Shown here piece by piece: positions 1-43,649 of a stretch of DNA of 43,649 bases (within the stretch, counting starts at the first letter, position 1; each line of letters starts with the position of its first letter). This DNA comes from an uncultured Rikenella sp. (GTDB taxonomy: Bacteria > Bacteroidota > Bacteroidia > Bacteroidales > Rikenellaceae). The notes under the pieces were generated by a model that was not told the DNA's origin, searched no databases, and was given only the letters and a program-made list of their open reading frames with translations. Location of the stretch: positions 1 through 43,649 of the forward strand of contig NZ_CANQYJ010000004.1 in NCBI RefSeq assembly GCF_947628055.1, read 5' to 3'. The translations under genes were made by a program, and so were the position numbers.

Positions 1-194
1 CGGCTCAACGGGGCCCGGTTGTCCATCGTGTCGGCGAGAGCTTCGTACACGTGCTTGGGTAGGTATTTCCGCATCCGATCCTGGTTGAAGACGTATTTGC
101 CGAAGTATTCCGACGGCCGATCCTTAGGCAAATCTATCTCCAAGGCTTTCCGGCGAATCGCTCCGTGAACGACTTGAAATCGAAGTGATGACAT
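1..194 (-). CDS. glnN: Glutamine synthetase type III, N-terminal part (cut by window edge)
   Basis: Too short for the ORF track. Reading the minus strand from ATG at 194 gives MSSLRFQVVHGAIRRK, then a segment containing YFGKYVFNQDRMRKYLPK and a run ending in DNRAPLS. This resembles the start of type III glutamine synthetases (GlnN), the large dodecameric enzymes common in Bacteroidota, which join ammonia to glutamate using ATP in the cytoplasm. Only about 64 codons are visible and the rest lies beyond base 1, so no catalytic motif can be checked. The gene starts 26 bp after the asnA stop on the same strand and has no promoter of its own in that gap, so co-transcription with asnA is likely. 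The family call rests on recognising the N-terminal segment only. Confidence 0.75.
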   Translation of the reverse strand, partial: MSSLRFQVVHGAIRRKALEIDLPKDRPSEYFGKYVFNQDRMRKYLPKHVYEALADTMDNRAPLS

Positions 195-220
195 GGGTCG
201 TATCGTTTTATTTTTTATTC

Positions 221-1258
221 CTATTTGAGTTCGATGTTGTGTGCCCGGCATGCTTCCCGCATCTCTTCCGGCCAGAGGCTGGCCTGCACCTCGCCGATAT
301 GGGCGCACCGCAGGAAGAACATGCAGAGCCGGGACTGCCCGATCCCCCCGCCAATCGACAGCGGCAGCTCGCCGTCCAGCAGCATGCGGTGGTATTTCAG
401 CCCTTTCCGTTCGTCGTACTTTCCGCTGGCTTTGAGCTGCTGTTCCAGCGATTCCGGTGTGACGCGGATTCCCATCGACGAAATTTCGTAAGCCGATTCC
501 AGTACCGGATTCCAAAGGATCAAATCGCCGTTGAGCCCGGTGAATCCCTCTTCGTTCGGGGTGATCCAGTCGTCGTAGTCGGGAGCCCGCAGGTCGTGGG
601 GCGCCCCGTCGGAGAGTTTGTTCCCGATCCCGATGATAAACACCGCTCCGCACTCTTTTGCAATGGCATTCTCGCGCTCTTTGGCACTGAGAGCGGGGTA
701 GCGGTCGAGCAGTTCCTGGGAATGGATGAACGTAATGGTTTCCGGCAGCACCGGCGTGATGTGAGGATGGGTGCGATAAACGGCCTGCTCGACTTCGAGC
801 AGCACACTGTAGATTTTCCGCACGATATGCTTGAGGAAAGCGATCGTCCGCTCCTCGGGCCGTATCGTCCGCTCCCAGTCCCACTGGTCGACGTACAGCG
901 AGTGGAGGTTGTCCAGCTGTTCGTCGGCCCGAATGGCGTTCATGTCGGTGTAAAGACCGTACCCCGGCGCGATCTGGTAGGCCCCGAGTTTGATGCGTTT
1001 CCATTTGGCCAGCGACTGCACGACTTCGGCCCGGGCCTCGCCCATATCCTTGATCGGGAAACCCACCGCCCGCTCCACGCCGTTCAGGTCGTCGTTGATT
1101 CCGGTTCCGGAAAGGACGAACAGGGGAGCGGTGACGCGCCGCAGACCCAATTCGGCACTCAGACAGGTCTGGAAAGTGTCTTTGATCTCTTTGATCGCTT
1201 GTTCTTGAGTCTCGGGCACCAGCCTGGGACGGTAGTTTTTCGGAAAGTAAAGTGCCAT
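221..1258 (-). CDS. asnA: Aspartate--ammonia ligase (asparagine synthetase A)
   Basis: 345 residues, close to the roughly 330 of E. coli AsnA. It makes asparagine from aspartate, ammonia and ATP, using free ammonia and not glutamine. The fold is related to class II aminoacyl-tRNA synthetases. Visible family signatures are the N-terminal YFPKNYRPRLVPETQ, the central YVDQWDWE segment, and the C-terminal IGGGIGQSRL (near residue 310), which matches the class II motif 3 with its ATP-binding Arg. ATG at 1258 fits the family N-terminus. The gene lies directly upstream of glnN (26 bp gap), grouping two ATP-dependent ammonia-fixing enzymes. A near-consensus -7 box precedes it. Confidence 0.95.
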   Translation of the reverse strand: MALYFPKNYRPRLVPETQEQAIKEIKDTFQTCLSAELGLRRVTAPLFVLSGTGINDDLNGVERAVGFPIKDMGEARAEVVQSLAKWKRIKLGAYQIAPGYGLYTDMNAIRADEQLDNLHSLYVDQWDWERTIRPEERTIAFLKHIVRKIYSVLLEVEQAVYRTHPHITPVLPETITFIHSQELLDRYPALSAKERENAIAKECGAVFIIGIGNKLSDGAPHDLRAPDYDDWITPNEEGFTGLNGDLILWNPVLESAYEISSMGIRVTPESLEQQLKASGKYDERKGLKYHRMLLDGELPLSIGGGIGQSRLCMFFLRCAHIGEVQASLWPEEMREACRAHNIELK

Positions 1259-1276
1259 CGGTCTGTTTTTAAACTG

Positions 1277-1284
1277 TAAAGATA
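1277..1284 (-). promoter_or_regulatory. Candidate -7 box for asnA-glnN
   Basis: The minus strand reads TATCTTTA, a 7 of 8 match to the Bacteroidota TAnnTTTG box, 18 bp before the asnA ATG. No TTG/TTTG element is seen at the usual 19-21 bp upstream, so the call is tentative. Confidence 0.4.
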
Positions 1285-1380
1285 TATATTTTCAGCGAAT
1301 TTCGGAGTTTTGTGCAATCGCCCGGTTTTCCGCCTCCGCGATTTTGCCGATCGGCTGCGAACCGCGGCAGTTCGCTCCGG

Positions 1381-3741
1381 CTACGGCCGCCGGCCGCCCT
1401 CGTCCGAGCGAAGGACGGTAAAGCGGATCCGCTGTCTGTTACCCCGGTCGTCCACTACGGTCAGGCGGTGTTCCCCGGCTGCCGGCGACACGGCGACAGC
1501 GTGTCCCGCTGCGGAAGCCGAACGGGTCGATCCCAAATAAGTCTGATCGAGGTGCCAGTATAGGGTGGCACTGTCCGACCGGTGGGCGGCCCGGAAAATG
1601 AACCTCCCGGCAGCCGTTTCCCCTCCGGCGAACCCTTTGGGCAGGTAAAGCACGGCGCCCGGCTGCGGATAGATCAGTTCCAACGGACACGAGCCGGTCA
1701 CCGCCGGAGGCACGGCATAGTCCGAAGCCGTCTGCCGGTAGTAATATTCCGCTGCCGGGGGCAGCACGAACCACCCCCGCGTGACACCGTCCGCCGTTAC
1801 GGGTTTGTGGTAGGGGCAAAGCGGCGATGAAATTCCCGCCCGCGGAATGTGCACCGTGTCGATCGGGTCGCCCGACGAGCGGCACCACTCCGTGGCCCGG
1901 TGGCCGCTGCGGCGGCACACGGCGGCGGTCTCCATGTCGTCCAATGGCTCGGCGAACCAGCCGTCGGCCGCCGGAAGCATCGAAAAAATGTCGAACAAGA
2001 TCGGTGCGGCGTATCCCACGCCGGTCATCGCCGCACGCCCCTCGCCGTCGGCATTCCCCACCCAGACCCCCACGATATGCCGCGGCGTCAGCCCTATGGC
2101 CCAGGCGTCGCGATTGCCGTAGCTGGTGCCGGTTTTCCAGGCGATCTGTTTCATGGAGCTGAATTCCTGCCACGCGGCCTCCTCTTCGGGACGGTTCACG
2201 CCGCTCATGGCCTCGAACATAAACCACAGGGCGGCCGGCGAGAGAGGGCAGATTCCGCCGCTTCCGCCCCGGTCCGCCGCCGCAGGGCCATCCTGTGCCG
2301 AGGTGAAGCTCAAAGGCCGCATATCCCCTGCCTCGTAATGCCCCGTGTGGTTGTAGGTTTCGAGCGAGCGGGCCAGCGAAGCGTAAAGTCCGGTCATCTC
2401 CCAAAGCGTTCCTTCGGCTCCGCCGAGGATCAGCGTGGCGCCGTAATTGTCGGCGCTGCGGTCGAAGGTCGTCAGTCCCATAGACCGCAGCAGGCTCAGA
2501 AAACGGCTGGCGTTGTATTGCGTCAGCATCCGCACGACCGGTACGTTGAGCGACCGCGCCACCGCCTCGCCGGCGGGCACCGCGCCGCTGAATGTTTTGC
2601 TGTAATTCGACGGGGTGAAGCCGGCGATGTTCAGCGGGGTGTCGAACACCAGCGTCCGGGGCAGAATCTGTCCTTCGCCGAGCATCGCGCCGTAAAGGAT
2701 CGGTTTAAGGAGGCTGCCCGTGCTGCGCCGCGAGCGGATGATGTCCACGGCCCGGCCGTCTCCGGCATCTTCGGGGCTGTCGAGGGGGGTGATGTTCCCG
2801 ACATAGGCCAGCACTTCGCCCGTCTGCACGTCGGCCACCAAGGCGGCGGCGTTGCGGATGCGGTTGGCGGCGAGCGTCCGGCGGCCGTAGTTGTCCACGA
2901 TCTGGCGGACCCGCTGCTGCCAGGTGTTGTCGAGGGTGGAGCGCAGGGCCGTGCCTGCCGGAAGTCTGTCCATGAGGTGGGGGGCCTGCCGGGGCAGCGG
3001 CTCCGGCGCGGCGGGCAGCGGCTCGATCAGTGCGGCGGCGTATTCGGTGCTGTCGAGCGCATGGGTGCGGAGCAGTCTTCCGAGCAACCGGTTGCGTTTG
3101 TCGAGCAGGGCCTCGCGGCTGCGGCCGGGGTGGATCAGGGCGGGCGAGTTGGGCAGCACGGCGAGCGTGGCGGCCTCGGCCCACGAAAGCTGGCCGGGAT
3201 CGTGGCCGAAGTAGCGCCAGGCGGCGGCTTCCACTCCCGCGACGTTTCCGCCGAAAGGGGCATGGGCGGCGTAAAGGCTCAGGATTTCTTCCTTGGTGTA
3301 GCTCCATTCGATGCGGGTGGCGATCAGCATTTCGCGCAGCTTTTCGCCCACCGTGCGGGGCGGGTTCCCGCGGCTCAGCCGCACGAGCTGCATGGTGAGG
3401 GTCGATCCGCCGCTGACCACTTTGCCCTGTCGATAATTTTGCAGGGCGGCGCGCACGAGGGCGGGCAGCGACACTCCGCCGTGCCGGTAGAACCGCCGGT
3501 CTTCGTATTCGATCACGGCGCGGACGTATTTCTGCGACAAGGAACGGCCGGGCGGAAAGCGCCACTGTCCGTCTTCGGCGACTTTGGCGCCGAGGAGTTC
3601 ACCTTGCCGGGAGTAGAGTACGGTAGAGTACGGGGTGCGGAACAGGGGGCGGGGCAAAAGGAGGACGTATCCTGCGACCGCGGCGGTCAGCAGGGTGATT
3701 GTCAGCGCTATATGCCGCTTATGTCGCGGGTTCCGGTTCAT
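1381..3741 (-). CDS. pbpC: Penicillin-binding protein 1C (bifunctional glycosyltransferase/transpeptidase)
   Basis: The 786-residue protein has an N-terminal signal anchor (about residues 10-29 counted from the ATG). A GT51 glycosyltransferase domain carries EDRRFYRHGG, whose Glu is the likely catalytic base, and GGSTLTMQL. A penicillin-binding transpeptidase domain follows with SLLK (SxxK nucleophile motif, near 343), SLN (near 397) and KTGT (near 536). The C-terminal domain resembles the PBP1C-specific C-terminal domain (GEHRLTVVDDRG near the end). It should act in the periplasm on lipid II. The ORF track starts at a TTG (3750); the ATG three codons later at 3741 is preferred, as the anchor is complete from there. 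PBP1C is classically paired with a bacterial alpha-2-macroglobulin; here that gene is on the other strand 3.6 kb away. Confidence 0.93.
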   Translation of the reverse strand: MNRNPRHKRHIALTITLLTAAVAGYVLLLPRPLFRTPYSTVLYSRQGELLGAKVAEDGQWRFPPGRSLSQKYVRAVIEYEDRRFYRHGGVSLPALVRAALQNYRQGKVVSGGSTLTMQLVRLSRGNPPRTVGEKLREMLIATRIEWSYTKEEILSLYAAHAPFGGNVAGVEAAAWRYFGHDPGQLSWAEAATLAVLPNSPALIHPGRSREALLDKRNRLLGRLLRTHALDSTEYAAALIEPLPAAPEPLPRQAPHLMDRLPAGTALRSTLDNTWQQRVRQIVDNYGRRTLAANRIRNAAALVADVQTGEVLAYVGNITPLDSPEDAGDGRAVDIIRSRRSTGSLLKPILYGAMLGEGQILPRTLVFDTPLNIAGFTPSNYSKTFSGAVPAGEAVARSLNVPVVRMLTQYNASRFLSLLRSMGLTTFDRSADNYGATLILGGAEGTLWEMTGLYASLARSLETYNHTGHYEAGDMRPLSFTSAQDGPAAADRGGSGGICPLSPAALWFMFEAMSGVNRPEEEAAWQEFSSMKQIAWKTGTSYGNRDAWAIGLTPRHIVGVWVGNADGEGRAAMTGVGYAAPILFDIFSMLPAADGWFAEPLDDMETAAVCRRSGHRATEWCRSSGDPIDTVHIPRAGISSPLCPYHKPVTADGVTRGWFVLPPAAEYYYRQTASDYAVPPAVTGSCPLELIYPQPGAVLYLPKGFAGGETAAGRFIFRAAHRSDSATLYWHLDQTYLGSTRSASAAGHAVAVSPAAGEHRLTVVDDRGNRQRIRFTVLRSDEGGRRP

Positions 3742-3797
3742 GATGCTCAAAATTAATGTTTTTCGCAGGGAAAGCGGGATTTGTGGTGCAGGAATGT

Positions 3798-3805
3798 TAT
3801 ATTTG
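3798..3805 (+). promoter_or_regulatory. -7 box for the DUF4139 gene
   Basis: TATATTTG is a perfect TAnnTTTG box, 92 bp before the ATG at 3898. The nearest TTTG (3780-3783) is only 14 bp upstream, shorter than the usual 19-21, so the -33 element is uncertain. Confidence 0.5.
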
Positions 3806-3897
3806 GAGAAAATAACCGATCTGTCAGGCGGAGGGCGAACCGGTTCCTGCGGGTCGGGCTGTTTTTGCCAAGAGCTTTTTTTTGAAAACAGACTGTT

Positions 3898-5529
3898 ATG
3901 AAACGTTTCGGTTTTATTGCGGCTGCCCTGCTTTTCGGCGGGGGCGCCGTGGCGGCGGAGCCTGTACAGCAGCTCGGTACGGCACGGGTCAAGAGTGTCA
4001 AAATCTATCCTTCGGGGGTGTATGTGACGTTGTCGGTCGAAGCGTCGCTGAAGGGGGCGGCGCGGGAACGGATCTTATTCCCCGATTTGTGGTATGCCGA
4101 CCGGGAGACGGTCGAAATCCGGCTGATGCCGACGGGAAGCGGAAAAGGGATCACGTTTATTCCGGAAGTTTCGCCCGCTGCTCAGAATGAGAATGTGAGG
4201 CTGTACCGGCTGTGGACGAAGCAGCGGGATGCGAAACTGGAGCAATTGGGACGGCTTCGGTCGGACAGTATGGCGCTCGAGCGGGAAATGGATTTTCTGA
4301 AGACTCAGACGTCTCATTCGTGGAAATCGTTGGAGGAGGCGAAATCGGTGGAGAAATGGATGAAGGAGCGTTTCCCCGATCTGTATGAACGGCAGCGCCG
4401 GATACGGGAAGCGATTCGGGAACAGCACAAATTGCTGAAGGAGGATGAGCGCGTGATCGCTTCGATCGGCAAAAAGTATTCAAAAGTCACGTTGGCTTGG
4501 GCCTGGGTGGAGGCTCCGGGGCCGGGGAAGGTGGAGTTCGAGGTCTCTTATTATGCCAAGGCGGCGGAGTGGAAGCCGATCTATTTTTTCCGCTTCGATT
4601 CGGAGCGGCAGCGGGCGGAATTGGAATATCAGGCTGCGGTCCGGCAATGGACGGAGTTTCCGTGGAACAGCGTTCCGGCGGTGCTGAGTTACAGCACGCC
4701 GATGCGGGCGCTGCGGAGACCGAAGTTATATCCCCGGATCGTAGATTATCGGGCGCCGGCGCCGACACCGGTCAAACGGGACAAAGTGCAGGTTCTGGAT
4801 TTGAATGCCCCTCAGGAAATGATGGTGGATGTCTCGCGTTTAGGCGGCACTTACATGGCGGAGGAGGTGGTGACGGAGAATACGTACGCGGCTCCGGCGG
4901 CTTTAGATGTTTCGGAGAACAATGTGGGGTATCGGCTGGCGCGGCCGCTGACGCTGGCGTCGTCGTCGGACGGGGCGCAGACGTACCAGACGGTGCGGGT
5001 GCGTCGGGATACGATCCCGGTGCTGTATGAGTACGAGGTGACTCCGAAGGTGAGCACGGATGTGCTTTTGCTGGCGCGGATTCCGAATTGGCAGCAGCTG
5101 CATCTGGCGGACGGCCGGGTGAATGTTTTCTGCGACGGGCGGATGCTGGGGCAGTCGAGTTTGTCGGTGCGGAGTACGCAGGATACGCTGACGTTGCCGC
5201 TGACGTCCGAGCCGCTGGTGGCGGTGGAACGCACGGAGGCGGGGGATTACAGGGAACGGGTTTCGGGCTCGAAGAAGGAGCGCACGCGGTCGTATGAAAT
5301 CCGGATCAAGAATAACAAGGAGTTTCCGGTGAACCTGACGGTGAAGGATCAGTACCCGGTGTCGAACACGGACGAGGTGGAGGTGACGCTGACGGAAGGT
5401 TCGGGGGCGCGGGCGGATGCGGCTACGGGCATGTTGACTTGGAATCTGGATCTGGCTCCGGGTGCGGAACGGATTTTGAAGTTCGGCTATACGGTGCGCT
5501 ATCCGAAGGATGGCAAGGTCTATTTTTAA
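3898..5529 (+). CDS. DUF4139 (MuiA-like) domain protein, exported
   Basis: 543 residues starting at ATG 3898 with a signal peptide (MKRFGFIAAALLFGGGAVAA, cleavage near residue 20). An N-terminal beta-rich segment (about 25-95, DUF4140-like) is followed by a charged helical, probably coiled-coil stretch (about 97-190). A long beta-rich C-terminal part follows, containing YYAKAAEWKPIY and ending NLDLAPGAERILKFGYTVRYPK. This order matches the DUF4140/DUF4139 family, called 'mucoidy inhibitor A' in some bacteria, whose biochemical function is not known. It is likely periplasmic or envelope-associated. A TATATTTG -7 box lies upstream. The stop codon is only 3 bp from the left end of a large repeat element. 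Confidence 0.85.
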   Translation: MKRFGFIAAALLFGGGAVAAEPVQQLGTARVKSVKIYPSGVYVTLSVEASLKGAARERILFPDLWYADRETVEIRLMPTGSGKGITFIPEVSPAAQNENVRLYRLWTKQRDAKLEQLGRLRSDSMALEREMDFLKTQTSHSWKSLEEAKSVEKWMKERFPDLYERQRRIREAIREQHKLLKEDERVIASIGKKYSKVTLAWAWVEAPGPGKVEFEVSYYAKAAEWKPIYFFRFDSERQRAELEYQAAVRQWTEFPWNSVPAVLSYSTPMRALRRPKLYPRIVDYRAPAPTPVKRDKVQVLDLNAPQEMMVDVSRLGGTYMAEEVVTENTYAAPAALDVSENNVGYRLARPLTLASSSDGAQTYQTVRVRRDTIPVLYEYEVTPKVSTDVLLLARIPNWQQLHLADGRVNVFCDGRMLGQSSLSVRSTQDTLTLPLTSEPLVAVERTEAGDYRERVSGSKKERTRSYEIRIKNNKEFPVNLTVKDQYPVSNTDEVEVTLTEGSGARADAATGMLTWNLDLAPGAERILKFGYTVRYPKDGKVYF

Positions 5530-5532
5530 AGC

Positions 5533-7351
5533 GTCCGGCTAAAAGGGGGTAGGTTGTTATCGCGCAACGGCCAGGTTTCGAGTGCCGAACGGCACTGGGC
5601 CTCCGCCGGGGGGCTGCGGCCCGACAAAGAGAGATGGCAGCCAAACAAAATTTTGCCAGCGCGCGGAGCAAGCATGATTGCGGTTTTCGGTTCCAAAAGG
5701 CCGGAGCCAGCGGAGACATTTAGGGTAGTTCCAGCCCGGTTCGTGTGCCGAGCGGCACCCTCCGCCCGGGGTGGCTCCGGCCTGACATAGAGAGATCATA
5801 GCCGAAAAAACCTCTTGGGTGCCGTTAGGCACAGCGGCCCGCCCGCGGACGCGGGAAACTGTTTTCTCCGCACGCGAAAGCCCTCCCGGAAGCGTCTTGT
5901 TTTGCCTTGAGGGGGACGCGCAGGACGCGCGGACACCCGACAAGGCGGAACCGGCTGGAGGTAGTTTCTTTGCTTACTTTCTTTGCTATCAAAGAAAGTA
6001 AGAGCCCCGCCGGCTTGAGGCGACTAAAAAAGTGCCCCCACGGCATGAGCGACAAAGAGAAAAGTCATTCCGCGAAGCGGGCGGCCCTACACAGTGGAGG
6101 AATCCGGTTCGACCGGAATCTCCCTATGTCGGGCCGCAGCCTCCCGCAGCGGAGGCCCGGTGCCGCTCAGCACTCGAGCCGGACCGTAACTACCCCCAAC
6201 TCCGCAGGCTGCACCCCGAAGATGGGTTTTGCCTGCACGCTGGCGAAAATCCGGTTCGCAGAACGGGGCGGGCTGCGACCGAAACTGTACTTTATCCCGC
6301 GCGCTGGAGGAAATCCTGTTCAAAAGCGCAAGCTGCTTTTGAACGATTTCCTACTCCAGCCGTCGCGCGCGGGTGCCGGTGCCGCTGGGTACTCCAGCCG
6401 GGGGATGTTACACCTTAACCGGAGGAAACTGCGCTCCCGCGCGGGGCCGCGTGCCCGCGGTGGGCTTGCAAAACTTCGTTTTGCTATGGTCGGAACTATC
6501 CCGAACAAAACCCGAGCGCCGAGAAAATCGTTCGTTTTCAACTTCCGTTGAAACCGTCGATTTTCTTTTCTCGGCGTAGCGCGCGCAGTGCCGCTCAGCA
6601 CTCGAACCGGGCTGGAACTACCCTAACCCCGCGGGCTGCGACCGAAACTGTATTTGTCCTGCGCGCTGGCGGAAATCCTGTTCAAAAGCGCAAGCTGCTT
6701 TTGAACGATTTCCTACTCTATCCGTCGTGCGCGGGTGCCGGTGCCGCTGGGTACTCCAGCCGGGGGATGTTACACCTTAACCGGAGGAAACTGCGCTCCC
6801 GCGCGGGGCCGCGTGCCCGCGGTGGGCTTGCAAAACTTCGTTTTGCTATGGTCGGAACTATCCCGAACAAAACCCGAGCGCCGAGAAAATCGTTCGTTTT
6901 CAACTTCCGTTGAAACCGTCGATTTTCTTTTCTCGGCGTAGCGCACGCAGTGCCGCTCAGCACTCGAACCGCACCCTTCGGGTGTTCTGCTGGCCTGCCG
7001 GCAGCAAGATAAACTACCCAAAGGAGGAAACTGCCCTCGGGCCGGGCAGGCCGCGCGTGCCCGCGCCGGGCGGGCGATACTACGTATCGCAGGACATTTA
7101 ACCATACGGTTTTCACAAACAGTTTTTGTGCATGCCGCAGCCCCTTCCCGCAAAGACCTGGCGTTGCCCGCACTCGAGGCGGACTGTAACAGCCCGGCAG
7201 CGAAGCCGCTCGGGGGATGGGCGCGAGGCCGAAAACGACAAAGCGAGCAGCCTGACCGTGCTCTCCCAATGTCGGGCGCAGAACCTTCCGCCAGAGAGCC
7301 CCCGGCAGAAGCGGCGGAACAAAGACACGAAGTCCTTACTTTTAGCCGAAC
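5533..7351. repeat. Large non-coding mosaic repeat element (1.8 kb) with terminal inverted repeats
   Basis: I see no credible gene here; the listed ORFs are compositional. The left end reads GTCCGGCTAAAAG and the right end is its inverted counterpart GTTCGGCTAAAAG. Inside are many palindromes. One is a 13-bp perfect stem CTTACTTTCTTTG with a 4-nt loop (about 5971-6000). The recurring AGTGCCG-CGGCACT palindrome module is present, as are two tandem copies of a 362-bp unit (separate entry). Segments recur in the elements at 12993-13560 and 28836-30210. The element starts 3 bp after the DUF4139 stop and ends 7 bp before the first possible start of the macroglobulin gene. Confidence 0.7.
6268..6992 (+). 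repeat. Tandem duplication, two copies of a ~362-bp unit
   Basis: Copy 1 is about 6268-6630 and copy 2 about 6631-6992. From about 6299/6661 onward the offset is a constant 362 bp and nearly every base matches; one indel and a few substitutions lie near the start of the unit, and the match fades after about 6609/6971. Each copy holds a perfect 10-bp stem (GTTCAAAAGC, 7-nt loop) and a longer imperfect hairpin bounded by CGCCGAGAAAA and TTTTCTCGGCG. The first 100 bp recur at about 30011-30115. Confidence 0.85.
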
Positions 7352-7367
7352 GAACAAGATGCAAAAT

Positions 7368-10300
7368 ATGAAACGACAGGGAAACAAGGCTGTATGGATT
7401 GCGGCATGCGCTGCCGCAGTTATGACACTTGCAGGCACAGTCTCCTGCGGCAGCAAAGCGAAAAACACCGCAGGTGCAACGCCCGTAGAGATCGTATACA
7501 ATCCCCTGGTAGAGAGCTTCACCGCCGGGACGATCGGACGCCGGGACAACGTGACCGTGACCTTGGCCGAACCGGTGGCGCAAGATGCCCGATTGGGGAA
7601 ATACATCGAAATATCGCCCAAAGCCAAAGGGTTGTGGACAATTTCGGACGAAGATGCCCGGACGCTGATTTTCACGCCCGATCCGGAATTCGGGCGGGGA
7701 ACGGCTTATACCGTTACGATAGAATTGGAAGGCCTGCTTCCAGGGAATCCGGAGGCGCGCGAATTTTCGTTCTCGTTCCGCACGCTGCCGGCGGAGGCTT
7801 CCGCCGATCTCGGCTCGTTCACCGTGGAACCGGACGGAACCTACACCGTCGAAGGGACTTTGTACACAGCGGATACCGAAGATTCGGCACAGATCGCCAA
7901 AATGGTCTCGTGGGACGGGATTCGGCAGGGGAAAGTGCATTGGATGCACAGTGCCGACGGGTGCAGCCACCGGTTCGTGGCGACGGGGATCGAGGCCGGA
8001 AAGTCGGCAGGCGAACTGACGCTGACCGTGAAAGACAAAAAGGCGGGATACGGGAAGCAGGAAGTGCTGAACGTGGCATTGCCGGCGGCAGGCGGTTTCG
8101 GGCTGCATTCCGCGGCCTATTTCGCCGACCGGGAAAAATATATCGAAGTGCGGTTCACCGGGCGGCTCGACCCGACGCAGGAGCTGGACGGATTGGTGTG
8201 GATCGACGGGATAAACTCCGTGCGGCAGGTCGAGGGGAACAAAGTGCGGGTCTATCCGGACGCCTCCTCTTTGAAAGAGGGCGATAACGGAGAGATGAGC
8301 GTGACGCTGTGCGTGGACGCTTCGCTGCGGTCGGCGGAGGGGAAGAAACTGGGGGCCGATGTACGGCAGATGATGGTGCTGGAGAGGGGCGATCCGGCGG
8401 TGCGGTTTATCGGCGGCGGGACGGTGATGCCGCCGGTGGCGGCGCTGGTCGGCTCCGACGGCGGAGGACGGGGGATTCCATTCCGGGCGGTCGGCCTGCG
8501 GGCGGTGCGGGTCGAAGTGTTCCGGATTCTGGAAAATTCGGTAGGCCAATTCCTGCAAGAAAACGACCTTTCAGACAACGAGGGGGGGAGTATCATGCGG
8601 ACGGCGAGGCCGGTGGCTTGCAAAACGATCTTTTTGGACGGCAGCGGAGAGCAGCGCTTGCGCAAGTGGGGAACCTACTCGCTGAACCTCGACGAACTGG
8701 TGAAGCCGGAGCCGGGGGCGCTGTACCGGATTTCGCTGTCGTTCGACCGGTCGATGGCGGCCTTGCCGTGCATCCCGGTCTCCGAGCGGCTGACCGAACA
8801 GGCGGCGCAAGCGGCGGACAAAGCACGGTTCGAGGCGATGGAAAAGCGGTTCGACCGGGGCGGCTACTACTGGAGCGGCAACGACTACGATTGGAGCGAA
8901 TACCGTTGGCGCGACCGGAACGACCCGTGTACACCGAGCTATTACTACAACCGGTCGGCGCAGCGGAACCTGTTGGTGACGGATCTGGGGGCGATCGCCA
9001 AGGCTTCGGACGAGCCGCAGATGCTCTTTTGGGTGCATAGTATCGCGACAGCGGAGCCGGTGGAAGATGCGCATGTCGAGCTGCGGAATTTCCAGGGGCA
9101 GCGGGTCGGATGGGGCGTGACGGACGGCGGCGGACAGGTCGCAGTGAAATACGAGGGCGGCAGGCCGTACTATGCGGTGGTCTCCAAAGGGGACGAGCGC
9201 ACTTATCTGAAAGTCAATGCGGGATCGGAGCTTTCGACCTCGACGTTCGACGTGTCGGGCGAGCAGGTGCAGGAGGGACTGCGGGGGTTCGTCTGGACGG
9301 AGCGGGGCGTGTGGCGGCCGGGGGATACCATTTATATGAACTTTGTGACGGCGGGCGGGCGGCTGCCGAAAGGGCATCCGGTGACGGTCGAGCTGCGTTC
9401 GCCGCTGGGGCAGCTTTATCAGAGGCGGGTGGCGACTCATGCGGTGGGGGGTATATATAGCTTTGTGCTCTCGACCGATACGGGGGCGCCGACCGGCGTG
9501 TGGAATGCGACGGTGACGGCGGGCGGCGCGACGTTCGGCAAGCGGCTGCGGATCGAGACGGTCAAACCGAACCGGCTCAAGATCGACCTGCGGTTTCCGG
9601 GCCAATACATCGAACGGGGGCGGCCGTTGGATGCGGACTTGCACGGCGAGTGGCTCACGGGGGCGAGAGCAGGCGGGCTGCGTTACGTTATCGAAACCGA
9701 GTTCGTCTCCGTGCGGAGTGCTTTCGAGAATTACAAAGGGTATGTGTTCGACAACCCGTACCGATCTTTCCGGCCCGAGAACGCGCCGGAGATCACGGGA
9801 ACGACCGATGCGGCGGGCGATGCACGGATTACGGCGGTGCTGAACGGCGGCGAAAAGGCGGGAGGGATGCTGCTGGCAAATATCACCGCGCGGCTGTTCG
9901 AGCCGTCGGGCGAGGCGAGTGTGGACGGGCAGACGATGCTCTATTCTCCGTTCGCTTCCTATGTGGGAATCCATGCGCCGGCGGGGGCCGACGATCGGCT
10001 GGACACGGGGCGGGACTATGCGTTCGGGATCGCGACGGTGACGCCGGACGGCAGTGTGGCGGGGAATCGGCGTGTGGAGGTGTGCGTTTACAAGATGGAG
10101 GGCTACTGGTGGTGGAGCTCGGATCGGAACGAGCTGGCCCGCTACGTTTCCGACCGGAATCTGACCCCGGTGCGGCGCGAACTGATCGAAACGTCGGCAG
10201 GGGGAAAGGCGTCTTACCTATTGAATGTCCCGAAAGAGGCGTGGGGGACGTACTACGTGACGGCGCGGGACGTGGCGAGCGGGCATGAGGCGGCGGTGGC

Positions 10301-12989
10301 GGTCTATATGGACTGGCCGGGCTACGGCGACCGGCACAACGACGGGGCGGGGGCGATGCGGCTCAGCGTGTCGCTGGACAAGAAGTCCTATCATGTGGGG
10401 GATCGGGCGACGGTGAGCTTCCCGGCGGCGAAAGGATCGCGGGCGGTCATCTCGGTCGAAAACGGGAGCCGGGTGCTGGAGACATTCCCGGTCGAGTGCG
10501 GCGGGGGGCAGGAGAAGTTCTCGTTCGAGGTGACGGCGGAGATGCAGCCGAATGTTTACCTGAATGTGACGCTGCTGCAGCCTTATGGAAAGGTGGAGAA
10601 CGATTTGCCGGTACGCTTGTACGGGATCGTGCCGCTCGCGGCGGCTTCGGCGGAGAGCCGACTGGAACCGGTGATCGACGCGCCGGCCGAGGTGCTGCCG
10701 GAGACGGAAATGACGGTGACTGTCTCGGAGCGTTCGGGGCGGGCGTGTGCCTATACGTTAGCATTGGTGGACGAGGGGCTATTGGACTTGACGCGGTTCC
10801 GCACGCCGGATCCGTGGGCTGCGTTCCATGCGCGGGTGGCGCTCGGGGTTTCGACCTGGGACATTTACAACGACGTGCTGGGGGCTTACGGCGGCCGGAT
10901 CGAGCAGATGTTCGCCATCGGGGGGGACGACGCGCTGAACCCGGCGGGGCAGGCTTCCGTGAACCGGTTCCCGCCGGTGGTCAGGTATTTAGGGGCGTTC
11001 GAGTTGGGCGGCGGACAGCGGGCGGTGCATCGGGTCAAGCTGCCGGCTTACATGGGGCGCGTACGGGTGATGGCGGTGGCGGTGGCGCAGGAGGCGGATG
11101 ACGGGAACGGAGCGTGGGGATCGGCGGAACGGTCGGTGGCGGTGCGGGCGCCGCTCATGGTATTAGGATCGGCGCCGAGGGCGGTGGCGCCGGGGGACGA
11201 GTTGGTCGTGCCGGCGACGCTGATCGCTACGCAGGAGGGGATCGGGAACGTGACGGCTTCGATTGCGGCGGACAAGGATGTGTTTACGGTGGTGGGGGCG
11301 GCCAAGCAGACGGTCTCGCTTGCTCGAAAGGGGGACAGGGTCGTGCTGTTCCGGCTCCGGGTGAAAGATGCGGTGCCGGCGGGCACGGCGGGGGGACATG
11401 TCGAGATCACGGCGACGGGGGCGGGGAAGGTTTCGCACTACGGTATGGATATTCCGGTGCGGGTGTTGGAGCTGCCGGTGACGGAAGGGCGGACTTATAC
11501 GGTGGCGGCGGGCGAAACGTGGGAGGGGACGGCGAATCTGCACGGGATGCCGGGTACGCAGCGGCTGATGCTGGAGGTCTCGTCGATGCAGCCGGTAGGG
11601 GCGGCGCAGCGGATGGAATACCTCTCGACCTATCCTTACGGGTGTGTGGAGCAGATCACGTCGGCGGCGTTCCCGCTGCTTTACCTGCCGGACCTGGCGG
11701 ATTTGTCGGCGAGCGAGCTGGCCGCGGCGCGGGCGAAGGTGAACCGGGTGCTGGACGAGTACAAACGGTATGCGACGCCGGACGGTTCGATGGGTTACTG
11801 GCCGGGGAATTCGGATCCCAGTGTGTGGGGTTCGGCCTATGCGCTGCATTTGATGACGGTGGCGGGACACAAGGGGTACACGCTGCCGACGGGGGTCTAC
11901 GAACGGCTCAAGGCGGCGGTGAGGAGTTTGGCGGTGCGGTGGAATGCCGCCCGGCAGGGCGACCTGAATCTGGTGCAGGCTTACCAGCTGTATGTGCTGG
12001 CCTTGGCGGGCGAACCGGAGATCGGGGCGATGAACCGGCTGCGGCAGAGCGGCGAGATGACGACGGAGGCGCGTTGGATGTTAGCGGCGGCTTATGCGGC
12101 GGCGGGGAGGGCCGATTTGGGACGCACCGTGGTGGCGGGCCGGACGGCAGCGGCGGATTCGATCCTGACGGGCGATGCGCTGCGGGTGCAGCGGGCGGTG
12201 ACCTACGGGTCGGTGCAGCGGGCGCAGGCGGTGCAGTTGCTGGCTTCGTCGTTGTTGGGGTTGCGGGGCGAGGCGGCGCAACTGGCGTCGCTGATTTCGC
12301 GCGAGTTGGCTTCGGACGAGTGGATGAGCACGCAGACGACGGCATGGTGCATGCTGGCGACGGGCGAATACGTGGCGCGCAGCGGTCGGGCGGCGGCGCT
12401 GGATTTCGAGTGGAGTGCGGCGGGGCGGCGCGGACAGGTGTCGGCCGATGCCGGGAAGATGCTGTGGACGGGGGGCTGGGACAATCCGGGCAGCGGAAAG
12501 ATGTCGGTGGTCAATCAGACGGCCGGAACGTTGTATGTCCGTGCGGTGGCGTCGGGGATTTCGTCGGGGCGCGATGTGGCTGCGGCTTCGGACGGGCTGG
12601 AGGTGACGGTGCGCTATACGGACGGGCACGGCCGTCCGGTCGATGCGGCTTCATTAGCGCAGGGGACGGATTTCGTGTCGGAGGTGACGGTGCGGAACAT
12701 GACGGCGGAGCCGCTGTTCGACCTGATGCTGACCGAACCGGTGGCGTCGGGCTGGGAGATCAGGCCGGACGGAGCTCCTTTGCCTTCGGGGGTGGAGTAT
12801 CGCGACCTGCGGGATGACCGGGCGGACAGCTATATCCCGCTGCTGCCGGCGGGGAGTTCCGTGGTGGTGCGCACGCGGCTGAATGCGGCCTATGCGGGGG
12901 TCTACACGCTGCCGGCGGTGCGCTGCTCGGCGATGTACGATGGTCTGGTGGCGGGCAATACGGCCTCGGGAGTCGCAAAGGTCTATTAA
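7368..12989 (+). CDS. Bacterial alpha-2-macroglobulin lipoprotein (YfhM-like)
   Basis: 1,873 residues from ATG 7368; an in-frame ATG three codons earlier (7359) is also possible. The ORF track start at 7128 lies inside the repeat element and is rejected. The N-terminus is a lipoprotein signal (hydrophobic stretch, then TVSC, lipidated Cys about 27), so the protein is probably anchored in the periplasm. The body is a chain of macroglobulin-like beta domains, followed by the thioester motif YPYGCVEQ (Cys about 1426, Gln about 1429) and the alpha-helical thioester domain. CxEQ keeps the Cys and Gln that form the reactive bond. Family members trap proteases that breach the envelope and are thought to protect the cell wall with PBP1C, whose gene lies nearby on the opposite strand. 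Confidence 0.93.
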   Translation: MKRQGNKAVWIAACAAAVMTLAGTVSCGSKAKNTAGATPVEIVYNPLVESFTAGTIGRRDNVTVTLAEPVAQDARLGKYIEISPKAKGLWTISDEDARTLIFTPDPEFGRGTAYTVTIELEGLLPGNPEAREFSFSFRTLPAEASADLGSFTVEPDGTYTVEGTLYTADTEDSAQIAKMVSWDGIRQGKVHWMHSADGCSHRFVATGIEAGKSAGELTLTVKDKKAGYGKQEVLNVALPAAGGFGLHSAAYFADREKYIEVRFTGRLDPTQELDGLVWIDGINSVRQVEGNKVRVYPDASSLKEGDNGEMSVTLCVDASLRSAEGKKLGADVRQMMVLERGDPAVRFIGGGTVMPPVAALVGSDGGGRGIPFRAVGLRAVRVEVFRILENSVGQFLQENDLSDNEGGSIMRTARPVACKTIFLDGSGEQRLRKWGTYSLNLDELVKPEPGALYRISLSFDRSMAALPCIPVSERLTEQAAQAADKARFEAMEKRFDRGGYYWSGNDYDWSEYRWRDRNDPCTPSYYYNRSAQRNLLVTDLGAIAKASDEPQMLFWVHSIATAEPVEDAHVELRNFQGQRVGWGVTDGGGQVAVKYEGGRPYYAVVSKGDERTYLKVNAGSELSTSTFDVSGEQVQEGLRGFVWTERGVWRPGDTIYMNFVTAGGRLPKGHPVTVELRSPLGQLYQRRVATHAVGGIYSFVLSTDTGAPTGVWNATVTAGGATFGKRLRIETVKPNRLKIDLRFPGQYIERGRPLDADLHGEWLTGARAGGLRYVIETEFVSVRSAFENYKGYVFDNPYRSFRPENAPEITGTTDAAGDARITAVLNGGEKAGGMLLANITARLFEPSGEASVDGQTMLYSPFASYVGIHAPAGADDRLDTGRDYAFGIATVTPDGSVAGNRRVEVCVYKMEGYWWWSSDRNELARYVSDRNLTPVRRELIETSAGGKASYLLNVPKEAWGTYYVTARDVASGHEAAVAVYMDWPGYGDRHNDGAGAMRLSVSLDKKSYHVGDRATVSFPAAKGSRAVISVENGSRVLETFPVECGGGQEKFSFEVTAEMQPNVYLNVTLLQPYGKVENDLPVRLYGIVPLAAASAESRLEPVIDAPAEVLPETEMTVTVSERSGRACAYTLALVDEGLLDLTRFRTPDPWAAFHARVALGVSTWDIYNDVLGAYGGRIEQMFAIGGDDALNPAGQASVNRFPPVVRYLGAFELGGGQRAVHRVKLPAYMGRVRVMAVAVAQEADDGNGAWGSAERSVAVRAPLMVLGSAPRAVAPGDELVVPATLIATQEGIGNVTASIAADKDVFTVVGAAKQTVSLARKGDRVVLFRLRVKDAVPAGTAGGHVEITATGAGKVSHYGMDIPVRVLELPVTEGRTYTVAAGETWEGTANLHGMPGTQRLMLEVSSMQPVGAAQRMEYLSTYPYGCVEQITSAAFPLLYLPDLADLSASELAAARAKVNRVLDEYKRYATPDGSMGYWPGNSDPSVWGSAYALHLMTVAGHKGYTLPTGVYERLKAAVRSLAVRWNAARQGDLNLVQAYQLYVLALAGEPEIGAMNRLRQSGEMTTEARWMLAAAYAAAGRADLGRTVVAGRTAAADSILTGDALRVQRAVTYGSVQRAQAVQLLASSLLGLRGEAAQLASLISRELASDEWMSTQTTAWCMLATGEYVARSGRAAALDFEWSAAGRRGQVSADAGKMLWTGGWDNPGSGKMSVVNQTAGTLYVRAVASGISSGRDVAAASDGLEVTVRYTDGHGRPVDAASLAQGTDFVSEVTVRNMTAEPLFDLMLTEPVASGWEIRPDGAPLPSGVEYRDLRDDRADSYIPLLPAGSSVVVRTRLNAAYAGVYTLPAVRCSAMYDGLVAGNTASGVAKVY

Positions 12990-12992
12990 ATC

Positions 12993-13560
12993 GTTCGGTT
13001 AATCTGTTACCCTATGTTTGAGGGAATGAATGGCTGCGGTAGTCCAAGTGATGCGTAGCATCGCAAGCCTGGCGGGGGCCTTGTTGGGGCTTTTATTGGA
13101 GCTTGCCAGGACTTGTTTACACTCCCGCGCGGCCTGAGCGCAGTTCTTCTCTTTGGAGCAAGTTTTCTTGCTTCCGGCAGGCCAGTGGAACATCCGAGGG
13201 GTACGGTTCGAGTGCCGAGCGGCACTGATACCCGTCGCCCGCCCGCTTTAAAGAGAATTTCAAACGGTTTCGCTTCTGCGAAACCCGGATGAATTTCTGC
13301 GGGCGACGGGCTGAGCTTGCATCAATGTTTTTGCGTGCCGCAAGGCACTGCGGGCCGACGCCACCCCCGGCGGAGGGCCGCAATGTTCACTGCGCTCACA
13401 TGCACCTCCGCTGGCGCCGGCCCTCAAACTAAACTGTTTGCATCGATGCCAGAGGATTGCGGAGCCTAAGCAGTCAGGTAATTACAGCCCGGAAAGCCCC
13501 TATGGGCCTTTCTTTTCAAAGAAAGAACGGTCACTCACAGCAGGGTAAAGATTAAACGAC
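12993..13560. repeat. Mosaic intergenic repeat element (568 bp) with terminal inverted repeats
   Basis: The left end (GTTCGGTTAATCTGTTACCC) begins 3 bp after the macroglobulin stop. The right end is an inverted near-copy (GTCGTTTAATCTTTACCCTG). The left end contains an inward TATGTTTG box (13013-13020). The interior has a short GATGC/GCATC hairpin, the AGTGCCGAGCGGCACT palindrome (about 13210) and, near the right end, a segment that is the reverse complement of 28895-28950 (GGGCTTTCCGGGCTGTAATTA and CTCCGCAGTCC-type motifs). No gene is seen. Confidence 0.7.
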
Positions 13561-13575
13561 CGGTCAACGATAGTT

Positions 13576-14361
13576 ATGCACATGATATTAACAATAATAG
13601 TAGCTGCAGGCTCCGGCACCCGCATGGGCGCCGAACAGCCTAAACAATTTTTACCCCTTAGCGGAGAGCCGATTGTGATGCGGACATTGCGGCGAATGAG
13701 CGAAGGAGTGGAAAAGTATTTAACAGATTGTTCACGGAATGTGGACGGAATAGTGGAAAACCGCATGTATGTGGATAACTGTGTTCATAAGTTAATATTA
13801 GTTTTACCTCAGGCCTATATTCCGCTGTGGCGGGAACTGTGCGAAAAACACGCATTTCACCTGCCGCACGAGATAGTTCCCGGCGGTGCGACCCGGTTCC
13901 ATTCCGTGAAAAACGGGCTGGCGGCATATCCCGATGCGGAGATCGTGTTAGTGCACGACGGCGTGCGGCCATTCGTGGACGACGCAGCGATCGCCCGGGT
14001 GATCGCCGGAGCGCATGAATACGGGGCAGCGGTTCCTGCGGTGCCGGTGGTCGATTCGCTGCGGCGGATGACAGGTTCGGACGGGGAAAGCGTGTCGGCA
14101 GACCGGTCGGCTTACCGGGCGGTGCAGACTCCGCAGGGATTTCAGGGGAATCTGCTCCGTGCGGCCTATGCCCGGCCATACGACGAGCGGTTTACGGACG
14201 ACGCGTCGGTGGTGGAGGCTTCGGGCTTGCTGCCGCGAGGAGTGGTGCTGACCGAAGGCAGCCCCGCCAATATCAAAATCACAACTCCGGTGGACTGGGC
14301 CGTGGCAGAAGTTTTGCTGAAAACAGAGTTTCCCGGCGGCGCAGAATTGCCAGTCACGTAA
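13576..14361 (+). CDS. ispD: 2-C-methyl-D-erythritol 4-phosphate cytidylyltransferase
   Basis: 261 residues. It transfers CMP from CTP to MEP in the non-mevalonate isoprenoid pathway. Seen: the N-terminal nucleotide-binding loop IIVAAGSGTRMG with QPKQFLPL, GGATRFHSVKNGL, VLVHDGVRPFV, VQTPQGF, FTDDASVVE and NIKITTPVDWAVAE, all IspD hallmarks. IspD is usually about 225-235 residues. The excess is an insertion at residues 43-72 (13702-13791), between MRTLRRM and LILVLP, where the family has only a short link. The insert is AT-rich compared with its surroundings and carries DnaA-box-like motifs (separate entry), yet it keeps the frame open. A start at ATG 13582 is equally plausible. The last 92 bp of the gene are repeated twice more downstream. 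Confidence 0.93.
   Translation: MHMILTIIVAAGSGTRMGAEQPKQFLPLSGEPIVMRTLRRMSEGVEKYLTDCSRNVDGIVENRMYVDNCVHKLILVLPQAYIPLWRELCEKHAFHLPHEIVPGGATRFHSVKNGLAAYPDAEIVLVHDGVRPFVDDAAIARVIAGAHEYGAAVPAVPVVDSLRRMTGSDGESVSADRSAYRAVQTPQGFQGNLLRAAYARPYDERFTDDASVVEASGLLPRGVVLTEGSPANIKITTPVDWAVAEVLLKTEFPGGAELPVT
13707..13790 (-). other. Cluster of DnaA-box-like motifs inside ispD
   Basis: On the minus strand: TTATCCACA, a perfect consensus box, at 13770-13778; TTTTCCACT at 13707-13715 and again at 13752-13760; CCGTCCACA at 13740-13748; TTATGAACA at 13782-13790. An AT-rich stretch follows (13788-13806). The cluster coincides with the in-frame insertion in IspD. Whether DnaA binds here is inference. Confidence 0.45.
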
Positions 14362-14545
14362 AAATCAAAATCACGACCCCGGCGGATTTGGCAATGGCAG
14401 AAGTTTTGTTGAAAACAGAGTTTCCCGGCGGCGCGAAATTGCCAGTCACGTAAAAATCAAAATCACGACCCCGGCGGACTGGGCCGTGGCAGAAGTTTTG
14501 TTGAAAACAGAGTTTCCCGGCGGCGCAGAATTGCCAGTCACGTAA
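14270..14545 (+). repeat. Three tandem copies of the 92-bp 3' end of ispD
   Basis: The copies are 14270-14361 (the real end of ispD including its TAA), 14362-14453 and 14454-14545. Each ends in GCCAGTCACGTAA. The unit is 92 bp, not a multiple of three, so the extra copies cannot extend the protein in frame. Copies 2 and 3 share substitutions that copy 1 lacks (for example CGACCCCGGCGGA). Confidence 0.9.
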
Positions 14546-14560
14546 AAAAGTTTATATTTG
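14531..14560 (+). promoter_or_regulatory. Promoter for upp
   Basis: TTG (14531-14533), a 19-bp spacer, then a perfect TAnnTTTG box TATATTTG (14553-14560). The TTG lies inside the third copy of the ispD tail. The expected transcription start is near 14567, leaving a leader of about 160 nt before upp. Confidence 0.65.
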
Positions 14561-14566
14561 TAGAAA

Positions 14567-14730
14567 GATCGGCTTATTCCGCACGTCCGCACTCCGCACG
14601 GGAGCCGGTGAAAAGCGGCGGGCAGACCTGCGCAGGAGATGGCTCCGGCACGGCTGTTGATACGGAAATAGGCAGAACGGCATTTATCGCCCCGATGATT
14701 TTACAAACCCCGCGCTAATACCCGAAAACC
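14567..14730 (+). other. Long, possibly structured 5' leader of upp
   Basis: About 160 nt lie between the predicted start of transcription and the upp ATG. GGAGCC (about 14600) and GGCTCC (about 14650) can pair around an inner GCAG/CTGC hairpin. I recognise no known riboswitch class; a pyrimidine-responsive leader is only a guess. Confidence 0.25.
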
Positions 14731-15384
14731 ATGATCAAGATACTCGACCAGCAGGCCTCCATACTTTCACGCTATGTAGCGCAGATGCGCGACGAGGTGA
14801 CGCAGCGCGACCCGATGCGATTCCGGCGCAACCTGGAACGGACGGGCGAGGTGATCGCTTACGAGATCAGCAAAACGCTGAATTACAAACCTCAGACGGT
14901 AACCACGCCGCTGGGCGAGGCGGAAATGATGCTGCCAGCGGACGAAGTGGTGATCGCTTCCATTCTGCGGGCGGGGATACCGATGCACAACGGATTTCTG
15001 AACGTGTTCGACAATGCCTCGAACGCTTTCGTGTCGGCATTCCGCAAGTACAGCAAGGACGGGACGATGAAGATCGTGCTGGAACAGGTCACGACGCCGG
15101 ATCTGGAGGGCAAGGTGCTGATTATCGTCGATCCGATGCTGGCGACGGGAGCTTCGATCGAGCTGGCCTATTACGCTTTGTTAGAAAAGGGCGGGGTGCC
15201 GTCGCACACCCACCTGGCGGCAGTGATTGCGGCGACCGACGGGGTGGAATACGTGCAGAAACGGCTGCCGATGGATCATGTGACCCTTTGGACGGCGGCG
15301 GTGGACGAGGAGATGACGGTCAAGTCGTATATCGTGCCCGGGATCGGCGATCCGGGGGACCTGGCATACGGGAAGAAGTTGTAG
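14731..15384 (+). CDS. upp: Uracil phosphoribosyltransferase
   Basis: 217 residues. It converts uracil and PRPP to UMP in pyrimidine salvage. The PRPP-binding loop VDPMLATG (residues 133-140) is intact, and the C-terminal uracil-binding segment YIVPGIGDPGDLAYG matches the usual GDAGDR..G pattern, with Pro and Leu substitutions. Length is slightly above the usual 208-210. ATG 14731 gives a sensible N-terminus (MIKILDQQASILS). It has its own promoter 170 bp upstream and faces the CDF transporter gene tail to tail. Confidence 0.93.
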   Translation: MIKILDQQASILSRYVAQMRDEVTQRDPMRFRRNLERTGEVIAYEISKTLNYKPQTVTTPLGEAEMMLPADEVVIASILRAGIPMHNGFLNVFDNASNAFVSAFRKYSKDGTMKIVLEQVTTPDLEGKVLIIVDPMLATGASIELAYYALLEKGGVPSHTHLAAVIAATDGVEYVQKRLPMDHVTLWTAAVDEEMTVKSYIVPGIGDPGDLAYGKKL

Positions 15385-15569
15385 AATTTGTCGTTTCCGG
15401 AATACAAGGGGAGCGCTTCAGACTTTCGATTCCGCGCGTTTCCTCTTTGTCCCCTTTGTTCCCGTTGCTCTTGTACGCAGCGGACGGAAACACGCGGAAC
15501 TCTTCGTCCGGTTTCATTTGTTTTGCGGGAGAAACTCCCTCATCCCTGATTTTCGATGATCGCGGCCGG

Positions 15570-16571
15570 TCATTCTTCGCCTTCCGCCGTGCGCGTCTCG
15601 TCGTTTTTGGTCATCTCCGCGACATCCAGAGGCTGCAATTCCCGAAAAGGCTGCCGCCGGTAAGGGCAGTCGCAGACCTGGCAATGCGCGCAATGCTTCT
15701 CCCGGCAGGAATCCGAATGGATCGAAACCAGCACCCGGCTTCCGAAGCCGTTCTTCAGCGTGTTTTTCAATGCTTCGGAGGCATCGTGCCCCTGCGCGAT
15801 GTTGTAGTACCACGGCAAAGTCAGATCGCAGTCCACATACAGCAGGCTGCCGTAACGGATCGCTTTCAGGTTGTGGACGTCGATCCACTCCGTCTGCCGG
15901 TGTTCCGACACTAACCTCACGATCCGCTCTAACACTTGCCGGTCGGCCTTGTCCATCAGTCCGCCGATCGTTTTGCGCAAGATTTGTATCCCCGTAATCC
16001 CGATCAGCGTTCCGAAGATCAGGGCCAGCGCACTGTCTATCCAGGGAATCCGCGTAAAATAGAGCAGCAGCAGACCCGCTACCAGCCCGACCGTCGACCA
16101 GGTGTCCGACTGGAGGTGTTTCCCGCCCGCCACCAGGGCGATGGAGTCGTATCTGCGCCCCATGCGTATGCTGTACCAGCCGGCGATCCAGTTGGCCAGT
16201 CCGGAGGCGGCGACCACGACGATGCCAACATCCAACCGCTGGGGCATGGAGGGCTCGAACAACCGCCGCACAGCCTCGATCAAGATCAGCACGCCGGCTG
16301 CCGCGATCATCAACCCCTCGGCGGAAGCGGAGATCAGCTCCGCTTTCCCGTGACCGAAAGGATGGCCCGCATCCTGCGGTTTGGCGGCCAGGTGAAGGCT
16401 GTAAAGCGTGATCAGCCCGGCCGTGACATTGACGATGCTCTCCATGGCATCGGTCAGGATACCCACCGAATCGGTGAGGAAGAATGCCAGAAATTTACCG
16501 GCCATCAGTCCGGCCGACAGGATCACCAGCCCGGCCTGGACGCGTTGTTTGACTTTGTCTGGATCGATCAT
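15570..16571 (-). CDS. Cation diffusion facilitator transporter with Cys-rich tail
   Basis: 333 residues from ATG 16571; the longer track ORF starts in non-coding sequence and is rejected. Six predicted membrane helices are followed by a cytoplasmic domain. The membrane site in the fifth helix is HLQSD (HxxxD). In the second helix, where zinc transporters usually have DxxxD, this protein has E-SIV-N, so its metal may differ from zinc. HPFGHGKAE is the common CDF loop. The end of the protein adds a Cys/His-rich tail (SCREKHCAHCQVCDCP) that could bind metal. A TATCTTTG box lies only 5 bp before the ATG, so the mRNA may be leaderless. The gene faces upp (185 bp gap, with only an imperfect hairpin seen). 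Confidence 0.88.
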   Translation of the reverse strand: MIDPDKVKQRVQAGLVILSAGLMAGKFLAFFLTDSVGILTDAMESIVNVTAGLITLYSLHLAAKPQDAGHPFGHGKAELISASAEGLMIAAAGVLILIEAVRRLFEPSMPQRLDVGIVVVAASGLANWIAGWYSIRMGRRYDSIALVAGGKHLQSDTWSTVGLVAGLLLLYFTRIPWIDSALALIFGTLIGITGIQILRKTIGGLMDKADRQVLERIVRLVSEHRQTEWIDVHNLKAIRYGSLLYVDCDLTLPWYYNIAQGHDASEALKNTLKNGFGSRVLVSIHSDSCREKHCAHCQVCDCPYRRQPFRELQPLDVAEMTKNDETRTAEGEE

Positions 16572-16576
16572 GCGGA

Positions 16577-16584
16577 CAAAGATA
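16577..16584 (-). promoter_or_regulatory. -7 box for the CDF gene, nearly leaderless
   Basis: The minus strand reads TATCTTTG, a perfect TAnnTTTG box, 5 bp before the ATG at 16571. Transcription would start at or beside the start codon. No clear -33 element is visible. Confidence 0.4.
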
Positions 16585-16753
16585 TGAAAATGTAACCTAA
16601 TCCAGGCGGCGATATGATTTCCGTGCGGACAATCCGCCGCGGCTGTACAGCTGTTTTGCTTCCCAGGAGCGGCCTCTGCCATAAAAAGATCGGCGACCGG
16701 CGCGAGCCGGAAAAGGGAAAAATGCGGATATGGTAAAGTATCGAATCGCCTTG

Positions 16754-16800
16754 CAAAAAACATTCCGGTCTTTGCACCTTCAGGGTGCAAAGACCGGAAT
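16754..16800 (-). terminator. Intrinsic terminator after the ABC ATPase gene
   Basis: A 17-bp perfect stem (ATTCCGGTCTTTGCACC on the plus strand) with a 5-nt loop. On the minus strand it is followed by TTTTTT. It lies 33 bp past the stop of the ATPase gene. Confidence 0.85.
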
Positions 16801-16833
16801 TCGGCCGACTGCCATATGAAGATCGGGAGACTG

Positions 16834-17544
16834 TTACAGGTTGTTCTTGACGCTGTCCACGATCTGGCCGTCGAGCAGGTTGACGACCCGGTGGGCATAG
16901 GTCGAATCGCGCTGCGAGTGGGTCACCATGATGACAGTCGTCCCTTCGCGGTTCAGCTCCGAAAGCAGGGTCATCACCTCCTGACCGTTCTTGGTGTCGA
17001 GGTTACCGGTCGGTTCGTCGGCCAGAATCAGCTTCGGCTGCGCCACCACCGCACGCGCGATGGCCACACGCTGCTGCTGCCCCCCCGACAGCTGCTGCGG
17101 GAAGTGGCCCGCGCGATGACTGATGTTCATCCGGTTCAGGATCTCGTTCACCATCTCCTTGCGTTTCTTGGCCGGAATGCGCAGGTAGATCAGCGGCAGC
17201 TCGACATTCTCGAATACGTTCAGCTCGTCGATCAGGTTGAAGCTCTGGAACACGAAACCGATGTTCCCCTTGCGGTACAGCGTGCGTTCTTTCTCCTTGA
17301 GCGACCCCACCTCTCTGTTCAGGAGGTAGTATTTCCCTTCGGAAGGGTTGTCGAGCAGTCCGAGAATGTTCAGCAGGGTGGACTTGCCGCAGCCCGAAGG
17401 CCCCATGACGGCGACGAACTCGCTGGGGGCCACCTCCAGCGAAATGTGGTTCAGGGCGATGGTTTCGACCTCTTCCGTGCGGAAGTACTTGCTCAGATTT
17501 TCGACCCGAAGCATCGGATCGGAGGTTTGGATGGTATTTTCCAT
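16834..17544 (-). CDS. ABC transporter ATP-binding protein (MacB/LolD type)
   Basis: 236 residues with all ABC motifs: Walker [10 protein letters not shown] (48-56), Q-loop FVFQSFNL, signature LSGGQQQR, Walker B LILADEP, and the switch His in VTHSQ. It belongs to the group of ATPases that work with FtsX/MacB-type permeases in export of lipids, peptides or drugs across the cell envelope. It should energise the two permeases encoded just upstream. A sigma-54-like promoter and two TGTC-N9-GACA sites sit between it and the permease gene, so it can be transcribed separately. A strong terminator follows. The substrate cannot be told from sequence. Confidence 0.92.
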
Positions 17545-17588
17545 GATTCGTGTGATTTGTTTTCGGTTAATCGGTTGTTCTACTGCTA

Positions 17589-17604
17589 TGCTTAAATCGT
17601 GCCA
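17589..17604 (-). promoter_or_regulatory. Sigma-54 promoter before the ABC ATPase gene
   Basis: The minus strand reads TGGCACG-ATTT-AAGCA. The -24 element matches the consensus TGGCACG fully and the -12 GC is kept at correct spacing. It lies 44 bp before the ATG. Confidence 0.75.
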
Positions 17605-17659
17605 TAGGGCACAAGAATCTGTGAATCAACGGCTAACAATTTTCCGAGATTTCTGAATA

Positions 17660-17698
17660 TGTCTAATAATTAGACATGCAGTGTCTAATTATTAGACA
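17660..17698. promoter_or_regulatory. Pair of 17-bp activator sites (TGTC-N9-GACA), ATPase promoter
   Basis: TGTCTAATAATTAGACA (17660-17676) and TGTCTAATTATTAGACA (17682-17698) are both perfect palindromes, 22 bp apart centre to centre. The inner edge is 55 bp from the -24 element. They are probable enhancer sites for the neighbouring sigma-54 activator. Confidence 0.75.
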
Positions 17699-17702
17699 AT
17701 TG

Positions 17703-20072
17703 CTACTCGGATTTGAGCGCCGTTACCGGATTGGCCGTAGCTGCCCGCCAGCTCTGCACCGTCACCGTGACTAAGGTAATGAAGAGTACGATGGCTAACG
17801 ACACGGCAAAAACCCACCAGTAGATCGGTGTCCGGTAAGCGAAGGTTTCGAGCCATTTCGTAACGCCATACCAGGCCAGCGGAGCGGCCACCACGAAGCA
17901 GACTAATACGACGCCCACGAACTGGCGGTTGAACATGGCCAGAATTTCCGCCACCGTCGCCCCGAGGACTTTCCGCACCCCGATCTCCTTGCGTCGGTAC
18001 TGCGTCTCGAAAACCACCAGCCCGAACACGCCAACCAACGAAAGCACCACCGCCAGCAGCGAGAAAATCGTAATCAGCGCCGTCGTCTTGCGCTCTTTCT
18101 GATAAAGGGTGTCGAACGCCGTGTCGTAAAAGGTGATGTCCACCGGATAGAGCGGATCGAGGCGGTTCATCACCCGCTTGATATGATCGGCTGCGACAAA
18201 CGCATTCCCTTTGATCCGGATGAAGGCGATGCTCAGGTCTGTCCACGGCTCCCTGCCGAACTGGTAGAGGCACATCGGGCCGATCGTGTTGCGCAGCGAG
18301 GCGTAGTTGAAGTCTTTCACCACCCCCGCCACTGGAACCGGATCGCCGGCATGGCCTTCGATCCGGTCGTCGAGCGTCAGGTGGAATGTCTTCATCGCCG
18401 TCTGGTTCATGATGAACATGCCGTTGCGTGTCTGATCCTCTTCGTTGAAATCCCGTCCTTCTATGACTTGAAGCCCCATCACTTGGCAGAAGTTCCACGA
18501 TACCGGGAAACAATCGAAGTGAATGTCCTGTCCTTCGCCGGTCTTCCGGCCCCAGCTCATAAAAAGGTCGGACGTTCCTATCGGCATCATGGCGAACGCC
18601 ACGTCCTCCACGCTCGCATCCGCTTTCAACTCGCTGACCAGCATCGTTTTCCTGCCGGTTTCGGCCAACTCCCCGCTTAACGTGACGATCGCGATATTGT
18701 CTTTGTTCATCCCCGTGTCCATATTCCGCAGGAACCTGTTCTGCATCTGGAGGAACATGGCCGCCACGATCAAGGCCAGCGATACCACGAACTGGAAGCC
18801 GATCAGGACCGTGCGCAGCTTCCGTCCCCGCGGCGAGAGGCCGAAGCTCCCCTTCAGCACTAAGGCCGGCGGAAACGAGGTCGTGTAGAACGCCGGATAC
18901 AATCCCGCCAGCAGCCCCACTGCCAAAGCCGCCCCTGCTGCCAGGAAGATCACGCCTTTATAGGTCGAAAAAGAAATACCCCCCGAAATCAACGCATTGA
19001 AGCCGGTATCGCTCAGCAAAAAGACCCACAGCAGTGCCAGTCCGAAAGCGAGCAGGGCGATCCCCACGGCCTCGCCCGCCAATGCTGTACGCAATGTCCC
19101 GATCGGAGACCCCAATACTTTCTGTGTGTTGATGCTCTTGATGCGCAAGGGGGTCAGCGAAGTCGAGAAATTCACGAAATTCACCGCCGCCACTCCGATG
19201 ACCAACAGAGAGATCGCCAACAGCAGATTCATTGTCGCCCGATTGCCTTTCGGCGCATAATCGTATTCCGCCGTCATGTCGTAATAGGCATCCTGGAGCG
19301 GCTGGAGAACGAAGGTGTACTGCGCCCCCGCCCAGTCCGGCTTCCCGAAACTGTTGTAGCGCTCGGTCATCTGGCGGGCCGCTTCGGCCGGATCGCTGCC
19401 CGGATAAAGGGTGACATACAGGTTGTAGTTCCAGTTGCCCCACGCGTTCTTGTTCTCCTCCGGCGTGAATTTCTGCTTGATCGTATTGGAGACCGAGCTG
19501 TTGGCCGGGAAATCCTTATATACGGCTCCGATCTCGAACATGCTTTTGCGGCCGTCCGCTTCAGCCCGGTCTTCAAACGTCACGATGCGGCCCACCGCCG
19601 GCTCATTTCCGAACAATTTGCGGGCGAGGCTCTGCGGAAAGATCAGTTTCGTGTGGTCGTCGAAAGCCGCTTCGGTTCCCTCCGTCAGCTCGTAGCCGAA
19701 AACATCCGCTTCGTCCGGATAGACGTTCATGAGTTCCTCCTTGTAGGCCTCCCGGTTGCCGTTTCTCTCGACCGACAGGTAGGTCTTGCTGTTGTACGTC
19801 GTATGCATGGTTCCGGCCTTGATGGCCGGAGACCCGTCCAGCAGCACGTCGCACATCGGCCGCGAGAACAAGACCGAATGGTTGATGCTGTCCCGAATTT
19901 CGACCCGATAGACCTGCTCCGGGTAACCTTTGTCGAAACCTCGCTCGTAACTCACCTGCATCAGGATCACGATAAAGGCCGCGAAAGCCACGCTCAGCCC
20001 CAGAATATTCAGTCCGGATGCTAACTTGAAACAGCGCAGCGTACTCAGAAAGTTTCTTAGTATCGTTTTCAT
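17703..20072 (-). CDS. FtsX/MacB-type ABC transporter permease (1)
   Basis: 789 residues. The usual Bacteroidota layout is visible: an N-terminal membrane helix (GLNILGLSVAFAAFIVILMQV), a large periplasmic domain, three FtsX helices in mid-protein (starting LLLAISLLVIGVAAVNFVNF), a second periplasmic domain, and a final set of three helices (VVLSLVGVFGLVVFETQ onward) with the conserved RRKEIGVRKVLGA coupling segment. The end is SWRAATANPVTALKSE, a typical family C-terminus. It would form the membrane part of an exporter with the ATPase. It lies 23 bp after the other permease gene, with no promoter seen between, so the two are co-transcribed. Confidence 0.92.
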   Translation of the reverse strand: MKTILRNFLSTLRCFKLASGLNILGLSVAFAAFIVILMQVSYERGFDKGYPEQVYRVEIRDSINHSVLFSRPMCDVLLDGSPAIKAGTMHTTYNSKTYLSVERNGNREAYKEELMNVYPDEADVFGYELTEGTEAAFDDHTKLIFPQSLARKLFGNEPAVGRIVTFEDRAEADGRKSMFEIGAVYKDFPANSSVSNTIKQKFTPEENKNAWGNWNYNLYVTLYPGSDPAEAARQMTERYNSFGKPDWAGAQYTFVLQPLQDAYYDMTAEYDYAPKGNRATMNLLLAISLLVIGVAAVNFVNFSTSLTPLRIKSINTQKVLGSPIGTLRTALAGEAVGIALLAFGLALLWVFLLSDTGFNALISGGISFSTYKGVIFLAAGAALAVGLLAGLYPAFYTTSFPPALVLKGSFGLSPRGRKLRTVLIGFQFVVSLALIVAAMFLQMQNRFLRNMDTGMNKDNIAIVTLSGELAETGRKTMLVSELKADASVEDVAFAMMPIGTSDLFMSWGRKTGEGQDIHFDCFPVSWNFCQVMGLQVIEGRDFNEEDQTRNGMFIMNQTAMKTFHLTLDDRIEGHAGDPVPVAGVVKDFNYASLRNTIGPMCLYQFGREPWTDLSIAFIRIKGNAFVAADHIKRVMNRLDPLYPVDITFYDTAFDTLYQKERKTTALITIFSLLAVVLSLVGVFGLVVFETQYRRKEIGVRKVLGATVAEILAMFNRQFVGVVLVCFVVAAPLAWYGVTKWLETFAYRTPIYWWVFAVSLAIVLFITLVTVTVQSWRAATANPVTALKSE

Positions 20073-20095
20073 ATTTCGGTTAGGTTATTTTTCGT

Positions 20096-22498
20096 CTATT
20101 CCCTTTTCACGGCACGGGCCGGATTCTCGACCGCCGCCCGGTAGCTTTGGCCCAGCACCGTGAGCAGCGCGATCGCCGCCGCAATCGCCCCCGCCGCCGC
20201 GAATATCCACCAGCTCATCGTTGTGCGGTAGGCATAGCGGCTCATCCAGCCGTCCATCAGCCACCACACCGCCGGCACCGCCACGACGAACGAAACCGCC
20301 AGCCACCGCAGGAAACTCGCACAAAGCATCCCGACCACTTCGCGCACCGTCGCCCCGTGGATTTTGCGGATCGCGATCTCCTTGCGCCGGCGCTCCACCG
20401 AGTAGCCCACCAGCGCGAACAGCCCGAGACAGCCGATGACGATCGCCAGCACGCTGAAGGTCAGTAACCGCGCCCGGAACTGGTTTTCCAGCTTGTACAT
20501 CCGGTCGAACTGCGCATCCATGAACTCATATTCGTAAATCTCGTTCGGGAAGAACTCGCGGAACGTACGTTCGATATGGCGGAGCGCCGGTTCGATCTGC
20601 CCCGCGGCGATCCGGATATACGGATCGCCGCTTCCCACACGGGCCAGCACCAACGGCGTCACCTTCTCGGTCACCGGCTGGTGCTGGAAATCGCGGAACA
20701 CGCCGATAAACCGCTCGTTCGGAATCTGCACCTCCGGCGCCACCGTGCGGATATAGTCGGCGAACGCCTGGTTGACGACCACCTGGTTCCATTGCAGCCG
20801 CCCGAAGTTGGTCTCCGAGATCGAATCCCCCTCAACCATCGGCACGCCCAATACGTGGAGCGTGTGCGGGTCGCCGTAGAGGAATCTCGGCGTGAAATCC
20901 ACTTGGTCGTTGATCGGTAACGTATTCATGGTGCCGACATTCATCGGATTCCCGCCGATCAGCGACGCGTCGATGATCGCAGGCGACGTCAGCAGCCGGT
21001 CGCGGTAAGTGGCGAACCGTTCGGAGTTCATGAACGGCCCGCCCTGCACTTTGACCACATTCTCGCGGCTGTAACCCAGATCGAGCGTCGCAAGGTAACG
21101 CATCTGCTTGTTGATGATAAGCGTCGCTGCGATCAGCCCGATCGAGATCACGAACTGGAATACGATCAGCGCATTGCGTACCGCCGACATCTGCCGCCCG
21201 CCGCTCGACCGGTTGGCGAGGGCGTCCAACGGTTTCATCCGCGTCAGGGTGACAGCCGGGAAGATGCCCGACAGCACGCCACACACGACCGGTATCCCGA
21301 CGAATAACACCGCCAGCACATCCCAGCTCAGCGAGAACGACAGTGCGCTGCCGAGCAGCGTCGGGTAGAGCGGCCGGAGCAGCCAGGCCAGCCCGAAAGC
21401 GGTCACGGCCGAGACGAAAGTAATGACCACCGAATCGCCGATGATGAAGGCGACGAGGCTCCGCCGGCTGGCCCCCATGATGCTTTTGATGCCCATCGTT
21501 CGGATCACCTCGGTCGAGCGTGCCGTGTAGATGTTGACGTAATTGATGACGGCGATCACCAACACCAATGCCGCGATGATCCCCAGCACCGTGAGCGAAG
21601 AGGGGTCGCAGACATTTCCGTTCGCGCGCACCTCGGGCGTGAAATAGCAGTCGTCGAAGGCCCGTATCTGGAGCAGTTCCGGACTGTCCGGCCCGCCGGC
21701 CTGCATAATGATCGTGTCGATGTCGCTCGTCGGCTTGTCGTAGTAGTTGGCCTCGACCATCCGCTCCAGCACCGCCCGCTGGAATTTGTCTCTGAACGCC
21801 GCCGCGTCCGTCCCCGGATGGACGCGGAAATAGCACTCGCTCATCCAGGAAGTCCACCGGTCATCCCGGTAAGTGGGCTGTCCGTTCATGATGTTTTTCA
21901 ACAACTTCATGGTCAGAATCACCTCGGCGTCGTAGACCGAATTGCGCGGAATGTCCTCGAACACGCCGGTAATCGTAACCGGATAGGTGTTGTTGATCTC
22001 GATCTGCCGGCCGATCACGTCGGTGGTGCCGAAGAGCCGCATGGCCGCCGACCGGCTCAACAGCCCTTTCGAGGCGTCGGCCAGCGCGTCGGCCCCGCCG
22101 CCGCTCACCATCCGGAACGGAAAAACTTGCACCAGGGTCGAGTCGCCCATGATCACTTTCATGTGGAATCGTGTGCCGTCCGTCTGCTCCGGCACGGAGA
22201 CGGTCATGCCGTTTCCACCTTGGATCCGGGTGGCGGCCACGACTTCGGGGAACTGCGTCATGAACTGCGCCAGCGGGTCGGGGCAGGTCGACCCCATCTC
22301 GTCGGATTCGAGTTCGCACCGCCAGACGTCGTCCATCGGCCGGGTGAAACAGGCGTCGTGACGTACCTGATCCATAATGAAAATGTACGTCACGATCACA
22401 GCGGCGAAACCGAAGGTCAGCCCCAGCCAGTTGATCATAAAGGAGAGCGGCCTGTTTTTCTTGGTGCGGAAGCTCTCGTTTAGGAATTTTCTGAACAT
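20096..22498 (-). CDS. FtsX/MacB-type ABC transporter permease (2)
   Basis: 800 residues, the same architecture as the following permease but clearly diverged. It has an N-terminal helix (MINWLGLTFGFAAVIVTYIFIM), a periplasmic domain, a mid-protein FtsX set (LTVLGIIAALVLVIAVINYVN onward), a second periplasmic domain, and final helices with VERRRKEIAIRKIHGATV. The C-terminus ...AVENPARAVKRE fits the family. Two diverged permease genes with one ATPase suggest a heterodimeric exporter. It is the first gene after a sigma-54-like promoter with paired activator sites (22541-22647). The space upstream holds the remnant of another permease. Confidence 0.92.
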   Translation of the reverse strand: MFRKFLNESFRTKKNRPLSFMINWLGLTFGFAAVIVTYIFIMDQVRHDACFTRPMDDVWRCELESDEMGSTCPDPLAQFMTQFPEVVAATRIQGGNGMTVSVPEQTDGTRFHMKVIMGDSTLVQVFPFRMVSGGGADALADASKGLLSRSAAMRLFGTTDVIGRQIEINNTYPVTITGVFEDIPRNSVYDAEVILTMKLLKNIMNGQPTYRDDRWTSWMSECYFRVHPGTDAAAFRDKFQRAVLERMVEANYYDKPTSDIDTIIMQAGGPDSPELLQIRAFDDCYFTPEVRANGNVCDPSSLTVLGIIAALVLVIAVINYVNIYTARSTEVIRTMGIKSIMGASRRSLVAFIIGDSVVITFVSAVTAFGLAWLLRPLYPTLLGSALSFSLSWDVLAVLFVGIPVVCGVLSGIFPAVTLTRMKPLDALANRSSGGRQMSAVRNALIVFQFVISIGLIAATLIINKQMRYLATLDLGYSRENVVKVQGGPFMNSERFATYRDRLLTSPAIIDASLIGGNPMNVGTMNTLPINDQVDFTPRFLYGDPHTLHVLGVPMVEGDSISETNFGRLQWNQVVVNQAFADYIRTVAPEVQIPNERFIGVFRDFQHQPVTEKVTPLVLARVGSGDPYIRIAAGQIEPALRHIERTFREFFPNEIYEYEFMDAQFDRMYKLENQFRARLLTFSVLAIVIGCLGLFALVGYSVERRRKEIAIRKIHGATVREVVGMLCASFLRWLAVSFVVAVPAVWWLMDGWMSRYAYRTTMSWWIFAAAGAIAAAIALLTVLGQSYRAAVENPARAVKRE

Positions 22499-22540
22499 AT
22501 CGGGAATGTGTTAGCGTTTATTTACGGGCTGAAAAACTTT

Positions 22541-22554
22541 CCAACGCCGTGCCG
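22541..22554 (-). promoter_or_regulatory. Sigma-54-like promoter before permease (2)
   Basis: The minus strand reads CGGCACGGCGTTGG. The -24 GGCACG is intact; the -12 element is degenerate (TTGG, one base closer than consensus). It lies 42 bp before the ATG. The match is weaker than at the ATPase promoter, but its position relative to the activator sites is the same. Confidence 0.55.
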
Positions 22555-22608
22555 TATCAGTTAATTGATTGTAAACCAATAACTGTACAGGACCGAATCG
22601 AAGCCGGT

Positions 22609-22647
22609 CGTCTAAAAATCAGACACCGTGTGTCCATTCCCTGGACA
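22609..22647. promoter_or_regulatory. Pair of 17-bp activator sites, permease promoter
   Basis: CGTCTAAAAATCAGACA (22609-22625, one base off TGTC) and TGTCCATTCCCTGGACA (22631-22647), spaced 22 bp centre to centre, 54 bp from the -24 element. Same layout as the other two pairs. Confidence 0.65.
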
Positions 22648-22664
22648 ACCGGCCCTCCTCTATT

Positions 22665-22711
22665 CTATTCCGTTTTGAGCGCTGCTGCCGGATTGGCCGT
22701 CGCCGCGCGCG
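22665..22711 (-). pseudogene. Remnant C-terminus of a third FtsX-type permease
   Basis: The minus strand encodes RAATANPAAALKTE followed by TAG, nearly the same as the end of permease (1) (RAATANPVTALKSE). No similar sequence continues upstream of it. It lies between the HlyD gene and the sigma-54 promoter, where a permease would be expected in such operons. The simplest reading is that a third permease gene was deleted and left only its last codons. Confidence 0.65.
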
Positions 22712-22763
22712 GGGGTGGAGGTCGTTATCCGTTCCGGAGAAAGTCCCGGAGCCTGGAAAAATC

Positions 22764-22812
22764 GTAAAAAAGTGGCAGAAGAAGCCATACCGTCAAACTC
22801 CCCCTGCCACTT
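22764..22812 (-). terminator. Probable terminator after the HlyD-type gene
   Basis: AAGTGGCAG pairs with CTGCCACTT across a loop of about 25 nt. On the minus strand TTTTTT overlaps the end of the stem. It lies 90 bp past the adaptor stop and would separate tolC-hlyD from the permease promoter. Confidence 0.55.
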
Positions 22813-22901
22813 CTGAGACGCATTCGCTGTCCGAATCGGATGTGTCCCGATGCCGGTTTCAACAGCCTGCCATTCTGATTGAGCGTTACGAAAGGCCGGG
22901 A

Positions 22902-24152
22902 TTATTTGAGCAGCAGCACTTCGTTGTCGCCATAAGTCTCGTAACTCGACACGATCACCCGTTCGCCTGCGTCCAGCCCTTCCAGCACTTCGTAATACTG
23001 CGGGTTCTGGCGGCCGATCTTCACTGAGCGGCGGTATGCCTTCGTCCCGTCCGGAGACACCACGAAAATCCAGTTGCCCCCCGTGGTCTGGTAAAACGCG
23101 CCGCGCGGAATGATGATCGCCTCGGTGGGCTGCCCCAGCTCCAGGTTGATGTAGTAAGTCTGCCCCGAGCGGATGTTGTCGGGCCGTTCGCCGGTCAGGT
23201 AGCACCACGTGCGGAACTGCCCGTTGCGCACTTCCGGAAAAACGGTCTTGACCACCAAACCGAATTTGTTGCCCTGCCGTTCGACCGTCCCTCCCAGCCC
23301 CGGTTTCACCCGATCGATATAAACCTCGTCGATCATCGCCTCGATTTTATAGTCGCTCAAGTCATTGATCTGCCCGACCTTGGTTCCCGCCGTCACATAC
23401 TGGCCCAACACGACTTCCAACATCCCCAGCTCGCCGTCGATATTGGCCTTGACGTTGAGGTTGTCCACCCGCTGGCGGATCAGCTCCATGTTTTTCTTCA
23501 TGCTTTCGAGGCTGATCTCCATATTGACCACCTGGAGGCTCCGGAAGATCGAATCCTGCTCCTGACGCTCGAAGACCAGCTTTTTCTGTTTGATAACCAG
23601 CTCGTAATCCTCTTTGGCCTGCTGGTACTCCTCGTCCGAGATCAGCTTTTCTTCGTGCAAAGCCGCGTACTGGTCGTACCTGCGTTTTTTGCGTGTCACT
23701 TCCATTTCCAGCTGGAGCCGCTCCTTTTGCAGGTTCAGTTTCTCCTGCTCCATGCTCACGCGGGTGTTGCGCAGCAGGTTTTCCTTTTCGGCTAAGTCGG
23801 CCTCGCTGGTGAGGATCTGCATGTTCAGCTGCGGGTTGGTCAGCCGGACGATCACATCGCCTTTTTTGACCATCGCCCCCTCTTCGACTACCTTGACGTC
23901 CACATTGCCGCTTTCGAGCGGACTGACCTGCACTGTCGTAATCGGCAGCACGCTCCCGGGCACCCGTACAAAATCGTTGAACTGCCCTTTGCGCGCCGTT
24001 TCGATCGTCACCGTGCGGCTGTCCACCTTCAGCGACGAGCTGTGGTCGCCGAAGATCAGCCAACCTACGATCAGCAGCAGCGCTATGCCGCCCGCCACAT
24101 AAGGAATGTGTTTTTTTTGCAGACCCTTTTTCTTTTCTAAAACTCTGTCCAT
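22902..24152 (-). CDS. HlyD/RND-type periplasmic adaptor protein
   Basis: 416 residues from ATG 24152 (MDRVLEKKKGLQ). The longer track ORF starts at 24242 in a GC-rich stretch with no signal and is rejected. One N-terminal membrane helix (IPYVAGGIALLLIVGWLIF) is followed by a lipoyl-type half-motif (ESGNVDVKVVEEGAMVKKGDVIVRL). A long alpha-helical hairpin rich in Glu/Lys/Gln (about 110-240) comes next, then the second lipoyl half (ANIDGELGMLEVVLGQYV) and beta-barrel domains. It should bridge the inner-membrane permeases and the TolC-like protein encoded 102 bp upstream. Confidence 0.92.
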   Translation of the reverse strand: MDRVLEKKKGLQKKHIPYVAGGIALLLIVGWLIFGDHSSSLKVDSRTVTIETARKGQFNDFVRVPGSVLPITTVQVSPLESGNVDVKVVEEGAMVKKGDVIVRLTNPQLNMQILTSEADLAEKENLLRNTRVSMEQEKLNLQKERLQLEMEVTRKKRRYDQYAALHEEKLISDEEYQQAKEDYELVIKQKKLVFERQEQDSIFRSLQVVNMEISLESMKKNMELIRQRVDNLNVKANIDGELGMLEVVLGQYVTAGTKVGQINDLSDYKIEAMIDEVYIDRVKPGLGGTVERQGNKFGLVVKTVFPEVRNGQFRTWCYLTGERPDNIRSGQTYYINLELGQPTEAIIIPRGAFYQTTGGNWIFVVSPDGTKAYRRSVKIGRQNPQYYEVLEGLDAGERVIVSSYETYGDNEVLLLK

Positions 24153-24254
24153 GATCTTGTATCCTGTTGTTTTTGTTTTCGTTATTCTGTCCGTTGCCCG
24201 TCGGGGCGGTCGGGCCGATGCGCTGCGGTTCCCGGCCGGCACCCGGCTCGACAG

Positions 24255-25595
24255 CTATTCCGCAAGCAGGGGAATCCCTTTGTAGTAGTCCACTAACTTG
24301 CGTTTGACCTGCCAGGTCAGTTCGGCACGGAGCAGGGTCGCCCGAGCTTCGAGCAGCTGGTTGGCGGTCGTCTGAAGATCGAGCGCACTGAGCAGCCCTT
24401 CCTGGTATTTGCGCTGCGCCACCCGGTAGGCCAGCAGCCGGGCGTGCACCTGCTTTTCGGCCAGTAGCCGTTCGGAGTAGGCTCCGTTCAGGTCGAGCAC
24501 CGCCTGCTCCACTTCGATGGCCACCTTGCGCAGGGTCTCGATATGGACCTGCTCGCTGCTGCGCAGGTTGTTCCGCATCCGGACGATGTTCGTCTGCCGG
24601 CTCCATCCGCCGAAAACCGGGATGCTCAGGCTGGCCGACACCGATTTGGAAAGGTTGTTCTTGAACTGTTTCGAGAAGGGCGTGCCTTCCTGCCTGAGGT
24701 TTTTGTAATAGTTGGTTCCGATCCCGGCGGAGGCGGACAGGATGGGAAAAAGGCGCGCTTTGGCTGTGGACAGGTTGAGTTTGGCGAGCCGCACGTCCAT
24801 CATCGACATCCGCGTGTCGGGCAGGGTGGCCATCGCCGCGTCCACCACCCCGGCCACTCCGGCCGTTTCGGGGGCCGGAATGGCGATCCGCTGGGCGGTG
24901 TCGATCGCGATGGGCTCTTCCGGCGGATAGTTCATCACTTCTTTGAGTTTGAGCTCCATCGTCTTCACATTGTTTTCGACTCGGGTGAGGTTGTATTCGT
25001 CTGCGGCCAGCGTCGCTTCCAACTGGGCCACGTCTGCGGCTCCTTTGAGGCCGAGGGCCATCATCCGGCGGCCCTGGCGCAGGTTCTCGCGCGAGGCTTC
25101 CAACTGTTCGCGGGCCAGGGTCTGTGTGCCGAGGGTGTAGCTGTAATTGAAATAGGCGTTCAGGGTTTCTATCGAGATGTTGTCTTCCACTTGTCGCTGC
25201 ACTTCGTCGCCGCGGAGTTTCGCGATTTTACTCGCGCGGGTGTTGTTGACGAGCTGCAGCCCGTTGAAGATGGTGATCCCTGCACTCAGACCGTAATTGT
25301 TGTTGAGGGTGTTGACTGTGGTGTAGATGTTGGTCGCGGGGTCGACGTTGCGCCCGAATCCGGTCGAAACACTGACGCTGCCGCTCAGGGAGGGCAGGTG
25401 CTGAAGGATGGCTTCGTGGTACGAGGCTTTGAGGTTGGCGCTGGCGAGCTGCTGCCGGACGGCGCGGGGGCTGTTTTCTATGGCGTAGCGCATGCACTCC
25501 TGCAGGTCCCATATCCGTGCGGTATCGGCCTGCCGGGCCTGTGCCCCGAGGATGGCCAGGGTGGCTGTAATCGCGAATGTGATCGGTCTTTTCAT
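24255..25595 (-). CDS. TolC-family outer membrane efflux protein
   Basis: 446 residues starting at ATG 25595 with a signal peptide (ITFAITATLAILGAQARQA, cleavage near 23). WDLQECMRYAIENSP is the typical beginning of outer membrane efflux proteins, followed by two similar long helical halves. It forms the outer membrane channel of the export system. First gene of the divergent cluster, with a sigma-54-like promoter 56 bp upstream and two activator sites beyond it. Confidence 0.93.
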   Translation of the reverse strand: MKRPITFAITATLAILGAQARQADTARIWDLQECMRYAIENSPRAVRQQLASANLKASYHEAILQHLPSLSGSVSVSTGFGRNVDPATNIYTTVNTLNNNYGLSAGITIFNGLQLVNNTRASKIAKLRGDEVQRQVEDNISIETLNAYFNYSYTLGTQTLAREQLEASRENLRQGRRMMALGLKGAADVAQLEATLAADEYNLTRVENNVKTMELKLKEVMNYPPEEPIAIDTAQRIAIPAPETAGVAGVVDAAMATLPDTRMSMMDVRLAKLNLSTAKARLFPILSASAGIGTNYYKNLRQEGTPFSKQFKNNLSKSVSASLSIPVFGGWSRQTNIVRMRNNLRSSEQVHIETLRKVAIEVEQAVLDLNGAYSERLLAEKQVHARLLAYRVAQRKYQEGLLSALDLQTTANQLLEARATLLRAELTWQVKRKLVDYYKGIPLLAE

Positions 25596-25650
25596 CGTTG
25601 ATTGTATTTCTGCCCTATATATAAATGGATTCGTTACCTGTTTTTTCCGA

Positions 25651-25666
25651 CCAATGGATGTGCCAA
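25651..25666 (-). promoter_or_regulatory. Sigma-54-like promoter before tolC
   Basis: The minus strand reads TTGGCACATCCATTGG: a full -24 TGGCAC, and TTGG in place of TTGC at -12 with correct spacing. Predicted start near 25640, leader about 45 nt. Confidence 0.65.
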
Positions 25667-25720
25667 AGCAGATAAAGTTCTGATTCCCAAATATTTATTT
25701 TTCTATTGTATCTGACGTAT

Positions 25721-25758
25721 TGTCTATTTTTTTGACACGACTGTCTATTTTCTTGACA
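25721..25758. promoter_or_regulatory. Pair of 17-bp activator sites, tolC promoter
   Basis: TGTCTATTTTTTTGACA (25721-25737) and TGTCTATTTTCTTGACA (25742-25758), 21 bp apart centre to centre. The inner edge is 54-55 bp from the -24 element. They lie between the divergent tolC and activator genes. Confidence 0.7.
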
Positions 25759-25786
25759 ATATTGTTATACCTTTATCCGTTGAACC

Positions 25787-26100
25787 GTTCGGTTATTCTG
25801 TACCCTACTGGATGGAACCGTACCTTTTCTGAAGAAAAGGTACCCAAAAGACTTTTGTGAAGCTACGCTACTCCTTAGGCTCCGCAGTCCTCTTTCTTTG
25901 CATTGGTTCGGGGCGCGGGAATCGGGCCGATTAAGGGCTGAACCTCATCATATCGGCCCGATTCCCCGCACCCCGACAAAGCAAAGACAAGGGTATCCGG
26001 CAGGCTCAAGAGATGCGCAAGCATCTCAAAAAGTTTTTTTGGTTCTTTTTGTTCACAAAAAGAACAGTATCCTCAAACATAGGGTAGTGATCAACCGAAC
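25787..26100. repeat. Intergenic hairpin element (314 bp) with terminal inverted repeats
   Basis: Left end GTTCGGTTATTCTGTACCCT; right end is the inverted counterpart (GTTCGGTTGATCACTACCCT read from the right). Four hairpins occur in order: one at the left end (GGTACC-bounded); a central cruciform with a stem of about 22 bp around ATCGGGCCGAT; GAGATGC/GCATCTC; and a perfect 10-bp stem at the right end (26042-26065). The right end has an inward TATGTTTG box (26074-26081). It is about three-quarters identical by eye to the element at 39101-39412. It sits 17 bp before the sigma-54 activator gene. Confidence 0.8.
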
Positions 26101-26117
26101 AGTTAAAAAGGATAAAG

Positions 26118-27491
26118 ATGAAGAAAGAAGGGACTATTGTCGTTGTGGACGACAACCGGAGCATGTTGACCGCCATCGAGATACTGTTGAACGGCATATT
26201 CGAGAAAGTAGTGACCCTCGGCAGCCCCAACCGGCTGCTCAGCACCCTGCGCGAAGTGAAAGCCGACGTACTGCTGCTCGACATGAACTTCAGCTCCGGC
26301 ATCAACAGCGGCAACGAAGGGCTGTACTGGTTGTCGGAAGTCAAGAAAGCCGATCCCTCGATCGAAGTCGTGCTCTTCACCGCCTACGCCGACATCGACC
26401 TCGCCGTGAAAGCCATGCAGCGCGGCGCCGCCGACTTCGTCGTCAAGCCGTGGAACAACGCCAAACTCGTCGCCACGCTCCAGGCCGCACTGGCCCTGCG
26501 CAAATCGCGTTCGGAAGCCAAACAGCTCGGCGACATCAAACGCTCCTTCTCGCCCGAAAGGACATCCGAGAGTTCCATGTTCTGGGGGACATCTCCCGCC
26601 ATGCAGCGGCTGCGCACCCTCGTCGAGAAAGTGGCCGACACCGACGCCAACATCCTCATCACCGGCGAAAACGGAACCGGCAAAGAGATGCTCGCCCGCG
26701 AAATACACCGGCTTTCGGGGCGGAAAGACGAATTGATCGTCACCGTCGACCTGGGAGCCATTCCGGAGAGCCTGTTTGAAAGCGAACTCTTCGGCCACGT
26801 CAAAGGAGCCTTCACCGACGCCCGCACCGACCGGGCCGGCAAATTCGAGGCCGCGTCGAACGGCACCCTGTTCCTCGACGAAATCGGAAACCTCCCCTAC
26901 CACCAGCAGGCCAAACTGCTCACGGCGATACAGAGCCGGAGTATCGTCCGGGTGGGGAGCAACAGCCCCATTCCGGTGGACATCCGGCTCATCTCGGCCA
27001 CCAACCGCGACCTGAACCGCATGGTAGCCGCGGGTGAATTCCGCGAAGACCTCCTCTACCGCATCAACACCATCCACATCGAGCTTCCGCCGCTCTCGCA
27101 GCGTACCGAAGACATCGTGCCGCTGGCGCAGATTTTCCTGAAACGCTACGCCGCCAAATACGGGAAGCCCTGCGCCGATTTCGACAACGACGCGCAGGCC
27201 AAGATGCTCGGTCACGATTGGGCGGGCAATATCCGCGAATTGCAGCATACGGTCGAAAAAGCGGTCATCATGGCCGACAGCGACCGGATTACGGCCGACG
27301 AACTGTTGATCTCGCGGCGCGAAGCGAACGACAGCAAGCCCGCCATCGCCGTTTCGACCCTCGAAGAGATGGAGCGCACGATGATCGCCGATGCCATGCA
27401 CCGCCACGAAGGCAATCTGTCGGCCGTCGCCGCGCAGCTCGGCGTCACGCGCCAGACCCTCTACAACAAGATCAAGAAATACAACCTGTAA
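26118..27491 (+). CDS. Sigma-54-dependent response regulator (NtrC family)
   Basis: 457 residues. Receiver domain (1-120) with acidic pair D11/D12, phosphoacceptor D55 and K110. AAA+ domain with Walker A GENGTGKE (183-190), Walker B LFLDEIG (251-257) and the sigma-54 contact loop as GAFTDA (230-235) where most family members have GAFTGA. C-terminal Fis-type helix-turn-helix (NLSAVAAQLGVTRQTLYNKIKKY). When phosphorylated it should activate sigma-54 RNA polymerase from upstream sites. The paired TGTC-N9-GACA sites at three promoters of the divergent export cluster are its likely targets. It is followed after 12 bp by its histidine kinase. Confidence 0.94.
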   Translation: MKKEGTIVVVDDNRSMLTAIEILLNGIFEKVVTLGSPNRLLSTLREVKADVLLLDMNFSSGINSGNEGLYWLSEVKKADPSIEVVLFTAYADIDLAVKAMQRGAADFVVKPWNNAKLVATLQAALALRKSRSEAKQLGDIKRSFSPERTSESSMFWGTSPAMQRLRTLVEKVADTDANILITGENGTGKEMLAREIHRLSGRKDELIVTVDLGAIPESLFESELFGHVKGAFTDARTDRAGKFEAASNGTLFLDEIGNLPYHQQAKLLTAIQSRSIVRVGSNSPIPVDIRLISATNRDLNRMVAAGEFREDLLYRINTIHIELPPLSQRTEDIVPLAQIFLKRYAAKYGKPCADFDNDAQAKMLGHDWAGNIRELQHTVEKAVIMADSDRITADELLISRREANDSKPAIAVSTLEEMERTMIADAMHRHEGNLSAVAAQLGVTRQTLYNKIKKYNL

Positions 27492-27503
27492 CGATCCGCA
27501 ACG

Positions 27504-28829
27504 ATGTTCTATGCCCCGGTGACATTCCGATTGCTGGCGCTCCTGCTGCTCGTGGCGGCCGGAGCGGGGGCGACCGTGCTGTTCATTCTGTACGATTGGT
27601 ACGCCTTCGCCTTTTTCACAGCGGCTGTGTCGGCCGGCTCCGTCATGGAGGTGCTCCGCTTCAACCGCAGGAACGTCCGCAAGCTGATGTTCATGTTCAG
27701 CTCCATCGAGAACGGCGACTATTCGTTCAAGTTCACCGAACACACTCCGGGGCGGCACGACACGCTGGTCAATGCCTCTCTGAACCGGATCCGCGACCTG
27801 CTCGCCAAAGCCCGCGACGAGACGATCGAACAGGAGAAATATTTCCAACTGATTCTCGAGAGTGTCACGACGGGGATCGTCATCGTCAACGAGCGGGGCA
27901 ACGTGATGCAGACCAACCGCGAAGCGATCCGGCTCTTAGGGATCGAACCGTTCACCCATGTCGCGCAGCTGGCGCGGATCGACGAGCGGTTCCCGGCCCT
28001 GATGCGCGACATCGGAGCGGGAGAAAGCCGCCAGCTGGAGTGCAGCGACGAACGCGGTTCGGTCACCTTCTCTGTCCACGCCTCTTCGATCGTGCGCCGC
28101 GGCGAGCGGTTGAAGATTCTGGCCCTGACGGACATCGAAAACGAGCTGTCGGATCGTGAAATCGAATCGTGGACCCGGTTGATCCGGGTGCTGACCCACG
28201 AGATCATGAATTCGATCAATCCGATCACGTCGATCAGCGATTCGCTGGTCGAACGGGTAAAAGACGAAGACGACGGACTGATCCGGCAGGGACTGGAGAC
28301 CATCGGTCGGACGGCCAAAGGGTTGATCTCGTTCGTCGAGTCGTACCGGAAGTTCACCCGGCTGCCGGCGCCGCAGCCGACGCTGTTCTACGTTCGGGAA
28401 TTTATGGAGGGCCTTCGGTCGCTGGCTTTGGCGACGATACCCGAGGGGGCGCGACGGGTAGAGATACGGCTTTCGGTGGAGCCGGACGACTTGATTTTGT
28501 ATGCCGACCGGGGGTTAGTGTCCCAAGTGGCGATCAATCTGCTCAAGAATGCAATCGAAGCGACGCTCGACACGGTCGATCCGCGGATCGATTTCACGGC
28601 CACGATCGACAGCCGCGAGCAGGTGATCCTGACGGTGGCGAACAATGGGCCGAGTATCCCGCCGGAGGTGGCGGAGCATATTTTCATCCCGTTTTTCACG
28701 ACCAAAACGGGCGGGTCGGGTGTGGGGCTGAGTCTCTCGCGCCAGATCATGCGTCTGCACGGGGGCACGCTCAAGTACCGGCCGGCGGCGGAAGGCTCTG
28801 GCTCGGTTTTCATCATGACTTTTAAATAA
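27504..28829 (+). CDS. Sensor histidine kinase, partner of the NtrC-type regulator
   Basis: 441 residues. Two N-terminal membrane helices (about 8-29 and 33-48) with almost no periplasmic loop, so the signal is probably sensed in the membrane or cytoplasm. A HAMP/PAS-like region follows (about 60-210; FQLILESVTTGIVIVNERG). The H-box is THEIMNSINPI (H232). The ATPase domain has the N-box NLLKNAIEA, FFTTKTGGSGVGLSLS and a final glycine box. Start at ATG 27504, 12 bp after the regulator stop, so the two form an operon. It should control the phosphorylation of D55 in that regulator. Confidence 0.93.
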   Translation: MFYAPVTFRLLALLLLVAAGAGATVLFILYDWYAFAFFTAAVSAGSVMEVLRFNRRNVRKLMFMFSSIENGDYSFKFTEHTPGRHDTLVNASLNRIRDLLAKARDETIEQEKYFQLILESVTTGIVIVNERGNVMQTNREAIRLLGIEPFTHVAQLARIDERFPALMRDIGAGESRQLECSDERGSVTFSVHASSIVRRGERLKILALTDIENELSDREIESWTRLIRVLTHEIMNSINPITSISDSLVERVKDEDDGLIRQGLETIGRTAKGLISFVESYRKFTRLPAPQPTLFYVREFMEGLRSLALATIPEGARRVEIRLSVEPDDLILYADRGLVSQVAINLLKNAIEATLDTVDPRIDFTATIDSREQVILTVANNGPSIPPEVAEHIFIPFFTTKTGGSGVGLSLSRQIMRLHGGTLKYRPAAEGSGSVFIMTFK

Positions 28830-28835
28830 TCCTAT

Positions 28836-30210
28836 GTTTATTTAGCACTGTGCCGTATGGGACTGTCGCTTTCTTGAAAGAAAGGCCCCATAAGGGCTTT
28901 CCGGGCTGTAATTACCCAATCCTTACGCTCCGCAGTCCTCTTGCATCAAGCTTTCTTTGGGCCGGGGAATAGATCGCTCTTCATATTGCGATCCTTTAGA
29001 ACCGCCGACCTCTGCGGTGCCGCCGGGCACTCTGACCGGGAGTTTGCTCTGCCTTAGGGCGCGCGAGGTCGAACACGCAGAATTTTTATTATACGATTAA
29101 AAAGTAGGCATTTCTTATCGCTCATGCCGCGGGGCACTTCCTTTCTTGGGTGACCAAGAACCGAGCGGCGTACCGAGTGCAGAGACCGCTTGCGGGCTAT
29201 GCCGAGGCAGCGCGAGGAAGACCGCAGGTCAAAGGAAGCAAAGAAGTCACCGGGAATCGGTTTCGCCTTGTCGAAAGCCAGTCGTTCAGCCCGGCTTTCT
29301 CAAGGCAAAACGCGACATTCCCGGAAGCGCTTTCGCTTGCACTTTAGATTTGTCGGGGGGATGGCAAAGGGGGGTGTCCCCCCTTTGATGCGCTTTTGCT
29401 TACTTTTGGGGCATACCAAAAGTAAGTGCCGGCCCGGCATGAGGGCTGCGAAGAAAAGGTTTTCTTAAAGAAAAGAGCGTCGGTTTGAAACGAGAAAAGG
29501 AAAGTTTTTCTGGTTCCTTTTGTTCACAACCGAGCAGCGTTCCGAGGGCAGAGGCTGCTTGCGGGCTATGCCGAGGTAGCGTGAGGAAGACCGCAGGTCA
29601 AAGGAAGCAAAGAAGTCACCGGGAATCGGTTTCACCTTGTCGAAAGCCGGTCGTTCTGCCCGGCTTTCTCAAGGTAAAACACGACATTCCCGGGGATGCT
29701 TTCGCGCTCAGAAAAATACCTCGGCTGTGATCTCTCTATATCTGGCCGGAGCCATCCCGGGCGACAGCCTGGGGCCACTGGGCACTCGAGCCCCAGTCGT
29801 TTGTGGTTTTATTGGCCGCTCTACCCCCAACCCCGTTAGCTTTGACCGTTTTCCTGTTGGAGTCCAAGTAAACCGCGCCCCTCGGTCGCGCGAGTCGCCG
29901 CCACCCCGCGCGGCGCGAGCAACTTCGACGGTGCTCGTTGCTCTTTCCGCTGGCGGCGACCCGGTACTATATAGAATCATTCTTTGCCCGCGTGCCGGGA
30001 TGAACATTCTTTGTCCGCGCGCTGGCGGAAATCTTGTTCAAAAGCGCAAGCTGCTTTTGAACGATTTCCTTCTCCAGCTGTCGCGCGCGGGGTGCCGCTC
30101 GGCACTCGAACCGGGCCGCCTCTACCCTGAGAGCGGCGAGGAAGCCGGAGGCAAAACGAGCATAGCGAAATTAAAAGGTACGGTTCCATACAGAACAGTG
30201 TTAAATAAAC
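28836..30210. repeat. Large non-coding mosaic repeat element (1.4 kb) with terminal inverted repeats
   Basis: The left end GTTTATTTAGCACTGTGCCG and the inverted right end GTTTATTTAACACTGTTCTG match over more than 30 bp with a few differences. The element begins 6 bp after the kinase stop. The interior holds: the GGGCTTTCCGGGCTGTAATTA and CTCCGCAGTCCTCTTGCAT modules shared with other elements; two direct copies of a ~180-bp segment (29159-29337 and 29528-29705, offset 369); a CTTACTTTTGG hairpin (29399-29426); and a 100-bp segment shared with the element at 5533-7351 (30011-30115). No credible gene is seen. Confidence 0.7.
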
Positions 30211-30285
30211 CTACCATAAAACATCTAATCGCCACAGACAATCATCGTTTTTTGAATGCGACAGCCGGGGATATTTTCCGGAATA

Positions 30286-30315
30286 TTGCGTTTTCGGGAA
30301 AAAAGGCTATCTTTG
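30286..30315 (+). promoter_or_regulatory. Promoter for tRNA-Cys
   Basis: TTG (30286-30288), a 19-bp spacer, then TATCTTTG (30308-30315), a perfect TAnnTTTG box. It ends 16 bp before the tRNA, in the expected place. Confidence 0.8.
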
Positions 30316-30331
30316 CACTGACACTACGTCG

Positions 30332-30405
30332 GGTCGGTTGGCCGAGTGGTTAGGCAGAGGTCTGCAAAACCTCGTACAGCAGTTCAAATCTGCTACCGAC
30401 CTCCA
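30332..30405 (+). tRNA. tRNA-Cys (anticodon GCA)
   Basis: Full cloverleaf: acceptor GGTCGGT pairs with ACCGACC; D-arm GCC/GGC; anticodon arm GAGGT-CTGCAAA-ACCTC with anticodon GCA; T-arm AGCAG-TTCAAAT-CTGCT. Discriminator T, as expected for Cys, and the CCA end is encoded. A promoter and a terminator flank it as a single-gene unit. Confidence 0.96.
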
Positions 30406-30410
30406 TGCAA

Positions 30411-30453
30411 GCGGGTTATCAATCATCTGGATTGATAACCCGCTTTCGTTTTT
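30411..30453 (+). terminator. Terminator after tRNA-Cys
   Basis: Perfect 14-bp stem (GCGGGTTATCAATC) with a 5-nt loop, followed by a T-rich tail (TTTCGTTTTT). It begins 5 bp after the tRNA. Confidence 0.9.
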
Positions 30454-30455
30454 CC

Positions 30456-31002
30456 GTTTGTCACACAGACAGGGGCAGACATCCAGATTCGTCGGAATTT
30501 TCGTATCCCGACTGCCTACCCTCATCCGCAGATACGGTTTGTCCGTTCGGATACATTTGCCAATCGAATATACTGCCGTAATCCAACTTGATTGCGATCA
30601 TCGCAGAAGCAAAATAATTTCATGGCTGTCAAAGAAATTTCACGGATTGACAGCATTGTCAGTAGATAGGTGCAGACAAAAAGCAGGTCGGAAGTATCCA
30701 ATAGACTTCCGACCTGCTTTCTTTAGGATTGTAAAAACGGTTGTAACAAATGTTCTGCTTGAAGTATTGCAACACCGACTGATCTTACGGCGAACTCCCA
30801 TCAACGCAGATGGAATCTCAGCCCCATTTATATCTGGATTGTAGCGGCATTCTTTATCAACCGTTTTTCGGTTCGGACCGGTGCTATATTCCCCGTGGGT
30901 GGTCTCTACTCTAAAAACTCGGCAACCGGCGCTCGAACCGGCCCTTGTGGGTTGCGCTTTCATTCAAAACCTCAACGGAACTCCAGGTCGAAAAATACAA
31001 AT
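30456..31002. other. Intergenic region without a recognised gene
   Basis: About 550 bp between the tRNA terminator and the glycosyltransferase stop. The track ORFs here (30338-30844 plus, 30640-30963 minus) resemble no family I know; the first overlaps the tRNA. The minus ORF has Cys/Arg-rich, low-complexity content and I do not call it. The only clear structure is the hairpin at 30681-30719. GC content is lower than in neighbouring genes. Confidence 0.5.
30681..30719. terminator. Perfect 15-bp hairpin, possible bidirectional terminator
   Basis: AAGCAGGTCGGAAGT pairs fully with its reverse complement around a 9-nt loop. An A-run precedes it and TTCTTT follows, so it could stop transcription in either direction. 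For the minus-strand glycosyltransferase it would lie 284 bp past the stop. Confidence 0.5.
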
Positions 31003-31734
31003 CTATCGCCCCGCCGCCCGCCGTATTTTGCGGAAACGCATACGCAACACACCCCAGAACGCCTCGCCGAAGATGCCGCTGCTCATCTTCGAACAGCCCC
31101 GCGTCCGATCGGTAAAAATAATCGGCACCTCCGTAATCCGGAATCCCAGCTTCCACGCCGAATACTTCATCTCGATCTGGAATCCATACCCCCTCATGCG
31201 AATCCTCCCGATATCGATCGTGCGCAGCACCTCCGCGCGGAAACAGACGAAACCCGCCGTGCAGTCCCGCACCGGTATCCCCAGCACCCGCCGCACATAC
31301 GCCGAAGCATAGTACGACATGATCACCCTCCCGATCGGCCAGTTGATGACATTTACCCCCGTCACATACCGCGAGCCGATCGCCACGTCAGCTCCCCCCT
31401 CGCGGCAAGCCCTATAAAGCCGCACCAGATCGTCCGGATCGTGCGAAAAATCGCAGTCCATCTCGAAAATATAATCATACCCCTGCTGCAAAGCCCACTG
31501 GAAACCCGTGATATACGCCGTCCCTAACCCCTGCTTGCCGCTGCGCTCGATCATGTGGAGCCGCCCGGCATACTCCCGCGCCATCGCCCGCCGCACCACC
31601 TCCGCCGTACCGTCCGGCGAACCGTCGTCGATCACCAGCATGTCGAATGCTTCGGGGAGCGAAAACACCTTTTCGATCATCGCTTCGATATTCTCGATCT
31701 CGTTGTAAGTAGGGATGATAACGACCTTTTTCAT
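31003..31734 (-). CDS. Polyprenol-phosphate mannosyltransferase-like glycosyltransferase (GT2)
   Basis: 243 residues from ATG 31734 (MKKVVIIPTYNEIENIEAM); the upstream ORF extension overlaps the divergent gene and is rejected. GT2 motifs: IPTYNE, VIDDGSPDGT, the metal-binding DxD-like MDCDFSHDP, and GSRYVTG. It matches dolichol-phosphate mannose synthase-like proteins, which load a sugar from a nucleotide donor onto a polyprenyl phosphate at the inner membrane. No C-terminal membrane helices are seen, as in the short soluble or peripheral forms. The exact sugar is unknown. It is divergent from the GH20-like gene, with a 74-bp gap holding both promoters. Confidence 0.9.
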   Translation of the reverse strand: MKKVVIIPTYNEIENIEAMIEKVFSLPEAFDMLVIDDGSPDGTAEVVRRAMAREYAGRLHMIERSGKQGLGTAYITGFQWALQQGYDYIFEMDCDFSHDPDDLVRLYRACREGGADVAIGSRYVTGVNVINWPIGRVIMSYYASAYVRRVLGIPVRDCTAGFVCFRAEVLRTIDIGRIRMRGYGFQIEMKYSAWKLGFRITEVPIIFTDRTRGCSKMSSGIFGEAFWGVLRMRFRKIRRAAGR

Positions 31735-31760
31735 CTTGCGGCTCGATAGGAATGGAATGA

Positions 31761-31768
31761 TAAAGGTA
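31761..31768 (-). promoter_or_regulatory. Candidate -7 box for the glycosyltransferase gene
   Basis: The minus strand reads TACCTTTA, 7 of 8 to TAnnTTTG, 26 bp before the ATG at 31734. It lies only 11 bp from the divergent box at 31780. Confidence 0.4.
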
Positions 31769-31779
31769 GAATTTTTGTT

Positions 31780-31787
31780 TATCTTTG
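31780..31787 (+). promoter_or_regulatory. -7 box for the GH20-like gene
   Basis: TATCTTTG, a perfect TAnnTTTG box. It lies so close to the first possible starts (TTG 31785, ATG 31791) that the protein must begin at ATG 31809, about 15 nt after the expected transcription start. Confidence 0.6.
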
Positions 31788-31808
31788 GAGATGATTTTTC
31801 CGAAAAAT

Positions 31809-32795
31809 ATGCGCCTCGGATTTTCGGTGCGGCAGGCGCTACGCACAGCTTTCTGCGCGGTGATCCTGTTAAGTTCCGGTTCCGTCGCCGCCCAGCAGCA
31901 GAAAAACGATGCCGAGGCACACAAGCCGAGGCAGTCGGTGCAGACCCGGCAAAAGTTCATGCTGGACAAGAGCGTCTTCGTCACCTCCGATTTCGAGCAT
32001 CGCAATACAGCTGCCGATTTCGCCAAATGGCTCCGCACACAGGGCGTAGCGGCGTCCAATGCCTATAACAAGGCCCGCAACCGCATCACTTTCGTCAAAG
32101 TGAACGCGATCGAGGGGGCGGCAGGGAACGACGCGTGGCAGATCAGCGTCAAGACCCGGCGGATCACGGTGGCTTTTACCAGCGGGAATGCCTTGCGGCA
32201 TGCGGTAGGGATATTGAAAGGCAGGGTGGTTCGGGAAGCCTCGGGCGACAGGTATATACCGGGCGGAATCGCGACCGACTGGGGGGCGCGCACAACGTCT
32301 CGGGATCACGATGCCATGACGGACGCGGCTGGAAGTTTGAGGTCGGTCGGCGACTTAGAAACGGTGGTCAAACGGTTGGGCGGACGCTCGAAGGAAGTTT
32401 ATCTCATTTTGGTGAGTACGGACCATTGGCGCATGGAAAGTCCTTCGCTGGAAATAGCGGGTTCGGCGGCGCGCCTCTACCCGACCGACGGATACTACAC
32501 GATCCGACAGCTGCAACAGGTGGCGGCAGCGGCGAAACGAAGCCATGTCGAAATCATACCCACTCTCGAGCTATTGTCCGAAAACCGGGCCTTTACGGCG
32601 GCTTTCGGACACTCGGTCTTTTCGGTGGAGGGAATGCGGTTAGTGCGGGCGGCCATCGAGGACTGCATCGACGCGCTGCATCCGTCCAAAATCTGTCTGG
32701 GCAGCATGTCGCCGCAGGCGGATATGCGGTACATGGAATTTATTTCCGACCTCGCTTCGATGTTGGGGGTGGAATTGGTCATTATCGAATCGTAG
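31809..32795 (+). CDS. Exported, degenerate GH20 (beta-hexosaminidase-like) protein
   Basis: 328 residues from ATG 31809, chosen because the -7 box excludes the earlier starts; it has a signal peptide ending near SGSVAAQ. The first half resembles the alpha/beta domain that precedes GH20 catalytic domains. The second half resembles the start of a GH20 barrel: VYLILVSTDHWRMES recalls the usual HLHLTDDQGWR strand, and VEIIPTLELLSENRAFTAAF recalls the IEVIPEIDMPGHS strand. The usual GGDE catalytic pair is not present; the matching place reads ICLGSMSP. The protein ends soon after, so the barrel is incomplete. It is likely non-catalytic, or a remnant that stays in frame. Family assignment is by pattern and moderate. 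Confidence 0.55.
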   Translation: MRLGFSVRQALRTAFCAVILLSSGSVAAQQQKNDAEAHKPRQSVQTRQKFMLDKSVFVTSDFEHRNTAADFAKWLRTQGVAASNAYNKARNRITFVKVNAIEGAAGNDAWQISVKTRRITVAFTSGNALRHAVGILKGRVVREASGDRYIPGGIATDWGARTTSRDHDAMTDAAGSLRSVGDLETVVKRLGGRSKEVYLILVSTDHWRMESPSLEIAGSAARLYPTDGYYTIRQLQQVAAAAKRSHVEIIPTLELLSENRAFTAAFGHSVFSVEGMRLVRAAIEDCIDALHPSKICLGSMSPQADMRYMEFISDLASMLGVELVIIES

Positions 32796-32846
32796 GGGCG
32801 GCGTTTTTTAGAGCCGTGTCGAATTTTTAGCCGAATACAACGAGTT

Positions 32847-33299
32847 ATGCGGGCGGTGGTTCAACGGGTATCGAAAGCCTCGGTGGCTGTCGGAGGAGTT
32901 CCGGTGGCGGAGATCGGCCGAGGTTTGCTGGTATTGTTAGGCGTTTCGGTCGATGACGCCGAAGAAGACGCACGCTGGTTGGCGGCCAAGATCGCACGAA
33001 TGCGCATCTTTGCCGACGAGGCTCAGGCGATGAACCGTTCGGTAGTCGAGGCGGGAGGCGAGGCGTTGGTGGTGAGCCAGTTCACGCTGCAGGCCTCCAC
33101 GCGGAAAGGGAACCGCCCTTCGTTTATTGCGGCGGCCCGGCCGGAAGCGGCCATCCCTTTATACGAATCGTTTACGGAACAACTCTCGACAGAGATCGGG
33201 CGCCCGGTGCCGACGGGGCGGTTCGGGGCGGACATGCAGGTGGCGCTCGTAAACGACGGGCCGGTGACGATCGTGATCGACTCCAAACTCAGGGAATAA
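32847..33299 (+). CDS. dtd: D-aminoacyl-tRNA deacylase
   Basis: 150 residues, the standard Dtd length. It removes D-amino acids (and mischarged glycine) from t[21 protein letters not shown] (about 77-81) and the [10 protein letters not shown] segment near the end are the conserved Dtd signatures, including the catalytic Thr region. It starts 51 bp after the GH20-like gene and ends 9 bp before the polyprenyl synthase gene, so it is probably in one transcription unit with the latter. Confidence 0.95.
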
Positions 33300-33308
33300 C
33301 AGGGGTCT

Positions 33309-34310
33309 ATGGCGAATTTAGACGATATAACAGCTCCCGTAGCAGCGGAATTCGAGACGTTCCGAAGGTTGCTGAGGGAGGCGACGGTTTCGGAACAGCC
33401 TTTCATGCGGCCGATCACGCGGGACATTCTGCACAGCGGCGGGAAACAGATGCGCCCGCTGCTGACGCTGCTGACAGCGGCGCTGCACGGGAGCGCGGCA
33501 GACCCGAAAGTACAGTCGGCGGCGGTGCTGGTCGAGATGATCCACTGGTCGACGCTGGTGCACGACGATGTGATCGACGAGGCTTATGTGCGGCGGGGGC
33601 AGTGGACGCCGGGGACGCTGCTGAGATCGAAATCGGCGGTGTTGGTGGGAGACTACCTGTTTTCGAAAGGGCTGGCGCAGGCTTCCCGGACGGGAAGTTT
33701 CGGAGCGATCCGCTCGACTACGCGGGCGATCGAGTTGATTGTGGACGGGGAGTTGATGCAGATGGAACATGCGCGGTTGATGGATACGACGGAAGCGGCG
33801 TATACGGATATTATCCGGCACAAAACGGCGGCGCTGATCGCTTCGGCGGCGGAATGCGGCGCCCTCCCGGCGTTCGGGGACGATGCCGATGCGCCGCAGG
33901 TGCGGAATATGTACCGGTTCGGGGAGTTGTTAGGGCTGGCGTTCCAGATCAAGGACGACCTGCTGGATTTCGGCTTCGCGGAGGACGGGAGCCGGCTTAA
34001 AACGGGGAAGGTGTCGTGCAATGATTTAAGAGAGCGGAAGATGACGCTGCCGCTGATCCATGCTTTGGACGAGATTCCGGCGGGCGAGCGGCGCAAGGTG
34101 CTGGAACACCTGCGGCGCGCCGCTGAACGCACGGATTCTGTGGAATGGCTGCGCGATTTCGTGGGGCATAGCAGCGGGGTGGCTTATTCGGTGCAGGTGA
34201 TGGAAGGTTATCACCGGGAGGCGGCGGCTTTGCTGGCTCCTTATCCCGATTCGCCGGTGCGGCGGGCGTTGGAGGCCTATGCGGCCTATGTAGTGGGCCG
34301 GGCGTTCTGA
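33309..34310 (+). CDS. Polyprenyl diphosphate synthase
   Basis: 333 residues, trans-type isoprenyl diphosphate synthase. First Asp-rich motif DDVID (86-90) followed by RRG; second Asp motif KDDLLD (215-220); GGKQMRP for substrate binding near 45-50. It extends isoprenyl diphosphates, most likely for the menaquinone side chain (octaprenyl type), though chain length cannot be fixed from sequence. Bulky residues before the first motif are few, which fits a long-chain product. The gene follows dtd by 9 bp. Menaquinone would serve the SdhCAB complex encoded further on. Confidence 0.92.
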   Translation: MANLDDITAPVAAEFETFRRLLREATVSEQPFMRPITRDILHSGGKQMRPLLTLLTAALHGSAADPKVQSAAVLVEMIHWSTLVHDDVIDEAYVRRGQWTPGTLLRSKSAVLVGDYLFSKGLAQASRTGSFGAIRSTTRAIELIVDGELMQMEHARLMDTTEAAYTDIIRHKTAALIASAAECGALPAFGDDADAPQVRNMYRFGELLGLAFQIKDDLLDFGFAEDGSRLKTGKVSCNDLRERKMTLPLIHALDEIPAGERRKVLEHLRRAAERTDSVEWLRDFVGHSSGVAYSVQVMEGYHREAAALLAPYPDSPVRRALEAYAAYVVGRAF

Positions 34311-34410
34311 CCGGGGCTAAGGGCTCCGGACACGTCTTGGCTTCTGGCATGCCGTATTCAACCGCAAGGTCGGCAGGATAACGGCGACACATTCAAAATC
34401 TGCACGCCCC

Positions 34411-34565
34411 TTTTCGTAAACGCGATTATATACTTTATCGTACCAGCCATCCCTTGTCCCGATTTTTCGGCTCGCGCCGCCCCCCGGCCGTGAAAAACGG
34501 CCGAGGGCGCAGAGCCGAACTCGAAAGAGAAGAAAAGTACAATTATAATCGCGTTCGTAAAAAGG
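34411..34565. repeat. Inverted-repeat element between convergent genes
   Basis: ACGCGATTATA occurs near the left end (34420-34430) and inverted near the right end (34540-34555), with similar flanks extending the match. Inside are nested palindromes: CGGCTC/GAGCCG and a CGGCCGT/ACGGCCG hairpin. It may act as a bidirectional terminator between the polyprenyl synthase and the secreted protein gene. It does not share ends with the larger elements. Confidence 0.55.
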
Positions 34566-34586
34566 AAGGCGCCTCGCGGGTATAAA

Positions 34587-37040
34587 TTATAATGATTCCT
34601 CGAGCCACTGCATCGGCCCCACCTGCCTTTCGACCGTGCCCGAAGAGAACTCCACCGTCGCCTCCATCGGTTCCGGCACGTTGAAATGCACCGCCCGGAT
34701 CTGCGGCTCCGATGGCACCACGATCAGGTTCTTCTTTCCTCTGCGCATCACTTCGCAGTTGTAGCCCGCCGCTGTCCCGTCCGCACGTACGATGACAAAG
34801 GCATGATTCAGGGCCGCTTCCGCAATCAGCTTGAACACCTCGTGCACGTCGTTGTCCTGCGTATTGACCGGCTGCCAGCCGCTCACCATCGGCACATACT
34901 GCTCCCCGATCACGAAACGGCGCGTCGGATAAAGTCTCGGATGCGGATTCCCGAACGTAGGAGTCTCGAATGTCACCGTCGTGTCCGGCCCGCAGACCTG
35001 CTCCGCCGCCACATACGGATCCGAGATGAACGCCCACGACAAGTCCCCGGTCTCCGGATCCACCAGATTGGCGAACGCTCCCATCGCGTTGAATGTCTCC
35101 CGCAGCCACCGCTCCTCGCCCGTCAGCAAATAGGCGTAATAGGTCGCATAGCCCCGCCACGCGCTCCAGCCGTGCGGCGAGTTGAACATGTTCGGCAGCA
35201 TCTGCACATCGTATTGCGCCTCCCAAAACCGCATGGTGCCCCCACGCCTGCGCGCATCCGGCACTCGCAGCTGCGCGAGGCAGTCGTGGCTGTCCAGCAC
35301 CTCCAGCATCGCCTGCGTATAACGCGCCCGTTCCGCGGTGTCGCTCTGCCACAGCGCCATCAGTCCCATCTGCAGTGCCGAGCACGAGATCATCCCGTCC
35401 TCGAACGTATGTTCGCCTTCGGTCTGGAAATTACCCCTCGCCGCCACCAATTGATCCACTGCCCGGGCGGCTGATGCGTAGTGCCGCTCGTACCTTTCCC
35501 GCCACCGTACCGAATCCGGCGACGAAGCCGCCAGCCGCCGTTCGATTTCCGCCAGTTCCAACACGCTTTTGGCGATATAAATGACGCTCGTATAGATCGT
35601 TCCGCGATTGCAGTACGCCCCGTCCTCGCGCTGCGAGGTGCGGGTCAGCCAGTCGGCCAGCCGCGCCGCCCGCTCCAAGTCGAGAATATCTCCATACGCT
35701 TCGTATTTGTCGGACAGGATGCCGATCGTCCCCGCCGTATTCTGAATCCGCGAGCGGAAATAGCGCGGTTCCATCTTCACCGTATCGTGCAGCAGGCCGA
35801 AGAGCAGCTCGAACCGCTCTGTCAAGGCTGCATCGAGCGAATCGTCCGGGAACTCGCGCGCCGTGAGGAATGCGGTGTAAAAGCCCATCCAGCTTTCGAC
35901 ATGCGACGATGCTTTCTGGCGGTGCCTCAACGCGGCTTCGCGCCCGCGCTGCATGTACCACGACCACGGATGCAAGGCGCTCAGAATCCCTTCCGCACAT
36001 CGATCCCCCACTGTCGCCCGCACCGTGTACAGCCCCGGCTGCGGCAGGTAGAACGGGTCCGACACGAACTGTCCCCGCCCCATATACCGCGCATAGACCG
36101 CGATCTCTTTCCCGTCCGAACTCCGGCGCACCGTCACTTTCGGCCGCTCGCTGGCCGATGGGGAGTAAAGTTCGATCTGAACTTTTTCGTCGGGCCGGTA
36201 GGAGGTCTTTTCAAACGAAAGCGTCGGCGCCTGCGCTATATCGCATACTTTCAACTCCAGGTCGTCCGGTTCCGCCACCGGAAAGAGTACGATGTCCCAC
36301 GTTCTGGCCTCTCCGGGCTTCAATTGCCACAGGTTTTGCGGATGCCTCTCCGGCAGCGGCTGCGCATTCAGCAGATCGAGGTTCACTGACTCGATGCGGT
36401 GCCCCCAGAACCAGTGCGGCGCCGGATCTCGATAGCCCAAAGAGAAGTCCGTGCTCCACGAGGCCACCGGCTGCGGCGACGCGATCCCCAGCAGCGGGCG
36501 CCCCGCCCCCGGTGCCTGGAAATAGCCCCAGAAGTGGGTCTTTTCGCACCGCAACAGGGTCGGGAAATATTGGCCGAACCAGTCCGGCCAGCGATCCATA
36601 TAGGCGTCCAGCCCCAAACGCAGCCCCGCCTTTTCCGGCTGCACCGGCGCGCGGCCTTCGTTTTTCAAGGTGACCCGCAGTGTCGGATTCTCCGTATCGG
36701 CACGGTACTGCAATGTACAAACGATCCCTTCGATCGGTACGGAACGATACAGCCCCGGCCCCGCGAGGTTCCATGCTGCGGTGGTGTCCACTCCGTTCGC
36801 AGGATCTTTCAGATAGAACGACGGCCCCCGGTATTTTTCCCGAATAATGAACGGGATCGTGTCGGTCTCCCGGCTGCCGTCGCCTGCGAAGATCAACCGC
36901 TGTGCGGTTCCGTCCGCACCGATCTCCCATCTCCATGTTCCGCCCGCCGGTGCGACGATTTCCTGCGCCCGGACGGAAGAAACGGCTGCGGCGCATAGGA
37001 ATGACAGTGCGGCGACGGCTTGTCTTTTCGCGTTGAACAT
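34587..37040 (-). CDS. Large secreted protein, probable (alpha/alpha)-barrel carbohydrate-active enzyme
   Basis: 817 residues with a signal peptide (AVAALSFLCAAAVSSVRAQ, cleavage near 25). The first part (about 26-340) is beta-rich. The middle (about 350-700) is helical with repeated Trp/Tyr-rich segments typical of six-hairpin barrels (ESWMGFYTAF, YEAYGDILDLERAARLADWL, FNSPHGWSAWRGYATYY). The last part is beta-rich again. This layout is common in glycoside hydrolases and polysaccharide lyases of Bacteroidota, but I cannot place it in a family or name catalytic residues. No SusC/SusD genes are nearby. It starts 40 bp after the M43 protease gene and is likely in the same operon. Confidence 0.6.
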   Translation of the reverse strand: MFNAKRQAVAALSFLCAAAVSSVRAQEIVAPAGGTWRWEIGADGTAQRLIFAGDGSRETDTIPFIIREKYRGPSFYLKDPANGVDTTAAWNLAGPGLYRSVPIEGIVCTLQYRADTENPTLRVTLKNEGRAPVQPEKAGLRLGLDAYMDRWPDWFGQYFPTLLRCEKTHFWGYFQAPGAGRPLLGIASPQPVASWSTDFSLGYRDPAPHWFWGHRIESVNLDLLNAQPLPERHPQNLWQLKPGEARTWDIVLFPVAEPDDLELKVCDIAQAPTLSFEKTSYRPDEKVQIELYSPSASERPKVTVRRSSDGKEIAVYARYMGRGQFVSDPFYLPQPGLYTVRATVGDRCAEGILSALHPWSWYMQRGREAALRHRQKASSHVESWMGFYTAFLTAREFPDDSLDAALTERFELLFGLLHDTVKMEPRYFRSRIQNTAGTIGILSDKYEAYGDILDLERAARLADWLTRTSQREDGAYCNRGTIYTSVIYIAKSVLELAEIERRLAASSPDSVRWRERYERHYASAARAVDQLVAARGNFQTEGEHTFEDGMISCSALQMGLMALWQSDTAERARYTQAMLEVLDSHDCLAQLRVPDARRRGGTMRFWEAQYDVQMLPNMFNSPHGWSAWRGYATYYAYLLTGEERWLRETFNAMGAFANLVDPETGDLSWAFISDPYVAAEQVCGPDTTVTFETPTFGNPHPRLYPTRRFVIGEQYVPMVSGWQPVNTQDNDVHEVFKLIAEAALNHAFVIVRADGTAAGYNCEVMRRGKKNLIVVPSEPQIRAVHFNVPEPMEATVEFSSGTVERQVGPMQWLEESL

Positions 37041-37080
37041 ATCGGTTTGAAGAAGTCGGGGTTCGGTTCGCTGCCGGCGG

Positions 37081-38157
37081 TCAGTACATCAGGATCGGTT
37101 CGGGCCGCTCGTCGGTAATTTCGCCGGTGAAGTTTTCGAGCAGGGCTTTGGTGGCGGCTTTGCTTCGCGGAATCCACGGGCTGTAGGCCATCACATGTTC
37201 GATCCGGGCCTGCTGCTGGGCTGTCAGGTTCGTACGCAGGCTGTAATAGTAGTCCATCACATTGGTCGACAGGCACAGTTCTCCGCCGTCGCACGGCTGG
37301 CGATAATAGCGGTCATAAGGAAGTGTGCCGGCATAGAATGAGGCCTGATAGGTCTTCCGGTCGTATTTCGGGGTGTCGCTGCATCCGTCGTCGCTGGCGT
37401 TGTCCGGATTGTCGCAGTCGCCCTCCCCTTCTTTCGGCTCGCTGAATGCGTGGCGCAATCCTAAATAATGCCCCATCTCATGGCAGAAGGTGAACATGCC
37501 TTCGTCGTCCAAAAGGTTCCCCCCACTCGTATGCGGAAGAAAATAACGGTTGTTGAGGGTGATTCCATGCATGTAATACGGCTGCTGCGTAATAGCGCCG
37601 TCCCATTTGACCAGCAAGTCCAACGGATGGGCCGTGGTACAATACGGGAGGTAGGAAATGCCGGTCACGTTGTTTTCGTCCTGTTCGGGATCGGACGAGA
37701 CCAGAAACCCGAACAGCCAGACGTTGACGTATCGGTTGGGATCCCACAGAATGGCTTTGTCGCGGGCCTGCAGGGTTCTTTTGGCGCTCAGAAATTCGCT
37801 GGCGCTCATATTGGCCGAGCCTGCATACCCGACGCGGTTGACTCCCGGCTCGTCCAACAGCCGGCCTGTCGGATCGTGTGTAGCCAGAGTAAAGGTAACC
37901 TGCACTTTCCGGCTCCCGGCATTCGGGAATAATGTGGCGGCATAAAATTCGTTAATCTGTCCGATCCGCTTCCGGAAAACCGAGGCGTCCGGGTTTTGTA
38001 TCGGATCGGCCGGGTTTTCGTACAGTACGTGGAATACGATGGGAATGGTTCCGTTCGGTATGTCGGAGCTGGCGGGCTCCTGGGGGGCCGTATCTTTTTT
38101 GCATCCGGCCAGCAGCAAGGCGAATGCTGTCAGGGAAAGCAGTATTTTCGTCTTCAT
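37081..38157 (-). CDS. M43-family (pappalysin-like) zinc metalloprotease, lipoprotein
   Basis: 358 residues. Lipoprotein signal with LLAGC (Cys19). Zinc site HEMGHYLGLRH (HExxHxxGxxH; H226, E227, H230, H236) and a downstream NVMDYYYS Met-turn place it in the M43 metzincin group. Several Cys near the site (CDNPD, CSDTP, CDGGELC) resemble the disulfide pattern of this family. It is probably on the cell surface or in the periplasm. A good promoter lies upstream and the secreted barrel protein follows by 40 bp. Confidence 0.92.
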   Translation of the reverse strand: MKTKILLSLTAFALLLAGCKKDTAPQEPASSDIPNGTIPIVFHVLYENPADPIQNPDASVFRKRIGQINEFYAATLFPNAGSRKVQVTFTLATHDPTGRLLDEPGVNRVGYAGSANMSASEFLSAKRTLQARDKAILWDPNRYVNVWLFGFLVSSDPEQDENNVTGISYLPYCTTAHPLDLLVKWDGAITQQPYYMHGITLNNRYFLPHTSGGNLLDDEGMFTFCHEMGHYLGLRHAFSEPKEGEGDCDNPDNASDDGCSDTPKYDRKTYQASFYAGTLPYDRYYRQPCDGGELCLSTNVMDYYYSLRTNLTAQQQARIEHVMAYSPWIPRSKAATKALLENFTGEITDERPEPILMY

Positions 38158-38176
38158 TCGGAGAGATTAATTTGCG

Positions 38177-38206
38177 TAAAGTTAATATTCCTGTGCCTAT
38201 TTTCAA
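38177..38206 (-). promoter_or_regulatory. Promoter for the M43 protease operon
   Basis: On the minus strand: TTG, a 19-bp spacer, then TAACTTTA (7 of 8 to TAnnTTTG), 19 bp before the ATG at 38157. Confidence 0.6.
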
Positions 38207-38237
38207 CTGCCGAGCGGCCCGGCGGGTGAGAGACCTG

Positions 38238-38278
38238 CAAAAAAGAGGCCGTTCCCGCCGAAAAACGGGGGAACGGCT
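38238..38278 (-). terminator. Terminator after sdhB
   Basis: On the minus strand GCCGTTCCC pairs with GGGAACGGC around a G/C- and T-rich loop and is followed by TCTTTTTTG. It lies 59 bp past the sdhB stop. Confidence 0.85.
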
Positions 38279-38336
38279 TTATTATCGAAATCAGTTAGGA
38301 AGCAGCAGGGAAGGACTGGCCCCCCTGCCGAGAAGA

Positions 38337-39080
38337 TTAGTCTTTCAGTTTCGCGCACAGGAACTCGCGGTTGAGTCTGGCGATATGGGCGATCGAGATC
38401 CCTTTCGGACATTCGGCTTCGCAGGCTCCCGTGTTGGTGCATCCGCCGAAGCCGAGTTCGTCCATCTTGGCTACCATCGCTTTGGCACGTCTTGCCGCTT
38501 CGACTTTCCCTTGCGGCAGCAAGGCGAGCGAGCTTACCCGTGCTGCCACGAAGAGCATGGCGGACCCGTTCTTGCAAGTCGCCACGCATGCCCCACAACC
38601 GATACAAGCCGCTGCGTCCATCGATTCGTCGGCGTCTTTCTTCGGAATCGGAATGGCGTTGGCGTCCGGAACTCCGCCGGTATTCACCGAGATATATCCT
38701 CCGGCTTGCAAAATCTTGTCATAGGCCGACCGATCCACGACCAAGTCTTTGATCACGGGGAATGCTTTCGACCGCCACGGTTCGATGGTGATGGTATCCC
38801 CGTCCTTGAACTTGCGCATATGCAGCTGGCAGGTGGTGATGTCGTCGTCGGGCCCGTGTGCTCTCCCGTCGATGAATAGGGAGCACATCCCGCAAATCCC
38901 TTCGCGGCAGTCATGGTCGAAGGCGATGGGTTCTTTCCCTGAGTGAATGAGGTCGTTGTTCAGAATGTCGAGCATCTCGAGGAATGAACTCCCTTCCGAT
39001 ACGTTTTCGACGTGGTATTCTTCAAAATGACCTTTGTCGTGGGCGTCTTTCTGACGCCATATCTTTAACTTCAAATTCAT
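38337..39080 (-). CDS. sdhB: Succinate dehydrogenase/fumarate reductase iron-sulfur subunit
   Basis: 247 residues. N-terminal ferredoxin domain with 2Fe-2S ligands C58, C63, C66 and C84. The C-terminal domain has [11 protein letters not shown] (C159, C162, C165, C169) and C214, C220, C224 for the 4Fe-4S and 3Fe-4S clusters. It carries electrons between the FAD of SdhA and the haems/quinone of SdhC. In anaerobic Bacteroidales the complex usually works as a fumarate reductase, so frdB is an equal name. It is separated from sdhA by 359 bp holding a repeat element, unusual for this operon. Confidence 0.95.
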
Positions 39081-39100
39081 AAAGCTCTATCTTTTTTTCT

Positions 39101-39412
39101 GTTCGTTTATTCTGTACCCTACTGTGAGTGACTGTTCTTTCTGTGAACAGAAAGGACCAAAGAAACTTTGTGAAGCTACGCTACTCCTTAGGCTCCGCAG
39201 TCCTCTTGCATTGCGTTTGGTTCGGGGCGCGGAAATCGGGCCGATTAGGTACGAACCTCATTATATCGGCCCGATTCCCCGCACCCCGACAAATCAAAGA
39301 AAAGGGTATCCGGCAGGCTCAAGAGATGCGAAGCATCTCAAAAAGTTTTTCTGGTTCTCTTTGTTCACAAAGAGAACAGTACCCTCAAACATAAGGTAGA
39401 AAATAAACGAAC
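39101..39412. repeat. Intergenic hairpin element (312 bp) inside the sdhCAB operon
   Basis: The left end GTTCGTTTATTCTGTACCCT and the inverted right end (GTTCGTTTATTTTCTACCTT) give terminal repeats of about 40 bp. Order of hairpins is as in the 25787-26100 element: left terminal, central cruciform with ATCGGGCCGAT arms, GAGATGC/GCATCTC, and a perfect terminal stem (39354-39377). The minus-strand -7-like box TATGTTTG (39386-39393) points toward sdhB. It lies 27 bp after the sdhA stop and 20 bp before the sdhB start. Confidence 0.8.
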
Positions 39413-39439
39413 GATTAAACAGTTAAAACGTTATCGGAA

Positions 39440-41383
39440 TTAGTCTTTGTAGTTGCGTTGAGCCAGGTGCACCGTATCGAAATGCAACTCCTCCTTATGC
39501 AATTCCGGTTCCGCATCCGGGCCCTTGTACTCCCAGACCGCCACATAAGCATAATGGTCGTCATCGCGCAGCGCCTCGCCCTCCGGCGTTTGGAACTCCT
39601 CGCGGAAATGGCCCCCGCACGACTCATTGCGGTTCAGCGCATCGCGCGCCATCAGTTCGCCCATTTCCAGGAAGTCCGCCACGCGGAGCGCCTTTTCGAT
39701 CTCCTGATTGAACTCGCCCTCCTTGCCCGGCACCCGCACATTCGACCAGAACTCCTTCCGCAGCCGTTGGATTTCGACGATCGCCTTTTCGAGGCTCTCT
39801 TTCGTACGCCCCATCCCCACATACTCCCACATGATATTCCCCAGCTCCCGGTGCAGATCGTCCACCGAACGCGTTCCCTTGATCGCGAACAGCCGGTTGA
39901 TCTTGTCGATCACCGCCTTTTCCGCCTCCTCGAACGCCGGGTGGTTCGTATCGATCTTCGGCGTCTGGATGTCATGCGAGAGGTAGTCCCCCAGCGTGTA
40001 CGGAATGACGAAATAGCCGTCCGCCAAGCCCTGCATCAGCGCCGAAGCCCCTAACCGATTCGCCCCGTGATCCGAGAAGTTCGCCTCCCCTAAGGCATAC
40101 AGCCCCGGGATGGTCGTCATCAGGTTGTAATCGACCCAGATGCCCCCCATCGTATAGTGTACCGCCGGGTAGATCATCATCGGCTCTTCGTACGGATTGA
40201 CATCGACGATCTTCTCGTACATCTGGAACAGGTTTCCGTACCGCTGTGCAATGACTTCCTTGCCCAACCGCGCGATCGCCGACGAGAAGTCCAGGAATAC
40301 CGCCAGGCCCGTCTCATTCACCCCATAGCCCGCATCGCAGCGTTCCTTCGCCGCCCGCGAAGCCACGTCGCGCGGCACCAAGTTCCCGAACGCCGGATAC
40401 CTGCGTTCCAGGTAGTAATCCCGGTCTTCTTCCGGAATCTGCGACGGTTTCTTCGCCCCCGAGCGCACCGCTTCGACATCCTCCTTCTTCTTCGGCACCC
40501 AGATACGTCCGTCGTTCCGCAGCGATTCCGACATCAAGGTCAGTTTCGACTGCTGTTCCCCGTGTTTCGGAATGCAGGTCGGGTGGATCTGCGTAAAGCA
40601 CGGATTGGCGAACATCGCCCCTTTCTTGTAGCACTGCCAAGCCGCCGACCCGTTGGAGTTCATGGCATTCGTGGAGAGGAAGAAGACATTCCCGTACCCT
40701 CCCGAACAGATCAGCACGGCATGTGCTCCGTGCCGTTCGATCTCGCCCGTCACCAAGTTCCGGGTAATGATCCCGCGCGCCTTGCCGTCGATCAGCACCA
40801 CGTCCAACATCTCATGCCGCGGGTACGATTTTACCGATCCTTTCTGTATCTGCCGGTTCAAGGCCGCATAGGCCCCCAGCAGCAACTGCTGCCCGGTTTG
40901 ACCGCGGGCATAGAATGTTCTGGAAACCTGCGCCCCCCCGAACGAGCGGTTGTCGAGCAGTCCGCCGTAGTCGCGCGCGAAAGGAACCCCCTGCGCCACG
41001 CACTGGTCGATAATGGCGTTGGAGACTTCCGCCAGCCGATAGACGTTGGCTTCCCGCGCCCGGTAGTCCCCCCCTTTGATGGTGTCATAAAAGAGGCGGT
41101 AGACCGAGTCGTTGTCGTTCTGGTAGTTTTTCGCCGCGTTGATCCCTCCTTGCGCCGCAATGGAGTGTGCGCGCCGGGGCGAGTCGCTGATGCAGAATAC
41201 CTTGACATTATACCCCAGCTCGCCCAATGATGCCGCCGCCGATGCCCCCGCGAGCCCCGTCCCGACGACGATCACGTCTAACTTGCGCTTGTTGGCCGGG
41301 CTGACGACTTTGATTTCTGCTTTATGTTTGCTCCACTTCAGGGCCAGCGGCCCTTCGGGGATTTTGGAATCGAGTATGCTCAT
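39440..41383 (-). CDS. sdhA: Succinate dehydrogenase/fumarate reductase flavoprotein subunit
   Basis: 647 residues. FAD-binding [12 protein letters not shown] (about 40-50), covalent FAD His in [13 protein letters not shown] (H73), and the active-site region HPTCIP. It also contains [12 protein letters not shown] and [14 protein letters not shown], standard for the family. It interconverts succinate and fumarate on the cytoplasmic side of the membrane. The length and sequence fit the type paired with a single di-haem cytochrome b558 subunit. It starts 61 bp after the sdhC stop. Confidence 0.96.
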
Positions 41384-41444
41384 ATCTTTCAGTCGGAATT
41401 AAGTGTGAATTCGAATGGTTTGATCGCCGCAATGCGCCGCATCC

Positions 41445-42110
41445 TTACTTCCCGAAGCAGCGGATCAACAGCACCGATACCGGAATCGAGATGAAGCCGG
41501 CTGCCACGATAAAGGCGTAGACCCGTGCCGCGCACTGCCACCGCCGGATCCAGATCTGGTTGTCCAGCCCGATGGTCTGGAAGGCGCTCCAGAATCCGTG
41601 CCGCAGGTGGAACCACAGCGCGATGACCCAGATGATGTACAGCACTGCGATCACCGGATTGGCGAACGTCTGCACCAACAGTTCATACGGACTGTCCGTC
41701 GCTTCGCCGCCGATGAAGTGCTGGAGCTGCATTTCTGCCCAGAAGTGGGTCAGGTGCCACGCCAGCATGCCGAGTATGATAATCCCCAGCACATACATGT
41801 TCCGCGATTCCCATGTGGAGGATTTGCCCAAGTCCTGCACTTTGTACTTCACCGGCCGCGCGGTCTGGTTTTTCAGTGTGATGACGGTCGCCCAGGCGAT
41901 ATGGATGACAAACCCCAAGGCCAGCACCGGCACCATGATTTTGATGAACGGATTGGTGTCCATGAAGGCGCACATGGCGTTGTAAGCCTCCGGACCGCCG
42001 TAGTAAAAGAGGTTGGCCGCCAGATGGACGAGCAGGAAGACGATCAGGAAAAGCCCCGAGAGGCTCATTACTAATTTCTTCCCGATGGAAGAGCTCCAGA
42101 GTTTACTCAT
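41445..42110 (-). CDS. sdhC: Succinate dehydrogenase cytochrome b558 subunit
   Basis: 221 residues from ATG 42110 (MSKLWSSSIGKKLVMSLSGL). The track ORF begins at a TTG 12 codons upstream; the ATG fits the family N-terminus better. Five membrane helices with His residues at 29, 70, 119, 122, 168 and 171, enough for two b-type haems. It anchors SdhAB and exchanges electrons with menaquinone. First gene of the operon, with a clear promoter and a leader of about 128 nt. Confidence 0.92.
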   Translation of the reverse strand: MSKLWSSSIGKKLVMSLSGLFLIVFLLVHLAANLFYYGGPEAYNAMCAFMDTNPFIKIMVPVLALGFVIHIAWATVITLKNQTARPVKYKVQDLGKSSTWESRNMYVLGIIILGMLAWHLTHFWAEMQLQHFIGGEATDSPYELLVQTFANPVIAVLYIIWVIALWFHLRHGFWSAFQTIGLDNQIWIRRWQCAARVYAFIVAAGFISIPVSVLLIRCFGK

Positions 42111-42243
42111 AAGTTTTGATGGTTTTGAATGATTGGTATTTTGCAAGCCTGATTGGTACGGGAAATAATAATGGGGGTGCGGCGCGCGCAGGCGGTTCCT
42201 TTTCCGTAAATACCAGAAGGAAACGGCGCTGTTTTTCTATTAA

Positions 42244-42275
42244 CAAAGGTATTTCCCTTTTTCGGATTACACAAA
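42244..42275 (-). promoter_or_regulatory. Promoter for sdhCAB
   Basis: On the minus strand: TTTG, a 20-bp spacer, then TACCTTTG, matching both parts of the Bacteroidota consensus. Predicted start near 42238. It lies back to back with the perR promoter. Confidence 0.8.
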
Positions 42276-42336
42276 TTTTTTTCCGGGCCTCGTCGGGCGT
42301 CTGTGACGGAAGAAGGCTGAGAAAAATCGCGAAAAG

Positions 42337-42368
42337 TTTGCAAATTCCGAAACGGCTCTTTATCTTTG
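42337..42368 (+). promoter_or_regulatory. Promoter for perR
   Basis: TTTG (42337-42340), a 20-bp spacer, then TATCTTTG (42361-42368). Predicted start near 42375. Confidence 0.8.
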
Positions 42369-42382
42369 CATTCGATCCAAAT

Positions 42383-42397
42383 ATGTAATTATTACAA
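42383..42397. promoter_or_regulatory. PerR-box-like operator
   Basis: ATGTAATTATTACAA contains the perfect palindrome TGTAATTATTACA and matches the PerR consensus TTATAATTATTATAA at 12 of 15 positions. It lies just after the predicted transcription start and 6 bp before the perR start codon, which fits autorepression. Confidence 0.65.
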
Positions 42398-42403
42398 ATA
42401 GCG

Positions 42404-42826
42404 TTGCAAACCCCTGCAAATACAAGAGAATTACTTCACAGCCACGGTATCCGGCCGTCAGTGCAGCGGATCGCTATAATGGATTACCTGCTTACGCACA
42501 GGACGCATCCGACGGCGGAGGAGGTTTTCGAGGCTTTGGTGCCGGACATTCCGACGTTGTCGAAGACCACGGTTTACAATACGCTGAATCTGTTCGTGTC
42601 GCAGGGGGCGGCGGCGCATATCGCGATCGACCCGAGGGGCTCGCGTTTCGACGGGGATACGAGCGTGCACGGCCATTTCTTCTGCACGAAATGCGGTGCG
42701 CTGCACGATGTGTTTTTCGCCTCGCCTCCGGTGCTGCCGCTGCCGGAGGGAGGGCATGCGGCGGAGTGTGCACAAATATATTATAAAGGTATATGTGCCT
42801 CTTGCGCCGGCAAACGGGAAAAATAA
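42404..42826 (+). CDS. perR: PerR-type Fur-family peroxide-responsive repressor
   Basis: 140 residues from a TTG start at 42404. An in-frame stop at 42386 and the absence of any ATG before residue 26 make TTG the only start that keeps the family N-terminus (LLHSHGIRPSVQRIAIMDYLL). DNA-binding helix TLSKTTVYNTLNLF. Structural zinc site CTKC (94, 97) and CASC (131, 134). Regulatory metal residues H35, H89, H91 and D102; the Asp in CGALHDV is the PerR-type choice where Fur usually has Glu. It has a strong promoter and a PerR-box-like site of its own. Rubrerythrin follows by 39 bp, as expected for a peroxide-stress regulon. Confidence 0.88.
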   Translation: MQTPANTRELLHSHGIRPSVQRIAIMDYLLTHRTHPTAEEVFEALVPDIPTLSKTTVYNTLNLFVSQGAAAHIAIDPRGSRFDGDTSVHGHFFCTKCGALHDVFFASPPVLPLPEGGHAAECAQIYYKGICASCAGKREK

Positions 42827-42865
42827 TCGACTTTTTTACAAACCCAATCCATAAAACAACACGTT

Positions 42866-43420
42866 ATGAAAAAGAAATTCATCTGCACGGTCTGCGGTTA
42901 CATTTACGAAGGGGAGGAGGCTCCCGATTTCTGCCCGCAGTGCAAACAGCCGAAGGAAAAATTCAAGGAGTATGTCGAACAGAAGGGGGGGCTTACGTTC
43001 GTCGACGAGCATGTGATCGGTGTGGCGAAGGGGGTCGATTCGGAGGTGCTTGAGGGATTGAAGGCGCACTTCGCGGGCGAATGTACCGAGGTGGGGATGT
43101 ATCTGGCGATGAGCCGCCAGGCGGATCGTGAGGGGTATCCGGAAATTGCGGAGGCGTTCAAACGCTATGCCTGGGAAGAGGCTGAACATGCGGCGAAGTT
43201 CTGCGAGTTGCTGGGCGAGGTGGTCTGGGACACGAAAACGAATGTCAAGGCGCGCATGGAGGCGGAAGCGGGGGCTTGCGAGGACAAGAAACGGATCGCT
43301 GCGCGGGCCAAGGAGCTGGGGCTGGATGCTATCCACGATACGGTGCACGAAATGTGCAAGGATGAGGCGCGGCATGGCAAGGGTTTCGAGGGGTTGTATA
43401 ACCGCTATTTCAATAAATAG
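42866..43420 (+). CDS. Reverse rubrerythrin (rubredoxin domain at N-terminus)
   Basis: 184 residues. N-terminal rubredoxin-like domain with C7, C10, C23 and C26 binding one iron, then a short linker and a four-helix diiron domain with ligands in [25 protein letters not shown] and DEARHGKGF. Classical rubrerythrins have the rubredoxin at the C-terminus; this is the reversed order. The family reduces hydrogen peroxide (and possibly oxygen) in anaerobes. It follows perR with no clear promoter between them, so it is probably controlled by PerR. A terminator follows. Confidence 0.93.
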
Positions 43421-43438
43421 TCGTTTTTCCGCTCTGTT

Positions 43439-43480
43439 CGCGAGGGGTGGGCTGCATCATGCAGCCCACCCCTCGCGTTT
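43439..43480 (+). terminator. Terminator after rubrerythrin
   Basis: An 18-bp perfect stem (CGCGAGGGGTGGGCTGCA) with a 3-nt loop, followed by TTT. It begins 18 bp after the rubrerythrin stop. Confidence 0.85.
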
Positions 43481-43484
43481 ATCC

Positions 43485-43649
43485 GCTCGTTTAATCACTA
43501 CCCTATGTTTGAGGGTACTGTTCTCTTTGTGAACAAAGAGAACCAGAAAACCGACGCAGCAGCCGAGTGCCGTCGAGCTTGCTCGAATGGCCGAGGCGCC
43601 AGGAGGAAGGCGAAGCCAAACTTTTTGAGATGCTAACGCATCTCTTGAG
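43485..43649. repeat. Mosaic intergenic repeat element, left part (cut by window edge)
   Basis: The end reads CTCGTTTAATCACTACCCT, followed by an inward TATGTTTG box (43504-43511) and, 8 nt later, a perfect 10-bp stem (43520-43543). It is in the inverted orientation compared with the elements at 25787 and 39101, and the GAGATGC/GCATCTC hairpin appears near the window end. A Glu/Arg-codon-like segment (43550-43615) resembles the module at 29161-29240. Confidence 0.75.

Follow-up and report, generated by a model that had tools for sequence, protein, structure and literature searches.

A conserved array of predicted DnaA boxes inside the ispD gene of Rikenella with a possible datA/DBC-like role outside oriC

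The datA and DARS loci of E. coli are non-coding, and DARS1 and DARS2 reactivate ADP-DnaA. The first of these, datA, is a cluster of DnaA boxes that lies outside oriC but fairly close to it, on a single replichore (PMC4585315, PMC5010248, PMC5295017), and its closeness to oriC matters (PMC5010248, PMC5295017). B. subtilis has several DnaA-box clusters (DBCs) outside oriC; together they titrate DnaA, and their position near oriC matters too (PMC5010248, PMC5295017). Additionally, B. subtilis has strong DnaA sites within open reading frames, in rplB and codV, and the intragenic rplB site is bound by DnaA in vitro and unoccupied in vivo (PMC4447404). Since that site stays empty in vivo, caution is due for the intragenic ispD boxes presented here. 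Our search of the literature found no described DnaA-regulating locus, in the form of a datA or DARS study, in Bacteroidota.

The array in ispD of Rikenella is best read as one of paired non-origin predicted DnaA-binding arrays (datA/DBC-like) in coding sequence, and we give a probability of roughly 0.55 to a conserved predicted DnaA-binding array outside oriC, coding within ispD, with a datA/DBC-like role. Like datA, it is a conserved DnaA-box cluster outside oriC, and the two are likened here without any claim of sequence homology. However, datA is about 1 kb long, non-coding and IHF-dependent, whereas the ispD array measures about 215 bp and is mostly coding; its mode of action may be that of a datA/DBC-type cluster, yet as a coding and short array it is not filed as datA. 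The DBC type consists of several non-origin clusters of common design, and at least two Rikenella arrays, ispD and panB/EamA, share one design. B. subtilis has six DBCs, whereas two arrays were found in Rikenella, with the 12-bp box pair of both inside coding sequence, and titration is what we propose for them. The rplB and codV sites of B. subtilis lie in existing genes, while ispD of Rikenella gained a segment consisting largely of boxes. DARS1 and DARS2 are comparable in that they, too, are DnaA-box loci distinct from oriC and adjust the activity of DnaA, which for the ispD array is a proposed role.

The window, a stretch of 43,649 nucleotides, comes from the 2.4-Mb draft genome of an uncultured Rikenella sp. 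and contains ispD at 13576..14361 on the + strand (261 aa, defined by its reading frame and a Pfam IspD match of 173.5 bits); the gene order ispD-upp is conserved across Rikenella. In comparison with IspDs of related genera and Pfam IspD, the product carries about 23-27 additional residues around positions 45-71, and we place this genus-specific in-frame insert at residues ~48-70 (13717..13785, + strand, with boundaries uncertain by a few codons). The original prediction had IspD lengthened by about 25-30 residues through an insertion at residues 43-72; the insertion is there, but part of the extra length is C-terminal and comes from 92-bp repeats. Three repeats of this 92-bp unit stand at the 3' end of ispD (window 14272-14548); they lengthen the IspD C-terminus and leave two partial copies beyond the stop. 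Elsewhere in the window, a 362-bp direct repeat is found at 6268-6971 (1.9 copies, 97% matches).

The IspD fold, the family match and the conserved columns are retained despite the insert (Pfam, alignment columns, AlphaFold mean pLDDT 90.6 for the whole protein). In the AlphaFold model the insert extends helix 33-50 and continues as a loose loop, predicted to be disordered, with a pLDDT of ~58-61 at residues 51-70 versus the mean of 90.6, and the gene may tolerate the insert because the segment is modelled as a helix extension plus a loose loop. A full-length match across the segment is present in 8/8 Rikenella genomes, while the insert is absent from 36 of the 37 readable IspDs of other Bacteroidales genera, a number from which five IspDs (L021, L030, L174, L178 and L189) were excluded as automatic trimming was not possible. 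The assumption that the site had entered the gene without breaking it agrees with an insert that is in frame, confined to a single genus and compatible with the IspD fold. The one exception among the 37, G019 (L009), belongs to another genus of the same family and has 4-5 extra residues at ispD codons ~43-50; its two readable genus-mates are without extra residues. At the insertion point, the G019 ispD (SVNNYVNN) holds two TTATTAACA sites 12 bp apart, and this segment may either have arisen in parallel or represent a precursor.

The geometry of the array is one of tandem pairs on the - strand. In the genus alignment, site B (CCGTCCACA, 13740..13748) is 12 bp from site C (TTTTCCACT, 13752..13760), and site D, a perfect DnaA box TTATCCACA (13770..13778), is 12 bp from site E (TTATGAACA, 13782..13790); a weak DnaA-box-like site A (CCGTGAACA, 13729..13737, likewise -) has a core TGAACA common to most species. 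These boxes are conserved with variation: site B is a perfect TTATCCACA in genomes G003 and G006 and TTATTCACA in G005, site C is TTTTCCACA in G005, TTATCCACG in G007 and TTATCCACC in G002, site D is a perfect TTATCCACA in 5/8 genomes, and site E is box-like in 7/8 genomes, as TTATGAACA or, in three other species, as TTATGCACA or TTGTGCACA. In G005, D and E are lost, yet perfect boxes are present at B and C; in G001 the single perfect box at the ispD locus is the one over the start codon. Within the 0.87 Mb sampled from G004, the ispD insert is the sole spot with three TTATNCACA inside 230 bp and ranks first among box clusters by score. All five boxes initially listed are located where they had been reported, including a further TTTTCCACT at 13707..13715 (- strand), which is unconserved in the genus and probably a chance occurrence. 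They had been described as lying all on one strand, which is correct for these five, all on the - strand, but not for an unlisted box, TTATGCACA at 13574..13582, which lies on the + strand over the ispD start, in the opposite orientation to the insert boxes.

A second box array is situated between panB and a convergent gene (G000:C20:8628-8886, L031; G001:C2:1629184-1629378, L092), which according to Pfam encodes an EamA transporter. This array is strong in G000, G001, G003 and G006 and weak in G004 and G005; none was seen in G007, where the contig stops ~600 bp beyond panB, and panB was not found in G002. In the four strong arrays the 12-bp box pairs code for the C-terminal tail of EamA (KIVDNVVNN, ETVDNTVDN, ETVDNSVDN or KIVNNSVDN, with NVDNSVHK as the IspD counterpart), and the other boxes are non-coding. 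The IspD insert and the EamA tail both spell V-[DN]-N-x-V, and the peptide is common to these two unrelated proteins because one DNA motif is read in the same frame in both genes. One frame of TGTGGATAA gives a stop and the others V-D-N or W-I, therefore the shared frame is mildly surprising at most.

The strict pair TTRTNCACA-N3-TTRTNCACA has six matches in 61 whole Bacteroidales genomes, all of them in Rikenella (at ispD in G002 and G004, at the panB locus in G000, G001, G003 and G006, and nowhere else), while the reversed pair, taken as a control, has 0 matches in the same 61 genomes. With a looser pair pattern, the 8 Rikenella genomes gave 18 matches, of which 10 fall at ispD or panB/EamA, and both loci were matched in G000, G003 and G006; most of the matches off the two loci contain TTATTAACA. 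In the sampled DNA of G004 and G001 (1.57 Mb), 12-bp pairs occur at the ispD and panB loci only. Two more small DnaA-box-like groups were seen at G004:C1:2356424-2356639 and in G001:C2 near 1139964. To hypothesize further, and tentatively, it is quite possible that Rikenella controls DnaA via two coding sites (ispD and panB/EamA), and that the 12-bp tandem boxes, not protein function, dictate V-[DN]-N-x-V in both proteins.

The insert sits within a transcribed gene, which calls for caution with the favoured reading. DnaA bound over the start codon and within the initial 215 bp of the gene could repress or time ispD transcription and so couple the supply of the isoprenoid/cell-wall carrier to replication, with titration being secondary. 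The TTATGCACA box over the start codon, which is invariant in 8/8 Rikenella genomes with both non-coding T included, brackets the 5' part of ispD together with the insert boxes and leaves local control of ispD a serious rival, the more so as DnaA is a known transcription factor acting at several loci (PMC4447404). However, the 12-bp design recurs where panB and EamA converge with their 3' ends, a position from which promoter control of either gene would not be expected, and most boxes are intragenic and not promoter-located, so that we consider such control, on balance, unlikely to be the main function.

An old origin fragment of plasmid, phage or chromosomal provenance could also have been inserted in the Rikenella ancestor and be neutral today, which is consistent with the genus-specific rise of the insert and with the different strength of the boxes among the species' copies. 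We regard this as improbable, since the boxes outlast the drift of neighbouring codons and are replaced upon loss. In the Rikenella alignment, box-like sites are kept or re-created at homologous positions while the peptide, poorly conserved and varying by ~18 codons in length, drifts around them, and the pattern named in advance as contrary to the original prediction, the peptide without the boxes, is absent. The other Rikenella IspDs are 64-72% identical to that of the window, and outside the insert 49% of comparable ispD codons are identical between species; therefore recent ancestry alone fails to account for the boxes.

Constraint at the codon level can be seen from a shuffle test in which synonymous codons were permuted inside each ispD, with the protein and the codon usage preserved (4000 shuffles). 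In the pooled test on seven genomes (one member of a closely similar species pair was dropped), which are related and not fully independent, the box score was 28 versus 8.7 ± 2.5 in the shuffles, with a shuffled maximum of 20 and 0/4000 reaching the observed value; the claimed cluster is therefore real as a pooled excess, although without the first TTTTCCACT. Exact TTATNCACA boxes numbered 9 in the same pool, versus 1.3 in the shuffles. For single genomes, P was below 0.02 in six and non-significant in the window's species (P 0.21) and in G001 (P 0.41). Among permuted 9-mer motifs, 0/150 matched the observed box excess, and the remaining 650-700 bp of each ispD contain 0 or 1 box. The IspD insertion is best explained by selection on DNA.

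The opposite option, that selection acts on the peptide loop, whose codons happen to create the boxes, is very improbable. V-D-N-x-V-H-K in the insert is fairly conserved, and the window's own sequence is unremarkable given its protein, as the above P value for its species indicates. Nevertheless, the pooled codon shuffles and the permuted-motif control argue against it, as does the drift of the loop in length and sequence, and the predicted order of the loop is low. In G005, V-D-N-x-V-H-K is gone and sites B and C are perfect boxes instead, and the motif recurs in an unrelated protein beside non-coding boxes.

Genome-wide GC skew was computed on 20-kb stretches sampled from two near-complete genomes, G004 and G001. 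Over most of the interval from ~0.35 to 1.85 Mb of G004 it is negative, and from there round to 0.3 Mb it is largely positive; in G001 the skew is weaker, with a switch at ~1.1-1.35 Mb. In these genomes rpsU lies at 1.841 Mb (G004) and 1.184 Mb (G001). The DNA upstream of rpsU (L163-L166, from G004, G005, G000 and G001) is AT-rich and non-coding, with scattered DnaA boxes. A TTATCAACGCCATTCACAACCATT-type core is conserved in this AT-rich region, which we infer to be the candidate oriC of Rikenella. The array is separate from this skew-defined origin: ispD lies at 2.206 Mb in G004 and 1.413 Mb in G001, the distance from the rpsU region being 366 kb and 228 kb, respectively, or ~0.08 and 0.13 of the genome (G001/G004 only, two genomes), and the order candidate oriC, ispD, panB on the same arm is common to both.

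The view that a titration site is more plausible here than oriC, already part of the original prediction, is supported by the genome-wide skew and the conserved AT-rich region before rpsU, which place oriC elsewhere. The local excess of G to the left and of C to the right, noticed by eye at that time, is real, but it is a gene-scale signal, and it is the genome-wide skew that is relevant to oriC. The AT-rich stretch then reported beside the boxes is unconserved (within the genus, the 40 bp that follow the insert have an AT content of 30-50%); the insert itself is 44-62% AT within genes of 35-42% AT. An origin at ispD can hence be dismissed as extremely unlikely, for although it has several DnaA boxes in one orientation and the densest TTATNCACA cluster of G004, the skew switch and the rpsU region with its AT-rich upstream DNA lie 228-366 kb off, and no conserved AT-rich unwinding region adjoins the insert across the genus. 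The panB cluster, considered as oriC for its box density, was ruled out as well, since panB is found at 2.336 Mb in G004 and the skew minimum is 0.5 Mb away. As an origin marker dnaA was unusable, because its position in G004, 0.774 Mb, is not near the skew minimum. Domain IV of DnaA is present, with its helix-turn-helix signature GGKNHATV.

Under the favoured reading of a datA/DBC-like array, we infer that a head-to-tail DnaA oligomer would form on the tandem boxes D/E and B/C, which share one orientation at a 12-bp spacing, and that DnaA would also occupy the oppositely oriented box over the start codon. As ispD lies on one arm, ~0.08-0.13 of the genome from oriC, it would be duplicated early after initiation, so that each initiation would create new DnaA sinks, free (ATP-)DnaA would fall by titration or inactivation, and re-initiation would be delayed, in the manner proposed for datA and the DBCs of B. 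subtilis. The ispD array would work together with that of panB, whose 12-bp pair is located in the EamA tail, and the enzyme would tolerate the ispD array because in the protein it amounts to a disordered loop. In the end, these results serve as a caution that conserved loop peptides may be misread as protein motifs, and for Rikenella they yield two candidate DnaA-regulating sites together with a candidate oriC before rpsU.
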